Source: Achromobacter deleyi (GTDB lineage Bacteria; Pseudomonadota; Gammaproteobacteria; Burkholderiales; Burkholderiaceae_B). Taken from it: a DNA stretch of 64,000 bases. Under the pieces are notes generated by a model. The model did no database searches, was not told the DNA's origin, and saw only the letters and a program-made list of their open reading frames with translations. A program made the position numbers and the translations under genes. The first letter of the stretch is position 1. Each line of letters starts with the position of its first letter. Below are positions 1-64,000 of this stretch, piece after piece. The stretch spans positions 2,418,001 to 2,482,000 of the forward strand of contig NZ_CP065997.1 in the NCBI RefSeq assembly GCF_016127315.1, read 5' to 3'.

Positions 1-704
1 TCGAGCAGCAGGCGGCCCAGCACCTGGCCGCCCACCCCCAGCCCTTGCGCCGCGGGCGCCACATACAGATGATCCAGCCGCAGGCCGTCGCCGTCGGGAC
101 GCAGCGCGTAGAAGCCGACGCGCGCGCCGTCGCGCTCGATGATCCAGGTGTGATCCGGCCGGAAGGTATCGCGCAGGCGGGCGCGGGCCCGCTCGGGGTC
201 GAACCGGCCCAGGCGTTCCAGGCTGTCGCGCATGGCCTCGATGCGGATGGCCAGCAGGGCCTCGAAATCGGCGTGGGCGGCCGGCACGTCGCGTAGCGCG
301 CCGGCCGCCAGCGCGTCGTAGCCCTGGCCCAGGAACCGCAGCAGGCAGATGCCGTGGCCGAACGGATCGCTCAGGTGGGCGATGCGGCCCCAGTCATGCG
401 ATACCGGGGGATCCTCCAGCGTCGCGCCCGCCGCCACCGCCCGTTCGACAGCGCTGTCGACGTCGTCGACCACCACATCCAGATGCACCGGCGTCCAATG
501 GCGGGCGTAGTCGCGCGCTTGTCGCGCGGCGCTCGCGGCGGGCGTGCCGGCGGCCTTTTCCAGCAGGTAGATCGGCGCCGACGCGCCCAGCATTTCCGCG
601 GCCCCGGGACCGAGGCGGCGATGCAGCGCCAGGCCGAAGGCGCGGCTGTAGAAGTCGATGGCCGCCTCGAGATCGGGCACGTCGATGTTGACCAGGATGC
701 GCAT
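1..704 (-). CDS. VOC (glyoxalase-fold)-GNAT fusion protein, C-terminus beyond window
   Basis: The frame starts at the ATG at 704 (GGAAAG ribosome site 6-10 bases upstream) and stays open to base 1, so 234 codons are visible and the C-terminus is missing. Residues 1-125 look like a vicinal-oxygen-chelate domain: a MRILVNIDVPD start, FYSRAFGL, then a second half with HLDVVVDDVD and the closing DPFGHG. After a short linker, residues about 150-234 read as a GNAT acetyltransferase, with HLYVAPAAQ followed by the acetyl-CoA loop QGLGVGG at 220-226. I read the reverse complement through the junction and the frame is continuous, so this is a real fusion and not two genes. The substrate is unknown. 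VOC proteins range from isomerases and dioxygenases to drug-binding proteins, and the GNAT half suggests acetylation of a small amine. Confidence 0.8.
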   Translation of the reverse strand, partial: MRILVNIDVPDLEAAIDFYSRAFGLALHRRLGPGAAEMLGASAPIYLLEKAAGTPAASAARQARDYARHWTPVHLDVVVDDVDSAVERAVAAGATLEDPPVSHDWGRIAHLSDPFGHGICLLRFLGQGYDALAAGALRDVPAAHADFEALLAIRIEAMRDSLERLGRFDPERARARLRDTFRPDHTWIIERDGARVGFYALRPDGDGLRLDHLYVAPAAQGLGVGGQVLGRLLL

Positions 705-875
705 GATGTCTTTCCGCAGGAGGGGATCGCAAAACATAGCATGGCGCGCACGCCGCGTTGCAATCGCGCCAGCGGCTTGCGCGGCGCTAAAGAACGCGGG
801 GGCGCGACCGTAAAATGACATATGTGTTTGCCGATTTGGCGACGTCATCTCAGCAAGCGTGAGCAAGGCCTATCC

Positions 876-2114
876 GTGCGTTACCCCCATATCCCCTGGC
901 TGCCCCTGTTGTTCTATCCCGCGCTGCCGGTGATTGCGGCGGTGGGGCTGTTGCTGTGGCGCCAGTGGCCGCCGGCGCTGACGCTGATCGTGCCGTTCGT
1001 GCCGTGGGTCATGGCGCTGGTCGGCGCGGCGATCTGCCTGATGTACCAGCGTTCGCAGACGCTGGCGCTGATGCTAGGCGTGCTGACGGCCGTGGCCATC
1101 TGGCCGACGCTGGCCAGCGAGGCGCCGTGGGCGCTGGGGCCGGCGCTGGTGTGGTGGTCGCTGGCCTACACCATCAACGCGCTCTGGGCGGAACGCGCCG
1201 GCATGCTGTGGGACCTGGCCGCGCGCATCGGCCTGATGGCGGTGGGCGCCGCGGCCATCGCGCTGGCCGGCAAGGACGGCGTGGGGCAGTGGTTCGGCAC
1301 GCTGGCGGTGCAGGGCATGCTGGCCCGGCTCGGCATCCCGGCCGAGGCGCTGGCGGCGCTGCTGGTGACCGGCCTGACCCTGACCCTGCTGCTGTTGCGT
1401 TATGGCCGTCCGCAGCAGGCCGGCCAATGGCTGGGTTTCGTCTGCATGGCCTGGGCGCTGCCGCGCGGCGGCCAGCACGCGATCGAACTGGCCGTGATGG
1501 CATCCGCCGCGCTGACATCGCTGTCTATTTCGCTGGCGCACGAGGGCTACCACATGGCCTTCCGCGACGAGCTGACCGGCCTGCCGGGCCGCCGCGCGCT
1601 CAACGAACGGCTGCAGCGCATGGGCCGCGTCTATACGTTGGCGATGGCCGACGTCGATCACTTCAAGGCGTTCAACGACACCCACGGCCACGACGTCGGC
1701 GACCAGGTGCTGCGCATGGTCGCGGCGCAGCTGCGCCGGGTGCCGGGCGGCGGCTATGCCTACCGCTACGGCGGCGAGGAATTCACGCTGGTGTTTCCGG
1801 GCAAGACCGCGATCGAGGCCATGCCGCACCTGGAAACCGTGCGGCGCGCGATCGAGGCCTACCAGATGCGCCTGCGCGACAAGCCGGCGCGGCCCAAGGC
1901 GGACCAGGTGGGCTTGCGCCGCCGCGGCGGTCGCGGCCGCAATACCCGGCCGCTGCGGGTCACGGTCAGCATCGGGGTGGCCGAGCGCGGCGAGGCGTTG
2001 CGCGCGCCGGACGCGGTCATCAAGGCGGCCGACCAGGCGCTGTACAAGGCCAAGGACGGCGGCCGCAACCAGGTCTGGGCCTACGGTTCGCGGCGCCGCG
2101 CCGGCGCGACCTGA
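876..2114 (+). CDS. Membrane-anchored diguanylate cyclase (GGDEF)
   Basis: The protein has about 412 residues. The first half is very hydrophobic, with about six membrane helices. The C-terminal half is a GGDEF domain beginning at DELTGLPGRR, with the metal-binding DVDHFKAFND and the active-site loop GGEEF at residues 299-303. It should make cyclic di-GMP from two GTP at the inner membrane. The RxxD inhibitory site normally five residues before the loop is absent. A basic insertion of about 25 residues rich in Arg, Lys and Gly sits before the SIGVA strand. I chose the GTG at 876 because AAGG lies seven bases upstream; the in-frame ATG at 822 would add 18 residues but has no visible ribosome site and overlaps a TAAAAT that could be the -10 box. 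Confidence 0.9.
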   Translation: MRYPHIPWLPLLFYPALPVIAAVGLLLWRQWPPALTLIVPFVPWVMALVGAAICLMYQRSQTLALMLGVLTAVAIWPTLASEAPWALGPALVWWSLAYTINALWAERAGMLWDLAARIGLMAVGAAAIALAGKDGVGQWFGTLAVQGMLARLGIPAEALAALLVTGLTLTLLLLRYGRPQQAGQWLGFVCMAWALPRGGQHAIELAVMASAALTSLSISLAHEGYHMAFRDELTGLPGRRALNERLQRMGRVYTLAMADVDHFKAFNDTHGHDVGDQVLRMVAAQLRRVPGGGYAYRYGGEEFTLVFPGKTAIEAMPHLETVRRAIEAYQMRLRDKPARPKADQVGLRRRGGRGRNTRPLRVTVSIGVAERGEALRAPDAVIKAADQALYKAKDGGRNQVWAYGSRRRAGAT

Positions 2115-2164
2115 TACCGGCGCCGTCCGACGCCGGAGTGAGGTTCCGTCAGTGCAAACCGCCC

Positions 2165-2692
2165 CTAGCGGCCGGGCAGCGCCAGCGCCATCAGCACCTC
2201 GTCGTACAGCTCGCCGTTGACGCACAGGGCCTCGCGTTCGAGGCCGTATTCCTCGAAGCCGAGGCTGGCGTACAGCTGCCGCGCCGCCGCGTTGTTGGCG
2301 GTGACGCTCAGCTGCACCGTGCGCACCCCGCGCATGGCGCCGGCGTGCTCGATGGCCGCCCGCATCAACTGGCGGGCCAGCCCCCGGCCGCGCCAGCCGG
2401 GCGCCACGTAGACGCTCCAGATGTGCGCCTTGTGGCGCATCTTCAGCTTGCGCTGGCGGCTGACGCCGATGATGCCGGCCAGCGCCGCTGCCGAGAACAC
2501 GCCGAACATCGCGCTGTCGTCCGCCGGGGCGATCCAGTCGCGGATGTCTTCCAGTGTCAGCGTGTGTTCCTCTTCGTAACTCGATCCGAACGCTTCCGGG
2601 GTCTCGCGCAGGGCATCCAGGCGCAACTGGCGCAGCCCCTGGGCATCCTGGGGGATCAGACGTCGGACAAGCAGGCCGGATGCGGAATTCAC
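2165..2692 (-). CDS. GNAT family N-acetyltransferase
   Basis: A 175-residue single-domain GNAT protein, normal for the family. It opens with VRRLIPQDA and a DALRETPEAFGSSY segment, has the motif-A region VYVAPGWRGRGLARQLM (acetyl-CoA pyrophosphate loop RGRGLA), and closes with NNAAARQLYASLGFEEYG, the motif-B helix and strand. It transfers acetyl from acetyl-CoA to an amine; relatives with the TPEAFGSS segment are often loosely called ribosomal-protein or antibiotic acetyltransferases, but no substrate can be read here. It converges with the cyclase, leaving 50 bases between them. Confidence 0.9.
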   Translation of the reverse strand: MNSASGLLVRRLIPQDAQGLRQLRLDALRETPEAFGSSYEEEHTLTLEDIRDWIAPADDSAMFGVFSAAALAGIIGVSRQRKLKMRHKAHIWSVYVAPGWRGRGLARQLMRAAIEHAGAMRGVRTVQLSVTANNAAARQLYASLGFEEYGLEREALCVNGELYDEVLMALALPGR

Positions 2693-2762
2693 GGGACGGG
2701 GCAGTGTTGGGAATAGGGTACGGTCAGGGTGCTGACGGGCCAGTATAGGCGTGCGGGCTGCC

Positions 2763-2768
2763 TATAAT
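2763..2768 (+). promoter_or_regulatory. Candidate sigma-70 -10 box TATAAT
   Basis: A perfect TATAAT lies 37 bases before the ATG of the small gene at 2805. A TG two bases upstream gives an approximate extended -10. I see no good -35 hexamer at 16-18 bases, so this rests on the -10 alone. Confidence 0.45.
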
Positions 2769-2804
2769 GGGGCAACGCCGCTTGCGGTTTTCACAAAGGA
2801 GCCA

Positions 2805-3260
2805 ATGATGTTCGGTTTCCTCAAGATAAACCATGAGGCCGAGCGCGACGAGGTCCAGGAAGAGTTCGTGGCCCGCGTGGCTCACGCCGCCGAGGATTTC
2901 GTCCAGGCCGCCGGTTCCGCCGGAGCCGGGCTCGACTACACACCGTCGAGCGTCCATGCGCTGGAAGATGCGCTCGAAGCCGCGCATGTGGGCACATTGC
3001 CCCTGACTCCCATGCAGACCGTCGGCGCCGCCGCCTACCTCTACGAGGTGGCCCGGCGCGCCCATGGCGGCCTGTACGAGGTCTGCGACGACGAGGACCC
3101 GGTGGTGCTGGTCTGCGGCGAGCCCGACGCCGAGGTCTGCTTCGGCGCCATCGCCAAGGTCGAGCGGCGCATCCGCTACGGCGCCGCCGAGGCCATCCCG
3201 CCGTACTTCGACCGCTTCATCGCGGCCCTGGACGCGGGCGAGGCCCGCACCCTGAGGTAG
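2805..3260 (+). CDS. Hypothetical protein (unknown, 151 aa)
   Basis: A small acidic soluble protein I do not recognise. It starts MMFGFLKINHEAERDEVQEEF (either of two adjacent ATGs at 2805 and 2808, with AAGGAG six to nine bases upstream). It contains two helical stretches and a DALEAAHVGT / TPMQTVGAAAYLYEV segment, then CDDEDPVVLVCGEPDAEVCFG, and ends IAALDAGEARTLR. There is no signal peptide or membrane helix. The strong ribosome site, the TATAAT upstream and codon use like its neighbours support a real gene. It stands alone, 245 bases before the decarboxylase gene. Confidence 0.75.
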   Translation: MMFGFLKINHEAERDEVQEEFVARVAHAAEDFVQAAGSAGAGLDYTPSSVHALEDALEAAHVGTLPLTPMQTVGAAAYLYEVARRAHGGLYEVCDDEDPVVLVCGEPDAEVCFGAIAKVERRIRYGAAEAIPPYFDRFIAALDAGEARTLR

Positions 3261-3504
3261 GTCCGCGCGCCTCGCGCGGGGGCCTGGCCGGCGTTATCCC
3301 GGCCGCCCCGCGGGGGCCGCTCGCGGACTCGTTGCAACGGTCTTCGGGAAAACCATAGGGTCTGGAGAAAAACGGCCCTACAATTCGGCCATTCCCGCCG
3401 CCGGCGGGGACCTCGCGCCCGCCTGTCATCAGACGGTTTTTCACTAGAAGTACACTCGCGTCCGCCAACACGGTCCGATTCGCCTTGCCCCCAGGAGCGC
3501 CTGC

Positions 3505-5766
3505 ATGAAATTCCGCTTCCCCATCTTCATCATCGACGAGGACTACCGTTCCGAGAACGCGTCCGGTCTGGGTATCCGTGCTTTGTCTTCGGCGATCGAG
3601 GCCGAGGGCGTCGAGGTGATCGGGGTGACCAGTTACGGCGACCTGAGTTCGTTCGCCCAGCAGCAGAGCCGTGCCAGCGCCTTCATCCTGTCGATCGACG
3701 ATGAAGAGTTCGACGTGGATTCGCCCGAGGACGTGGCCAGCGCGATCAAGAACCTGCGCACCTTCATCGGCGAACTGCGCTTTCGCAACGCCGACATCCC
3801 CATCTACCTGTATGGCGAGACGCGCACCTCGGAACACATTCCGAACGACATCCTGCGCGAGCTGCACGGCTTCATCCACATGTTCGAGGACACCCCCGAA
3901 TTCGTGGCGCGCCACATCATCCGCGAAGCCCGCAGCTACGTCGACAGCCTGCCGCCGCCGTTCTTCCGCGAGCTGGTCAAGTACGCGCAGGATGGTTCCT
4001 ATTCCTGGCACTGTCCCGGCCACTCGGGCGGCGTGGCGTTCCTGAAGAGCCCGGTGGGCCAGATGTTCCACCAGTTCTTCGGCGAGAACATGCTGCGCGC
4101 CGACGTCTGCAACGCCGTCGACGAACTGGGCCAGCTGCTGGACCACACCGGCCCCGTGGCCGAATCGGAACTGAACGCGGCGCGCATCTTCCACGCCGAC
4201 CACTGCTATTTCGTGACCAACGGCACCTCGACCTCGAACAAGGTGGTGTGGCACGCCAACGTCGCCGCCGGCGACGTGGTGGTGGTGGACCGCAACTGCC
4301 ACAAGTCGATCCTGCACGCCATCACCATGACGGGCGCGATCCCGGTGTTCCTGCGCCCGACGCGCAACCACCTGGGCATCATCGGCCCGATCCCGCTGGA
4401 AGAGTTCCACCCGGACAACATCCGCAAGAAGATCGAGGCCAACCCGTTCGCGCGCGAAGCGGTGAACAAGAACCCGCGCATCCTGACGCTGACGCAGAGC
4501 ACCTACGACGGCGTGATCTACAACGTCGAGATGATCAAGGAGCAGCTGGGCAGCTATGTCGACACGCTGCACTTCGATGAAGCCTGGCTGCCGCACGCCT
4601 CGTTCCACGAGTTCTACCAGGACATGCACGCGATCGGCCAGGATCGTCCGCGCAGCAAGGACGCGATGGTGTTCGCCACCCACTCCACGCACAAGCTGCT
4701 GGCCGGCATCTCGCAGGCCTCGCAGATCATCGTGCAGGAGTCCGAGACCCGCAAGCTCGACCGCAACGTCTTCAACGAAGCCTACCTGATGCACACGTCG
4801 ACCTCGCCGCAGTACGCGATCATCGCGTCGTGCGACGTGGCCGCGGCCATGATGGAGCCCCCGGGCGGCACCGCGCTGGTCGAGGAAAGCATCCGCGAAG
4901 CCATGGACTTCCGCCGCGCCATGCGCAAGGTGGAGTCCGAGTTCGGCAAGAACGACTGGTGGTTCAAGGTCTGGGGCCCGAACCGCCTGGTGTCCGAAGG
5001 CATCGGCAACCGCAATGAATGGGTCCTGGAGTCCAACGAACACTGGCACGGCTTCGGCGACCTGGCCGAAGGCTTCAACATGCTGGACCCGATCAAGGCC
5101 ACGGTCATCACGCCGGGGCTGGACATGTCGGGCAGCTTCGGCGAAACCGGCATCCCCGCCGCGCTGGTCTCCAAGTACCTGACCGAGCACGGCGTCGTGG
5201 TCGAGAAGACCGGCCTGTATTCGTTCTTCATCCTGTTCACCATCGGCATCACCAAGGGCCGCTGGAACACGCTGCTGACCGCGCTGCAGCAGTTCAAGGA
5301 CGACTACGACCGCAACCAGCCGCTGTGGCGCATCCTGCCGGACTTCTGCCGTGGCCATCGCCGCTACGAGCGCATGGGCCTGCGCGACCTGTGCCAGCAG
5401 ATCCACGAGGCCTACCGCGAGCGCGACGTGGCCCGCCTGACCACCGAGATGTACCTGAGCGACATGGTGCCGGCGCTCAAGCCGTCCGACGCCTTCGCCC
5501 GCATGGCGCACCGCGAGGTCGAGCGTGTCGACATCGACCAGCTGGAAGGCCGCGTCACCGGCGTGCTGCTGACGCCGTATCCTCCGGGCATCCCGCTGCT
5601 GATCCCGGGCGAGCGCTTCAACCGCACCATCGTCCAGTACCTGCAGTTCGCGCGTGAGTTCAACGAGCGCTTCCCGGGCTTCGAAACCTACATCCACGGC
5701 CTGGCCGACGAAGTGGGTCCGGACGGCGAGAAGCGTTACTACGTTGACTGCCTGATCGAAGACTGA
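3505..5766 (+). CDS. PLP-dependent arginine/lysine/ornithine decarboxylase (AdiA type)
   Basis: The 753-residue length matches E. coli AdiA (about 755). An N-terminal receiver-like wing domain (about 1-130, FPIFIIDEDYRSENASGLG) precedes the aspartate-aminotransferase fold, whose landmarks include WHCPGHSGG, FFGENMLRADV, HADHCYFVTNGTSTSNK and the Schiff-base motif HSTHKLLA with Lys397. The reaction is decarboxylation of a basic amino acid to its amine, for acid resistance or polyamine supply; the sequence alone does not settle arginine versus lysine or ornithine, though overall similarity favours arginine decarboxylase. The ATG at 3505 has CCAGGAGC upstream. A possible -10 TACAAT lies at 3379-3384 without a convincing -35. 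The flavoprotein gene follows after 17 bases and may be co-transcribed. Confidence 0.9.
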   Translation: MKFRFPIFIIDEDYRSENASGLGIRALSSAIEAEGVEVIGVTSYGDLSSFAQQQSRASAFILSIDDEEFDVDSPEDVASAIKNLRTFIGELRFRNADIPIYLYGETRTSEHIPNDILRELHGFIHMFEDTPEFVARHIIREARSYVDSLPPPFFRELVKYAQDGSYSWHCPGHSGGVAFLKSPVGQMFHQFFGENMLRADVCNAVDELGQLLDHTGPVAESELNAARIFHADHCYFVTNGTSTSNKVVWHANVAAGDVVVVDRNCHKSILHAITMTGAIPVFLRPTRNHLGIIGPIPLEEFHPDNIRKKIEANPFAREAVNKNPRILTLTQSTYDGVIYNVEMIKEQLGSYVDTLHFDEAWLPHASFHEFYQDMHAIGQDRPRSKDAMVFATHSTHKLLAGISQASQIIVQESETRKLDRNVFNEAYLMHTSTSPQYAIIASCDVAAAMMEPPGGTALVEESIREAMDFRRAMRKVESEFGKNDWWFKVWGPNRLVSEGIGNRNEWVLESNEHWHGFGDLAEGFNMLDPIKATVITPGLDMSGSFGETGIPAALVSKYLTEHGVVVEKTGLYSFFILFTIGITKGRWNTLLTALQQFKDDYDRNQPLWRILPDFCRGHRRYERMGLRDLCQQIHEAYRERDVARLTTEMYLSDMVPALKPSDAFARMAHREVERVDIDQLEGRVTGVLLTPYPPGIPLLIPGERFNRTIVQYLQFAREFNERFPGFETYIHGLADEVGPDGEKRYYVDCLIED

Positions 5767-5783
5767 TCGGGTCCGGAGTCTTG

Positions 5784-6986
5784 ATGTTCGATGTCGCCGT
5801 TCTCGGCGCCGGCGCCGCTGGCATGATGTGTGCCGCGGTCGCCGGTCAGCGCGGCCTGCGCGTGGTGCTGGTGGATCACGCCGAGCGGCTGGCCGAGAAG
5901 ATCCGCATCTCCGGCGGCGGCCGCTGCAACTTCACCAACCTCGGCGCCGGCCCCGCCAACTTCCTGTCCGACAATCCGCATTTCTGCCGGTCGGCGTTGG
6001 CGGGCTACACGCCGCAGGATTTCCTGGCGCTGCTCAAGCGCCACCGCATCGCCTGGCACGAGAAGCACCGCGGCCAGCTGTTCTGCGACGATTCCAGCGA
6101 ATCCATCATCGAGATGCTGCGCGCCGAATGCGACGCCGGCGGCGTGCAGTGGCGCATGGGTTGCCAGGTGGCCGAAGTGGCCCATGGCGAGGCCGGCTTC
6201 GAACTGCGCACCAGCCAGGGCGCGATCCGCGCGGCCAAGCTGGTGGTGGCCACGGGCGGCATGGCGATCCCGCAACTGGGCGCCACCGACTTCGGCCTGA
6301 AGCTGGCGCGCCAGTTCGGCCTGAAGGTGGTCGAGCCGCGGCCGGCGCTGGTGCCGCTGACCTTCGATCCGGCGCATTGGCAGCCGTTGTCGGAACTGTC
6401 CGGCGTGGCGCTCGAGGTCAACCTGGCCACGGGGCAAGGCAAGGCGCGCGGCGAGTTCCTCGAGGACCTGCTGTTCACCCATCGCGGCCTGTCGGGCCCG
6501 GCCATCCTGCAGATCTCCAGCTTCTGGAAACCGGGCGAGCCGATCGTCATCGACCTGGCGCCGGGGCGCGACCTGGCCGCCGAACTGCTGGCCGCCAAGT
6601 CCGGCAACCGGCAGCAATTGCACACGGTGCTGGCCGGCCTGTGGCCCAAGCGCCTGGCCGACCGCTGGCTGCAGCTGGCGGAGCAGGGCGGCAAGCCGGG
6701 CCTGGCGGCGCTGCGCCTGGCCGACGCGCCCGACAAGACCCTGCGCGCCCTGGCACAAGACATCCACCAATGGACGCTGGTGCCCAGCGGCACCGCCGGC
6801 TACAAGAAAGCCGAGGTCATGCGCGGCGGGGTCGACACCCGCGGGCTGGACCAGAAGTCGATGCAGGCCAAGACCACCCCCGGCCTGTACTTCATCGGCG
6901 AGGCCGTGGACGTCACCGGCTGGCTCGGCGGCTACAACTTCCAGTGGGCCTGGGCCTCGGGCGTGGCCTGCGGCAACGCACTGTAG
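5784..6986 (+). CDS. HI0933/YhiN-family FAD-dependent oxidoreductase
   Basis: A 400-residue flavoprotein. The N-terminal dinucleotide fold has GAGAAGMM at residues 8-15, followed by the family signature SGGGRCNFTN and later ATGGMAIPQLGATDFG; the C-terminus has the second FAD contact, GEAVDVTGWLGGYNFQWAWASG. Members are often annotated NAD(P)/FAD-dependent oxidoreductase or BaiN-like; the substrate is unknown. I start at the ATG at 5784 (CCGGAG nine bases upstream); a TTG directly before it could add one residue. It lies 17 bases after the decarboxylase gene in the same direction. Confidence 0.9.
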   Translation: MFDVAVLGAGAAGMMCAAVAGQRGLRVVLVDHAERLAEKIRISGGGRCNFTNLGAGPANFLSDNPHFCRSALAGYTPQDFLALLKRHRIAWHEKHRGQLFCDDSSESIIEMLRAECDAGGVQWRMGCQVAEVAHGEAGFELRTSQGAIRAAKLVVATGGMAIPQLGATDFGLKLARQFGLKVVEPRPALVPLTFDPAHWQPLSELSGVALEVNLATGQGKARGEFLEDLLFTHRGLSGPAILQISSFWKPGEPIVIDLAPGRDLAAELLAAKSGNRQQLHTVLAGLWPKRLADRWLQLAEQGGKPGLAALRLADAPDKTLRALAQDIHQWTLVPSGTAGYKKAEVMRGGVDTRGLDQKSMQAKTTPGLYFIGEAVDVTGWLGGYNFQWAWASGVACGNAL

Positions 6987-7050
6987 GCGGGCACGACCCT
7001 TGCTGCGCGGGCGATAGCCTGTCCACATGACAGGCATTGCAACGTTATCG

Positions 7051-7083
7051 TTGTGATATCAAATAAAAATACCTATCATTTGT
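7051..7083 (+). promoter_or_regulatory. sodA promoter with overlapping Fur-like box
   Basis: TTGTGA (7051-7056) and TATCAT (7074-7079) are spaced by 17 bases, a plausible sigma-70 promoter. The AT-rich 19-mer at 7065-7083 matches the Fur consensus at about 10 of 19 positions and covers the -10 box, so iron-loaded Fur would block it. Iron repression of Mn-SOD is established in several proteobacteria; its operation here is inference. Confidence 0.5.
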
Positions 7084-7139
7084 ATTTCTAAAAATCAGAC
7101 GCTTGTCATCACCGGCAGCGTCGCCCGACGGAGACCGCC

Positions 7140-7754
7140 TTGGCCTACACCTTGCCGCCCCTGCCTTACGCCTACGACGCGCTCGAACCCAACATCGACG
7201 CGCTGACGATGGAAATCCACCACAGCAAGCACCACCAGACCTACGTCAACAACCTGAACGCCGCGCTGGACGGCGCCGGCATCGCCACCGACGAGCCGGT
7301 CGACGCCCTGGTGGCGCGCATTGACCAACTGCCCGAGGCCATCCGCGGCGCGGTGCGCAACAACGGTGGCGGCCACGCCAACCACAGCCTGTTCTGGTCG
7401 GTGATGTCGCCGCAGGGCGGCGGCGAGCCCGATGGCGCGCTGGCCCGCGCCATCGACGCCGAACTGGGCGGCCACGCGGCCTTCCGCGAAGCCTTCACCA
7501 AGGCGGCGCTGACGCGCTTCGGCAGCGGCTGGGCCTGGCTCAGCGTGACGCCGGCCGGCAAGCTGGTGGTGGAAAGCAGCGCCAACCAGGACAGCCCGCT
7601 GATGCAGGGCAATACGCCGATCCTGGGGCTGGATGTGTGGGAACACGCCTATTATCTGAAGTACCAGAACCGCCGGCCGGAATACATCGGCGCCTTCTAC
7701 AACGTGATCGACTGGTCCGAGGTGGCGCGCCGTTACGCCGCCGCCGTGGGCTGA
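7140..7754 (+). CDS. sodA: Superoxide dismutase, Mn type
   Basis: A complete 204-residue Fe/Mn superoxide dismutase converting superoxide to oxygen and hydrogen peroxide in the cytoplasm. The four metal ligands are visible: His27 (MEIHHSKHH), His82 ([10 protein letters not shown]), and Asp165 and His169 ([11 protein letters not shown]). Manganese preference is inferred from NHSLFW and the outer-sphere Gln in ANQDSP; iron enzymes typically differ at both places. Translation begins at a TTG (7140), because the conserved start [16 protein letters not shown] sits directly after it and no ATG lies near. The upstream region carries a Fur-like site, and a ZIP metal transporter gene begins 28 bases after the stop. 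Confidence 0.95.
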
Positions 7755-7782
7755 TTCCGGGTTGCGCGGAGGCCAGCAGTCC

Positions 7783-8676
7783 ATGAACACCTTCAGCCGT
7801 CATCGCATCCGGCCCGCGGCCACCAGCGTCAGCGTGTGGACGCTGGCGGTGCTGGTCGCCTGCCTGGGCCTGCACCAGGCGTGGGTCTATTTCGATGCCA
7901 ATGCGCCGCACGTGGCCGACGCGCTGCTGGGCGGCATGGTGGCGGCCGGCGCCACCGCGGCCGGCACGCTGCCGGTGCTGTTCGCGCGCACCATCCCGCA
8001 GAAGATGCAGGACAGCATGTTCGGCTTCGGCGCCGGCGTGATGCTGGCGGCCAGCGCCTTTTCGCTGGTGGCGCCGGGCATCACGGCGGCCGAGGCCCAG
8101 GGCGCCGGCCCTTGGGGCGCGGGCCTGACGGTGGGCGCCGCCATCCTGCTGGGCGCGGCGGTGCTGCTGCTGATGGACCGGCTGTTGCCGCACGAACATT
8201 TCATCAAGGGCCGCGAGGGCATCGAGGCGCACCGCCTGCGCCGCACCTGGCTGTTCGTCTTCGCGATCACGCTGCACAACCTGCCCGAGGGCCTGGCCAT
8301 CGGCGTGGGCTACGCCGGCAACGATCCGGTGCGCGGCACGGCGTTGGCCACCGGCATCGCCATCCAGGACATTCCCGAAGGGCTGGTGGTGGCGGTGGCC
8401 CTGATCGCCGCCGGCTACAAGCGCGCGTTCGCGGTGGCGCTGGGCATGCTGTCGGGCCTGGTCGAGCCGGTCGGCGCGGTGCTGGGCGCGGCGGTGGTGG
8501 GCTGGTCGGCGGCGCTGCTGCCGTGGGGGCTGGGCTTCGCCGCCGGGGCGATGCTGTTCGTGATCAGCCACGAGATCATCCCCGAATCGCACCGCAAGGG
8601 GCACGAGGTCTACGCCACCTGCGGGCTGATGCTGGGCTTCGTGCTGATGATGCTGCTGGACACCGCGCTGGGCTGA
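7783..8676 (+). CDS. ZIP family divalent-metal transporter (BbZIP-like)
   Basis: A 297-residue inner-membrane protein with about eight helices. The binuclear metal site motifs are clear: HNLPEG at 165-170, QDIPEG at 195-200 and SHEIIPESH with His263/Glu264. A histidine-bearing loop PHEHFIKGREG precedes helix 4, as in the crystallised Bordetella bronchiseptica BbZIP, which it resembles closely (recalled, not searched). It should import Zn, Mn or Fe. The ATG at 7783 has GCGGAGG upstream; the in-frame TTG at 7762 is unlikely. The 28-base gap from sodA suggests co-transcription, so manganese supply to SodA under iron limitation is a reasonable role. Confidence 0.9.
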   Translation: MNTFSRHRIRPAATSVSVWTLAVLVACLGLHQAWVYFDANAPHVADALLGGMVAAGATAAGTLPVLFARTIPQKMQDSMFGFGAGVMLAASAFSLVAPGITAAEAQGAGPWGAGLTVGAAILLGAAVLLLMDRLLPHEHFIKGREGIEAHRLRRTWLFVFAITLHNLPEGLAIGVGYAGNDPVRGTALATGIAIQDIPEGLVVAVALIAAGYKRAFAVALGMLSGLVEPVGAVLGAAVVGWSAALLPWGLGFAAGAMLFVISHEIIPESHRKGHEVYATCGLMLGFVLMMLLDTALG

Positions 8677-8774
8677 GCGGCCGCCTCGCGGGGGCCGGCC
8701 CGCGGCCTCGGATCGAGGCCGCGGATCAACAACGGAACTGCGTTTCGCGGTATGCTTTCGGCGCTGTCACGCAT

Positions 8775-9012
8775 GTTGCGGGAGAGAGCGGCCGTCCGCG
8801 GCCGCCGCCGAAGGCGCAATTCGCCCAGAATCGCTCAGGTATCCCATACCGCGCATGTTTGCCCTGTCCCGGTTTTTACCGCGCGGACGCGGCAAAGCAG
8901 CACTCTGGAGAGACCTGGCGCCGCTGCCCAAATAGGGACATAGCGCGCAGCCCAGGCGCCGAAGGTGCAAACCCGCCACGCGGGGCAACTCTCAGGCAAA
9001 AGGACAGAGGGG
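8775..9012 (+). ncRNA. Tandem glycine riboswitch
   Basis: Two glycine aptamers lie head to tail upstream of gcvT. Aptamer 1 has GGAGAG (8781-8786), GCCGAAGG (8807-8814) and CTCAGGT (8834-8840). Aptamer 2 has CTCTGGAGAG (8903-8912), GCCGAAGG (8958-8965), CTCAGGCAAAAGGACAGAG ending near 9009, and a P1 helix CTCTG/CAGAG. The second aptamer has an extra stem of about 35 bases between its conserved blocks. Downstream, CTGTCC (9043-9048) can pair with GGACAG (9002-9007) of aptamer 2, a possible expression platform. Glycine binding usually turns gcv operons on. Confidence 0.93.
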
Positions 9013-9100
9013 CGGAAAATTCAGCCGTTGCGCGGGCGTTTCCTGTCCGCCGGCGGCATTCCGTAACCCTGGCCCCGCTGCCGCTCCGGAGTACCCGCGC

Positions 9101-10201
9101 ATGTCCGCAACCCTCAAACGCACCCCGCTGGCCGACGAACACATCGCCTCCGGCGCCCGCATGGTCGATTTCGGCGGCTGGGACATGCCCCTGGCCTACG
9201 GCTCGCAACTGGAAGAGCACCACGCGGTGCGCCAGGACGCCGGCATGTTCGACGTGTCGCACATGCTCAACGCCGACGTCACCGGCCCCGACGCCTTCGC
9301 CTTCCTGCAGCGCCTGGTGGCCAACGACGTAGCCAAGCTGACCGTGCCCGGCAAGGCGCTCTACACCTGCATGCTGAACCCGCAGGGCGGCGTCATCGAC
9401 GACCTGATCGTCTACTTCTTCGCCGCCGATGAATGGCGCGTGGTGGTCAACGCCGGCACGGCCGACAAGGACATGGCCTGGATGCAGCGCGTCAGGCAGG
9501 CCGGCAAGTTCGACGTCACCATCACGCCGCGCCGCGACTTGGCCATGATCGCCGTGCAGGGCCCCAACGCCCGCGCCAAGGTCTGGGCCGCGCGTCCGGC
9601 CTGGCAGGCCGCCAGCGAGCCGCTGACCCCGTTCGTGGCCGCCCGCGTCGGCGACGACACCCTGGTGGCGCGCACCGGCTACACCGGCGAAGACGGTTTC
9701 GAGATCGTGCTGCCCGCCACCGAGGCGGTGCAACTGTGGCGCGACCTGGCGGCCCAGGGCGTGCGCCCGGCGGGCCTGGGCGCGCGCGACACGCTGCGCC
9801 TGGAAGCCGGCATGAACCTGTACGGCCAGGACATGGACGAACTGACCCAGCCCGGCGAAGCCGCGCTGACCTGGACGGTGTCCCTGAAAAACCCCGAGCG
9901 CCGTTTCATCGGCCGCGACGCGCTGGAGCAGTTCGCCACGCCCGCCGCCTTCATCGGCCTGAAACTGCAGGAGCGCGGCGTGATGCGCGCCCACATGGCG
10001 GTGCGCACCCCGCACGGCGTGGGCGAGCTCACCAGCGGCACCATGTCGCCGACCCTGGGCGTCTCGATCGGCTTCGCGCGCCTGCCGCAAGGCGTGGCCG
10101 CGGGCGACACGGTCGAGGTCGACATCCGCGGCAAGTGGGTGCCCGCGCTGGTCTGCAAACTGCCGTTTGTCCGTAACGGCAAAGCCGTCGAACACTCGTA
10201 A
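9101..10201 (+). CDS. gcvT: Aminomethyltransferase, glycine cleavage T protein
   Basis: A 366-residue T protein that moves the methylene group from the aminomethyl-dihydrolipoyl H protein to tetrahydrofolate, releasing ammonia. Family landmarks are [45 protein letters not shown], and the folate-site region [20 protein letters not shown]. Length is typical. The ATG at 9101 has CGGAG nine bases upstream. It is the first gene behind the glycine riboswitch and is followed by gcvH and gcvP; expression should rise when glycine is plentiful. Confidence 0.97.
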
Positions 10202-10298
10202 ACTCGAAGCTTCGCGGCGCTGGCCGGCCCCTTGGGGCAGGGCCGGCGGCGCGAGGCGCGCAACACCATTTCCTTATCCGAATCCCCCAGGAGTTCCC

Positions 10299-10676
10299 AT
10301 GAGTCTGCCCACCGATCGCAAGTACACCGAGTCCCATGAATGGGTCAAAGCCGAAGGCGACGTGTTCGTCGTCGGCATCACCGATACCGCCCAGGACCAG
10401 CTGGGTGACCTGGTCTTCGTCGGCGACGTCAAGGTCGGCGCCAAGCTGAACGCGGGCGAGACCGCCGGCGTGGTCGAGTCGGTCAAGGCCGCCTCCGACA
10501 TCTACGCGCCCGTGGCCGGCGAAATCGTTGCCTTCAACGACGAGCTGGAAAGCAACCCCAACCTGATCAACGAATCGGCCTTCACCGCCTGGATCTTCAA
10601 GATCAAGCCGGTCAACGCCGCCGATGCCGACAAGCTGCTGGACGCGGCCGGCTACGAAGCCGTCGCCAACGGCTAA
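10299..10676 (+). CDS. gcvH: Glycine cleavage system H protein
   Basis: A 125-residue lipoyl carrier that shuttles the aminomethyl group between the P, T and L proteins. The lipoylation site is Lys63 in [15 protein letters not shown] near the start and [17 protein letters not shown] near the end are family signatures. The ATG at 10299 has CCAGGAG upstream; an upstream in-frame extension has no family similarity. There are 97 bases after gcvT and 91 before gcvP, all in one direction. Confidence 0.97.
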
Positions 10677-10767
10677 GCCCGTCAGGGCGGGCGCGGCGCT
10701 GGCGCCGCCGCCCGTCCATGCATCACCGTCCGTCCCTCCGACGACACCGCCATCTCGAGATCCCCCC

Positions 10768-13641
<2,874 letters not shown>

Positions 13642-13702
13642 TGCCGCATGAGGGTTCGCCCCACGGGGCGCACCCTCGAGGCCCGCCTGGCGACAGGCAA
13701 AA

Positions 13703-13737
13703 AAAACCCCCATCGCAAGATGGGGGTTTTGTTTTTT
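13703..13737. terminator. Bidirectional intrinsic terminator between gcvP and the DUF945 gene
   Basis: A perfect 12-bp stem (AAAACCCCCATC, 13703-13714; loop GCAA; GATGGGGGTTTT, 13719-13730) is followed on the + strand by GTTTTTT and preceded by eight A residues, which become a T-run on the - strand. It can therefore end both convergent transcripts. Confidence 0.93.
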
Positions 13738-13748
13738 GCGCGGCCGCC

Positions 13749-15719
13749 TTACTTCTTGGCCGGCGCCGCCGTGACGGTGTTGGCGAAGTCCTCGGTGATG
13801 CTGAAGTAGGTGTTCAGCAGGATCTGGAGGTTCTTCTTGCCAATGCCGCCTTCGGCGTTCATGTCCATCTGCAGCACGGCCTGGTTCTTGTCGTCCAGGT
13901 AGGCGCGGGTCCAGCGGTATTCCTGGTTCCAGGCGTTGATGGCCTTGAGCGTGGCCGGCTTCTTGCTGGCGTAGGTCGCGGTGGCCACCAGGTCGTAGCA
14001 CTTCTCGGAGAAGTCGTTGCACAGGAATTCCAGGCGCAGGTCGGTGGCGCCGGTACTGCTGGCATCCAGGATCAGGACCGGCCCTTCGTCGCCGTCGGTT
14101 TTGCGCGTGTTGTAGCCCATGTCTTCGAGCATGTGGGCGACCGCGTCGACGTCGAATTCATTGACCACGTCGGCGTTGCTGGTGGCGGCCATGTCGTCGT
14201 CCATGGCGGTGGCGCCGGCGGCCGGCTCCGCTTCGTCTTCGTCGTCGTCCATCGCGCTGTTCATGCCGGTCGCGCCGAGCAGGCCCGAGAACAGTTCGTC
14301 GGCCGGGATCTTCTTGCCGTTCAGGTCGCCCATGCCGTCGGCGAAGTGGAACTTGCCGACGATGTTGTCGCCGTCGTTCTTGCCGACGTTGAACATCTCG
14401 GCCATGCCCGACATGCTGCGCACGTTGTCGGCGGCTTCGGCGGCGGCCTTGTCGGCGGCCATGCCGTCCTTCTTGATGGCGTACTGCACCATCAGGTCCT
14501 GCACCATCGGCTTGGAGATGATCAGGGTGGCGTCGATCTGCTTGATGGCCTTGACCACGATTTCCTGCGGCGTCAGGTTCTTGACGTCGGGCGGGTTGGC
14601 CAGGTCCAGCTGGACGGTCAGCTTGCTTTCGCCCTTGCCGGTCTTCCAGCTGATCGGGTCGATGCTGAACGACGGATTGCCCGCGAGCAGCTTGCCGGCG
14701 TTGTCCAGCAGCACCTGGAACTGTTCGTCGTTCAGGCCTTCGTCGCGGGTGCCGGCCATGTACTGGCGGATCAGCTGGTTGTAGGTGTCCGACAGCTGCT
14801 TGACCGCGGCGCCGTCCAGCTTGGCCAGCTTGATCACGGCCTGGCCGTTGCCCAGCGCCACGTCGTTCACGTTCAGTTCGCCGGTCTGGTAGGCGGCCTG
14901 GATGTTGATGTTCTTGTCGTCTTCGGACAGCTTGACGGTGTAGCCGAAGTTGTCGAGCGCGACCTTGACGTCGACGTCAGGCTTGGTGACATCGATGCGC
15001 TTGATCTTGATGGCCGAATCGCCGACCGACAGGCCGAACTTGCCCATGCGGCTGTCGACGTCCATCGTCAGGCCCGTCATCAGCATCTTGATCGGGTCGC
15101 TGCTCTTGCTGCCGTCCACGGCCAGCGTGTCGGTCTTGGCGGTGGCGGTGATCGCCTGCAGGCCGCGGTCGAAGGTGCCGGTGATTTCCATGCCGCTGAA
15201 ATCGACCGAGTTGCCGTCATGGACGACCTTCACCGGCGCGATGCGGGCGGTCGAGGCGGTGTGGCCGCCGAAGCTGACCACGGCGTCGGACACCAGCGGC
15301 GAGACGTCCTTGGTCAGCTCGAACACCGGCTTGACGTTGTCGGTCTTGGCCAGCTCGGCGTGCACGAAGGCCAGCTTGGGGGCGATGGCGCCGCGCGCCA
15401 GCGCGCTCTTGGGGAACGGGCCGTGCTCGATGCGCGTGTCGAATTCGATCATGCCGGCGGGCATGTCGTCCGGGGTCTTGTCGTTCTTGACGAACGACAG
15501 GCCGTAACGCGCCTGGGTCGAGAACAGGCCGCGCTCGTATTTGATCTGGTCGATGCGCAGGCCGAACAGGGGCGTGAGCTTGGCCAGCTTTTCGTTGGCC
15601 TCGGCCAGGCGCTGCTGGGTGCTTTCCTCGATGCGCTTGCCGGTGTACCACGTGGCACCTACCCAGCTTCCCGCTCCCACTATGACCACGGCTAGGGTGA
15701 TCGCTACGCTCTTTTTCAT
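13749..15719 (-). CDS. YdgA-like DUF945 family protein
   Basis: A 656-residue protein with an N-terminal membrane anchor (MKKSVAITLAVVIVGAGSW) and a long extracytoplasmic body. The region YTGKRIEES..LAEANEKLAKLTPLFGLRIDQIKYERGLFSTQARY is the DUF945/YdgA signature; E. coli YdgA is shorter, at about 500 residues. The extra C-terminal 150-200 residues contain an acidic low-complexity linker (about 500-535, DDDEDEAEPA) and then a compact domain with two Cys residues. The linker separates DUF945 from this domain, which resembles YbjN-type sensory domains (tentative). Function is unknown. It stands alone, facing gcvP across the shared terminator. Confidence 0.8.
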   Translation of the reverse strand: MKKSVAITLAVVIVGAGSWVGATWYTGKRIEESTQQRLAEANEKLAKLTPLFGLRIDQIKYERGLFSTQARYGLSFVKNDKTPDDMPAGMIEFDTRIEHGPFPKSALARGAIAPKLAFVHAELAKTDNVKPVFELTKDVSPLVSDAVVSFGGHTASTARIAPVKVVHDGNSVDFSGMEITGTFDRGLQAITATAKTDTLAVDGSKSSDPIKMLMTGLTMDVDSRMGKFGLSVGDSAIKIKRIDVTKPDVDVKVALDNFGYTVKLSEDDKNINIQAAYQTGELNVNDVALGNGQAVIKLAKLDGAAVKQLSDTYNQLIRQYMAGTRDEGLNDEQFQVLLDNAGKLLAGNPSFSIDPISWKTGKGESKLTVQLDLANPPDVKNLTPQEIVVKAIKQIDATLIISKPMVQDLMVQYAIKKDGMAADKAAAEAADNVRSMSGMAEMFNVGKNDGDNIVGKFHFADGMGDLNGKKIPADELFSGLLGATGMNSAMDDDEDEAEPAAGATAMDDDMAATSNADVVNEFDVDAVAHMLEDMGYNTRKTDGDEGPVLILDASSTGATDLRLEFLCNDFSEKCYDLVATATYASKKPATLKAINAWNQEYRWTRAYLDDKNQAVLQMDMNAEGGIGKKNLQILLNTYFSITEDFANTVTAAPAKK

Positions 15720-15888
15720 CGTTTTGCTTTGTCGTTGATTGTCGAGTCTTGTCCCTGCGGCGCGGCGCCGGTGACGGCGCGTCGGGGGGCACGGACATGT
15801 TCATCGGCCTGTCAGGACCCGCGGCGAGTATACCGAGGCGCAACGGCACGTTGCAGTGCGCGCGGTTACCGAAGATTTCAAAATGAAA

Positions 15889-15910
15889 GCCGGCGCCCTC
15901 GGGCGCCGGC
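15889..15910 (-). terminator. Candidate intrinsic terminator of the M81/amidase/ABC operon
   Basis: A 9-bp GC-only stem (GCCGGCGCC / GGCGCCGGC around CTCG) lies 24 bases past the stop of the last operon gene. On the - strand it is followed by TTTCATTTT, an imperfect U-tract. Confidence 0.6.
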
Positions 15911-15933
15911 CATATTGTCGACAAAACCGGTTT

Positions 15934-17409
15934 TCAGAGCGGGTCGAGCGGGTAGATCGGCCGCCGCACGTGCTGGAAGTCGAGCTGGGCGTAGTCGGAG
16001 GTGGTGACGCCCACGCCGGTGCATTCGATGATCTCGGTGGCCATGGCCGAGAAGCCCGCGCGCCAGTGGACGCGGCTCTTGAGCACCACGTAGCGCTTTT
16101 GCAGCGGGTCGATCCCGGCCGACAGCAGGCAATTGATGTCGAACGGCTCCTGGTGGCGCGACACCACCACGATCTCGACCCGTCCGGTGTCGATCACCAC
16201 GGTCAGGCCGGTGTCGTTGCGTACCCCGCGGTACATGGGGCCGCGGTTCAGGTAGACGCCGTCGAACACCAGCTTGACCCGCCCGGTCACGGTCAGCGGC
16301 TCGCTGGCCTGCTTGATGGCGGGCATGGCGACCTTGCCGCCCAGCGGCAGGGTGACGACGCTGCCGACGCCGGCCGTGGCGGCCTCGCGCGCCGCCTGCG
16401 GATCACAGATGGCGTAGAACACCACGTTGTCCAGTTCCTGGCGCAGGACCTCGGCCAGCACCGCGGTGGTGTCCATGGTGCCGCCGGAGCCGGTGTTGTC
16501 GAAGTGGTCCAGCAGCACCACCGGGCCTTGCTCGATGGCCTTGGCGCGGGCGATGGTGGGGGCCAGCGGCTCGGGATGGAACACCCACTTGGCGCGGTCG
16601 TTCCAGGCGCGCTCCAGCAGTTCGTCGCGGTATTGCTCCGCCTGGGCCAGGTTGGCGTCCGTACAGACCACCGCGCTCAGGCCGGCCTCGCGGATGTCGG
16701 CGTGCGGGAAACCGACGAACACCGACGCCGCCAGCACGCCTTCGGCCTCCAGCTGGCGGCAGCGTTCCTGCAGCGATTTGTTGGGCTCGGCGTGGGTGCC
16801 CTGGCACATGACGTGCGGCAGCATGGGCTTGCCGGCCCAGGTCATGACCGGCTTGATCTCGCCTTGCAGCGTACGCACGATGACGTTGGCGGCGCGCACG
16901 CCGGCCTCGCGGATGTCCACGTGCGGATAGGTGTGGAAGCCGCTGATGACGGTGGCGTGGTCGACGATGTCGGCGTAGATGTTGGCGTGCATGTCGAGCG
17001 TCACGGCCACCGGCGTCTCGGGATCGATCTCGCGCAGGCGCCGCAGCAGGTCGCCCTCGGCGTCTTCCATCCCCTCGGCCACCATGGCGCCGTGCAGGTC
17101 CAGCAGGATGGCGTCGTAGCCGCCCTTGCGGACCTCGTCCAGCACCAGCTTGCACAGCAGCTCGTGGGTCTCGGCGCTGGTCGGGCCGCTGGGCCAGGAC
17201 TCGGCCGCCACCGGCACCACGATCTCGGCGCCGACCCGGCGCGCCACCTCGATATAGCCGCCCAGGCCGCTGTCGGTGTTTTCGTAGGCCCGGATGGCGC
17301 GTTCGCCGGCCAGGATTTCAGGGTTGCCGCGGAAGAAACGCGCGAGCGGGGTGGGCACGGGCGAGAAGGTGTTCGTCTCGTGCTTGATCATTGCCAGAAG
17401 CCAACGCAT
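15934..17409 (-). CDS. M81 (MlrC/microcystinase-like) metallopeptidase, copy 1
   Basis: A 491-residue member of the MlrC family (MEROPS M81), named for the enzyme that cleaves linearised microcystin; most members have unknown substrates. The N-terminal signature is KHETNTFSP (HETNTF at 10-15); LLDLHGAMV, TLDMHAN, GFHTYPHVDI and LLDHFDNTGSGGTMDTT are further conserved motifs carrying probable zinc ligands and acidic residues. It has no signal peptide, so it should act in the cytoplasm on imported material. The ATG at 17409 has AGGAAT upstream. It is the last gene of the leftward operon, 50 bases after the amidase, and is paralogous to the protein at 24130. Confidence 0.9.
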   Translation of the reverse strand: MRWLLAMIKHETNTFSPVPTPLARFFRGNPEILAGERAIRAYENTDSGLGGYIEVARRVGAEIVVPVAAESWPSGPTSAETHELLCKLVLDEVRKGGYDAILLDLHGAMVAEGMEDAEGDLLRRLREIDPETPVAVTLDMHANIYADIVDHATVISGFHTYPHVDIREAGVRAANVIVRTLQGEIKPVMTWAGKPMLPHVMCQGTHAEPNKSLQERCRQLEAEGVLAASVFVGFPHADIREAGLSAVVCTDANLAQAEQYRDELLERAWNDRAKWVFHPEPLAPTIARAKAIEQGPVVLLDHFDNTGSGGTMDTTAVLAEVLRQELDNVVFYAICDPQAAREAATAGVGSVVTLPLGGKVAMPAIKQASEPLTVTGRVKLVFDGVYLNRGPMYRGVRNDTGLTVVIDTGRVEIVVVSRHQEPFDINCLLSAGIDPLQKRYVVLKSRVHWRAGFSAMATEIIECTGVGVTTSDYAQLDFQHVRRPIYPLDPL

Positions 17410-17459
17410 GGAAATTCCTGTGGGTTGCCAAAGGGAAAGGGAGACTCTGCCGGCGGGCG

Positions 17460-18869
17460 TCAGGCGGCGCGGGGCGGCTGCGGCCAGGGATGCTGGGCCG
17501 GGCGCATGCGCTCCCAGGCGCGGGCCACGCGCAGCACGCCCAGGTCGTCGAAGCGCGCGCCGGCGATCTGCAGGCCGATCGGCAGGCCGGCCCGGGTGTA
17601 GCCGCAATTGACCGAAGCAGCCGGCTGCTCGCTCATGTTGTAGGGCAGCGTGTAGCCGATGTGGTGCATGGTCGTGGCGACCTCGTTGGTGGGCGCGGCC
17701 CACTCGGCGTTGTAGGCCACCACCGGCGCCACCGGCGACAGCACGTAGTCGAAGGGGGCGGTGGCGGCCACCGTCCTGGCGCGCACGTTGAGGGTTTCGT
17801 AGTAGCTGCGGAACACGGCTTCGCCGGTCTGGCCGCCGCCGCTTTCGGCCCAGGCGCGGATGAACGGCAGGATCTTGGCGCGGCGCGCCTCGGGCAGGGC
17901 GCCCAGGTCGATGGCCGAGCGGGTGCGCCAGAAGCGGTCGACGCCGTCCAGCATGTCGGGCGTCATCCACGGCTCGAGCGGGGTGACGATGGCGCCGGCG
18001 GCTTCGAACTGGCGGGCCGCGGCCTCGACCGCCGCGCGGATCTCGGGATCCAGCGGCAGGCCGCAACCGGCGTCCAGCTGCAGGCCGATGCGCAGGCCGC
18101 GCACGTCCCGTTCCAGGTTGAGCCAGTCGAAGTCCTGGAACGGCAGGCTCATGTGGTCGCGCGCGTCGGGTTGCGACAGCACGCCCATCATCAGCGCGGC
18201 GTCGGCGATGTCGCGCGTCATGGGGCCGGCGCAGCGGCCCATGAAGGGCGGATCGATGGGAATGCGGCCCAGGCTGGGCTTGAGCGTGGCGATGCCGCAC
18301 CAGGCCGCCGGCAGGCGCACCGAGCCGCCGATATCGGTGCCGATGTGCAGCGGGCCGTAGCCCGCGGCGGCCGCCGCGCCGGCGCCGGCGCTGGAGCCGC
18401 CCGGGTTCTTGGTGAGGTCCCACGGATTGCGCGTCAGCGCATGGAAGCTCGACAGCCCCGAGGACAGCATGCCGTAGTCGGGCATGGTGGTCTTGCCCAG
18501 CACCACGGCGCCGGCCTCGCGCATGCGCGCCGCCGGCGGCGCGTCGGCTGCGGCGGGCGTCAGGTCGGTGGCGGCCGTGCCCAGCGGCACCGGCACGCCG
18601 CGGGTGGCGATGTTTTCCTTGATGGTGGCGGGCACGCCGTCCAGCGAGTAGCCGCCGCAGGCCTGCGGTTCGCCCTTCATCCAGCGCGCCTCGGAGGCGC
18701 GTGCCTGGGCCAGCGCCTGGTCGGGATCGAGCGCGTAAGTGGCGTGGATGTGCGGTTCCCAGCGCGCGATGTGATCGAGCACCGAGCGGGTCGCCTCGAC
18801 CGGCGACAGGGTCTTGTTGCGATAGGCGGCCAGCAGTTCCTGGGCCGAGAGTTCATGCGGTTGCGACAT
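17460..18869 (-). CDS. Amidase (amidase-signature family)
   Basis: A 469-residue amidase-signature hydrolase that releases an acid and an amine or ammonia. The Ser-cisSer-Lys triad is visible: Lys84 (VPATIKENI), Ser159 (NPGGSSAGAG) and Ser183 (GTDIGGSVRLP). Alternatives such as GatA are unlikely because it lies in a catabolic operon without gatB or gatC. The start at 18869 (MSQPHELSAQELLAAY) fits the family N-terminus; a longer frame adds only a proline-rich stretch. It sits between the ABC ATPase gene (37 bases) and the M81 gene (50 bases). The real amide substrate is unknown. Confidence 0.93.
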   Translation of the reverse strand: MSQPHELSAQELLAAYRNKTLSPVEATRSVLDHIARWEPHIHATYALDPDQALAQARASEARWMKGEPQACGGYSLDGVPATIKENIATRGVPVPLGTAATDLTPAAADAPPAARMREAGAVVLGKTTMPDYGMLSSGLSSFHALTRNPWDLTKNPGGSSAGAGAAAAAGYGPLHIGTDIGGSVRLPAAWCGIATLKPSLGRIPIDPPFMGRCAGPMTRDIADAALMMGVLSQPDARDHMSLPFQDFDWLNLERDVRGLRIGLQLDAGCGLPLDPEIRAAVEAAARQFEAAGAIVTPLEPWMTPDMLDGVDRFWRTRSAIDLGALPEARRAKILPFIRAWAESGGGQTGEAVFRSYYETLNVRARTVAATAPFDYVLSPVAPVVAYNAEWAAPTNEVATTMHHIGYTLPYNMSEQPAASVNCGYTRAGLPIGLQIAGARFDDLGVLRVARAWERMRPAQHPWPQPPRAA

Positions 18870-18906
18870 GGCGGATTCCAATGGACGGTGGGTTGCCGGG
18901 GAGTTC

Positions 18907-20598
18907 CTAGGCGGCGGGGGACGCAAGGCCGGCCGCCACGGGCCGGAAGTTGCGGAAGTCCCAGTCGCGTCCGGGCGCCGCGTCGATCAGGGCGCGGGTG
19001 TACTCGTGGCGGGGATCGGTCAGCACGGCCTGGGCGGCGCCGGTCTCGACGACCTTGCCGCGCTGCATGACCATGATGGTGTCGCAGATCTGCGCGGCCA
19101 CGCGCAGGTCATGCGTGATGAACAGCACGCCCACGCCGGTGCGTTGGCGCACCTGCTCGAGCAGTTCCAGCACCTGCGCCTGCACCGACACGTCCAGCGC
19201 CGAGACGGCCTCGTCGGCCACCAGGATCTCGGGGTCCATCACCAGCGCGCGGGCGATGCAGATGCGCTGGCGCTGGCCGCCGGAGAACTGGTGCGGATAG
19301 CGCCGCATGGCGTCGGGGCTCAGGCCGACCACCGACAGCGTCTCGCCGGCGCGCTGCTCGGCCTTGTCGCGGGGCACGCCGAAATTGAGCAGGCCCTCGA
19401 TGATCGACTCGCCCACGGTGCGACGCGGGTTGAGCGAGCGGTACGGATCCTGGAACACGATCTGGATGCGGCGGCGCACCGGCCGCAGGGCCGCGCCGGA
19501 CAGCGTGCTGAGGTCTTCGCCGCCCATCATCATGTGGCCGGCGGTGGGCTCGATCAGGCGCACGATGCAGCGCGCCACGGTCGACTTGCCCGACCCGGAT
19601 TCGCCCACGATGCCGAGGATCTCGCCCTTGCGCAGCGTCAGGTTGACGTCGGCGGCGGCGATCACGTTCTGCGGCGCGCGGCGCGAGAACAGCGAGCTCT
19701 TGCCGCCATAGGTGCGGCCCAGGCCCTTGACGTGCAGCACCGGCTGGCCGACGGGCGCCTCGCGGTGCGAGGGCACCAGGCTCGGCACCGACGACACCAG
19801 CCGCCGCGTGTACGACTGCTTGGGTTCGGCCAGGATCTCGTGGCGCGTGCCGCTTTCGATCAGGTCGCCGCGGTTCATCACCACGATGCGGTCGGCGATC
19901 TCGGCGACCACGCCGAAGTCGTGCGTGATGAACAGCACGGCGGTCTGGTGCTTGACCTGCAGTTCCTTGATGAGCAGCAGGATCTGTTTCTGCGTGGTGA
20001 CGTCCAGCGCCGTGGTCGGCTCGTCGGCGATCAGCAGCTTGGGTTCGAGGATCAGCGCCATGGCGATGACGATGCGCTGGCGCTGGCCGCCCGAGAGCTG
20101 GTGCGGATAGGCATCGTAGATGCGTTCGACGTCGGGCAGATGCACCGAGCGGAACATCTCCAGCACCTTGGCGCGGCGCTCGGCGGCCGACATGCGGCGA
20201 TGCAGCCGCAGCACTTCGTCGACCTGCTTGCCGACGGTGTGCACCGGATTCAGCGCGGTCATGGGTTCCTGGAACACCATCGCCATGCGGGTGGCGCGCA
20301 GTTCGCGCAGGCGGCGCGGCGTGGCGGTGGCCACGTCCTCGCCTTCGACGCGGATCGAGCCGGCGCTGATGCGCAGCACGCCGGGCGGCAGCAGGCCCAT
20401 GACGGCCAGCGAGGTGACCGACTTGCCGGAGCCGGACTCGCCGACCACGCACACGGTCTCGCCGGCGTGCACGTCCAGGCTCAGGTTGCGCACCACGCGG
20501 TTGCCGGCGCCGCCGACTTCCACCGACAGGTTGCGGATGGCCAGCACGGCGGACGAGGTGTCGCCCGCGGGGGGAGTGGGAGAGTAGGTCATCGGCAT
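18907..20598 (-). CDS. Dipeptide/oligopeptide ABC transporter ATPase, fused DppD-DppF type
   Basis: A single 563-residue chain carries two complete ABC ATPase domains. Each has Walker A (GESGSGKS at about 46 and again near 335), a signature motif (LSGGQRQR and FSGGQRQR), a Walker B and a switch histidine (ITHDFG, ITHDLR). The C-terminal extensions after each ATPase match the oligopeptide-transporter domain. One gene therefore replaces the usual DppD and DppF pair, as in GsiA and YejF. The start overlaps the permease stop by one base (TGATG), implying translational coupling. It should power uptake by the adjacent permeases and binding protein. Confidence 0.93.
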   Translation of the reverse strand: MPMTYSPTPPAGDTSSAVLAIRNLSVEVGGAGNRVVRNLSLDVHAGETVCVVGESGSGKSVTSLAVMGLLPPGVLRISAGSIRVEGEDVATATPRRLRELRATRMAMVFQEPMTALNPVHTVGKQVDEVLRLHRRMSAAERRAKVLEMFRSVHLPDVERIYDAYPHQLSGGQRQRIVIAMALILEPKLLIADEPTTALDVTTQKQILLLIKELQVKHQTAVLFITHDFGVVAEIADRIVVMNRGDLIESGTRHEILAEPKQSYTRRLVSSVPSLVPSHREAPVGQPVLHVKGLGRTYGGKSSLFSRRAPQNVIAAADVNLTLRKGEILGIVGESGSGKSTVARCIVRLIEPTAGHMMMGGEDLSTLSGAALRPVRRRIQIVFQDPYRSLNPRRTVGESIIEGLLNFGVPRDKAEQRAGETLSVVGLSPDAMRRYPHQFSGGQRQRICIARALVMDPEILVADEAVSALDVSVQAQVLELLEQVRQRTGVGVLFITHDLRVAAQICDTIMVMQRGKVVETGAAQAVLTDPRHEYTRALIDAAPGRDWDFRNFRPVAAGLASPAA

Positions 20599-21503
20599 CA
20601 GATCCTGCGCACCATTTTCGGATCGAGGGCGTCGCGCAGCGCGTCGCCCAGGATGTTCACGCTGAGCACGGTCAGCGACAGGAACAGCCCCGGGAACAGG
20701 ATCAGGCCGGGCAGCATGCGGAAGTACATGCGGCCCTCGGACATGATGTTGCCCCATGAGGCGATCTCGGGCGGGATGCCCGCGCCCAGGAAGCTCAGGA
20801 TGGCCTCGGTCAGCATGGCCGAGGCGAACACGTAGGTGCCCTGCACCGTCAGCGGCGCGATCGTGCTGGGCACCATGTGGCGCCACAGCAGCAGCGGCAG
20901 CGGCGTGCCCAGCGCCAGCGCCGCCTCGACGTAGGGTTCGCCGCGCACGGTCAGGATCTGGCCGCGCACCAGCCGCACCACCCGCGGGATCTCGGGAATG
21001 GTGATGGCCACCAGCACCGTCATCAGGCTGGCGCCGGTCACCGACACCAGCGCGATCGCCAGCAGGATGCCGGGGATCGCCATGATGGCGTCCATGGTGC
21101 GCATGATGATGCCGTCGAGCGAGCGGAACCAGCCGGCGATGACACCCACCACCAGGCCGATGGCGACGCTGACGACCGCGGCGCCCAGGCCCGCGATCAG
21201 CGAGACGCGCGCGCCATAGGCCACGCGCGACCAGACGTCGCGGCCGAACGCGTCGGTGCCGAACAGGTAGTCGGTGAACGGCTGCTTCAGGCGCGCGCCG
21301 GGATTGATGTAGGTCGGGTCGACCGTGCCCAGCAGCGGCGCGAACAGGGCGATGGCGACGATGATGAGCAGCACCACCAGGGCCAGCATGACCGGCCAGC
21401 TCCTGAGGCCCTGGCGGATCTGGCGCCAGGCGGTGACGTGGGGCGTGCCGCCGCCGGGAAGATCGGCGGCCGCTTGCGCGGCGGCGTCGGTGGGCGTTTG
21501 CAT
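20598..21503 (-). CDS. Peptide-type ABC transporter permease (DppC family)
   Basis: A 301-residue inner-membrane permease with about six helices. The cytoplasmic N-terminus leads to TM1 and the family TDYLFGTDAFGRDVWSR segment, and the coupling-helix EAA motif appears as VEAALALGTPLPLLLWRH. It should heterodimerise with the DppB-type protein encoded nine bases upstream. Its stop overlaps the ATPase start. Confidence 0.93.
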   Translation of the reverse strand: MQTPTDAAAQAAADLPGGGTPHVTAWRQIRQGLRSWPVMLALVVLLIIVAIALFAPLLGTVDPTYINPGARLKQPFTDYLFGTDAFGRDVWSRVAYGARVSLIAGLGAAVVSVAIGLVVGVIAGWFRSLDGIIMRTMDAIMAIPGILLAIALVSVTGASLMTVLVAITIPEIPRVVRLVRGQILTVRGEPYVEAALALGTPLPLLLWRHMVPSTIAPLTVQGTYVFASAMLTEAILSFLGAGIPPEIASWGNIMSEGRMYFRMLPGLILFPGLFLSLTVLSVNILGDALRDALDPKMVRRI

Positions 21504-21512
21504 GGCGTGGCC

Positions 21513-22454
21513 TCAGTATCGGATACGGGGGTCGAACACCGTGTAGGCGCAATCGACAACCAGATTGATGAACACGTAGACGAAGGCGAAGAACAACGTC
21601 AGGCCCTGGATCACGGGATAGTCGCGCGCCAGCACGGCTTCGACCACCAGCCGGCCCAGGCCGGGGATGTTGAACACCGATTCGGTCACCACCACGCCGC
21701 TGATCAGCAGCGCGATGCCCAGGCCCACCACCGTGGCGATGGGCACGGCGGCGTTGCGCAGCGCGTGGCCCAGCAGCACGCCGGTCTCGGTCAGCCCCTT
21801 GGAGCGCGCGGTGCGGATGAAGTCCTCGCCCATGACCTCGATGACGCTGGTGCGCGTGATGCGAGCGATCAGGGCGATGTACACCGTGGACAGCGCCAGC
21901 GACGGCAGGATCAGCCGGTGCAGGAACAGCCAGAAGCCATTGGCCAGCGGGGTGTAGCCCTGCACGTTGAACCAGCCCAGCTTGATGGCGAAGGCCCAGA
22001 TCAGCAGATAGCCGGTGACGAACACCGGCACCGAAAAGCCCAGCACCGAGAAGCCCATCACCGCCCGATCCAGCAGCCGGCCCTGGCGCCAGGCCGCCAG
22101 CACGCCTAGCGGAATCGCCACGATCAGCGTGAAGACCAGCGTCAGCACCGCCAGGCTCAACGAAGGCTCGAGGCGCTGGCCGATGAGCTGGGTCACGGGC
22201 ACGCCGGACATCAGCGAGGTGCCGAGATCGCCCTGCAGCAGCTTGCCGCCCCAGATGACGAATTGTTTGACGACCGGTTTATCCAGGCCCATCGTCTGGC
22301 GTATCTGTTCGATACGCTCGGGCGTGGCGCCATCGCCCGCCATGATGATGGCCGGATCTCCCGGGCTCAGACGCAATATCGCGAAGACCACCACCGCGAC
22401 CATCACCAGAACGGGGATGGTCGCGAGGAGCCGGCGTGAGACGAATGCCAGCAT
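21513..22454 (-). CDS. Peptide-type ABC transporter permease (DppB family)
   Basis: A 313-residue permease with the canonical N-terminus (TM1, then RLSPGDPAIIMAG), the periplasmic stretch after it, six helices, and the EAA loop FIRTARSKGLTETGVLLGHALRNA. It ends with the family tail VVDCAYTVFDPRIRY. Gene order binding protein, DppB, DppC, ATPase is standard, and intergenic gaps are 26 and 9 bases. Confidence 0.94.
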   Translation of the reverse strand: MLAFVSRRLLATIPVLVMVAVVVFAILRLSPGDPAIIMAGDGATPERIEQIRQTMGLDKPVVKQFVIWGGKLLQGDLGTSLMSGVPVTQLIGQRLEPSLSLAVLTLVFTLIVAIPLGVLAAWRQGRLLDRAVMGFSVLGFSVPVFVTGYLLIWAFAIKLGWFNVQGYTPLANGFWLFLHRLILPSLALSTVYIALIARITRTSVIEVMGEDFIRTARSKGLTETGVLLGHALRNAAVPIATVVGLGIALLISGVVVTESVFNIPGLGRLVVEAVLARDYPVIQGLTLFFAFVYVFINLVVDCAYTVFDPRIRY

Positions 22455-22480
22455 GTATTTCCCCCTGAACTACCTGCCCG

Positions 22481-24046
22481 TCAAGGGGCTTTCTTGACGT
22501 TCCAGAACGCGAACACCGGCGCGTGCACCAGGCCCGAGAGCTTGGTCGTGTAGACGGTGGGCACGGACATCTGGCCCAGCGGCACGTACAGACCCTCGTC
22601 GATGCCGATGCGTTGCAACTCATCGGCGATCTTCTTCTGCTCGGCCGGATCGGAGGTCAGCGCGAACTTGGTGCGCAGTTCCTCGACCTGGGGGAAATCG
22701 GGCCAGCCGAACCAGGCGTTGTCGCCGTTGGCCGCGGCCGGCGCCGAGCGCACCGGGTCCATCACGTCGGTGGCGTACCAGTTGGTGTTGTGGATGTTCC
22801 AGCCGCCTTCGGCCGGCGCCGCCTTCGAGGCGCGGCGGGTCGCCACGCTCTGCCAGTCCATCGCCGCCAGGTTGACGTTGAAGCCGGCCTTGCGCAGGGC
22901 CTGGGCCATCACCACGGGCTGGGCCGACAGCGTGCCGACGTCGGTGGCGTGCATCACCAGGATCGGGGTGTTGTCATAGCCGGCTTCCTTCAGCAGGGCC
23001 TTGGCTTTCTCGATGTTCGAGGGCACCACCACGTCCTTGCCGATGTCCGATTCCAGCGGCGTGCCGCAGCCCCACAGCGAGGCGCACGTCTTCCAGTACT
23101 TGGGATTGCCGACCAGCGCCTTCATCACGTCTTCCTGGCCGATGGCGTACATCGCGGCCTGGCGGATCTTCTTGTTGTTGAAGGGCGGGTACTTGAAGTT
23201 GAAGCGGTACATCGTGAAGTAGCCGACCGGGCTGAGCGACTCTTCCTTCAGGTCCTTGTTGCCCTCGACCATCGGCAGCAGGTCATACGGGAACTGTTCG
23301 ACGAAGTCGATCTCGCCGCCCAGCAGGGCGTTGGCGGTGGTCAGGGCGTCGGGCATCACGTCCCACTCGACCTTGTCCACGTTCACGACCTTGCCGCCGG
23401 CCAGGCCGCTGGCGGGTTCCTTGCGCGGCACGTAGTCGGTGTTCTTGACGTAGACGGTCTTCACGCCCGGCTTGAATTCGGCCACCTTGAACGGGCCCGA
23501 GCCGGTCATGTCGGTGATCGGTTGGCCGATGGCCTGTTCGGCGATGCGCTTGGGCATCATGAACGGCGCGGTGCCGGTCGGCTTGGACAGGGCGCGCAGC
23601 GCCAGGTCCGTGGGTTCCTTCATGACGATGCGGAAGCTGTTGTCGTCGATGACTTCGATCTTGTCGGTGAATTTCAGCAGCGTGCGGCCCATGCCGTCGC
23701 CCGCGGCCCAGCGCTTGATCGACGCGACGCAGTCCTCGGCCGTGACGGGCTTGCCGTCATGCCATTTCTGGCCCGGGCGCAGCGTCATGGTGTAGGTCTT
23801 GCCGTCGGCCGAGACATCCCATTTCTCCAGCATCTGCGGCTGGATCTTGTTGTCGGCATCGGTGGCCAGCAAGGTGTCGTAGATCATGTAGCCGTGCCAC
23901 GTCGTGATGTACGCGGTGGTGGCGTGCGGATCGGTCAGGCGCAGCGGCGAGTGCATCACCGCCTTGATGACGGTGTCGGCGTAGGCGCCGTGGGCCATCA
24001 GCAGGGTGGCGCCGGCGAACGCGGCCGCGCGGATGAACTTGAGCAT
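22481..24046 (-). CDS. ABC transporter substrate-binding protein, family 5 (peptide type)
   Basis: A 521-residue periplasmic binding protein with a signal peptide (basic MLKFIRAA, hydrophobic core, cleavage near AYADTV). The SBP family 5 pattern is present: MHSPLRLTDPH, YMIYDTLLATDADNKIQPQ, LRPGQKWHDGKPVTAEDC. Members bind peptides, opines, nickel or glutathione; ligand cannot be read from sequence. The ATG at 24046 has AAGGGG upstream. A GC hairpin (24102-24121) lies between this gene and the M81 gene transcribed before it. Confidence 0.94.
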   Translation of the reverse strand: MLKFIRAAAFAGATLLMAHGAYADTVIKAVMHSPLRLTDPHATTAYITTWHGYMIYDTLLATDADNKIQPQMLEKWDVSADGKTYTMTLRPGQKWHDGKPVTAEDCVASIKRWAAGDGMGRTLLKFTDKIEVIDDNSFRIVMKEPTDLALRALSKPTGTAPFMMPKRIAEQAIGQPITDMTGSGPFKVAEFKPGVKTVYVKNTDYVPRKEPASGLAGGKVVNVDKVEWDVMPDALTTANALLGGEIDFVEQFPYDLLPMVEGNKDLKEESLSPVGYFTMYRFNFKYPPFNNKKIRQAAMYAIGQEDVMKALVGNPKYWKTCASLWGCGTPLESDIGKDVVVPSNIEKAKALLKEAGYDNTPILVMHATDVGTLSAQPVVMAQALRKAGFNVNLAAMDWQSVATRRASKAAPAEGGWNIHNTNWYATDVMDPVRSAPAAANGDNAWFGWPDFPQVEELRTKFALTSDPAEQKKIADELQRIGIDEGLYVPLGQMSVPTVYTTKLSGLVHAPVFAFWNVKKAP

Positions 24047-24101
24047 GAAATTCCCCTTTTATGCGTAGTGAGCGGCGCGGATTGCCGCTACGTCGTTGAC
24101 G

Positions 24102-24121
24102 CGCCGCGCCGGGGCGCGGCG
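24102..24121 (-). repeat. Intercistronic GC hairpin between M81 copy 2 and the binding-protein gene
   Basis: The arms CGCCGCGCC and GGCGCGGCG are separated by two bases, with no U-tract on either side. It is more likely to stabilise mRNA than to terminate, and may allow higher levels of the downstream binding-protein message. Confidence 0.5.
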
Positions 24122-24129
24122 TGCGAGGG

Positions 24130-25635
24130 TCAGTCGGCTGCGGCGCCGGCAAAGACCGGGCCGCAAGGCGCCATTCTGATGCCCGGACGCAACCGTGTCC
24201 ATGGTTGTTTTGCCGCATCCATCAGCATCGAGCCGGGCGCGGCGCAAACCAGGATCGTGTGCGCGATCGGCGTGAAATCCGCGCGGAAATGCGCCGAGCT
24301 TTTCACCGCCAGGATGGCTGTGCGGCGCGGCTCGACGCCGGCGAAGCGGAACATTTCCTGGTCGGCCATCTGCACCTTGTTGGACGCCACCACGATGCGT
24401 ACGCCGCCGATGCGCAGACAGGCGCTAGGGCCCAGGTCCATGTGGAAGCCGCGGTAGAACGCGCCGTGCGTATCGAAGCGTCCATCCGAAGTTTTCTCCA
24501 CGATGAACTCCGCGTCCAGCGGTTCGTCGTCGGGAATACCCGAATGTCCACCTAGTGCAATGCGGACCGTTTTACCCACGCCGGCGCGGTGCGCGGCCAA
24601 TGCGGCTTCCGGATCGACGATCAGGCCGATAGCGGCGTCGCGCACCTGGTGGCGGATCAGGGCGCGCAGCAGGCCGGTGGTGTCGGAACTGCCGCCGGCG
24701 CCAGGGTTGTCCTGCGCGTCGGCGATGACCACGGGCGCGCTGGCCTCGCGCGCCAGCCGCAGGGCGGTGGTGACGGCGTCATCCGGCGTGTGGAGCGTGC
24801 CGCCGAAATCGCGCTCGGCATCGAGCACCGCGCGCGCCAGCGCGTCGGCGGCCGCATCGGCCTCGGCCTGGGTCGCGCCGTAGGCCCACACGGCGGGCAG
24901 GCAATCTGGAAAATCCGCCGCCGGGAAACCGGTGGCCAGCGACACGCTCTGGGCGCCACGCGTTTCGATCTCGCCCACCATCTGGTAGAGCGAGCGCGCC
25001 GGCTCGATGTCGGTCGATTGCCAGCACAGCGGAATCAGGTAGGGCAGCTGCCGCAACGCCACGCAGGGCCGCGGCGCGCCGGCCAGGCGTCGCGCCAGCA
25101 GCGCGGCGGCGCGCTGGCCGGTCTCGGCCATGTCGATGTGCGGATAGGTGCGGTAGCAGACCAGCGCATCGGCGTGGCGCACCATCGCGGGCGTCATGTT
25201 GGCATGCAGGTCGAGGCTGGCCACCACCGGCACGTCGGGGCCGACCAGCGCGCGCACGCGCTTGAGCAGTTCGCCCTCGCCGTCGTCCAGGTGCTCGGTG
25301 ACCATGGCCCCGTGCAGGTCCAGGTACACGCCATCCAGCGGCATGGCCGCTTTCAGGCCCTGCAGGATCAGCGCGCTGATGCGTTCGAACGCATCCTCGG
25401 TGACCGGGCCGGAAGGACTGGCCGCGGCCCACGTGGCCGGCAGCAGCGTGTGCTGCTGCATGGCCTCGATGAAACCGGCCACCGGAATGTTGGCGCCCGC
25501 CACGGCCTGGAACATCGCCGGGCCGCTGACCAGCTTCGGCCAGCCGCCGCCCTTGTCGGCGAAGTCCTCCCAGGCCGCGCGCGAAGGCGCGAACGTATTG
25601 GTTTCATGCTGAAAGCCGCCGATCCCGATGCGCAT
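24130..25635 (-). CDS. M81 (MlrC/microcystinase-like) metallopeptidase, copy 2
   Basis: A 501-residue paralogue of the protein at 15934. The same motifs appear: GGFQHETNTFAPS (HETNTF at 10-15), YLDLHGAMV, SLDLHAN, CYRTYPHID, and DNPGAGGSSDTTGLL in place of DNTGSGGTMDTT. By eye the two are clearly homologous but well diverged, so this is an old duplication or two separate acquisitions. It lacks a signal peptide. The ATG at 25635 has AAGGGGAA upstream. It follows mmsA in the operon and precedes the transporter genes. Confidence 0.9.
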   Translation of the reverse strand: MRIGIGGFQHETNTFAPSRAAWEDFADKGGGWPKLVSGPAMFQAVAGANIPVAGFIEAMQQHTLLPATWAAASPSGPVTEDAFERISALILQGLKAAMPLDGVYLDLHGAMVTEHLDDGEGELLKRVRALVGPDVPVVASLDLHANMTPAMVRHADALVCYRTYPHIDMAETGQRAAALLARRLAGAPRPCVALRQLPYLIPLCWQSTDIEPARSLYQMVGEIETRGAQSVSLATGFPAADFPDCLPAVWAYGATQAEADAAADALARAVLDAERDFGGTLHTPDDAVTTALRLAREASAPVVIADAQDNPGAGGSSDTTGLLRALIRHQVRDAAIGLIVDPEAALAAHRAGVGKTVRIALGGHSGIPDDEPLDAEFIVEKTSDGRFDTHGAFYRGFHMDLGPSACLRIGGVRIVVASNKVQMADQEMFRFAGVEPRRTAILAVKSSAHFRADFTPIAHTILVCAAPGSMLMDAAKQPWTRLRPGIRMAPCGPVFAGAAAD

Positions 25636-25713
25636 CAGGATTCCCCTTGTTGTGTGTCTTTCGGCAAAACCCCGGCCGCTTTGCGGCTCGGGGCGGTGAG
25701 AGCGTCTACATGA

Positions 25714-27210
<1,497 letters not shown>

Positions 27211-27247
27211 GGGAAAGCTCGGGGCAGGGTTCTTTGAAAACGCCGGA

Positions 27248-27301
27248 GGGCGGCCCGGGGCCGCCCGCCATTGTGTGCGATGCGCGGCGCCTGCGCCGCG
27301 C
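27248..27301 (-). terminator. Two stacked GC hairpins between the aminotransferase and mmsA genes (attenuator-like)
   Basis: GCGCGGCGC-CT-GCGCCGCGC (27282-27301) and GGGCGGCC-CGG-GGCCGCCC (27248-27266) fill much of the 96-base gap. On the - strand a TTTT occurs about 10 bases beyond the second hairpin. This may be partial termination that lowers downstream expression relative to the aminotransferase. Confidence 0.35.
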
Positions 27302-27306
27302 GGGAG

Positions 27307-28632
27307 TTACGCGATTTCCTTGAGCACCTTGCCGATCTGCTCGAAGATCTGGCCGATCTGGGCCTCGTCGATGATCAGCGGGGGCGAGACGGCGATGATG
27401 TCGCCGGTGTAGCGCACCATCAGGCCGCTGTCGAAGCACTTCTGGAACACTTCGGCGGCGCGCGCGCCTGGCGCGCCGGCGCGCGGCGCCAGCTCGACGC
27501 CGGCCACCAGGCCCAGGTTGCGCACATCGATCACGTGCGGCGCGCCCTTCAGGCTGTGGGCGGCCTGCTCGAAGGCGCCGGACAGTTTGCGGGCGCGGCC
27601 GAACAGGTCTTCGCGGCGGTAGATGTCCAGCGTCGCCAGGATGGCGGCGGCCGCCAGCGGGTGGGCCGAATAGGTGTAGCCGTGGAAGAACTCGATGCCG
27701 CCGGCCGGGCCGTTGACGATGGCGTCATGCACCTCGCGGCGCACCGCGACCGCGCCCGCGGGCACGGCGGCGTTGCTGACGCCCTTGGCCATGGCGATCA
27801 GGTCCGGCGTCACGCCGAAGAATTCCGACGCGGTGGCGGCGCCGAGGCGGCCGTAGGCGGTGATGACTTCGTCGAAGATCAGCAGGATGCCGTGCTTGGA
27901 GGTGATCTCGCGCAGCTTTTCCAGGTAGCCCTTGGGCGGGATCAGCACGCCGGTCGAGCCGGCCATCGGTTCGACGATCACCGCCGCGATGGTCGAGGCG
28001 TCGTGCAGCGCGACGATGCGTTCGAGTTCGTCGGCCAGTTGCGCGCCCCAGGCCGGCTGGCCCTTGGAATAGGCGTTGTGTTCCAGGTTGTGGGTGTGGG
28101 GCAGGTGGTCCACGGCGGGCAGCAGCGCGCCGGAGAAGGTCTTGCGGTTGGTCGAGATGCCGCCGACCGAGATGCCGCCGAAGCCCACGCCGTGGTAGCC
28201 GCGCTCGCGGCCGATCAGGCGGGTGCGCTGGCCTTCGCCGCGGGCGCGGTGGTAGGCCAGGGCGATCTTCAGGGCGGTGTCGACCGACTCCGAACCCGAG
28301 TTGGTGAAGAACACGCGGTCCAGGCCCTGCGGCATGAAGCTGGCGACCGCGGTGGCGGCCTCGAAGGCCAGCGGGTGGCCGAGCTGGAAGCCGGGGGCGT
28401 AGTCCATGATGCCGGCCTGGCGCGAGATCGCCTCGACGATCTCCTGGCGGCCGTGGCCGGCGTTGACGCACCACAGGCCGGCGGTGCCGTCCAGCACCTG
28501 GCGGCCGTCGGCCGAGGTGTAGTACATGCCCTTGGCCGACGCCAGCATGCGGGGATGCGCCTTGAACTGCTTGTTGGCGGTGAAAGGCATCCAGAGATGG
28601 GACAGGTCGGGCAACTCGGCGGGGGCGTTCAT
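27307..28632 (-). CDS. Omega-amino acid (beta-alanine):pyruvate aminotransferase
   Basis: A 441-residue class III PLP aminotransferase. Landmarks are LWMPFTANKQFK at the N-terminus, FTNSGSESVDTALKIA, the PLP-contacting Asp254 in IFDEVITAYGR, and Schiff-base Lys283 in AMAKGVSNAAVPAG. These resemble the beta-alanine:pyruvate aminotransferases BauA/AptA, including the enzyme described from Alcaligenes denitrificans (recalled). Product malonate semialdehyde is the substrate of the next gene, mmsA. The ATG at 28632 has GGAG upstream; an upstream in-frame ATG would include promoter sequence. It leads the operon, divergent from a MocR regulator. Confidence 0.9.
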   Translation of the reverse strand: MNAPAELPDLSHLWMPFTANKQFKAHPRMLASAKGMYYTSADGRQVLDGTAGLWCVNAGHGRQEIVEAISRQAGIMDYAPGFQLGHPLAFEAATAVASFMPQGLDRVFFTNSGSESVDTALKIALAYHRARGEGQRTRLIGRERGYHGVGFGGISVGGISTNRKTFSGALLPAVDHLPHTHNLEHNAYSKGQPAWGAQLADELERIVALHDASTIAAVIVEPMAGSTGVLIPPKGYLEKLREITSKHGILLIFDEVITAYGRLGAATASEFFGVTPDLIAMAKGVSNAAVPAGAVAVRREVHDAIVNGPAGGIEFFHGYTYSAHPLAAAAILATLDIYRREDLFGRARKLSGAFEQAAHSLKGAPHVIDVRNLGLVAGVELAPRAGAPGARAAEVFQKCFDSGLMVRYTGDIIAVSPPLIIDEAQIGQIFEQIGKVLKEIA

Positions 28633-28731
28633 GGTGGCTCCAGGGGAAGGACAAGCGCCGGAGCCTGCGCGCGTTTCGGGCGGGCGGCCGGCGGGATGCG
28701 ATTGATTCTGGTACGTCCGGCGAGGAATGAA

Positions 28732-28737
28732 AATATA
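28732..28737 (-). promoter_or_regulatory. Candidate -10 box (TATATT) for the aminotransferase operon
   Basis: On the - strand TATATT lies about 95 bases before the start codon. A weak -35 (TTAGCC) at 16 bases spacing runs into the operator at 28758, so the regulator could contact RNA polymerase there. Confidence 0.4.
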
Positions 28738-28757
28738 CAATCCGCGCAAACCGGGCT

Positions 28758-28792
28758 AACTGTATAGTTGCAAGCATGACAACTGTACAGTT
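28758..28792. promoter_or_regulatory. Paired MocR operators in the divergent promoter region
   Basis: AACTGTATAGTT (28758-28769, imperfect palindrome) and AACTGTACAGTT (28781-28792, perfect 12-bp palindrome) are copies of one site with a 23-base period, about two helical turns. The second ends 11 bases before the regulator's GTG start, fitting autoregulation, and both sit upstream of the divergent aminotransferase operon. CTGTAYAG-like repeats are typical of MocR regulators. Confidence 0.75.
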
Positions 28793-28803
28793 AGCGTAGC
28801 GCC

Positions 28804-30222
28804 GTGATCGACTTCAAGCCCGTGCGTGCCCGCGGCCAGGCGCCGACCCTGGTGGACCAGGTGGTGGCGGCCGTGTTGCGCGCCATCGAGGCGCAGGAGC
28901 TGCGTCCGGGTATGTCCCTACCCTCGGTGCGCGACTTCGCGCGCCAATACCAGGTCAGCACCTTCACCGTGGCCAGCGCCTACAGCCGGCTGGTGTCGCT
29001 GGGCTGGCTGGCGGCGCGTCCGGGCGCCGGCTACCGGGTGGCCTCGCCCGACGCGCCGCCGCGCCGCGGCGAGCCGCAGTCCTGGGAGCCGCCGCGGCTG
29101 AACGCGGCCTGGCTGCTGTCGGATATCTTTGCCGACCACTCCATCCCCATCAAATCCGGCTGCGGCTGGCTGCCGGGCGAGTGGCTCAATGAAGAGGGGC
29201 TGCACATGGCGCTGCGCCACATGGGCCGGGTGCCGGCCATGCGCATCGCCAACTACGGCCATCCCTATGGTTACGCGCCGCTGCGCGAGACCATCGCCGC
29301 CACGCTCAGCGCCCAGGGCATGGAAGTCGAGGTGTCGCAGGTGCTGCTGACCCAGGGAGTGACGCACGGGCTCGACATGGTGATCCGCACGCTGCTGCGT
29401 CCGGGCGATACCGTGCTGGTCGAGCAGCCGGCCTACGCCAACCTGCTGCAGATGCTGCGCCTGGCCGGGCTGCGGGTGGTGCCGGTGGCGCGCACGCTGG
29501 ACGGGCTCGATTGCGAGGCGCTGGAGCAGGCCGCGTCGCAGCACCGGCCGCGCGCGCTGTTCGTCAACACCGCCCTGCAGAACCCGTCGGGCGCCAGCAT
29601 CAGCATGGCCAACGCCTTCCGCATCCTGCAACTGGCCGAGCGCCACGGGCTGTGGGTGGTCGAGGACGACATCTCGCGCGAACTGGCGCCCGGCGTCACG
29701 CCCATGCTGGCGGCGCTCGATGGCGGCCGCCGGGTGGTCTACCTGGGCGGTTATTCCAAGGTCATCAGCCCGTCGGTGCGGGTCGGCTACGTGGTGGCGC
29801 ACCGCGACCTGGCGCGCGACATCGCCCGCACCAAGATGGCGGTGGGGCTGACCTCGCCGGAGATCATGGAACGCATCGTGCACCAGGTGATCCGCGAGGG
29901 CCGCTACCGGGCGCACATCGAACGCACCCGCGAACGGCTGGCCCAGGCCCACGCGACGGTGGCGGGGCTGATGGCGCAGCACGGTTTCGAGATCTATGCG
30001 CGGCCGCAGGCGGGCCTGTTCCTGTGGGCCAAGGTAGCCGGCCAGTGGCGCGAGCGCGGCGCCAACGGCCTGGCCGGGCTGGCGCTGAAGGACGGCATCT
30101 GGCTGGCGCCGGGGTCGTACTTCGAGGCCGACGAGGCCGACACGCCGTGGGTGCGTTTCAACGTGGCGTATTCGGAAGCGCCGGCGTTGTGGCGCTTCAT
30201 GCGCAACGAGGGCGCGGCCTAG
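28804..30222 (+). CDS. MocR-family transcriptional regulator (GntR HTH + aminotransferase-like domain)
   Basis: A 472-residue regulator. Residues 1-75 are a GntR winged helix (TLVDQVVAAVLRAIEAQELRPGMSLPSVRDFA, FTVASAYSRLVSLGWL). From about residue 90 the protein is a fold-type I aminotransferase domain with Lys319 in GGYSKVISPSVRVGY as the expected PLP anchor, so PLP or an amino-acid adduct is the likely effector. Translation starts at GTG 28804. The gene is divergent from the aminotransferase operon, with two operator palindromes between. MocR proteins usually control neighbouring genes, and here the target would be the nine-gene catabolic operon. Confidence 0.93.
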   Translation: MIDFKPVRARGQAPTLVDQVVAAVLRAIEAQELRPGMSLPSVRDFARQYQVSTFTVASAYSRLVSLGWLAARPGAGYRVASPDAPPRRGEPQSWEPPRLNAAWLLSDIFADHSIPIKSGCGWLPGEWLNEEGLHMALRHMGRVPAMRIANYGHPYGYAPLRETIAATLSAQGMEVEVSQVLLTQGVTHGLDMVIRTLLRPGDTVLVEQPAYANLLQMLRLAGLRVVPVARTLDGLDCEALEQAASQHRPRALFVNTALQNPSGASISMANAFRILQLAERHGLWVVEDDISRELAPGVTPMLAALDGGRRVVYLGGYSKVISPSVRVGYVVAHRDLARDIARTKMAVGLTSPEIMERIVHQVIREGRYRAHIERTRERLAQAHATVAGLMAQHGFEIYARPQAGLFLWAKVAGQWRERGANGLAGLALKDGIWLAPGSYFEADEADTPWVRFNVAYSEAPALWRFMRNEGAA

Positions 30223-30325
30223 GGCCTGTTCACACTGAAAGGCGCTTCGCACAGGCCGGTAATCGGCCGCCAGGCCGGGCGCCGCCGGCATCCAGGGCGG
30301 CCGGCGCCCGATTCATGGCGCGGGT

Positions 30326-30811
30326 TCAGGCGCGTTCGTACGTCACGAAGTCGTAGCGGTAGCCGTTTTCCTCGGGCTGCGCCTCGCGCGCGGTTTCGCG
30401 CCACTGGAAGCCGGGCAGCAGCGGGAAGAAGGCGTCGCCCTCGACCTCGGCGTGGACTTCGGTGGCCAGGATGCGGCTGGCCAGCGCCAGCGCTTGCGTG
30501 TAGATCTGCGCGCCGCCGATGACGAAGGCCTCGGCGCTGTCGCCGCAGGCGGCGATGGCGGCTTCCAGCGTCGGCACCACGGTGGCGCCCGCGGCCTCGA
30601 AGGCGGGATTGCGGCTGATGACGATATTGGCGCGGCCGGGCAGGGGGCGGCCCAGCGAGTCCCAGGTCTTGCGGCCCATGACGATGGGATGGCCCAGGGT
30701 GCTGCGCTTGAAGTGCGCCAGGTCGCCCGGCAGTTTCCAGGGCAGGGCGTTGTCGCGGCCAATGGCGCGGTTGGTGGAATAGGCGACGATCAGGGTCAGG
30801 CGGGCGGACAT
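30326..30811 (-). CDS. folA: Dihydrofolate reductase
   Basis: A 161-residue dihydrofolate reductase making tetrahydrofolate with NADPH. Catalytic Asp30 lies in LPWKLPGDLAHFK; the NADPH-binding motifs are IVMGRKTWDSLGRPLPGR and FVIGGAQIYTQAL. Length is standard. It ends near a GC-rich inverted repeat (30277-30309, arms GGGCGCC/GGCGCCC) that separates it from the convergent MocR gene. thyA lies upstream on the same strand, with one gene for a c-di-GMP enzyme between them. Confidence 0.97.
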   Translation of the reverse strand: MSARLTLIVAYSTNRAIGRDNALPWKLPGDLAHFKRSTLGHPIVMGRKTWDSLGRPLPGRANIVISRNPAFEAAGATVVPTLEAAIAACGDSAEAFVIGGAQIYTQALALASRILATEVHAEVEGDAFFPLLPGFQWRETAREAQPEENGYRYDFVTYERA

Positions 30812-30892
30812 GCGGGCGGGGGCGCTCAGGCAAGGGGAGCCGGCGTGGCCGGCGGGAAGACCCCAAGCGTAGCAAATCTGGCCCGCGCCGTT

Positions 30893-32956
30893 TCAGCTGG
30901 AGGCGTGTTCCAGGAATTCGTCGGCCGGCATCGGCTTGCCCAGCAGGAAGCCCTGCAGTGAATCGCAGCCCAGGCCGGTCAGGAATTTCTGCTGCGCGGT
31001 GGTTTCCACGCCTTCGGCCACGATGCGCAGGTTCAACTGCTGCGCCAGCGCGACGATGGCCGAGATGATGGCGGCGTCCTCGTTGTCGTTGTCCAGCTGG
31101 TTGACGAAGCCGCGGTCGATCTTCAGCTCGGTGGCGGGCAGGCGCTTCAGGTACAGCAGGCTGGAGTAACCGGTGCCGAAATCGTCGATCGAGATGGTCA
31201 CGCCCAGCCCCGACAGGCGCTTGAGCACCGTCAGGCTGGCCTCGGCGTCGCGCATCGCGGTCGATTCGGTCACTTCCAGCGTCAGGCAGGCGGGCGGCAC
31301 GTCGTGGCGCGCCAGTGCGCTGCGCACGGTCTCGACCAGGCCGGAATGGGCGAACTGCAGCGCCGAGATATTGACGGCGATGGTCCAGTGGCCCTGTCCG
31401 GCGTTGATCCACTCGCGCATCTGGCGGCAGGCTTCGTTGATGACCCATTCGCCGATCGACAGGATCAGCCCGGTCTTTTCCGCCGTGGGGATGAACTGGT
31501 CCGGACCCACCAGGCCGCGGGTCGGGTGATTCCAGCGCAACAGCGCCTCGGCGCCCATGATGGGGCCGGCGGGCGCTTCGTACTTGGGCTGGTAGTGCAG
31601 CACGAACTGGTCGCGTTCCTGCGCCAGGCGCAGGTCGTGCAGCAGCTCGATCTGCTCGTGCGCGTCGGCGTTCATCGACGGCTCGAAGAAGCTGTAGCCG
31701 GTGCCGCCCAGGCGCTTGGCGTGGTACATCGCGGCGTCGGCGTTGGTCAGCAGGGCGTGGGTGTCCTCGCCGTCGTTGGGGTAGATGGCGATGCCGACGC
31801 TGGAGGTCACCAGCACTTCGTGGCCGTACACCATGACGGGGCGGGCAATGGCCTCGATCAGGCGGTCCGCCACGTTGGCGGCGTCGGTCGGTTCCACCAC
31901 TTCGCTGAGCACGATGAATTCGTCGCCGCCGAGCCGCGCCACGGTGTCGTGGGTGCGCAGCGTTTGGCGGATGCGCTGGGCCAGGTCGATCAGCAGGGCG
32001 TCGCCGGTATGGTGGCCGTAGGCGTCGTTGACCGCCTTGAAACCGTCCAGGTCGAAGAACAGCACCGCGAAGTAGCCCTTGCGGCGGCTGGCGCTCTCGA
32101 TCGCCTGCTCCAGCCGGTCTTCCAGCAGGATGCGGTTGGGCAGCTTGGTCAGCGTGTCGTGCAGCGCCAGTTGCACCAGTTCTTCGTTGGCCTCGGCCAG
32201 CGACGAGGCCAGCGCCGAGGTGCGGGCCTCGAGGCGGTTGTCCAGCACCGCCACCACCAGGGCGATGGCCAGTACGCTCAGGGTCACGGCGGTGACGGCG
32301 ATGGCCAGCCAGCCGGCCGAGATGCCGCCGTCCGCCGCCATGCAGATGCTGCCGGCGGGGAAGCCCGCGGCTTCCATGCCGGTGTAGTGCATGCCGACGA
32401 TCGCCAGCCCCATCACCACGGCCGCCAGCGGCCGCGACAACGCCACCCGCGGGCCGTCATGGCGCAGGCGGTAGGTGATCCAGAGGGCGGCGCCCGAGGC
32501 CGCCACCGCGATCACGATGGACAGCGCGAACCAGAACGGGTCGTAGACGATGCCCGGCATCATGCGCATGGCGGCCATGCCGATGTAGTGCATGGCGGCG
32601 ATGCCCGCGCCCATCAGCAGCGCGCCCACGATCAGCCGGCGCCAGGGCAGGTCGTCCTTGCAGACGATCCACAGCGCGAAGGCCGAGCAGCCGATGGCGA
32701 TGGCCAGCGACAGCACCGTCAGCGGCAGGTCGTAGCCCATCGGGATCGGCAGGTTGAACGCCAGCATGCCGACGAAGTGCATGGACCAGATGCCGATGCC
32801 CATGGCGAGCGCGCCGCCGCCCAGCCAGTAACGCGCCGCCGGCAGTCCGTTCGCCGCCCTGACGCGGTTGGCCATACCCAGCGCCGTGTATGACGCCAGG
32901 ATGGCGACCCCTAGGGATACGAGGACGAGCGAAGGGTTATATGTTCCAACGAGCAT
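30893..32956 (-). CDS. MHYT-GGDEF-EAL cyclic-di-GMP signalling protein
   Basis: A 687-residue inner-membrane protein. The N-terminal seven-helix MHYT sensor has its three motifs at 59-64 (MHFVGM), 122-127 (MHYIGM) and 189-194 (MHYTGM), thought to bind copper and sense O2, CO or NO. A GGDEF domain follows with an intact GGDEF at 343-347 and an RxxD inhibitory site (RTHD, 334-337). The EAL domain has EAL at 470-472, NISALQF, and DDFGTGYSS at 591-599, so both synthesis and hydrolysis of c-di-GMP look possible. It lies between thyA and folA on the same strand, but the 399 bases upstream suggest its own promoter. Confidence 0.95.
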   Translation of the reverse strand: MLVGTYNPSLVLVSLGVAILASYTALGMANRVRAANGLPAARYWLGGGALAMGIGIWSMHFVGMLAFNLPIPMGYDLPLTVLSLAIAIGCSAFALWIVCKDDLPWRRLIVGALLMGAGIAAMHYIGMAAMRMMPGIVYDPFWFALSIVIAVAASGAALWITYRLRHDGPRVALSRPLAAVVMGLAIVGMHYTGMEAAGFPAGSICMAADGGISAGWLAIAVTAVTLSVLAIALVVAVLDNRLEARTSALASSLAEANEELVQLALHDTLTKLPNRILLEDRLEQAIESASRRKGYFAVLFFDLDGFKAVNDAYGHHTGDALLIDLAQRIRQTLRTHDTVARLGGDEFIVLSEVVEPTDAANVADRLIEAIARPVMVYGHEVLVTSSVGIAIYPNDGEDTHALLTNADAAMYHAKRLGGTGYSFFEPSMNADAHEQIELLHDLRLAQERDQFVLHYQPKYEAPAGPIMGAEALLRWNHPTRGLVGPDQFIPTAEKTGLILSIGEWVINEACRQMREWINAGQGHWTIAVNISALQFAHSGLVETVRSALARHDVPPACLTLEVTESTAMRDAEASLTVLKRLSGLGVTISIDDFGTGYSSLLYLKRLPATELKIDRGFVNQLDNDNEDAAIISAIVALAQQLNLRIVAEGVETTAQQKFLTGLGCDSLQGFLLGKPMPADEFLEHASS

Positions 32957-33355
32957 TTTTGGGGTCCTGTCCTGAGCGCATACAGCCGCCGCGCCGGCCT
33001 CAATTCAAATCAATTAGTAGTCAACAGTTGCAAACGAGCCGCAAGAGGATCCTGCTGTCGACGCTGGCGATTTACGTACTCACTAGTCTGGATGGGGGGT
33101 GCGGCGCTGCACTGCAGGCGGTCGGCGAGGTCGGGCGGCTTGCCCGGCTACGCGGCGAGTGGCAGGCACGGCGCGACATGGGCCGTTCAGAAACCAAGGC
33201 GCGCAGGGCTTGATGGCCGCGCGTCCGAGGCTAAGGGATGGGTTATACCGAAAACGCGCCTCCAGAAGCTCACCAATCTTCACCTGCGCGAGAGGGGCGC
33301 TCCCGGCGCCTGGGCGGCCGGCCCGGGCGCCGGTGTGCAATGCCGCTCGCCGGCC
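32957..33355. other. Intergenic region thyA / MHYT gene, no feature supported
   Basis: These 399 bases lie between the thyA stop and the MHYT gene start. The left half has an AT-richer patch (about 33001-33030) with TTGACT on the - strand at 33024-33019 but no matching -10. The short open frames on both strands have shadow-like, Pro/Arg-rich composition. I see no gene or RNA structure that I can support. Confidence 0.4.
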
Positions 33356-34327
33356 TCAGACCGCCATGGGCGCCGTCAGCGGGGCGTGGTGAGTGTAGCC
33401 CTCCAGCGAGAAATCGCCCGGCTCGACCTTTTCCAGCCATTCCGGCTCGTAGCGGCCGGTCTGGGCGAAATCGGGGATGCGATCCGACAGCACCAGCCGG
33501 GGCGCCTCGTGCGGCGTGCGGGTCAGTTGCTCGCGCAGCATCGGCAGGTGGTTCTCGTAGATATGCGCGTCGCCGATGAAATAGGTGAACCAGCGCGGCT
33601 TGTAGCCGGTCAGCCGGCCCACCAGGTGCAGCAGCGCCGCGCCCTCGGTCAGGTTGAACGGCGTGCCCAGCCCGACATCGTTGGAACGGATGTACAGGCA
33701 CAGCGAGATTTCGCGGGTGGTGGCGTTCGGCAGGAATTGATAGAGCAGGTGGCAGGGCGGCAGCGCCATTTCCTCGATCTGCGCCCAGTTCCAGCCGTGG
33801 AACAGGATGCGGCGGTCGCCCGGACGCTCGTGGATGGTATCCAGGCATTGGCGCAACTGGTTGACCGCTTTATAGAGCAGCACCTTGGAGACGCCGCCGT
33901 CCTGCAGGTCGGCCACCTTGGTGTAGCCGCGCGCCAGGGCATCGTCGACCTGGCCGGCGCGGTTCGCGTCCAGCAGCTTGTACGCCGGCCACTGGCGCCA
34001 TTGCACGCCGTAGACCGGGCCCAGGTCGTCCGGGCCCTCGCGGTAGGGATTGGCCAGCCACTGGGCGTTTTCGTTGGCGTTCTGGTCCCAGACCTTGCAA
34101 CCCAGTTCGCGGAACTGCGCCGCGTTGCGCACGCCGCGCAGGAAGCCGACCATCTCGCCGATGGCGGACTTGAAGGCCAGCTTCTTGGTGGTCACGGCCG
34201 GAAAGCCCTGCTGCAGGTCGAAGCGCAGTGACGCGCCCGGCATGCTCAGCGTGCGTATTCCCGTCCGATTCTCCTGCCACGCGCCGGTGTCGAGGATGGA
34301 TTGAACGAGGTCCAGGTATTGTTTCAT
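33356..34327 (-). CDS. thyA: Thymidylate synthase
   Basis: A 323-residue thymidylate synthase that methylates dUMP with methylene-tetrahydrofolate. The catalytic Cys192 lies in [17 protein letters not shown] near the start, [12 protein letters not shown] and [15 protein letters not shown] [13 protein letters not shown] are conserved. It is about 60 residues longer than E. coli ThyA (264), with the extra sequence mainly in the 85-150 insertion typical of the longer bacterial form. The ATG at 34327 follows the OsmC gene by 47 bases on the same strand. Confidence 0.96.
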
Positions 34328-34374
34328 GGGTACAGAATCAGAAAAGGCTTAGGTGGCGTCGGCGACGGGCCGCG

Positions 34375-34818
34375 TCAGGCCGCCGCGGGAGCTTCCTGGG
34401 TGTCGATGATATCCACCGAGAAGGTCATTTCGGCGGTCTTTTCGAGCATGGCGGACGCCGAGCAGTATTTCTCGTGCGACAGCTGCACCGCGCGCTCGAC
34501 CGCGGCGCGCGGCAGGTTGCGGCCGGTGACCGTGAAGGCGAAATGGATGCGCGTGAACACCTTGGGGTCGACATCGGCGCGGTCGGCCTGCAGCTTGACG
34601 CTGCAGCCGGTGACGGCGTGGCGGCCGCGCTTGAGGATCAGCACGACGTCATAGGCGGTGCAGCCGCCGGTGCCGGCCAGCAGCATTTCCATGGGACGGG
34701 GCGCCAGGTTGTGGCCGCCGCCGTCCACCGCGCCGTCCATCACGGCCACGTGGCCGCTGCCGGTGCTGGCGGTGAAGAGCATGCCGTTGGGGCCGCCCCA
34801 GTCGATCGTGCATTCCAT
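34375..34818 (-). CDS. OsmC family peroxiredoxin-like protein
   Basis: A 147-residue OsmC/YhfA-type protein. The two reactive cysteines are Cys53 (AGTGGCTAYDV) and Cys119 (SHEKYCSAS). OsmC proteins reduce organic hydroperoxides; the YhfA branch, to which RPMEMLLAGTGGCTAYD points, has no proven role. It is divergent from coq7, with a 113-base spacer that may hold promoters for both (a TACAAT at 34870-34875 could serve coq7). Confidence 0.93.
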   Translation of the reverse strand: MECTIDWGGPNGMLFTASTGSGHVAVMDGAVDGGGHNLAPRPMEMLLAGTGGCTAYDVVLILKRGRHAVTGCSVKLQADRADVDPKVFTRIHFAFTVTGRNLPRAAVERAVQLSHEKYCSASAMLEKTAEMTFSVDIIDTQEAPAAA

Positions 34819-34931
34819 TTGTCAGTCCTTGTGCTTGAGCGCAGTCAATGGCTGATGATACCCGTTGCGTACAATTCCGCTTGAGAGCCCCGCCCCGCAT
34901 CAGGGGTGTGCGGCCAATCCAGGAGCCGTCC

Positions 34932-35609
34932 ATGTCCCCCACCTTGTCCCAATCCGGTCCCGCCGCCTTCCTGCGCCGCTCGAATCCGCTGGATGCGCTG
35001 TTGGCGGAAGCCGACCGGGCGCTGCGCGTGCTGTCCGGCAACGCCAGCGCCGGCCGCGCCAATCCGGCCACGGCCGAAGAGGCGCCGGACACCCTGTCGG
35101 CGCAGGAAAAGCGCCACGCGGCCGGACTGATGCGGGTCAACCACGTGGGCGAAGTCTGCGCCCAGGCGCTGTACCGCGGGCAGGCGGCGGTGTGCCGCGA
35201 ACCCGGCCCGCGCGCCCTGTTGCTCGAGGCCGCCGGCGAGGAGGTCGACCACCTGGTGTGGTGCAACCAGCGCCTGACCGAGCTGGGCAGCCGTCCCAGC
35301 CTGCTCAACCCGGTCTGGTATGCGGGCTCGTTCGCGCTGGGCCTGCTGGCCGGCTATGCGGGCGCGCCGCGCAACCTGGGCTTCATGGCCGAAACCGAAA
35401 AGCAGGTCGAGGCGCACCTGGAAGGGCACCTGCGCACCCTGCCCGAGCAGGACGCCCGCTCGCGCCAGATCGTGCGGAAGATGAAGGAAGACGAAGCGCA
35501 GCACCGCGCCAGCGCCGAGGCCGCCGGTGGCGTGCCGCTACCCGGTCCGGTCAAGGCCGCGATGCGGGCGATGTCCAAGGTCATGACGACGACCGCTTAC
35601 TGGGTCTGA
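34932..35609 (+). CDS. coq7: Ubiquinone biosynthesis hydroxylase Coq7
   Basis: A 225-residue di-iron monooxygenase for the penultimate, C6-hydroxylation step of ubiquinone synthesis. The carboxylate/histidine ligands appear as [44 protein letters not shown] and [13 protein letters not shown]. It replaces the flavin enzyme UbiF of E. coli, as is common in betaproteobacteria. The ATG at 34932 with AGGAG upstream is preferred to earlier in-frame starts. No terminator follows directly. Confidence 0.95.
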
Positions 35610-35912
35610 CCGCGGGGCCCGGCGTCGGGGGCGGGCGGTGGCCAGCCCCGGCATGCCTGCCCATGGGGCATGAAAATGTTGCAATGCGCAAAAATTGCAG
35701 CATATTGGTGCCGCATGCACCTTTCCGGTGCAAGGAATAGGGCGGGAATACCCGGAACCAGCTAGGGTAAGTCCGCAAGGGGTTTACCCCTTCGGCAATA
35801 ACCCTCCGTTTTTGCAGGTCATTGCTACATGCGGCTTTGCGGGCGGTGGCCGCAGGGATTGCGGCAAAAATGCAACGCGAAATGCTGCGGTGCGTTGGGC
35901 CTAAAAAAATTC
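35610..35912. other. Hairpin-rich intergenic stretch upstream of the candidate sRNA
   Basis: No credible gene. Several inverted repeats stand out: TGCACC-TTTCC-GGTGCA (35716-35732) and a 10-bp stem CCG(C)AAGGGGT-TT-ACCCCTTCGG (35773-35795). Repeated TTGCA/TGCAA motifs occur at 35679-35699 and 35868-35873. A weak promoter-like pair, TTGCAA (35679-35684) and CATATT (35701-35706), has 16 bases between. These could be regulator sites or a second structured RNA. Confidence 0.4.
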
Positions 35913-35941
35913 TTGCATCGCACAAAAAAACCCGATACTAT
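35913..35941 (+). promoter_or_regulatory. sigma-70 promoter of the candidate sRNA
   Basis: TTGCAT (-35, 35913-35918) and TACTAT (-10, 35936-35941) are separated by exactly 17 bases, predicting a start at about 35948-35949. The spacer is A-rich. Confidence 0.75.
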
Positions 35942-35948
35942 GCATCTC

Positions 35949-36115
35949 ATCGGATGTTGAAACGCAGTCGGCGCGGTTCAAAAGCAAAACCCAAGCAACA
36001 CTGAACCCCGACAGCGCAGCGAGCGAAAGCGGCTCCCAACATGCCACGGTTGTCTCCTCCACCCTCCTCCTTTGGTGGATTTAGCCCGAGATCTCACGAT
36101 CTCGGGCTTTTTTTT
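35949..36115 (+). ncRNA. Candidate small RNA with an anti-Shine-Dalgarno hairpin loop
   Basis: This stretch of about 166 bases runs from a good promoter to a strong terminator and has no convincing reading frame. Predicted folds by eye: ATGTTG (35954-35959) with CAACAT (36037-36042) closing a long domain; inside it an 11-bp stem GTCGG..GGTTCA / TGAACCCCGAC (35967-36012) with a 21-base A-rich loop; then hairpin TCCACC / GGTGGA (36058-36079), whose ten-base loop is CTCCTCCTTT; then the terminator. CCTCCTTT is identical to the 3' end of 16S rRNA, so the loop can pair with Shine-Dalgarno sequences. I do not recognise it as 6S RNA, tmRNA or another named RNA. Confidence 0.7.
36083..36115 (+). terminator. 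Intrinsic terminator of the candidate sRNA
   Basis: A perfect 11-bp stem (AGCCCGAGATC / GATCTCGGGCT, loop TCAC) runs directly into eight T residues, as strong as any in the window. Confidence 0.95.
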
Positions 36116-36472
36116 AAGTCAAAATAATGCGTCCCCATTTATGCTGGATACCCGGCCGTCAACGCCGGACGAGGCAGGGGCGGAAGGGGCACGATCATGC
36201 CCTGGCGTGCTCCGCGTTTTCCCTTGGATATTTCGCATGTACAGAGGCGGAAAGCTCTACAATTACTGCATGAAATCCGTATTTCCGCGCGCCGCCGGCC
36301 GCGTTGCAGCATCTCCCGCCAAACGGGGATCCCCGCACGTGTCCAGGCCGGGGTTGCGGACGTTACGTTCTGTCCCGGTGATTTGCACTTCCTTATCCCT
36401 CCCATATATGGGCGTTACACCTGCCGCCGATAATGGCCGGCCTGTCTCGATAGACCAACCAGAGGTGACCCT
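36116..36472. other. Leader region of the polysaccharide operon
   Basis: About 357 bases separate the sRNA terminator from the first polysaccharide gene. There is no credible gene in it. It must hold the operon promoter; TACAAT at 36258-36263 is a possible -10, but TTGGAT (36224-36229) is too far away to be its -35. A long untranslated leader is possible. Confidence 0.4.
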
Positions 36473-37576
36473 GTGACCTGGCTGTACATATGCGTGGTCG
36501 CGTTCATGGTGGGGGGACTCATCGTGGCGTCGGAGCGCTGGCATGGCGCCTTCACCGGCGACAGCGATCTCAACAAACCGCAAGCGAACCATTCGCGCGC
36601 CACGCCTCGCGTGGGCGGACTGGCCGTGCTGGCGGGCACGCTCATGGGCCTCTTGGTGCTCGGGCCCGAAAACATGACCCTGACCTGGCTGTGGCCGGCG
36701 CTGTTCGTGTCGGCGCTGCCCGTGTTCGTGGCCGGCCTGCTCGAAGACATCACCAAGGACATCGGCGCCAGCAAGCGCCTGCTGGCGGCCTTCGCGTCGG
36801 CCGCGATCGCCTGGTGGCTGCTGGGCGGCGTCAGCCGCGTCGGCATGGCCCCGGTGGATTACGTCCTGTCGTACTGGCCCGTCTCCCTGATCTTCACCAT
36901 GTTCGCGGTCGGTGGCTGTACCCACGCCCTGAACATCGTCGATGGCATGAATGGCCTGGCCGGCATGGTCGCGACGCTGATGGCCGTGTCCATCAGCCTG
37001 GTGGCGCTGCAGGTGGGCGACGTGCCGATCTTCCTGGTGGCGGCGGCGCTGGCTTCGGCCACGCTGGGCTTCCTGGTCTGGAACTTCCCGTTCGGCCGCG
37101 TCTTCCTGGGCGATGGCGGCGCGTATTTCCTGGGCTTCATGCTGGCCGAGCTGGCGGTGCTGCTGGTGGTGCGCAACCCCTCGGTGTCGCCGTTCTACGC
37201 GCTGGCGGTGTTGTTCTACCCCGTCTTCGAAACCGGCTTTTCCATCTGGCGCCGCCGCTTCAAGCGCGGCGTGCCGGTGGACCAGCCGGATGCCTTGCAC
37301 CTGCACCAGCTGGTGTTCCGCCGCCTGGTGCGCGTGACCTTCAGCCGCGGCCGTCGCCATGCGGTGCCGGCGCTGTGCAACGCCCTGGCGTCGCCATACA
37401 TGTGGGTGCTGGCCCTGATCGGCCTGGTGCCCGCCACCATCTGGTGGGACAACGCCTGGGCGCTCAGCGCCAGCCTGGTGGTGTTCGCCAGCGTCTATAT
37501 CTGGCTGTACGCGCGACTGGTGTCGTGGCGCCGTCCGGGGTGGCTGCTGTTGCCGTCCGTCCTGCGAGCCGATTAA
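36473..37576 (+). CDS. Polyprenyl-phosphate sugar-1-phosphate transferase (WecA/WbpL/MraY family)
   Basis: A 367-residue polytopic membrane protein with about ten helices. It transfers a sugar-1-phosphate from a UDP-sugar to undecaprenyl phosphate and so starts a surface glycan. Family motifs: TPRVGGLAVL (substrate loop), LLEDITKDIGASKR, NIVDGMNGLAG, FLGDGGAYFLGF and HLHQLVFRR. The likely donor is UDP-HexNAc (as for WbpL), fitting the sugar genes downstream. Translation starts at GTG 36473, with AGAGGTG upstream. It is the first gene of a rightward cluster running to 47864. Confidence 0.93.
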   Translation: MTWLYICVVAFMVGGLIVASERWHGAFTGDSDLNKPQANHSRATPRVGGLAVLAGTLMGLLVLGPENMTLTWLWPALFVSALPVFVAGLLEDITKDIGASKRLLAAFASAAIAWWLLGGVSRVGMAPVDYVLSYWPVSLIFTMFAVGGCTHALNIVDGMNGLAGMVATLMAVSISLVALQVGDVPIFLVAAALASATLGFLVWNFPFGRVFLGDGGAYFLGFMLAELAVLLVVRNPSVSPFYALAVLFYPVFETGFSIWRRRFKRGVPVDQPDALHLHQLVFRRLVRVTFSRGRRHAVPALCNALASPYMWVLALIGLVPATIWWDNAWALSASLVVFASVYIWLYARLVSWRRPGWLLLPSVLRAD

Positions 37577-37672
37577 GTGTTGAGCGCCCCGGTGATCGCC
37601 GCCGGGGGCTCGGTTATCCATCACCCCGACCATATTTAAATGCCGTAATCGCGTTACGGTGAAGGGAGAGTT

Positions 37673-38950
37673 ATGTTGCGTATTCAGGATGTGAAACTCG
37701 CGGTCGTCGGCCTGGGCTATGTCGGCCTGCCGCTGGCAGTGGAATTCGGCAAGAAGCGCTCGGTCATCGGCTTCGATATCAATACGCGCCGGATCGACGC
37801 CCTGAAGGCTGGTCACGACCACACGCTGGAAGTCAGCGACATCGAACTGGCTGAAGCCAAGCAACTGTCCTATACCGCCGACCGCGCCGAACTCGGCCAG
37901 GCCAACGTCTTCATCGTCACCGTGCCCACGCCGATCGACGAGTACAAGCAACCCGACCTGACGCCGCTGGTCAAGGCCAGCGAAACCATCGGTTCGGTGC
38001 TCAAGCGCGGCGACATCGTCATCTACGAATCGACCGTCTATCCCGGCGCCACCGAGGAAGACTGCGTGCCGGTGCTGGAACGCGTGTCGGGCCTGAAGTT
38101 CAACGTCGACTTCTACGCCGGCTACAGCCCCGAGCGCATCAACCCGGGCGACAAGGAACACCGCGTCAGCACCATCAAGAAGGTCACCTCCGGCTCGACG
38201 CCCGACGTGGCCGAGCTGGTGGACCAGCTCTACAAGCAGATCATCACCGCCGGCACCCACAAGGCCTCCAGCATCCGCGTGGCCGAGGCCGCCAAGGTGA
38301 TCGAGAACACCCAGCGCGACGTCAACATCGCGCTGATCAACGAACTGGCCCTGATCTTCAACAAGATGGGCATCGACACCGAAGCCGTGCTGCAGGCCGC
38401 CGGCACCAAGTGGAACTTCCTGCCGTTCCGTCCGGGCCTGGTCGGCGGCCACTGCATCGGCGTGGACCCGTACTACCTGACGCACAAGGCGCAGTCGATC
38501 GGCTACCACCCCGAGATCATCCTGGCGGGCCGCCGCCTGAACGACTCGATGGGCGGCTACGTGGTGTCGCAGCTGGTCAAGGCCATGACCAAGCGCCGCA
38601 TCCACGTGCAGGGCGCGCGCGTGCTGGTGATGGGCCTGACCTTCAAGGAAAACTGCCCCGACCTGCGCAACACCCGCATCGTCGACATCGTCAAGGAACT
38701 GGGCGACTACAACGTCGACGTCGACGTGTACGACCCGTGGGTCGAGCCCGAGGAAGCCGTGCACGAATACGGCATCACGCCGGTCGCCAAGCCCGAAGAG
38801 GGCAAGTACGACGCCGTGATCCTGGCGGTGGCTCACCACCAGTTCAAGGATCTGGGCGTCGAAGGCATCCGCAAGCTGGGCAAGCCGGAACACATTCTTT
38901 ATGACCTGAAGTACGTGTTGTCGCCCGCCGAATCCGATCTGCGCCTGTAA
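37673..38950 (+). CDS. UDP-N-acetylhexosamine 6-dehydrogenase (TviB/WbpO type)
   Basis: A 425-residue nucleotide-sugar dehydrogenase. It has the NAD-binding GLGYVGLP (13-20), the [11 protein letters not shown] segment, [22 protein letters not shown], and catalytic Cys261 in [17 protein letters not shown]. The TPIDxxxQPDL and YYLTHKAQ forms are those of TviB/WbpO-like enzymes that oxidise UDP-GlcNAc or UDP-GalNAc to the uronic acid in two NAD steps. The ATG at 37673 has GGGAGAG upstream. An inverted repeat CCGTAA-TCGCG-TTACGG (37643-37659) lies directly before the ribosome site. Confidence 0.94.
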
Positions 38951-38962
38951 GGAGGACGTCGC

Positions 38963-39988
38963 ATGACCACACGCTTTGAATCCGTCACCCGGGAACTCGC
39001 GGCCGCGCCGCGCAAGTGGCTGGTGACCGGCTGCGCCGGCTTCATTGGCTCCAATCTGCTGGAGACCCTGCTGAAGCTGAACCAGACCGTCACCGGCCTG
39101 GACAACTTCGCCACCGGGCACCAGCGCAACCTGGACGAGGTGCAGGCCTCGGTCACGCCCGAGCAATGGGCGCGGCTGACCTTCATCGAGGGTGATATCC
39201 GTGATCTCGAGGCTTGCCGTCGAGCGGTTCAGGGCGTGGACTTCGTGCTGCACCAGGCGGCGCTGGGTTCGGTGCCGCGTTCATTGAAAGACCCGATCAC
39301 CACCAACGAGGTGAACATCGGCGGCTTCCTGAACATGCTGGTCGCCGCGCGCGACGCCGAGGTCAAGTCGTTCGTCTATGCGGCGTCCAGTTCGACCTAC
39401 GGTGATCATCCGGCCCTGCCGAAGGTCGAGGAGAACATCGGCAAGCCGCTGTCGCCCTACGCCGTCACCAAGTTCGTCAACGAGCTGTACGCCGACGTGT
39501 TCGCGCGTTCCTACGGCTTCGAGACCGTCGGCCTGCGCTATTTCAACGTGTTCGGCAAGCGCCAGGATCCCAACGGCGCCTATGCCGCGGTCATTCCCAA
39601 GTGGACCGCCGCGATGATCCAGGGCGAGGACGTCACCATCAACGGCGACGGCGAGACCAGCCGCGACTTCTGCTTCGTCGAGAACGCGGTGCAGGCCAAC
39701 ATCCTGGCCGCGACGGCGCCCGCCGAAGGCCGCAACCAGGTCTACAACGTGGCCGTCAGCGGCCGCAGCACGCTGAACCAGCTGTTCGGTTTCCTCGTGA
39801 AGGCGCTGGGCAACCAGGGCGTGAACTACGGCAAGCAGCCGGTCTACGCCGATTTCCGCGCGGGCGATGTGCGCCATTCGCAGGCGGACGTCAGCAAGGC
39901 CGGCCGCCTGCTGGGCTACGAGCCCACGCACACCGTGCTGCAGGGCCTGGAAGTGGCGATGCCCTGGTACACGCAATTCCTGCGTTGA
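38963..39988 (+). CDS. UDP-HexNAc 4-epimerase (TviC/WbpP type)
   Basis: A 341-residue extended short-chain dehydrogenase. The Rossmann motif is [10 protein letters not shown] (22-31), and the catalytic triad is Ser142-144 ([11 protein letters not shown]) and Tyr166/Lys170 (SPYAVTKF). [24 protein letters not shown] is the WbpP/TviC hallmark. It should interconvert gluco and galacto forms of UDP-HexNAc or its uronic acid. With the dehydrogenase 12 bases upstream, the pair makes UDP-GalNAcA as in the Vi antigen and Pseudomonas O6 pathways. Confidence 0.94.
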
Positions 39989-39989
39989 T

Positions 39990-41339
39990 TTGAAAGCACT
40001 CATCCGCAAACTCGGCAGCATCCACCCGGACCACCAACGCATTTTCAAAGGTGCGTTCCGGGTGGCGGTGTTTCTGCTGCTGGGCAAGGCCGCCGGCGCC
40101 GTCAAAGAGATGGCGGTAGCGTACCGCTACGGCGTCAGCGACGCCGTGGACGCCTATCAGTTCACGATGACCATGGCCACCTGGCTGCCGGTCACGATCG
40201 TGGGCGTGCTGTCGGTGGTGCTGATTCCGGTGTTGGTGCGGCTGCGCCGCGCCGAGGACGCCGAACGCGAACAATTCATCCGTGAACTGCAGGGTTGGGT
40301 GGCGGCCGCGGGCATCGCGCTGGCCGCCTTGACCTGGTTCGCCTGGCCCAAGGTGCTGGGCGCGCTGGGCCAGGGACTGTCCGCCCGGGTCGGCGAGATG
40401 ACGGGCGAACTGCTGCTGGCCTTCGCGCCGGTCGCGGCCCTGTTGCTGGTCGCCGGCATCAGCGCCGCGCGGCTGCGTTCGCACGAGCGCCACGTCAATA
40501 CGCTGCTGGACAGCGTGCCGGCGGTGGCGACGCTGGCGTGGGTGATGCTGGCGGCCAGCGCCGAGAGCGTCGGTCCGCTGCTGTGGGGCACGTTGGTGGG
40601 CTACGCGATCCAGACCGTTTGGCTGGCCTGGCTGGCCGCGCGTGCCGACGGCGGTTTCTGGGGCGCGCCGAAACTGACTTTGCGATCGCCGCACTGGCCC
40701 GAATTGATGAGCGCCGCGGGCGTGATGCTGATCGGCCAGGTGGCCATGAGCTTTGTCGGCCCGCTGGACCAATACGCCGCCGCCAACCTGGGCGCCAACG
40801 CCAACGCCACGCTGGGCTACGCCAGCCGGCTGCTGTCGCTGCTGCTGGGCATCGGCGCGGTCTCGGTCGGCCGCGCGGCGCTGCCGGTGCTGGCCGACGT
40901 GCAGGCGCGCGGCGACAGCGCGCGCGCGCGCGGCATGGCATTGAAATGGTCGGTGCTGATGGTGGCGGCCGGCGCCGTCGCGGTGGCCGTGGGCTGGGTG
41001 CTGGCGCCGTGGGGCGTGTCGGTGCTGTTCCAGCGCGGCGCCTTCACCGCCGAGAATACCGAGGCCGTGGCGCACGTGCTGCGCTGGGGCCTGTTGCAGC
41101 TGCCGTTCTATTTCGGCGTGCTGATCCTGGTGCAGTTGCTGGCCAGCCAGAACCGCTACCGCATCATGGCCGCCATCGCGGTCGGCAATTTCGCGTTGAA
41201 AGCCGCGCTCAATACGGTGCTGGCGCCGAAGATGGGCGCCGCGGGCATCATGCTGGCCACCAGCCTGATGTACGTGCTGTCCTATGCCTGCTATCTGGTG
41301 GTGGCCCTGCGCCGCGCCGAACCCAAAGAGGCCGCCTGA
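39990..41339 (+). CDS. MurJ/MviN-like lipid-linked oligosaccharide flippase
   Basis: About 449 residues with 12-14 predicted helices. The pattern VFLLLGKAAGAVKEMAVAYRYGVSDAVDAYQFT and later GVMLIGQVAMSFVGPLDQYAAANLG, VLFQRGAFTAENTEAVAHVLRW resembles MurJ and related MOP-superfamily flippases. In this cluster it probably flips the glycan lipid precursor, taking the Wzx role. The start is unsure: the frame overlaps the epimerase gene, but the likely initiator is TTG at 39990, just after the epimerase stop. The next gene begins directly at its stop codon. Confidence 0.85.
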   Translation: MKALIRKLGSIHPDHQRIFKGAFRVAVFLLLGKAAGAVKEMAVAYRYGVSDAVDAYQFTMTMATWLPVTIVGVLSVVLIPVLVRLRRAEDAEREQFIRELQGWVAAAGIALAALTWFAWPKVLGALGQGLSARVGEMTGELLLAFAPVAALLLVAGISAARLRSHERHVNTLLDSVPAVATLAWVMLAASAESVGPLLWGTLVGYAIQTVWLAWLAARADGGFWGAPKLTLRSPHWPELMSAAGVMLIGQVAMSFVGPLDQYAAANLGANANATLGYASRLLSLLLGIGAVSVGRAALPVLADVQARGDSARARGMALKWSVLMVAAGAVAVAVGWVLAPWGVSVLFQRGAFTAENTEAVAHVLRWGLLQLPFYFGVLILVQLLASQNRYRIMAAIAVGNFALKAALNTVLAPKMGAAGIMLATSLMYVLSYACYLVVALRRAEPKEAA

Positions 41340-42485
41340 ATGCCCGCCGTTCCCGACTCCGGCCGCCCGTTGCGCGTGCTGCTGTTCATCCATTCGCTGC
41401 ACGGCGGCGGCGCCGAACGGGTCGCCGCCGACCTGAGCGCGCATTGGGCCGACATGGGCCGCGAGGTCATGGTGGTGACGCAGGCGAGCGCCGGCGGCGA
41501 CGTCTACGCCCTGCATCCCAAGGTGCGGCGCGAGGTGCTGCACACGGCGGGCGAGGGCGGCGGCCTGCGCGGCATCTGGAGCAATGTGCAGCGCGTGCGC
41601 GCGCTGCGGCGCGTGATCAAGGCGTTCCGCCCCGACATCGTGCTGGGCATGATGACCACGGCGTCGGTGCTGTCGGTGCTGGCGTGCACCGGCCTGTCGT
41701 GCCGGGTCGTCGCCACCGAACACACCCATCCGCCGTCGCAGACCCTGTCGGGCTTCTGGCAGCGGCTGCGCCGCCTGACCTATCCGCGCGCCGCGCGCGT
41801 GGTGGCCCTGACCCGCGGCACCGCGCAATGGATCGAGCAGCATGTGCCGGGTTCGCGGCTGGCGGTGATCCCCAATCCGGTGCACTGGCCGCTGCCCAAG
41901 GGCGAGCCGATGCTGGCGCCGCCGTCGGGCGACGGCCGCAAGCGCCTGCTGGCGGTGGGGCGGCTGCATGCGGACAAGGGCTTCGACCTGCTGTTGCAGG
42001 CCTATGCCCGGCTGGCGCCGTCGCATCCGGACTGGGATCTGGTTATCCTGGGCGAGGGCGACGAGCGCCGCGCGCTGGAAGCGCAGCTGCGCGAGGCCGG
42101 CCTGCAGGATCGCGTCAGCCTGCCGGGACGCGCGGGCAACGTGGGCGATTGGTACCAGAGCGCCGACCTGTACGTGCTGACGTCGCGCTTCGAGGGGTTG
42201 TCCAATACGCTGCTGGAATCGATGGCCAGCGGCCTGGCCGCGGTGGCGTTCGATTGCGATACCGGGCCGCGCGAGATCGTGCGCGAAGGGGTCGACGGCG
42301 TGCTGGTGCGGCCCAATGGCGACGTCGACGCGCTGTGCCGCGAACTGGATGCGGTGATGGGCGACGCGGCCCTGCGCCAGCGCATGGCCGAAGCGGCCAC
42401 GGCGGTGCGCGAGCGTTTCTCCGCCGAGCGGGTGCTGGGCCAATGGAAAGAACTTTTTGACGGTGTGCGCGCATCGGGCCGCTAG
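41340..42485 (+). CDS. Glycosyltransferase family 4 (GT-B)
   Basis: A 381-residue GT4 enzyme. The acceptor-side loop HSLHGGGAERVAADLS opens the protein, and the donor domain has IPNPV, LLAVGRLHADKGFD and the EX7E motif in FEGLSNTLLESMASG. It adds a sugar to the growing lipid-linked glycan on the cytoplasmic face. The ATG abuts the flippase stop with no gap. It is clearly similar to the glycosyltransferase at 44465 (GGAERV, LPGR, DxxxGPRE), suggesting a duplication around the asnB gene. Confidence 0.92.
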   Translation: MPAVPDSGRPLRVLLFIHSLHGGGAERVAADLSAHWADMGREVMVVTQASAGGDVYALHPKVRREVLHTAGEGGGLRGIWSNVQRVRALRRVIKAFRPDIVLGMMTTASVLSVLACTGLSCRVVATEHTHPPSQTLSGFWQRLRRLTYPRAARVVALTRGTAQWIEQHVPGSRLAVIPNPVHWPLPKGEPMLAPPSGDGRKRLLAVGRLHADKGFDLLLQAYARLAPSHPDWDLVILGEGDERRALEAQLREAGLQDRVSLPGRAGNVGDWYQSADLYVLTSRFEGLSNTLLESMASGLAAVAFDCDTGPREIVREGVDGVLVRPNGDVDALCRELDAVMGDAALRQRMAEAATAVRERFSAERVLGQWKELFDGVRASGR

Positions 42486-42529
42486 GCCGCGCCACCCCGT
42501 TGCTGCGGTGACCACGAGAACCTGAAATC

Positions 42530-44461
42530 ATGTGTGGAATTGTCGGAATTTGGGGCCCCCTGGGTGACAAGGCGCAAGTGCTGGCGGAAAGCTGCCGCCG
42601 CATCCGCCACCGCGGGCCGGACAGCAACGGTTTCTGGGAAGACACCGGCGCCGAGCTGGCGCTGGCGCACGTGCGCCTGGCGATCCAGGACCTGACCGAA
42701 GCCGGGCATCAGCCGATGGTGTCCGCCTGCGGCCGCTATGTGATGGTGTTCAACGGCGAGATCTACAACCACATGGACATGCGCCAGCAGCTCGAGGCAT
42801 CGGGCCTGGCGCCGTCCTGGCGCGGCCATTCCGATACCGAGACGCTGCTGGCGGGCTTCACCGCGCTGGGCATCGAGGCCACGTTGCAGGCCTCGGTCGG
42901 CATGTTCGCCATCGCGCTGTGGGACCGCGCCTCGCGCAAGCTGGTGCTGGCGCGCGACCGCATGGGCGAAAAACCGCTGTACTACGGCTACTCGGGCGCC
43001 GAGCTGGTGTTCGCCTCCGAGCTCAAGGGCCTGATGCCGATCCCCGGGTTCGGCCGCAACCTGAACCGCAATGCGCTGGCGTCGTTCATGCGGCACAACT
43101 ACATTCCGGCGCCGCAATCCATCTACGAAGGCATCGCCAAGCTGCCGCCGGGCACCTGGATCGAATTCACCGCCGACGACACCCGCAGCCGCCGCATGCC
43201 GGAGCCGCGCGTGTACTGGTCGGCGCGCGAAGCCGCCGACACCGCGGCGCAATCGCTGCTGTCGTTCGATTCCGACGCGCAGGCGACCGACGCGCTCGAA
43301 GGCGTGCTGTCCAAGGCCGTGGGCGGCCAGATGCTGTCCGACGTCAGCCTGGGCGCCTTCCTGTCGGGTGGCATCGACTCGTCCACCATCGTCTCGCTGA
43401 TGCAGTCGCAGAGCTCGCAGCCGGTGCGCACCTTCGCCATCGGCTTCCATGAAAAAGGCTACGACGAGGCGCAGCACGCCAAGGCGGTGGCCATGCACCT
43501 GGGCACCGACCACACCGAGCTGTACGTGACCGCCGACGACGCGCTGGCGGTGGTGCCGGGGCTGGCCGACATGTACGACGAACCGTTCGCCGATTCGTCG
43601 CAGATCCCGACCTCGCTGGTGACGCGCATGGCGCGCCAGCACGTCACCGTGGCCTTGTCCGGCGATGGCGGCGATGAACTGTTCGGCGGTTATTCGCGCT
43701 ATTTCCGCGTCAACAACTGGTGGCAGAAGTTCGAGCGCGTGCCGTCGCTGCTGCGCACGCCGGCCGGCGCGCTGCTCAGCGCCTCGACCCACCTGCCGGG
43801 ACGTGGCGCCTGGCGCGGCAAGGTCGGCAAGCTGGGCGAGTTGCTGCGCGCCGACAGCCGCGGCGATTTCTACCGCCTGTTCGTGTCGTACTGGTCGGAC
43901 CCGGCCCGCGTGGTCAAGGGCGGCGTGGAACCGGTGTCCGAGTTCGCGCAGGCGATGCGCGGCTCGACCTTCGAATCCATGATGAAGCTGGACACGGTGA
44001 CCTACCTGCCGGACGACATCCTGGTGAAGGTGGACCGCGCCGCCATGGCGGTGAGCCTGGAGACCCGCGTGCCGCTGATCGACCATCGTGTCTACGAATT
44101 CGCCTGGAGCCTGCCGCACCAGTACAAGGTGCGCGGCGCCACCGGCAAGTGGCTGTTGCGCCAGGTGCTGTACCGCCATGTGCCGCAGGCGCTGGTCGAC
44201 CGCCCCAAGCGCGGCTTCGCCGTGCCGCTGGCGTCCTGGCTGCGCGGACCCTTGCGCGACTGGGCCGAGGCGTTGCTGGATCCGGCGCGCCTGCGCCAGG
44301 AAGGCTGGTTCGAACCCGAGCCAATCCTGCGCAAGTGGCGCGAGCATGTGTCCGGGCACCGCAATTGGGATAGCCATCTGTGGGGCGTGCTGATGATGCA
44401 GGCCTGGCTGGACCGCTACCGCGCCGGTGGCGAACAGGGAGGATCGGTTGGGAGTCGCTGA
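42530..44461 (+). CDS. AsnB-type glutamine amidotransferase (asparagine synthase family)
   Basis: A 643-residue class II amidotransferase. Cys2 (MCGIVGIWGP) is the glutaminase nucleophile, with RHRGPDS and NGEIYNH. The synthetase half has the pyrophosphate loop SGGIDSS at 279-285 and SGDGGDELFGGY. In polysaccharide loci such proteins (WbpS and relatives) amidate uronic acids, for example GalNAcA to GalNAcAN; that fits the dehydrogenase and epimerase here better than asparagine supply. It lies in the operon 44 bases after one GT gene and 3 bases before the next. Confidence 0.9.
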   Translation: MCGIVGIWGPLGDKAQVLAESCRRIRHRGPDSNGFWEDTGAELALAHVRLAIQDLTEAGHQPMVSACGRYVMVFNGEIYNHMDMRQQLEASGLAPSWRGHSDTETLLAGFTALGIEATLQASVGMFAIALWDRASRKLVLARDRMGEKPLYYGYSGAELVFASELKGLMPIPGFGRNLNRNALASFMRHNYIPAPQSIYEGIAKLPPGTWIEFTADDTRSRRMPEPRVYWSAREAADTAAQSLLSFDSDAQATDALEGVLSKAVGGQMLSDVSLGAFLSGGIDSSTIVSLMQSQSSQPVRTFAIGFHEKGYDEAQHAKAVAMHLGTDHTELYVTADDALAVVPGLADMYDEPFADSSQIPTSLVTRMARQHVTVALSGDGGDELFGGYSRYFRVNNWWQKFERVPSLLRTPAGALLSASTHLPGRGAWRGKVGKLGELLRADSRGDFYRLFVSYWSDPARVVKGGVEPVSEFAQAMRGSTFESMMKLDTVTYLPDDILVKVDRAAMAVSLETRVPLIDHRVYEFAWSLPHQYKVRGATGKWLLRQVLYRHVPQALVDRPKRGFAVPLASWLRGPLRDWAEALLDPARLRQEGWFEPEPILRKWREHVSGHRNWDSHLWGVLMMQAWLDRYRAGGEQGGSVGSR

Positions 44462-44464
44462 CGA

Positions 44465-45580
44465 ATGAAAATACTGATGCTGGTCAGTTCCATGCATGCC
44501 GGCGGCGCCGAGCGCGTGGCCGCCACGCTGGTCAATGCGTGGGCCGAACGCGGTGACGACGTCACCCTGACGCCGACCTATTCGTCCAAGGGCACCTGCT
44601 TCTACCCGCTGTCGGACAAGGTCAAGCTGGATTGGTTGGCGGACCTGGCGGGTACCCGCGTGTCGGGGCCGATGGCCGCGTTCAAGCGCCTGCTGACGCT
44701 GCGCCGCCACATCCGCGACACCGCGCCGGACGTGGTCGTGTCGTTCCTGACCAACGTCAACGTGGCCGCCATCCTGGCCACTCGCGGCCTGCGCGCGCCG
44801 CTGATCGTCTGCGAGCGCACCAACCCGGTCGCCGAAACCACCACCAGCACGGTCTGGCGCCGGTTGCGCCGGCTGCTGTATCCGCACGCCGACATGGTGA
44901 CGGTGCAGGCGGCCGACACGGCCGGCCCGTTCTCGCGCCAGGTGCCGGGCATCAAGCGTCTGGCCGTGATCCCGAACCCCTTGCCCGCGCCGCTGCTGGA
45001 CGCGCCGCTGGTGCCGCAGTATGAGGACGGCGCGCCGCGCACGCTGCTGGCGATGGGGCGGCTGGTGACCGACAAGCAGTTCGACCTGCTGATCGACGTG
45101 TTCGCGCAACTGGCGCCGGACTTTCCCGACTGGAACCTGCGCATCTGGGGCGAAGGCCCCGAGCGCGGCGCGCTGGAGGAACAGGTCGCGCGCCTGGGCC
45201 TGCAGGCGCGGATCAGCCTGCCGGGCCGCACCGAGACGCCCTGGGATGAACTGGCGCAAGGCCAGGCCTTCGTGCTCAGTTCGCTGGTCGAGGGCTTTCC
45301 CAATGTGCTGCTGGAAGCGATGGCGCTGGGCCTGCCCTGCGCCGCATTCGACTGCCCCAGCGGCCCGCGCGAAATGACGCGTGATGGCCAGGACGCGCTG
45401 CTGGTGCCCGCGGGCGACCGCGACGCGCTGCGCGAGTCGCTGCGCCGCCTGCTCGGCGACGTGGCGTTGCGCCGGCAATTCGGCCAACGCGGCGCCGCGG
45501 CGGTGCGCCAGCGCTATGCGCTGGCCAGCGTGCTGACGGAATGGGACGAATTGTTCGAAGCCGTGAGGGAAGGCCGATGA
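44465..45580 (+). CDS. Glycosyltransferase family 4 (GT-B)
   Basis: A 371-residue GT4 enzyme with SMHAGGAERVAATLV, AVIPNPLPAPLL, LLAMGRLVTDKQFD, SLPGRTETPWDE, and EX7E in VEGFPNVLLEAMALG. It resembles the 41340 protein throughout, so the two may add similar residues to different acceptors. It ends by overlapping the following gene by four bases (ATGA), indicating coupled translation. Confidence 0.92.
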   Translation: MKILMLVSSMHAGGAERVAATLVNAWAERGDDVTLTPTYSSKGTCFYPLSDKVKLDWLADLAGTRVSGPMAAFKRLLTLRRHIRDTAPDVVVSFLTNVNVAAILATRGLRAPLIVCERTNPVAETTTSTVWRRLRRLLYPHADMVTVQAADTAGPFSRQVPGIKRLAVIPNPLPAPLLDAPLVPQYEDGAPRTLLAMGRLVTDKQFDLLIDVFAQLAPDFPDWNLRIWGEGPERGALEEQVARLGLQARISLPGRTETPWDELAQGQAFVLSSLVEGFPNVLLEAMALGLPCAAFDCPSGPREMTRDGQDALLVPAGDRDALRESLRRLLGDVALRRQFGQRGAAAVRQRYALASVLTEWDELFEAVREGR

Positions 45581-46734
45581 GCGCGGCGACCTTGCGCGTG
45601 GTGCATGTGATCGCCGGCCTGGGGCAGGGCGGCGCCGAATCCGTGCTGTGGCGCCTGTCCACCTATCCGGGGCAGGCGGTCGAGCACATCGTCGTGTCGC
45701 TGACCGACGAGGGCGTCTACGGCGAGCGGCTGCGCGCCGCCGGCGTGACGGTGCATACGCTGGACATGCCGCGCGGCCGCATCACGCTGGGCGGCTTCCT
45801 GGCCTTGCGTCGACTGATCGCCGCTGCCCGCCCCGACGCCGTGCAGACCTGGATGTACCACGCCGACCTGATCGGCGGCCTGGCGGCGCGCCTGGCGGGC
45901 GTGCGCGCCATTGCCTGGGGCATCCGCAATTCCGGCGCCCATCTCGAGCGCAGCAGCCGCTCGGCCCGCATGGTGCTGCGCGCCTGCGCGCTGCTGTCGG
46001 GCGTGCTGCCCGGCGCCATCGTCTGCGCCGCGCAGGACGCGGCCGAACGGCATGCGGCCAAGGGCTATCGCCGCGATCGCATGGTGGTGATCGCCAACGG
46101 CTACGACCTGTCGCGCTACGCGCCCGACGCGGCCGCGCGGGATCGGGTGCGCGGCCAGTGGGGCCTGGCCGGCGACGTGCCGGTGATCGGCTGCGTGGCG
46201 CGCTGGGACCCGTTGAAGGATCACGCCAATCTGTTGCGCGCGGTGGCGGCGCTGGTGCGCGACGGCCGCGACGGCGGCCTGCGCTGCGTGCTGGTGGGGC
46301 GCGGCATGACCGCGGACAACCCTGAATTGATGGCGCTGGTCGACAAGCTCGATCTGCGCGAACGGCTGGTGCTGGCCGGCCCCAGCGATGACGTGCCCGC
46401 CGTGATGAACGGACTGGACCTGCACGTGCTGTCCAGCTGCGCCGAAGGCTTCCCCAACGTGGTGGCCGAGGCCATGGCCTGCGGCGCCTATTGCGTGGCG
46501 ACGGACGTGGGCGATGCCGCCTATATCATCGGCGACACCGGCGTGGTGGTGCCGCCCGAGCAGCCCGAGGCGCTGGCGCGCGGCATCGAGACCGCGCTGC
46601 GCGAGGTGGCGTCGCGTGGCCGCGGCCGCGCCGGCGAGGCCGGCCGGGCGCGGGTGCTTGAGAATTTCGACCTGGCGCGCATGGTGCAAAGCTACGCCGC
46701 GGTGTGGCGCCGTCTGTCCGGAGCATCGGCATGA
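45577..46734 (+). CDS. Glycosyltransferase family 4 (GT-B)
   Basis: A 385-residue GT4 protein. The N-terminal loop is GLGQGGAESVLWRL; other landmarks are WMYHADLIGGL, VIANGYDLSRYAPD, VARWDPLKDHANL and EX7E in AEGFPNVVAEAMACG. The domain spacing resembles amylovoran/EPS GTs. It starts within the stop of the previous gene (ATGA) and ends the same way, in a tightly coupled row of three. Confidence 0.92.
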   Translation: MSAATLRVVHVIAGLGQGGAESVLWRLSTYPGQAVEHIVVSLTDEGVYGERLRAAGVTVHTLDMPRGRITLGGFLALRRLIAAARPDAVQTWMYHADLIGGLAARLAGVRAIAWGIRNSGAHLERSSRSARMVLRACALLSGVLPGAIVCAAQDAAERHAAKGYRRDRMVVIANGYDLSRYAPDAAARDRVRGQWGLAGDVPVIGCVARWDPLKDHANLLRAVAALVRDGRDGGLRCVLVGRGMTADNPELMALVDKLDLRERLVLAGPSDDVPAVMNGLDLHVLSSCAEGFPNVVAEAMACGAYCVATDVGDAAYIIGDTGVVVPPEQPEALARGIETALREVASRGRGRAGEAGRARVLENFDLARMVQSYAAVWRRLSGASA

Positions 46735-47864
46735 GCGCCGCCCGTCGTCTGCTGTTCGTGGTCAACAACCCGGCATTCTTCATGTCGCACCGGCTGCCGG
46801 TGGCGCAGGCCGCGCAGCGCGCCGGCTACGACGTGCACGTGGCCACGATGGACGGCCCCGCCGTCGCCGACATCGTCGCGCTGGGCATGACCCATCACGT
46901 GATCCCGATGACGCGCAGCGGCAAGCGTCCGTTGCAGGAGCTGGGCACGCTGCTGGCGTTGCTGCGCCTGTTCCGGCGCCTGCGGCCGCAGGTGGTGCAC
47001 CTGGTGACCATCAAGCCCGTGCTGTACGGCGGCATCGCCGCGCGCCTGGCGCGCGTGCCGGGCATGGTGGCCGCGATTTCCGGGCTGGGCTTCGTGTTCC
47101 TGTCCAATACCCTGAAGATGCGCCTGGTGCGCTCGGTGGTGGCGCGCCTGTATCGCCTGGCGCTGGGCCATCCCAACAGCCGGGTGATCTTCCAGAACGC
47201 CAGCGACCGCGACCTGCTCAAGTCGCTGGGCGCCGTGCGTGACGAACAGGTGGTGCTGATTCGCGGCGCCGGTGTCGACCTGGACCAGTGCCAGGCGCTA
47301 CCCGAGCCAGCGGCGCCGCCGGTGGTGGCCACCATGGTGGCGCGGCTGCTGCGCGACAAGGGCGTGTGGGAATTCGTCGAGGCGGCGCGGCTGCTGCGCG
47401 CGCGCGGCGTGCCCGTGACCATGCGGCTGGTGGGCGGCGTGGATGCCGGCAACCCGACCTCGGCCACGCCCGCCGAGGTCGAGGCCTGGCAGCGCGAAGG
47501 CTGCGTCGAGGCGCTGGGCGAACGCTCGGATGTGCCACAGTTGTATGCGGCGTCGCACATCGCCGTGCTGCCGTCCTATCGTGAAGGCCTGCCCAAGTCG
47601 CTGATCGAGGCGGCCGCCTGCGGCCGCGCGGTGGTGACCACCGACGTGCCGGGCTGCCGCGACGCGATCGACCCGGACAGGACCGGGCTGCTGGTGCCGG
47701 TGCGCGACCCGCAGGCCCTGGCCGACGCCATTGCCCGGCTCGTGGACGACGCGGCGCTGCGCCAATCGATGGGAGCGGCCGGCCGCGCCTTGGCCGAGCG
47801 CGAATTCAACATCGAGCGGGTGGCCCGCATCCACGTCGAGCTGTACGACACGCTGAGCGCCTGA
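46731..47864 (+). CDS. Glycosyltransferase family 4 (PglA/WbnK-like)
   Basis: A 377-residue GT4 protein. It begins LLFVVNNPAFFMSHRLPVAQAA, and has HLVTIKPVLYGGIAARLARV and GLGFVF, typical of galactosyl or GalNAc transferases such as PglA; later come IRGAGVDLDQ, ARLLRDKGVWEFVEAA and EX7E in REGLPKSLIEAAACG. It is the last gene of the operon; seven bases separate its stop from the stop of the convergent GGT-family gene, with no hairpin between. Confidence 0.92.
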   Translation: MSAARRLLFVVNNPAFFMSHRLPVAQAAQRAGYDVHVATMDGPAVADIVALGMTHHVIPMTRSGKRPLQELGTLLALLRLFRRLRPQVVHLVTIKPVLYGGIAARLARVPGMVAAISGLGFVFLSNTLKMRLVRSVVARLYRLALGHPNSRVIFQNASDRDLLKSLGAVRDEQVVLIRGAGVDLDQCQALPEPAAPPVVATMVARLLRDKGVWEFVEAARLLRARGVPVTMRLVGGVDAGNPTSATPAEVEAWQREGCVEALGERSDVPQLYAASHIAVLPSYREGLPKSLIEAAACGRAVVTTDVPGCRDAIDPDRTGLLVPVRDPQALADAIARLVDDAALRQSMGAAGRALAEREFNIERVARIHVELYDTLSA

Positions 47865-47871
47865 TTCCGCC

Positions 47872-49563
47872 TCAGTGGCCCAGCGCGGCGCCGTCGCGCC
47901 GGGGGTCGGCGGCGCCATCCAGCCCTTGCGGCGTCACGCGGATCGCGGCGGCGCCGCTTTTCATTTCCACCTGTTCGATCTTGTGGCCCTGCGCGGCCAG
48001 CCGTGCGGCGGCGTCCGCCGGCACGCGGCCCTTTTCGACCTGGCTGCGGCCGGTGTTGCCCGCCACGTGCGGCAGCGCCAGCGCATCGGCCGGGCGCAGG
48101 CCCCAGGCCAGCGTGCCGACCACGGCCTGGGCGATGTAGTCGACGATGTAGCCACCGCCCGCCGAACCGGTGACCAGCGCCAGCTTGCCGTCGCGGTCGA
48201 ACACCATGGTGGGCGCCATCGACGTGACCGGCCGCTTGTTGGGCGCCATGGCGTTGGGCGCGCCCTTGCCATGCGCCGACGAGAAATTGGTCAGCGCGTT
48301 GTTCAGGAAGAAGCCGTGCGGCATCAGCCACGAGCCGAAGTTCAGGTTGATGGTGGTGGTCATCGACAGGGCATTGCCGTGCGCGTCGACGATGGCGACC
48401 TGGCTGGTCTCGGTGGTGCCGGGCGCCTCGGCGCCGGCCGGCGCCGGCACGCCCGCGAACACGCCGGGACGCGGATGCGTCACGGCCTTGGCGGACAGCA
48501 GCGCGGCGCGTTCGCGCGTGTAGTCGGGCGCGATCAGCTGGCGCACCGGCGCCTTGACCTGGTCCGGATCGCCGATATAGGCCAGCCGGTCGGCGCGGGC
48601 GATGCGGGCGGTGTCGATCAGCAGGTGGTCGGCCGCGGCCGAGCCGGGCGCCAGCGTATCGATGCGGCGCGCGGCCAGCATGCCCAGCTGCTGCAGCACG
48701 GACACGCCGCCGAAGCTGGGGGGCGGGAAGGTGCAGACCTTCCATGACAGGAAGGGGCCGCAGATCGGCGTGCGTTCGGCCGGACGATAGGCGGCCAGGT
48801 CCTGCGCCTGGATCAGGCTGGGGTACTTGCCCGCGCCCACGGCGGCGAGGACGTCGGCGCTGAGCGCGCCTTGGTTGATGGCGTCGGGATCGGCCGCGAC
48901 CTTGCGTAGGGCATCGGCCAACAGCGGATTGCGGACAGTGGCGCCGACCGGCAGCACCTGGCCCTGCGCGTCGTAGAAGACCTTGCGGATCGCCGGATTC
49001 TCGGCCAGCTGCGGCAGCCGCTGCAGGCTGTCGTGCAGATAGGGCGACATCGGGAAGCCGTCTTCGGCGCTGCGGATGCCGGCCTGGAACAGGCTGGCCC
49101 ACGGCAGCTTGCCGTAGCGCTGGTGCGCCAGCGCCATGACGCGCACCGTGCCGGGCACGCCCACCGGGCGGCCGTAGCGCGCCACGTCCTTGAGCGGCAG
49201 GGTGTCGCCGTTGACGTCGGTGCGCAGGCTGGCGGTGGCGCGTGCCGGGGCCGCGGCCAAGCCGTCCAGGGCTGACAGCGTGGCGCTGCCCTGGTCCCAC
49301 ACCAGCATCAACGAACCGCCGCCCAGGCCGGACGATTGCGGTTCGACCACGGTCAGCACCATCTGCACGGCGATGGCGGCGTCGACCACGCTGCCGCCGC
49401 GCTTGAGGGCGTCGAGCCCGGCGGCAGCGGCCAGCGGATTGGCGGCGGCGACGATGCCGGCTTGTGTCTGGGACTGCGTCTGAGCTTGGGCCTGGGCGGA
49501 GGCGGCCGCGCACAAGGCGATGGCGGCCAGGAACCGTACGGTGCTGCGGGCTAGCGTAGGCAT
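47872..49563 (-). CDS. Gamma-glutamyltransferase family protein (secreted)
   Basis: A 563-residue Ntn-hydrolase precursor with a signal peptide and a Gln/Ala-rich stretch (AQAQAQTQSQTQ) just after it. The likely autocleavage nucleophile is Thr386 in TETSQVAIVDAHGNALS, followed by TTTINLNFGS, and GSAGGGYIVDY matches the oxyanion region. E. coli GGT has TTH there, so TSQ is a variation, seen in cephalosporin-acylase-like branches. It would act in the periplasm on gamma-glutamyl compounds or acyl amides. It stands alone on its strand. Confidence 0.9.
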   Translation of the reverse strand: MPTLARSTVRFLAAIALCAAASAQAQAQTQSQTQAGIVAAANPLAAAAGLDALKRGGSVVDAAIAVQMVLTVVEPQSSGLGGGSLMLVWDQGSATLSALDGLAAAPARATASLRTDVNGDTLPLKDVARYGRPVGVPGTVRVMALAHQRYGKLPWASLFQAGIRSAEDGFPMSPYLHDSLQRLPQLAENPAIRKVFYDAQGQVLPVGATVRNPLLADALRKVAADPDAINQGALSADVLAAVGAGKYPSLIQAQDLAAYRPAERTPICGPFLSWKVCTFPPPSFGGVSVLQQLGMLAARRIDTLAPGSAAADHLLIDTARIARADRLAYIGDPDQVKAPVRQLIAPDYTRERAALLSAKAVTHPRPGVFAGVPAPAGAEAPGTTETSQVAIVDAHGNALSMTTTINLNFGSWLMPHGFFLNNALTNFSSAHGKGAPNAMAPNKRPVTSMAPTMVFDRDGKLALVTGSAGGGYIVDYIAQAVVGTLAWGLRPADALALPHVAGNTGRSQVEKGRVPADAAARLAAQGHKIEQVEMKSGAAAIRVTPQGLDGAADPRRDGAALGH

Positions 49564-49681
49564 GGGGCGCTCCGGGTGGGACGACGGGCCATTATTCGCC
49601 CGTCATGGCGTCCTGTCCATAGCGGCCCCGGCGCGGGCGGGCGTGCCGTTGCAGCACCGGGCCCGCCGCCGCGGCGAGCGC

Positions 49682-51247
49682 CTACCTCGGGTTGCGTCGC
49701 GCGATGGCGTCGATCCAGAAGCGGGTGGAGGGGTCCTGCGGCGCGACCTGCTGCTGCGGCGAGTCCAGTTCGCGGATGATGTTCTTGGCCAGGGCCTTGC
49801 CGAATTCCACGCCCCATTGGTCGAACGGGTTGATGCCCCAGATCACGCCTTGCGCGAACACCTTGTGCTCGTACAGCGCCAGCAATGCGCCCAGCGTGTA
49901 GGCCTCCAGGTGCGGCAGCACGATCAGCGATGACGGCCGCCCGCCCGGATGCACCTTGTGCTGCGCCAGCAGGCGCGCGCGCGCCGGATCGGCCTCGACC
50001 TGCGAGGTTTCGGCCAGCGCTTCCTCGAACGACTTGCCGCGCAGCAGCGCGGCGCGCTGGGCCAGGCAATTGGCGATCAGCAGTTCATGGTGGCGCGCGT
50101 AGGCGTGGTCGGGCTGTTCGCACAGGATGAAGTCGACGGGCGCGCCCGCGGTGTCCTGGTGCAGCCATTGGAAGAAGGTGTGCTGGCAGTCGGTGCCCGG
50201 CATGCCCCAGACGGCGGGGCCGGTCGGCACGCCGGTGGGGCTGCCGTCCGCCGTGGCCACCTTGCCCAGCGATTCCATCTCGAGCTGCTGCGCCCAGGGC
50301 ACCACGTGGAAAAGGCGCGAATCGTACGGCGCGATGACCAGCGAGTCGAAGCCCAGCACGCTGCGGTTGACGACGCCGGCCAGGGCCAGTTGCAGCGGCG
50401 CGTTCTCGGCCAGCGGCGCGTGGCGGAAATGCTCGTCCATGGCGGCCGCGCCCGCCAGCAGTTGATCGAAGGTGTCGTTGCCCAGCGCCAGCGCCACCGG
50501 CAGGCCGATGGCCGACCAGAGCGAATAACGGCCGCCGACCCAATCCCAGAGCTGGAAGATGTGGTCCGGCGAGATGCCCAGGTTGAGCGCGGCCTCGACG
50601 TTGGCCGTCACGGCCACCACCTGCTTGATCGGATCCGCCACGCCGGCGTCGCGCAGCCAGTTCATGGCGACTTCGGCATTGGCCAGCGGTTCGGTGGTGG
50701 TGAACGACTTGGACGCCACGATCACCAGCGTTTCGTGCGGGTCGAGGCGCACCATGGCGTCGGCCACGGAATGCGAATCGACGTTCGAGGCGAAGTGCAC
50801 TTCGCGATGGATGCCGCCGTAGCGCAGCGCCCGGTTGACCAGGCGCGGCCCCCAGTCGCTGCCACCGATGCCCAGGTGCAGCACGCAGCGGTAGCGCTTG
50901 GCGGCGTCGGCCGCGCGCACGAACTGGCGCACGCGCTCGCGCTCGGCCAGCACCGCGGCGGCCACCATGGCCGGCGGCTGGGGCGCGCGCAGCGCGGTAT
51001 GCCAGGCCGGGCGCTGCTCTGTCCAGTTGGCGTTGCCGCCGTCGAACAGTTGCGCGCGGGCGGCCTCGAAGCCTTGCTGCTCCAGCAGCGCGGCGGCGGC
51101 TTCCTGCAATGCCGGCGAATGCGCCTGCGCGGTCAGGTCCAGGCGCAGCCCGGGGGCGTTGATCAGTCGCAATTGCTCGCCGCGCCGGTCGGCGTTGCGT
51201 GCCTCGGTGGCGAAGCGTTTCCAGGCGGGGCTGTTGAGCAGGGACAT
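49682..51247 (-). CDS. pgi: Glucose-6-phosphate isomerase
   Basis: A 521-residue phosphoglucose isomerase interconverting glucose-6-phosphate and fructose-6-phosphate. Motifs are GIGGSDWGPR, VASKSFTTTEPLAN, WDWVGGRYSLWSAIGLP and the C-terminal DQWGVEFGKALA. The start at 51247 (MSLLNSPAWKRF) fits the family. It follows the phosphomutase gene after four bases. Beside the glycan cluster it can supply fructose-6-phosphate for UDP-HexNAc. Confidence 0.95.
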   Translation of the reverse strand: MSLLNSPAWKRFATEARNADRRGEQLRLINAPGLRLDLTAQAHSPALQEAAAALLEQQGFEAARAQLFDGGNANWTEQRPAWHTALRAPQPPAMVAAAVLAERERVRQFVRAADAAKRYRCVLHLGIGGSDWGPRLVNRALRYGGIHREVHFASNVDSHSVADAMVRLDPHETLVIVASKSFTTTEPLANAEVAMNWLRDAGVADPIKQVVAVTANVEAALNLGISPDHIFQLWDWVGGRYSLWSAIGLPVALALGNDTFDQLLAGAAAMDEHFRHAPLAENAPLQLALAGVVNRSVLGFDSLVIAPYDSRLFHVVPWAQQLEMESLGKVATADGSPTGVPTGPAVWGMPGTDCQHTFFQWLHQDTAGAPVDFILCEQPDHAYARHHELLIANCLAQRAALLRGKSFEEALAETSQVEADPARARLLAQHKVHPGGRPSSLIVLPHLEAYTLGALLALYEHKVFAQGVIWGINPFDQWGVEFGKALAKNIIRELDSPQQQVAPQDPSTRFWIDAIARRNPR

Positions 51248-51251
51248 GTTC

Positions 51252-52643
51252 TTAAAAGGGCAGGGAGGCGTCGGGCGCCAGTTTAGCCAGTTCGCGCCGG
51301 AAGTCACCCTGGATGCGCGCCAGCGCCTCGGCGGTTTGCGCCTCGAAGCGCAGCACCACGACCGGCGTGGTGTTGGAGGGGCGCGCCAGGCCGAAGCCGT
51401 CGGGATACTCGGCGCGCACGCCGTCGATGGTGACCACGCGCACAGCGCCGGGGAACTGGCCCTGCTCCTGCAGCGCCTGCACCAGCGTGAACGGCTGGCC
51501 TTCTTCCATTTCCAGCTTCAATTCCGGGGTCGAGACGTCCTGCGGCAGGGCCTCCAGCGGCGCGCCGGCATCGGCGTGGCGCGACACGATTTCCAGCAGG
51601 CGGGCGCCGGTGTAGAGCCCGTCGTCGAAGCCATACCAGCGTTCCTTGAAGAAGATATGGCCGCTCATCTCGCCGGCCAGCGGCGCGCCGGTCTCGGCCA
51701 GCTTGGCCTTGACCAGCGAGTGGCCGGTCTTCCACATCAGGGGCTCGCCGCCCGCCGCCTGCACCGACAGCCCGACATGGCGGCTGCACTTGACGTCGTA
51801 GATGATGGTGGCGCCGGGATTGCGTTCCAGCACGTCGCGGGCGAACAGCACCAGCTGGCGGTCGGGCCAGATGATCTGGCCGGACTTGGTCACCACGCCG
51901 AGGCGGTCGCCGTCGCCGTCGAAGGCCAGGCCGAGTTCGCAGTCGGTGGTGGCCAGGCAGTGGATCAGGTCCTGCAGGTTCTTCGGTTCGGCCGGGTCGG
52001 GATGGTGGTTGGGGAAGGTGCCGTCCACTTCGCAGAACAGCTCGGTGACCTCGCAGCCCAGGGCGCGGAACAGCTTCGGGGCGATGGCGCCGGCGACGCC
52101 GTTGCCGCAGTCGATCGCGATTTTCATGGGGCGGGCGAGCTTCACGCCCGAGGCGACGCGCGCGATGTACGCGGCCACCAGATCCAGCTCGCGGCGCACG
52201 CCGGTGCGGGCGGCGGGCGCGTCGGCGGCGCCGTTCATACGGCGCGCCAGGGCCTGGACGTCCTCGCCATACAGGGCGCGGCCGCCCATCATCATCTTGA
52301 AGCCGTTGTACTTGGGCGGGTTGTGGCTGCCGGTGATGGCCACGCCCGAGCCGGTTTGCATGATGTGGGTGGCGAAGTACACCAGCGGCGTGGGCACCTG
52401 TCCGATATCCAGGGTATCGACGCCGCCCTCCAGCATGCCTTCCTGCAGCGCCTGCGACAGCATCTCGCTGCTCAGGCGGCCGTCGCGGCCCACCACCAGC
52501 GTCTGCACGCCCTGGTCGTGCGCGACCGCGGCCAGCGCGGCGCCCAGCGATCGGGCAAAGCGCGCGTCGATCAGATCCGGCACGGTGCCGCGGATGTCAT
52601 ACGCCTTGAAGACGGAGGAGGGGAATTGCGCGTTGTCGGCCAC
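51252..52643 (-). CDS. Phosphomannomutase/phosphoglucomutase (AlgC type)
   Basis: A 463-residue alpha-D-phosphohexomutase. The phosphoserine is Ser106 in ITGSHNPPKYNG, the metal loop is DGDGDRLGV, and the sugar loop is GEMSGHIFF; the N-terminal FKAYDIRG is typical of AlgC. It moves phosphate between C6 and C1 of glucose or mannose, feeding nucleotide-sugar synthesis. It is co-directional with pgi (four-base gap). Confidence 0.94.
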   Translation of the reverse strand: MADNAQFPSSVFKAYDIRGTVPDLIDARFARSLGAALAAVAHDQGVQTLVVGRDGRLSSEMLSQALQEGMLEGGVDTLDIGQVPTPLVYFATHIMQTGSGVAITGSHNPPKYNGFKMMMGGRALYGEDVQALARRMNGAADAPAARTGVRRELDLVAAYIARVASGVKLARPMKIAIDCGNGVAGAIAPKLFRALGCEVTELFCEVDGTFPNHHPDPAEPKNLQDLIHCLATTDCELGLAFDGDGDRLGVVTKSGQIIWPDRQLVLFARDVLERNPGATIIYDVKCSRHVGLSVQAAGGEPLMWKTGHSLVKAKLAETGAPLAGEMSGHIFFKERWYGFDDGLYTGARLLEIVSRHADAGAPLEALPQDVSTPELKLEMEEGQPFTLVQALQEQGQFPGAVRVVTIDGVRAEYPDGFGLARPSNTTPVVVLRFEAQTAEALARIQGDFRRELAKLAPDASLPF

Positions 52644-52952
52644 GTCGGATCCTTATTGTTTGCTACGGCTTGCCGCGGCAGGACCGTCCGGGAGGGCGGC
52701 GGCCTGCTGGTAAACCCGGATGCCGGCGCATGCCGGCCCAGGGGGGGCGGAGTTGAATTATCCTCCATTGGCCGGCCGCGTGCCGCCCTGATCTGGTGCG
52801 CGATGGGGGCCCTTTTCGCCTTGTTCCGGTGCGCCGGCGCAACGGAACCGGACCCTTCCTATCTTGGCGACCGATGGCATGGAACTTGCTGGTCATCCGA
52901 AGGTGATACGCTTGTCATGCAAGCAGAAAGACCAGAAAGACCGGAGGGGCCC
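52644..52952. other. Divergent intergenic region, phosphomutase / BC-like gene
   Basis: About 309 bases with promoters presumably in both directions. GATAAT on the - strand near 52755-52760 could be the -10 for the phosphomutase-pgi pair. In the right half an open frame continues upstream of the chosen start at 52953 but lacks a ribosome site. I see no RNA structure. Confidence 0.4.
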
Positions 52953-53582
52953 ATGGGAGCCAAAGTATCCACAGTCACGTCATCGGGCGGCGCCAGGCGC
53001 AGGCGCGGGCCGCCCACGGACTTCGTCGGGCCGGCGGCCGGGCGGGAACGCCGGCTCGACGTTCATGTATTCGTATCGCCCGAGGGCGAACTGGCCACGG
53101 GCCGCGCCTGGGAGCGCTGTGTCTGGCGCGACGCCCGCGTGCTGATCGCCGAATGCCCGGCGCCGCATCTGCCGGCCTCGGTCGAAAGCGCCTTGCGCGG
53201 GATCGCCGCCAGCGTGGCGCGGGATCGCGCCTGGCAGGGCATGGGCACGGTGGCCTTTTCGCTGGATGACCGCAGCGGCGTGTTCCGCGTGATCCGCGCC
53301 GAGGCCCAGCCGCGTTCGGGCGCCGCCGTGGCCGATTTCGAGCCGGTCGCGGCGCATGCGCTGGAAGTGCGCATCGACGGTTGCGCCGATCGCCACATGC
53401 CGTGCACGCACCTGCTGGTGTGCGGCGCCACCCGCGGCGAAGCGCTGCGGCGCGCCTATCGCGCCCTGTCCGAAATGCCCGGCCCCGCCGGCGTGGACCG
53501 GGCGTTCCTGATGAACCGCATCGCCTCGCGCGCCTATTGCACGGGCCTGACGGGCACGCGCCTGGACCAGGCGGTCGGCTAA
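52953..53582 (+). CDS. Degenerate biotin-carboxylase-like protein
   Basis: A 209-residue protein that aligns by eye with only the C-terminal half of biotin carboxylase. RRLDVHVFVSPEGELATGRA fits the REIEVQVLxDxxG strand; LIAECPAPHLP fits VIEEAPSP; WQGMGTVAFSLDD fits VGAGTVEFLLD; AAHALEVRID fits GHAIEARIYAEDP; and the tail LLVCGATRGEALRRAYRAL..VDRAFL fits KLIVWGxDRxEAIxRMxRAL. The catalytic strand (EMNTRLQVEH) is replaced by RAEAQPRSGAA, and the ATP-grasp N-lobe is absent, so it cannot be a carboxylase. The ATG at 52953 has GGAGGGG six bases upstream. It may be a regulatory pseudoenzyme or a remnant. Confidence 0.6.
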   Translation: MGAKVSTVTSSGGARRRRGPPTDFVGPAAGRERRLDVHVFVSPEGELATGRAWERCVWRDARVLIAECPAPHLPASVESALRGIAASVARDRAWQGMGTVAFSLDDRSGVFRVIRAEAQPRSGAAVADFEPVAAHALEVRIDGCADRHMPCTHLLVCGATRGEALRRAYRALSEMPGPAGVDRAFLMNRIASRAYCTGLTGTRLDQAVG

Positions 53583-53674
53583 GGCCGCCGCGCCCGCTCT
53601 GCCTCTACAATAGTCCGCACCAACCTTGAACAGCGCCCGGGCGCGGCCCGGCGCGATTTTTCCGTGCGGCGCCT

Positions 53675-55090
53675 ATGACCTTGCTGAGCGAATTGCAGAC
53701 CCTCCTGGGCGAGTCCCATGTGCTGACCGGCGCCGATGCCGAACCTTTCGCGCTGGACTGGCGCCGCCGCTATCGCGGCCAGGCGCTGGCCGTGGTGCGG
53801 CCCGGCTCCACGCAGGAAGTGGCCGATGCCATCAAGCTGTGCGCGCGTCATGGCGTGCCGGTGGTGCCGCAGGGCGGCAATACCGGCCTGTGCGGCGGCG
53901 CCACGCCCGACGGCTCGGGCAGCGCCGTGGTGCTGTCCACCGCGCGCCTGAACCGGGTGCGCGCGCTCGATACCGACAACGACACCATTACCGTGGAAGC
54001 CGGCTGCATCCTGCAGGCCGTGCAGCAGGCCGCCGCCGACGCCGGCCGGCTGTTTCCGCTGAGCCTGGCGGCCGAGGGCAGCTGCACCATCGGCGGCAAC
54101 CTCGCCACCAACGCCGGCGGCACCCAGGTGCTGCGCTACGGCAACACGCGCGACCTGGCGCTGGGGCTGGAAGTGGTCACCGCCGAGGGCGAGATCTGGA
54201 ATGGCCTGCGCGGCCTGCGCAAGGACAACACCGGCTACGACCTGCGCGATCTCTACATCGGCAGCGAAGGCACGCTGGGCATCATCACCGCGGCCACGCT
54301 CAAGCTGTTCCCGCGGCCGGTGGCGTCCTGCACCGCGCTGCTGACGCTGGACAGCATCGACAACGCGGTCGAGCTGCTGTCGCGCGCCCGCGCCGGCTTC
54401 GGCGCCGCGCTGACCGGCTTCGAACTGATGAGCGGCGACTGCCTGCAGGCGGTGGTGCGCCTGTTCCCGCAGCAGCGCCTGCCGTTCGACGGCGCGTCCG
54501 CCGCCTCGCCGTGGTTCGCGTTGCTGGAGCTGTCCGACAGCGAAAGCGAGGCGCATGCGCGCGAACGCTTCGAGACGGTGCTGGGCGAGGCCATCGAGGC
54601 CGGCCTGGTGAACGACGCGGCCATCGCCGCCAACGTCGCCCAGAGCAAGGCGCTGTGGCACCTGCGCGAAAGCATTCCGCTGGCCGAGGCCGAGCTGGGC
54701 AAGTCGGTCAAGCACGACGTCTCGATTCCGATCTCGGCCATCGCCGGTTTCGTGCACCAGACCAACGGCCTGCTGCAGGCGCGCTTTCCCGGCGTGCGCC
54801 ATGTGATCTTCGGCCACCTGGGCGATGGCAACCTGCACTACAACGTCGCCAACGCGCCGGGCCAGACCGAGGCCGAACTGCTGGCGCTGCAAAGCGATAT
54901 CTACGGCGTGGTGCACGACAGCGTGCATGCGCATGCCGGCTCCATCAGCGCCGAGCACGGCGTCGGCCAGCTCAAGCGCGACGAGCTGCCGCGCTACAAG
55001 AGTCCGGTCGAGCTGGCCCTGATGCGCCGCATCAAGCGCGCGCTCGACCCGCAAGGCCTGATGAATCCCGGCAAGGTGCTGCAAGCCTGA
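53675..55090 (+). CDS. FAD-binding oxidoreductase (GlcD / D-2-hydroxyacid dehydrogenase type)
   Basis: A 471-residue FAD-linked oxidase of the PCMH/vanillyl-alcohol oxidase family. The N-terminal FAD domain has VRPGSTQEVADAIKLC, VPQGGNTGLCGGATP and NLATNAGG; the C-terminal domain has GHLGDGNLHYN and SAEHGVG, ending LDPQGLMNPGKVL. It oxidises a D-2-hydroxy acid (lactate, glycolate or 2-hydroxyglutarate) with an electron acceptor. The exact substrate is not readable. The ATG is at 53675; the response-regulator gene begins 26 bases after the stop. Confidence 0.93.
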   Translation: MTLLSELQTLLGESHVLTGADAEPFALDWRRRYRGQALAVVRPGSTQEVADAIKLCARHGVPVVPQGGNTGLCGGATPDGSGSAVVLSTARLNRVRALDTDNDTITVEAGCILQAVQQAAADAGRLFPLSLAAEGSCTIGGNLATNAGGTQVLRYGNTRDLALGLEVVTAEGEIWNGLRGLRKDNTGYDLRDLYIGSEGTLGIITAATLKLFPRPVASCTALLTLDSIDNAVELLSRARAGFGAALTGFELMSGDCLQAVVRLFPQQRLPFDGASAASPWFALLELSDSESEAHARERFETVLGEAIEAGLVNDAAIAANVAQSKALWHLRESIPLAEAELGKSVKHDVSIPISAIAGFVHQTNGLLQARFPGVRHVIFGHLGDGNLHYNVANAPGQTEAELLALQSDIYGVVHDSVHAHAGSISAEHGVGQLKRDELPRYKSPVELALMRRIKRALDPQGLMNPGKVLQA

Positions 55091-55115
55091 GCGGGGCGCA
55101 CACAACCTTCTTTCC

Positions 55116-55844
55116 ATGGGGAACGAGAACATGGCGGCCAGTCCCGCAGCGGGTGCGAATCACCGGATCCTGATCGTCGAGGACGATCACATCATCGCCG
55201 GCAATCTGTACACCTTCCTGGAAGCGCGCGGTTTCCTGCCGGACGTGGCCTACAGCGGCCCCGCCGCGCTCAAGCGCCTGGAAGAGCAGCGGTTCGACGC
55301 GATGATCCTGGACATCGGCCTGCCCGGCATGGACGGCCACGCGGTCCTGCACACCGTGCGCGCGGACCGGCGCCTGCCGCTGCCGGTGCTGGTGCTGACG
55401 GCGCGCGACAGCCTGGACGACAAGCTGGCCGGTTTCTCCCATGGCGCCGACGACTACCTGACCAAGCCCTTCGCGCTGCTCGAGGTCGAGGCGCGCCTGC
55501 TGGCGCTGATCCAGCGCGCCAAGGGCTCGACCGTGGACACGGTGCGGGTGTTCGGCGACCTGTCCTATGACACCCGCAGCCGCGTTGTGTCGATCGGCGG
55601 CAAGCCGGTGCACCTGACGCGCAAGGCCATCATCATCCTGGAAGCGCTGCTGCGCGATCCGGGCCGGGTGGTGTCGCGCGAGGAACTGGAATCGCAATTG
55701 TGGGGCAGCGAGCCGCCGTCGTCCGACGCCCTGCGCAGCCAGGTCCACCTGCTGCGCCGCGCCCTGGCCGACGCCGGCTTCGACGGCATCGAGACCATGC
55801 ACGGCACCGGCTGGCGCCTGGTGACGGCGGAGCGCGGCGCATGA
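55116..55844 (+). CDS. OmpR/PhoB-family response regulator
   Basis: A 242-residue regulator. The receiver domain (about 17-130) has acidic Glu22/Asp23/Asp24, phosphoacceptor Asp66 (MILDIGLPGMDG), LTARDS and TKPF. The C-terminal winged helix has RKAIIILEALLRDPGRVVSREELESQLWG, RSQVHLLRRAL and GTGWRLV. The start is ATG 55116 or, less likely, the ATG at 55131. It overlaps the kinase gene by four bases (ATGA). Confidence 0.94.
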   Translation: MGNENMAASPAAGANHRILIVEDDHIIAGNLYTFLEARGFLPDVAYSGPAALKRLEEQRFDAMILDIGLPGMDGHAVLHTVRADRRLPLPVLVLTARDSLDDKLAGFSHGADDYLTKPFALLEVEARLLALIQRAKGSTVDTVRVFGDLSYDTRSRVVSIGGKPVHLTRKAIIILEALLRDPGRVVSREELESQLWGSEPPSSDALRSQVHLLRRALADAGFDGIETMHGTGWRLVTAERGA

Positions 55845-57169
55845 GCCGGATCGCGGGCAGCGGGACCCTGACGCAACGGGTGGTGTGGGCGCTGACCGGC
55901 ACCGTGGCGTTGTTCGTGACCGCGCTGGCCCTGCTCGCCTACCTGACGTTCGACCAGATGGAAGACGATCTGGTGAACGACATCCTCAACACCGAAATGG
56001 ACCGCCTGGTGCAGCATGCCCGCACCAGCGACCAGTTCCTGCCACGCCGCGGCGCCCGCGAACTGGGCGGCTCGATGCGCGCCTGGCTCAGCGTCGACGG
56101 CGAGGCGCCCGTCGGCATGCCGGAGGAAATCCGCGGGCTCGACAACGGCCTGCACCTGATCGAGCCCGGCGCCTACACCTGGCACGTGATGGTGGCCGAC
56201 ACCGGCAACGGCAAGGTCTACCTGCTGTATGACGCCACCGACAACGAAGAGCGGGTGCACGATTTCGGCCTGATCGTGCTGGGGGTCGGCGCGATCTGCG
56301 TGGTCGGGGCCTACGCCCTGTCGCGGCGGGTGGCGGCGGTGGCGGTGGGTCCCTTGCTGGACCTGACCGACCGCCTGTCGACCTGGGCGCCCGGCGCGCC
56401 CGACCTGGCCGTGACCCGCGACGACGAGGCGGGCCGGCTGATCGAGGCCTTCAACCGGGTGCAGAACCAGGTCGACCGCTCGATCGCGCGCGAACGCGAG
56501 TTCGCCGGCAACCTCAGCCACGAGGTGCGCACGCCGCTGGCCGCGATCCGCTCCGACAGCGAACTGATGCTGCTGACCCAGGACCTGACGTCCGACCAGC
56601 GCCAGCGGCTGACGCGGGTGATCGACAACGTCGACGACGTCATCGTCTGCCTGGAAAGCGCCCGCGCCATGGCCCGCGACCAGATGCGCCCGCCCGAGCC
56701 GGTCGACCTGTCCGAATGCATGCTGGACGCCTGGCGCGGCTACGAGACCCAGGCCGGCATGGCCGAACTGCGTTTCGACAACGTCATCCCGGCGGACCAC
56801 ATCCGCATCCTCGACCGCTACGCGTTGCTGACCGTCCTGCGCAACCTGGTGCGCAACGCGGTCGAACATGCGGCGCCGGCCACGCTCACGGCCAGCCTGG
56901 GCGCCGACGGCGCACTGCAGTTGAGCGACGACGGCAAGGGCATCGCGACGGACGACCTGCCATTCCTGTTCCGCCGTTACTACAGCGGCCGCCTGCGGGA
57001 TTCGGGCACGGCCGGGCGCGATGAAACCGCGCGCGGCCTGGGGTTGGCCATCGCCAAGCGGGTCTGCGACATGCAGGGCTGGACGCTGACGGTGGATTCG
57101 TCGCGCGAGGGGCCGCAGCGCGGCACCCGTTTCACCTTGCGCCTGGACGCGGCGGGGGGCGCGGCGTAG
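55841..57169 (+). CDS. Sensor histidine kinase
   Basis: A 442-residue membrane kinase. TM1 is about 15-35, a periplasmic sensor region of about 105 residues follows, TM2 is about 143-162, then HAMP, and the dimerisation H-box is His227 in NLSHEVRTPLAA. The ATPase domain has NLVRNAVEHA (N box), SDDGKGI (G1) and ARGLGLAIAKRV (G2). The signal is unknown; the pair sits next to a PAP2 phosphatase gene, as do several lipid A or antimicrobial-peptide systems, but that link is inference. Confidence 0.94.
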   Translation: MSRIAGSGTLTQRVVWALTGTVALFVTALALLAYLTFDQMEDDLVNDILNTEMDRLVQHARTSDQFLPRRGARELGGSMRAWLSVDGEAPVGMPEEIRGLDNGLHLIEPGAYTWHVMVADTGNGKVYLLYDATDNEERVHDFGLIVLGVGAICVVGAYALSRRVAAVAVGPLLDLTDRLSTWAPGAPDLAVTRDDEAGRLIEAFNRVQNQVDRSIAREREFAGNLSHEVRTPLAAIRSDSELMLLTQDLTSDQRQRLTRVIDNVDDVIVCLESARAMARDQMRPPEPVDLSECMLDAWRGYETQAGMAELRFDNVIPADHIRILDRYALLTVLRNLVRNAVEHAAPATLTASLGADGALQLSDDGKGIATDDLPFLFRRYYSGRLRDSGTAGRDETARGLGLAIAKRVCDMQGWTLTVDSSREGPQRGTRFTLRLDAAGGAA

Positions 57170-57191
57170 GGCAACCACGGGGGCGACGGCA

Positions 57192-57220
57192 GGGGCTACT
57201 TCAGGGGGCTACTTCAGGGG
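57192..57220. repeat. Two-copy 13-bp tandem repeat
   Basis: Two copies of a CTACTTCAGGGGG-like unit lie head to tail between the kinase and phosphatase genes. The copies are nearly identical, suggesting recent slippage. Confidence 0.8.
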
Positions 57221-57318
57221 CGCCAGCCCGTTCCCGGCGAGGCCGAATTTGACGAATTTTCGACTATCGGCCGCCTAAGCTGTTTGCTTCGGCCGAGCGC
57301 CATCGTCCCCCGCGCTAC

Positions 57319-58110
57319 ATGTCACCCATTTCTCCGCCAGCGGCCGTCCGGCCGACGCCCGCTTTCTACTTTTCCACGCATGTCCTCGGGGTGACGCTGA
57401 TGCTGGCGTGCCTGGCATGGTGGGTCAACGTCTCAGGCCTGGACCTGGCCATCGCCCGCGCCCTGTTCAGCGTGCCGCTGGACGACTTCCCCCTGCACAC
57501 CAACCGCTGGCTCGAACTGGTCGGCCATCGCATGGTGCTGGCCCTGCCCATCGGCATGGCGCTGGGCGCGATCGGCGTGGCCGCGGCCAGCTACCGCATT
57601 CCCGCGTGGCGCCACCTGCGCGGCGCCGCGCTGGCGGTGGCGGCGACCTGTATCGTGGGGCAGCTGGCCGTCACGCAGCTCAAGCACCACACCACCCTGC
57701 CGCGCCCCTTTGACCTCGAGACGCTGGGCGGGTACACCCCGTATCCGCTGTCATGGTGGACCTGGGATCGCGCCAAGGCGGGCGGGGCGCTGCCGAGCGG
57801 CCACGCCGGCGCCGGCTACTCGATGCTGACCCTGTATTTCGCCGGCTGGGCCGCGCAGCGGCCCGGATGGCGCTGGTGGGGGCTGGCCGTGGGCATCGCC
57901 GCGGGCGTCGGGTTCTCGATCGTGCGCGTCCTGCAGGGCGCGCATTTCCTGAGCCAGACGCTGTGGTCGGCGGCCCTGATGTGGCTGCTGGCCGCACTGT
58001 TCTTCTGGCCGGTGCTGCGGGGCCCGACCGCCTCGCGCGGCCCGGCCCGCATGCCCGGGGTTCAATTCAGCAGCACGCCCGGCAGCCACAGCGAGAACGC
58101 CGGCACGTAG
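57319..58110 (+). CDS. PAP2-family membrane phosphatase
   Basis: A 263-residue protein with about six helices. The phosphatase signature is complete: KHHTTLPRP (Lys122, Arg129), LPSGHAGAG (Ser160, His162) and IVRVLQGAHFLSQ (Arg203, His209). It removes phosphate from a lipid such as undecaprenyl pyrophosphate, lipid A or phosphatidate on the periplasmic side. The last 49 bases overlap the end of the convergent TRAP permease gene, and the final 16-17 codons read as an unstructured Ser/Pro/Gly tail. A direct repeat GAATTT-GAC-GAATTT (57245-57259) lies 60-75 bases upstream. Confidence 0.92.
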   Translation: MSPISPPAAVRPTPAFYFSTHVLGVTLMLACLAWWVNVSGLDLAIARALFSVPLDDFPLHTNRWLELVGHRMVLALPIGMALGAIGVAAASYRIPAWRHLRGAALAVAATCIVGQLAVTQLKHHTTLPRPFDLETLGGYTPYPLSWWTWDRAKAGGALPSGHAGAGYSMLTLYFAGWAAQRPGWRWWGLAVGIAAGVGFSIVRVLQGAHFLSQTLWSAALMWLLAALFFWPVLRGPTASRGPARMPGVQFSSTPGSHSENAGT

Positions 58111-59345
58111 GTGACCAGCGCCAGCGCCGCCAGCAAGGCGCCGTAGAATGGCCAGATGGTCCGCATCACGGTGCCGACCGAGACCCCGCCGATGGCGCAC
58201 CCCACGAACTGTGTGGTGCCCACCGGCGGCGTGTTCAGCCCCAGCGCGCAGTTCAGCAGCATCACCATGCCGAATTGCACCGGCCCCATGCCGTACTGCA
58301 TGCAGATCGGCAGGAAGATCGGGGTGCAGATCAGGATGGTCGCGGCCATGTCCAGGAACGTGCCCAGCACGAACAGGATCACGTTGACCATCAGGAAGAT
58401 CGCCCACGGGCTGGTGGACACCGACGCCATCAGCTCGCCGGTCTTTTCCGCCACGCCGTAGAAGCTGATCAGGTAGCCGAAGGTGGCCGAGATGCCGATC
58501 AGCAGCAGCACCACGCCGGTCGTCTTGACCGCCTTGCTGGCGGCCCGTACGAACTGGTCCCAGGTCAGCGAGCGGTAGACGAAGACCGTCAGCGCCAGCG
58601 CGTACAGCACGGCCACCGCGGCCGATTCCGTGGCGGTGAAGACCCCGCTCAGGATGCCCACGATGATCAGCACCACCACGAACAGCCCCGGCGTCGCGGC
58701 CACCAGCGAGCGCGCCACGATGTGCCAGCCGGGAAACGTGCCGGCCGGATAGCCGCGGCTGCGGGCCACGAAATACGCCGCCGCCAGGTTGCACAGCGTC
58801 AGAATCAGCGCCGGCACCACGCCGGCCGCGATCAGCGCCGCGATCGACACCTTGCCGCCCGCCGCCAGCGTGTAGATGATGATGTTGTGGCTGGTCGGCA
58901 TCAGCGCGCCCACCAGCGCCGCGTGGGTGGTGACGTTGACCGCGTAGTCGGCGTGGTAGCCCTCGCGCTTCATCATCGGGATCATCACCGAGCCCATCGC
59001 CGACACGTCCGCCACCGGCGAGCCCGACACGCCGCCGAACAGCGTGCAGGCCACCACGTTGGACATGCCCAGGCCGCCGCGCACGTGGCCCACCAGCGAC
59101 TTGGCGAAGGCGACGATGCGGTCGGCGATGCCGCCGTACAGCATCAGTTCGCCGGTGAAGATGAAGAACGGGATGGCCAGGAACGAAAACGCATTCATGC
59201 CCGAGGTCATCTGCTGGAAGGCCACCGCCAGCGGCAGGTCCTCGTACATGATCGCGGTGATGGACGACAGCCCGATGGCGAACGCCACCGGCACGCCGAT
59301 CACCAGGAAGCCCATGAAGGTGAACGAGAGTAGGGTCAGCGCCAT
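58062..59345 (-). CDS. TRAP transporter large permease (DctM)
   Basis: A 427-residue 12-helix transporter that moves the substrate with sodium. Family motifs are GVPVAFAIGLSS, FSFLAIPFFIFTGELM, VVACTLFGGVSGSPVADVSAMGSVMIP, TESAAVAVLYA and NTPPVGTTQFVG. The start at 59345 overlaps the small-permease gene by ten bases. The substrate is judged from context to be a hexuronate or related sugar acid. The 3' end overlaps the PAP2 gene. Confidence 0.93.
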   Translation of the reverse strand: MALTLLSFTFMGFLVIGVPVAFAIGLSSITAIMYEDLPLAVAFQQMTSGMNAFSFLAIPFFIFTGELMLYGGIADRIVAFAKSLVGHVRGGLGMSNVVACTLFGGVSGSPVADVSAMGSVMIPMMKREGYHADYAVNVTTHAALVGALMPTSHNIIIYTLAAGGKVSIAALIAAGVVPALILTLCNLAAAYFVARSRGYPAGTFPGWHIVARSLVAATPGLFVVVLIIVGILSGVFTATESAAVAVLYALALTVFVYRSLTWDQFVRAASKAVKTTGVVLLLIGISATFGYLISFYGVAEKTGELMASVSTSPWAIFLMVNVILFVLGTFLDMAATILICTPIFLPICMQYGMGPVQFGMVMLLNCALGLNTPPVGTTQFVGCAIGGVSVGTVMRTIWPFYGALLAALALVTYVPAFSLWLPGVLLN

Positions 59346-59899
59346 GCCGGTACCACCTTTTGGTTGCGCAACAGGGCGATGATGTGCTCGATCGAGAACA
59401 GCGCGATCAGTACGCCGGAGAGGGCCGCGGGCACGTATTTCCAGCCGTTGGAGATGCCAAGATTGGGAATCTTGTAGGCCCACACGGATTCGGCCAGCAG
59501 GGCGCAGTTCCACGCCATCAGCGCGCCGAACAGCAGCACCAGCAGGTGGATGAATATCTTCAAACGCCGCTGGCCGGCCGCCGGCAAGGCGTCGACCAGC
59601 GACTCGAAGCCGATGTGGCCGGCGTCGCGCACGCCGACGGCGGCGCCCAGCATGGTGACGTACAGCACCAGCAGCAGCGCCAGGCTCTCGGCCCAGGTGG
59701 GGGTGCTGTTCAGCACGTGGCGGCCGAAGATCTGCAAGGTGACCGCGATGATCAGGCAGACCAGCCCGAACACGCTGGTCCACATGCACAGGCGCGCCAG
59801 CCGGGCGCAGCCGCGGGAAAAGACGTCCAGCGGGGCAGCCGGGGCATGCGCCCGGCCCCCCGCCGCGACATCCGGGTCATGGGTGGAGGTAGCCAACAT
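59336..59899 (-). CDS. TRAP transporter small permease (DctQ)
   Basis: A 187-residue membrane protein with four helices. LQIFGRHVLNSTPTWAESLALLLVLYVTMLGAAVGVRDAGH is spread over the diagnostic DctQ region (short RxxxNxxxxWxEE-like motif, then HIGFESLVDALP). The first 40 residues are an unusually long cytoplasmic extension rich in Ala, Pro and Gly. It precedes DctM with a ten-base overlap and follows DctP after nine bases. Confidence 0.92.
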   Translation of the reverse strand: MLATSTHDPDVAAGGRAHAPAAPLDVFSRGCARLARLCMWTSVFGLVCLIIAVTLQIFGRHVLNSTPTWAESLALLLVLYVTMLGAAVGVRDAGHIGFESLVDALPAAGQRRLKIFIHLLVLLFGALMAWNCALLAESVWAYKIPNLGISNGWKYVPAALSGVLIALFSIEHIIALLRNQKVVPAWR

Positions 59900-59908
59900 G
59901 CGGATTCC

Positions 59909-60886
59909 TTATTGGACGGCCTGGATCTTGGCGACCAGGTCTTTCATGTCCGGCGTGGTGACGAAGCGGTCGTACACCGGCTTCATCGCCGCCTGGAACG
60001 AGGCCTTGTCCACCTCGATGATCTGCGAGCCGGCCTTCTCGACCACCGCGCGCGACTTCTGTTCGCGCTCGTCCCACAGCTTGCGCATGTAGGGCACCGA
60101 TTCGCGCGCGGCCTCGCGCAGGATCTTCTGGTCCTCGGCCGACAGCTTGTCCCATTGCCGCTTCGAGAAGATCAGCATTTCCGGTGTCATGGTGTGCTCG
60201 GTCAGCGCGTAGTACTTGGCGACCTCGTAGTGGTGCGCGCTTTCGTAGCTCGGATAGTTGTTCTCGGCCGCGTCCACCAGGCCGGTCTTGAGCGAGGTGT
60301 AGACCTCACCCATCGGCATCGGCGTGGCGTTGCCACCCATGGCTTCCACCATCGCCACCGACAGATCCGACTGCTGCACGCGGATCTTCAGGCCCTTGGC
60401 GTCGGCCAGCGTCTTGATCGGCTTGTTGCGCGTGTACATCGAGCGCGAGCCGCTGTCATACCAGGCCAGGCCGACGAAGCCGGCCGACTCGCAGGACTTC
60501 AGGATCTGTTCGCCGAGTTCGCTGTCGAGCACCTTGTGCAGATGATCCTTGGAGCGGAACAGGAATGGCAGCGACGGCACGCGGGTGGTCTGGCAGATGT
60601 TGTGCATGGCCGCGCTGGACACGCGCGCCATGGCCAGCGCGCCCATCTTCACCTGCTCGATCGAGTCGTCTTCATTGCCGAGCGCGCCGCCGGCGTACAC
60701 CTTGATGGTGATGCGGCCGTTGGTGCGCTGCTTGACCAGTTCGCCGAACTGGCGCACGGCTTGCACGGTGGGGTAATCGTCGGGATGGATGTCCGCGGAG
60801 CGCAGCTCGGCGGCATGGGTGGCGGGAATCAGCGTCAGCAAAGCGGCCGCGGCCAGGATGGCGCGGGTCAGGGTCGGGCGCAACAT
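59909..60886 (-). CDS. TRAP transporter substrate-binding protein (DctP)
   Basis: A 325-residue periplasmic binding protein with a signal peptide (AILAAAALLTLIPATHAAE). The family features are VRQFGELVKQRTNGRITIKVY, LPFLFRSKDHLHKVLDSE, the conserved Arg in KGLKIRVQQ and TSLKTGLVDAAENNYPSYESAHHYEVAKYY. Arg and Asn residues here bind the carboxylate of an acid substrate. The ATG at 60886 has CGGAGG upstream. Sugar-acid specificity is inferred from the uronate dehydrogenase and lactonase encoded upstream. Confidence 0.93.
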   Translation of the reverse strand: MLRPTLTRAILAAAALLTLIPATHAAELRSADIHPDDYPTVQAVRQFGELVKQRTNGRITIKVYAGGALGNEDDSIEQVKMGALAMARVSSAAMHNICQTTRVPSLPFLFRSKDHLHKVLDSELGEQILKSCESAGFVGLAWYDSGSRSMYTRNKPIKTLADAKGLKIRVQQSDLSVAMVEAMGGNATPMPMGEVYTSLKTGLVDAAENNYPSYESAHHYEVAKYYALTEHTMTPEMLIFSKRQWDKLSAEDQKILREAARESVPYMRKLWDEREQKSRAVVEKAGSQIIEVDKASFQAAMKPVYDRFVTTPDMKDLVAKIQAVQ

Positions 60887-61006
60887 GTCTACCTCCGGTT
60901 GGGAGTACGGCGTTTCGTTGAGGGCCATTGCGGCCCCGAAGCTCTTCGATGTGTACGGACCTGCTCACTACTCGTGCTTGGGCGCCTGGGGCGCCGCGGT
61001 CGGGTG

Positions 61007-61888
61007 CTAACCGGCGCTTGCGGTTTCCTCCAGGCCCCGCGCGCCGGGGCGCAGGGCAAAGACGGCGCCGGCGGCGGAATCGGGGGCGGCGTCCGCGGGG
61101 CGGATGGACGTGACCAGCAGCAGGTCCAGGTCCGGCCCGCCGAAGGCGCACATGGCGACGCGGGCGGCCGGGACGTCCAGGCTGCGGTCGAGGCGGCCGT
61201 CCGGCGTATAGCGGTAGATGCGGCCGGCTTCGTTGCCGCAGATCCAGTAGCCGCCGTCGGCGTCGACGGCGGCGCCGTCGGGCCGGCCGGCCGGCAGTTT
61301 CGGGATGAAGACGCGGCGGTTGCGCGGCAGGCCGCTGTCGATGTCGTAGTCGAAGGCCCAGACCACCTGCCGCGACGGGTGCGAGTCGGACAGGTACATG
61401 GTCCTGCCGTCGGGGCTGAAGGCCAGGCCGTTGGGCACGATCAGGTCGTCGACGATCGCTTCCAGCGGCTGGCCGGGCGCATGGCGATACAGTTTGCCGG
61501 CGTTGCGGGCCAGGCCCATGTCCATGACCATGGTGCCGGCCAGGAAGCGGCCCTGGCGGTCGCAGCGGCCGTCATTGAAGCGCATGCCGGGCGCGCCATG
61601 GCGCACCGGCGCCAGCGGCCGCGGCTGGCAGGGTTGGCCGGCCACGAGCGGCCCGCAGGCGTACAGGCCGTCCTCCATCGCCAGCAGCCAGCCGTCGCCG
61701 CGCGGGGCGAGGCAGCCGGCCATCTGCGGCAGCGTCCAGTGATCGAGCCGGTCGCTGGCGGGCGTCCAGCGCCACAGCGCGCGGCCGGGGATGTCGGTCC
61801 AGTGGAACGCCTGGTCGGCAGCGCGCCACACGGGGCTTTCGCCCACGCCGCAAAGCAGGGTTCCGATGCGTTCGGCAGAGGTTGCCAT
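61007..61888 (-). CDS. SMP-30/gluconolactonase family lactonase
   Basis: A 293-residue beta-propeller. Metal ligands are expected at Glu17 (GVGESPVW), Asn in MRFNDGRCD and IVPNGLAFSP, and Asp in RPDGAAVDADGG. It should hydrolyse a sugar lactone. Beside uronate dehydrogenase the natural substrate would be the aldarolactone made from galacturonate or glucuronate. The start at 61888 is the first ATG giving the family N-terminus; the uronate dehydrogenase stop lies 17 bases upstream. Confidence 0.92.
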   Translation of the reverse strand: MATSAERIGTLLCGVGESPVWRAADQAFHWTDIPGRALWRWTPASDRLDHWTLPQMAGCLAPRGDGWLLAMEDGLYACGPLVAGQPCQPRPLAPVRHGAPGMRFNDGRCDRQGRFLAGTMVMDMGLARNAGKLYRHAPGQPLEAIVDDLIVPNGLAFSPDGRTMYLSDSHPSRQVVWAFDYDIDSGLPRNRRVFIPKLPAGRPDGAAVDADGGYWICGNEAGRIYRYTPDGRLDRSLDVPAARVAMCAFGGPDLDLLLVTSIRPADAAPDSAAGAVFALRPGARGLEETASAG

Positions 61889-61905
61889 GATGGGGAAGAG
61901 GGGTG

Positions 61906-62745
61906 TCAGCGCGGGGGGAAGGGGAACGGGCCGGCCTTGACGAACGCGCCACCCTGGTAGCGCGCGGCGGGGTCGTCGGCCGCCAGCGGCGGCTGCGCCT
62001 CGACCTGCGCGCGGAAGATTTCGGAGGAGTCCCCGGGGGCGAAGCCGAGCGCGGCGGCGCCGTGGTTGTCCCACCAGCTGTCGCGGTTGGCCGACGCGCC
62101 ATAGGCGATCAGGTGGCCCACGTCCGGCGTGAACAGCGAGCGCACCACCAGGTCGGTCAGGTCGTCGTGGCTGAGCCAGGTCACCATCATGCGGCGGTCC
62201 TTGGGCTCGGGAAACGACGAGCCGATGCGCAGGCAGACCGTCTCGATGCCGTAGCGGTCGTAGTAGAAACGCGACAGGTTTTCGCCGTAGGCCTTGCTCA
62301 GGCCGTAATAGCCGTCGGGCCGCAACGGCACGTCGGCATCCAGGCGCGCGCCCTGTTCGTAGAAGCCGATGACGTGGTTCGAGCTGGCGAACACCACGCG
62401 CCGCACGCCGTGGATGCGCGCCGCTTCGTAGACGTGATAGACGCCCTGGATGTTGGCCGGCAGGATTTCCTCGAAAGAACGCTCCACGGAAACGCCGCCC
62501 AGGTGCACAATGGCGTCGGTGCCGCGCACCAGTTCGGAGACGGCGGCCGGATCGGCCAGGTTGCACGGCACGACCTCCTCGCCGGCCGCGGCGGGCGCCA
62601 TGGCCGCGACGTCGGAGACCCGCAACACGTCGGCATGGGCTTTCAGCCGCGGGCGCAGGACCCGGCCCAGGTTGCCGGCCGCGCCGGTCAATAACAGGCG
62701 ATGACAGCGGGGGGAGGCAGGCATGCGGTCGACGGCTAGGCTCAT
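61906..62745 (-). CDS. Uronate dehydrogenase-like NAD-dependent enzyme
   Basis: A 279-residue extended short-chain dehydrogenase. The NAD motif is TGAAGNLG (20-27), with active-site FASSNHVIGFY and Tyr147/Lys151 (YYGLSKAYGE). RIGSSFPEPKDRRMM and the overall plan match Udh enzymes that oxidise galacturonate and glucuronate to aldarolactones. A later ATG at 62724 would give the more usual length of about 272. It leads the leftward operon and is divergent from the GntR regulator. Confidence 0.88.
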   Translation of the reverse strand: MSLAVDRMPASPRCHRLLLTGAAGNLGRVLRPRLKAHADVLRVSDVAAMAPAAAGEEVVPCNLADPAAVSELVRGTDAIVHLGGVSVERSFEEILPANIQGVYHVYEAARIHGVRRVVFASSNHVIGFYEQGARLDADVPLRPDGYYGLSKAYGENLSRFYYDRYGIETVCLRIGSSFPEPKDRRMMVTWLSHDDLTDLVVRSLFTPDVGHLIAYGASANRDSWWDNHGAAALGFAPGDSSEIFRAQVEAQPPLAADDPAARYQGGAFVKAGPFPFPPR

Positions 62746-62788
62746 GGCGCAACGCTCGGTGGATGGCGCGGTGGAGTGGACTTACCTG

Positions 62789-62821
62789 GTACGTTATCGT
62801 ACAACCTGTCCAAAGTATAAT
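62789..62821. promoter_or_regulatory. Operator palindrome and -10 box between uronate operon and regulator
   Basis: GTACG-TTAT-CGTAC (62789-62802) is a perfect inverted repeat, with TGG/CAA extending it imperfectly, in keeping with GTAC-type FadR-subfamily operators. A perfect TATAAT (62816-62821) follows on the + strand, so regulator bound at the palindrome would cover the region of its own -35. Confidence 0.65.
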
Positions 62822-62874
62822 AAGCACGAAATTTTGCAGTCAAGCGCCACGCAACCGCTCTCGGATAATCCCTG

Positions 62875-63603
62875 ATGAACGCTCCTGTCGATACCCCCGT
62901 CTTGCCGCAGCGTCGTCCTCGGAACCTGGCCCAGGGCCTGGTCGAGAGCATCTCCGAACGCATCCGCGGCGGTGAGATCCGCCCCGGCGACAAGCTGCCC
63001 ACTGAATCCGAGATCATGCGGCAGTTCGGCGTCAGCCGCACCGTGGTGCGCGAAGCCTTGTCGCGGCTGCAGGCCTCGGGCCTGGTCGAAACGCACCACG
63101 GCGTCGGCACTTACGCGCTCGAGCCCAGCGGCAGCGGCGATTTTCGCGTCGACCCGGCCGATATCGCCACGGTGCGCGATGTGCTGGTGCTGCTGGAACT
63201 GCGCATCTGCCTGGAAAGCGAGGCCGCCGGCCTGGCCGCGATGCGCCGCAGCGAGGCCCAGCTGGCCGAGATGCGGCGGGCGCTGGACGCCTTCAAGGGC
63301 GCGCTGGACAGCGGCGGCGACACCATCACGCCCGACTTCCAGTTCCACCTGTTGGTGTCGCAGTCCACCGACAACCGTTATTTCGCCGACCTGATGTCGC
63401 ACCTGGGCTCGGCCATCATTCCCCGCACCCGCATCAATTCCGCCAAGTTCGCCCACGAAGACCGCGCCGCCTACCTGGCCCGCGTCAACCTGGAGCACGA
63501 GGACATCTACAGCGCCATCATGCGCCAGGATGCCGAGGGCGCGCGCGCCGCGATGCGCACCCACCTGAGCAACAGCCGCGAACGCCTGCGCCGCGCGCAA
63601 TGA
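62875..63603 (+). CDS. GntR-family regulator, FadR subfamily
   Basis: A 242-residue regulator. Winged helix: RGGEIRPGDKLPTESEIMRQFGVS then TVVREALSRLQASGLVE and the wing HHGVGTY. The C-terminal helical FCD domain (about 95-235) has ELRICLESEAAGLAA, DFQFHLLVSQSTDN, and NLEHEDIYSAIMRQD with the expected metal-site Asp and His residues. Effectors of this group are acids such as uronates. It is divergent from the uronate/TRAP genes and should repress them. Confidence 0.93.
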   Translation: MNAPVDTPVLPQRRPRNLAQGLVESISERIRGGEIRPGDKLPTESEIMRQFGVSRTVVREALSRLQASGLVETHHGVGTYALEPSGSGDFRVDPADIATVRDVLVLLELRICLESEAAGLAAMRRSEAQLAEMRRALDAFKGALDSGGDTITPDFQFHLLVSQSTDNRYFADLMSHLGSAIIPRTRINSAKFAHEDRAAYLARVNLEHEDIYSAIMRQDAEGARAAMRTHLSNSRERLRRAQ

Positions 63604-63670
63604 CGCCGATCCGCGAGCGCGCCCGAGGGTAGCCGGGCGCCTTGCGTGGCGCGTTGGCATCGAAATCGGA

Positions 63671-63697
63671 TGTCATACAACATGACAAGGTTGTCAT
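63671..63697. promoter_or_regulatory. Nested inverted repeats upstream of the last gene
   Basis: TGTCAT-ACAAC-ATGACA (63671-63687) overlaps ATGACAA-GG-TTGTCAT (63682-63697), giving three alternating half-sites. Such a pattern suggests an operator for a dimeric regulator that controls the gene at 63854, or feedback on the GntR gene. No binding protein can be named. Confidence 0.5.
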
Positions 63698-63853
63698 CCA
63701 CCTGATACGGGCCTCGTGCCGCGCCGCCGCCGGCGCTGCGGCGCGTCAATCCGCGTTAACCTTGGCCGTTTTCAATCACCGGACGGCAGGCATGGTTTGG
63801 CTGGGTAAGCGCGGCGCATCAACGGATTCCATTTGTCTGGGGAGGGCCGCCGC

Positions 63854-64000
63854 ATGCGCCGCCTGACGCTCCGTTTCATCGTGTCCGTGCTGGTTCTGCT
63901 GACGCTGAGCCGGCTGGGCCTGTCGCTGTGGATGTGGGACCGGGTCGAGGCGGCCGGCGGCCTGTGGCCGGTGCTGTTCGGCGGCCTGCGCATCGACGTC
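63854..64000 (+). CDS. Membrane protein N-terminus, probably LTA synthase/sulfatase-family phosphoglycerol transferase (partial)
   Basis: Only 49 codons lie inside the window. The start is ATG 63854, with GGAGGG 13 to 8 bases upstream. It opens with two Arg residues, a hydrophobic helix (RFIVSVLVLLTLSRLGLSLWMW) and GLWPVLFGGLRIDV. The spacing of TM1 and the GLRIDV start of TM2 resembles bacterial LtaS-like proteins that I recall, but 49 residues cannot prove it. Confidence 0.5.
   Translation, partial: MRRLTLRFIVSVLVLLTLSRLGLSLWMWDRVEAAGGLWPVLFGGLRIDV

Follow-up and report, generated by a model that had tools for sequence, protein, structure and literature searches.

The stretch of Achromobacter deleyi DNA analysed here (64,000 nucleotides, in the following the window) carries between a coq7-type gene and a glycosyltransferase gene a promoter and a terminator with no gene in between, which raises the question of what RNA is made there, which genes it acts on and what controls it. 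The answers concerning identity, conservation, helix covariation, operator statistics and start-site enrichment were obtained by computation. An earlier sequence-only reading had recognised the kind of RNA correctly; its views on novelty, on the key loop, on an A-rich loop and on the adjacent glycan operon have to be revised.

In Bordetella pertussis, the small RNA S17 is encoded between coq7 and a glycosyltransferase gene and starts at an A 7 bp downstream of the promoter TTGCAT-17-TACTAT. According to the available text on S17, RNase E shortens a 190-nt precursor to 67 nt, the RNA is Hfq-dependent and resembles the RF02278 RNAs, and a 27-nt core is conserved in Betaproteobacteria including Achromobacter xylosoxidans (PMC11722255). 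The window RNA matches the Rfam family RF02278 (Betaproteobacteria toxic small RNA) at 36051–36115 of the plus strand with 69.2 bits (cut-off 50, E 6.9e-12, model positions 1–64 of 64), and this is the single match in the whole 6.99-Mb genome. On the 5′ side the gene is flanked by COQ7 (34848–35609; PF03232, E 5.6e-43) and on the 3′ side by Glycos_transf_4 (36473–37576; PF00953, E 2.1e-29). Because of the RF02278 match, the same coq7-glycosyltransferase locus and the same promoter hexamers, the RNA is the Achromobacter orthologue of S17 and a member of RF02278. It is thus already described and not new, and the claim that no counterpart was described at such a coq7-polysaccharide locus therefore falls. 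Elsewhere in the window (8769–9017, plus strand) a tandem glycine riboswitch was found (RF00504 twice, 51.8 and 55.4 bits).

In covariance searches RF02278 scored over cut-off in all 43 genomes of the genus; of 300 genomes sampled across the order 114 reach the cut-off, or 188 when E 0.001 is the limit, and 14 control genomes gave no match. Public genomes contain the 28-base core without any change in at least 120 places. Among 164 fetched core-bearing loci, some of them present twice, 107 have a coq7 match, which lies upstream within 1.9 kb in all except L049; of the others, 39 show at least 1.2 kb upstream but no coq7 and 18 have less upstream sequence. The stretch TGTCTCCTCCACCCTCCTCCTTTGGTGG at 36051 is exactly kept in six Bordetella loci (L011, L019, L089, L094, L114 and L115), a comparison made with loci other than B. 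pertussis itself and not with the published letters of the 27-nt core. On the reverse strand of L082 (Pigmentiphaga sp. NML030171) there are two exact 28-base cores with a distance of 377 bases between them, and behind each of them comes a stem resembling a terminator, with a T run. The record name of L064 (titled Klebsiella pneumoniae MAG) is probably wrong; its core lies about 0.76 kb past a coq7 match which is 54% identical to that of the window. The name of L104 (Bordetella parapertussis MAG) is doubtful as well, since its core and upstream letters resemble those of the MAG loci L078, L080 and L112.

The promoter consists of a −35 element TTGCAT (35913–35918) and a −10 element TACTAT (35936–35941) with a spacer of 17, both on the plus strand and identical to those of S17. 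The predicted start is the A at 35949, 7 bases past the −10 element as mapped for S17, so that hexamers, spacer and start position all agree with those expected of an S17 orthologue. A scan for the sigma-70 consensus did not flag the promoter at 35913–35941, which has 7 of the 12 consensus bases by our own count. At the other end an intrinsic terminator (36083–36115, plus strand) is formed by an 11-pair stem at 36083–36108 and a T run; order-wide, 105 of 116 distinct cores have a stem of at least six pairs with a T tract, and the arms of these stems come in 77 different pairs. Promoter and terminator thus lie where the sequence-only reading had placed them, and together they predict an S17L-like primary transcript of 167 nt (35949–36115, plus strand), the fold of which is better than that of 200 out of 200 shuffles (z −3.58). 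The RNA shares with S17 the locus, the promoter hexamers, the spacer, the start position, the terminator and probably a core with two sites, Site 1 and Site 2, and differs in the length of the precursor (167 against 190 nt) and in a 32-residue ORF, which is not kept.

The RF02278 match itself corresponds to an S17S-like processed double-hairpin RNA of 65 nt (36051–36115, plus strand), the processing being expected from S17. Site 1, GTCTCCTCC (36052–36060, plus strand), is the complement of GGAGGAGAC, its first six bases are unpaired in the fold, and 103 of the 110 distinct cores from across the order have it unchanged; its function is deduced from S17. Then follows hairpin P1 (36058–36079, plus strand), a stem of six pairs (36058–36063 with 36074–36079) on top of which the ten-base loop CTCCTCCTTT (36064–36073, Site 2) is exposed in the last hairpin before the terminator, as had been noticed from the letters. 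The extraction of the sequences partly fixes the first four pairs of P1, and the sequences were chosen by a structure model, a choice biased towards pairing; the fifth pair is not imposed in this way, and it is formed in 109 of the 110 distinct cores although the base varies on either side (C-G 47, U-G 42, U-A 14, A-U 6). The loop contains an anti-Shine-Dalgarno sequence, CCTCCTTT, which is here taken to be the 3′ end of 16S rRNA; this end was absent from the 316 fetched loci, and one genome search, with a pattern whose first base was doubtful, gave no match.

In the leader a long-range helix, P0, is formed between a 5′ arm GGATGTTG (35952–35959) and a 3′ arm CAACATGCC with one bulged G (36037–36045), both on the plus strand; GGAUGUUG pairs with CAACAUGCC, ending five bases before the core. 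P0 was read in those 75 of the 164 core loci (67 distinct leaders) that fit the extraction pattern. Only the inner pairs are a test of pairing, because the three outer ones are largely set by the pattern itself, as is the spacing of 4 or 5 bases before the core. For the three inner pairs, 195 of 201 cells are paired, a result that not one of 5000 row shuffles reached; in such a test kinship among sequences can beat shuffles without structure. At the two variable inner pairs the compensatory combinations U-A/U-A, U-A/C-G, C-G/C-G, A-U/C-G and U-A/A-U occur. The leader helix thus covaries and ends just before the cut site expected from S17, a computational result which is new here.

The 21-base A-rich loop of the leader, for which binding of Hfq had been considered, does exist; in the predicted fold it is divided by a small stem, and it belongs to an insert found in only 6 of 31 leaders of the genus, with differing letters. 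In these six the distance from start to core is 101–111 nt, and in the other 25, lacking the insert, 78–83 nt. As a conserved Hfq site the loop was rejected, the insert being lineage-specific. That the transcript chiefly encodes a small protein is extremely unlikely. Such a reading could draw on a 32-residue ORF of S17L, mentioned as a feature and not as defining homologues in the available text of PMC11722255, yet this ORF is kept neither in the window nor in the relatives compared. The frame of the leader ATG has 16 amino acids in the window and between 7 and 85 in relatives, so that there is no conserved peptide; the changes in the leader preserve helix P0 instead, and the reading was rejected.

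Concerning the targets, S17 represses transport and catabolic genes by blocking their ribosome-binding sites; the repression of the tested target requires by mutation the single-stranded 5′ end, Site 1, and two of four further candidate targets showed no effect when tested, as far as the available text reports (PMC11722255). In the window RNA the corresponding free 5′ end UGUCUCC complements GGAGACA. The motif GGAGACA-N2-9-ATG occurs 188 times in the genome compared with 6 times for the backward pattern, and the twelve GGAGBNA heptamers together reach 503 compared with 246. Among the first 100 places listed (to 3.76 Mb), GGAGACA precedes 22 of the 55 TctC/Bug receptor genes of that stretch, where 1.6 are expected if about 6300 genes are assumed for the genome. 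On the plus strand up to 2.77 Mb, a TctC/Bug gene follows 8 of 27 GGAGACA places compared with 2 of 100 GGAGBNA places. This enrichment before TctC/Bug receptor genes is a computational result new here; shared descent of the sites is possible because Bug genes are paralogues. The first 30 GGAGACA places open 25 frames of at least 40 codons, while five do not. Eleven of the 25 encode solute-binding proteins (seven TctC, two Peripla_BP_6, one SBP_bac_8 and one SBP_bac_3), and the remaining 14 comprise two AMP-binding enzymes, two enoyl-CoA hydratases, an amidase, a dehydratase, a TauD dioxygenase, two FAD enzymes, an aminotransferase, a cupin, a LysR and an AsnC regulator and one protein without family. 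These classes agree with the published target classes of S17 (transporters, catabolism) and with the predicted targets of the Burkholderia RNAs.

Duplex energies calculated with RNAduplex turned out to be of little use as a target predictor, GGAGACA genes (mean −19.4 kcal/mol) being poorly separated from random windows (mean −15.8, 5th percentile −23.8 kcal/mol). The adjacent glycan operon, suggested earlier as a target, is not singled out, as the duplexes with the starts of its first three genes (−18.9, −14.7 and −20.0 kcal/mol) stay within the random range. An epimerase-type gene of this operon (PF01370) starts at 38963 behind AAGGAGGACG, in which AAGGAGGA matches the loop without mismatch over 8 complementary bases; the duplex, at −20.0 kcal/mol, falls in the random range.

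Pairing with Shine-Dalgarno regions, as had been proposed from the loop, is in keeping with the CU-rich unpaired stretches of the RNA, whereas the stretch proven by mutation in S17 is Site 1 at the 5′ end and not the loop. This bears also on the further suggestion of a global translational brake, in which the loop would titrate Shine-Dalgarno sequences non-selectively. The loop does complement the core Shine-Dalgarno sequence, RF02278 members are reported to be toxic in E. coli, and overexpressed ncS27 is reported to slow growth. Against this, the 5′ site matches the extended GGAGACA, which is concentrated at one gene class, and overexpression of S17S left the exponential growth of E. coli unimpaired, with Site 1 needed for the tested repression (PMC11722255, available text). 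A global brake is accordingly improbable. The unimpaired growth with S17S, in contrast to other RF02278 members (PMC11722255), was at the same time counted against the S17-type reading.

As to what controls the RNA, the S17 authors speculate on an unnamed repressor at the promoter (PMC11722255, available text). In the window the −35 element is overlapped by a predicted PhaR-type operator, TTCTTGCATCGCACAAA (35910–35926, plus strand), with one mismatch to the palindrome YTKNTGCRNYGCANMAR that has been deduced for the PhaR protein of Ralstonia eutropha (PMC12849132); the motif of Herbaspirillum PhbF is TG[N]TGC[N]3GCAA (PMC3206438). The genome encodes PhaR (PF07879, E 2.6e-30), and upstream of its one Phasin_2 match there are PhaR-type sites with 0 and 1 mismatch. 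A first motif, TTGCRNYGCAMAA, had four genomic places, of which the three besides S17 showed no phasin gene among the longest frames examined, and the link to phasin emerged only with the published PhaR motif. Around phaR, TGC-N3-GCA was found only once, within the gene itself, and phaR's own promoter showed no site. A single operator site proves little, because sites with at most one mismatch occur at 101 places in 7 Mb compared with 47 for the backward pattern.

Sites were also compared across relatives. Of the 155 loci with 230 nt upstream (some contigs are doubled, e.g. L107/L133, L023/L126 and L001/L180), 132 have a site with at most two mismatches, compared with 147 of the 3433 other windows of the same loci. 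Order-wide, when each genome is represented by a single RF02278 copy (107 genomes among the matches listed, out of 114 over cut-off), such a site is found within 250 nt upstream of RF02278 in 61 of 78 genomes with PhaR compared with 2 of 29 without (p 1e-11 if independent), where the best match anywhere in the 250 nt was taken and some two-mismatch matches lie off the promoter, and PhaR was called absent when PF07879 had no match in the genome. Since genomes are not independent, counts were also made by family (17 of 19 with PhaR compared with 1 of 10 without, p 5e-5) and by genus (42 of 56 compared with 1 of 15). Ten paralogue rows of PhaR-bearing genomes, kept apart, have the site in six cases. 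The prediction had been set beforehand, but one contrasting pair of loci (L162/L171) had already been seen.

In some PhaR-lacking loci (L203, L206, L219, L222 and others) the 90 nt before the RF02278 match contain a TATTAG..AT element, which in many cases forms an inverted repeat such as ATTAGATAATTCTAAT; it occurs in 23 of 29 PhaR-lacking and in 2 of 78 PhaR genomes and is perhaps a replaced operator for another regulator. In the Ralstonia-type loci L032, L035 and L106, whose copies have no PhaR-type promoter site, a long palindrome such as CATTACGAAATGCGATTTCGTAGTG lies upstream of the −35 element. A more degenerate palindrome of the same type is present in Cupriavidus loci, for example L013 and L103, again without a PhaR-type promoter site.

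It is conceivable, if rather doubtful, that PhaR is inactive at this promoter, TTGC-N3-GCA being a lineage-conserved core promoter whose absence from genomes without PhaR reflects ancestry. Genomes lacking PhaR do cluster in a few families with a different promoter, mostly one with the TATTAG..AT element, and sites with at most one mismatch are not rare. Counter-examples exist in both directions: two PhaR-bearing genomes (G130 and G331, family f43) have four mismatches each and no operator, and a PhaR-lacking one (G165, 85% complete) has an operator with one mismatch. C. necator is the model organism for PhaR, and still the promoter site is absent in 9 of the 10 loci examined from Cupriavidus and in all 4 from Ralstonia, which were scored for the site only. 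On the other hand, the association persists in the family-level counts, and contrasts are found within genera, with five mismatches in the genome without PhaR compared with one in the genome with PhaR in g5, and five compared with one and three in g14. Furthermore, 26 of 29 PhaR-lacking genomes contain TTGC within the final 160 nt, as would often be expected for four letters, whereas the GCA half follows it in only 4 of these 26 compared with 46 of 75 with PhaR.

PhaR would be a candidate for the repressor of S17, and the conserved, predicted PhaR-type operator in S17/RF02278 promoters is what looks new. In the open-licence papers listed, as judged from titles and the beginnings of abstracts and excluding the 2019 NcS27 and 2012 toxicity papers, no PhaR control of RF02278/S17 was found. 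The word PhaR does not occur in the available texts of PMC11722255, PMC5688073, PMC7011215 and PMC4603805, nor does PHB in that of PMC11722255. A common upstream motif mentioned in PMC5688073, as far as its available text goes, may be the same element.

Taken together, the locus very probably encodes an S17-type RNA whose 167-nt precursor gives rise to a 65-nt repressor of uptake and catabolic genes, with an operator suggesting control by PhaR. A sigma-70-type promoter would yield the precursor, from which RNase E, cutting just after the leader helix, would release the stable 65-nt double-hairpin RNA. With Hfq, the free 5′ end UGUCUCCUCC and the CUCCUCCUUU loop may then pair with GGAGGAGACA-like ribosome-binding sites, and this pairing would keep catabolic genes and the solute-binding proteins of transporters from being translated; that the RNA is processed, needs Hfq and acts as a repressor in this genome is expected by analogy with S17 of B. 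pertussis. PhaR on the −35 operator would keep transcription off, and PHB, whose granules would titrate PhaR away, would relieve the repression; stored carbon would therefore brake further uptake. The wider proposal, that the RF02278/S17 RNAs are the RNA arm of a betaproteobacterial PhaR regulon silencing GGAGACA-led Bug/TctC, ABC receptor and catabolic genes, with PhaR as the candidate S17 repressor and with PhaR-less lineages having swapped in the TATTAG..AT operator, is favoured with some reserve.

Several known RNAs resemble the one described here. The double-hairpin RNAs of Burkholderia cenocepacia are ncS03, ncS05, ncS27 and ncS62 (PMC5688073, PMC4603805). They share with it the double hairpin, the CU-rich unpaired stretches and predicted targeting of ribosome-binding sites, and ncS27 is reported to be processed as well; the A. 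deleyi genome has one RF02278 match compared with their four. In the available texts on the Burkholderia RNAs, the cause of their accumulation is called unknown and their levels are higher in glucose medium. In Sinorhizobium meliloti, PhaR (AniA) represses the sRNA MmgR (PMC12542648, PMC8401924, available texts), whose promoter likewise contains a palindrome of the TGC-N3-GCA type, as in the arrangement proposed here for PhaR. The two differ in family (the MmgR model RF00519 scores 17.3 bits here, cut-off 41) and in that MmgR acts on phasins, whereas the targets predicted here belong to uptake and catabolism. The NmsR RNAs of Neisseria have a similar layout with two CU-rich stretches; unlike the present RNA their copies are in tandem, and their model RF02877 reaches 35.6 bits here (cut-off 52). 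The SorX and SorY models (RF02784 and RF02651) stay below cut-off in the window RNA as well (21.6 against 46.6 and 22.5 against 111).

What stimulates the widespread RF02278/S17 family, a point left open in the papers examined, becomes testable through the predicted PhaR operator. If control by PhaR holds true, a sensor of the storage polymer would govern an RNA that limits nutrient uptake at the post-transcriptional level, paralleling PhaR and MmgR in rhizobia, and carbon storage would feed back on carbon intake.
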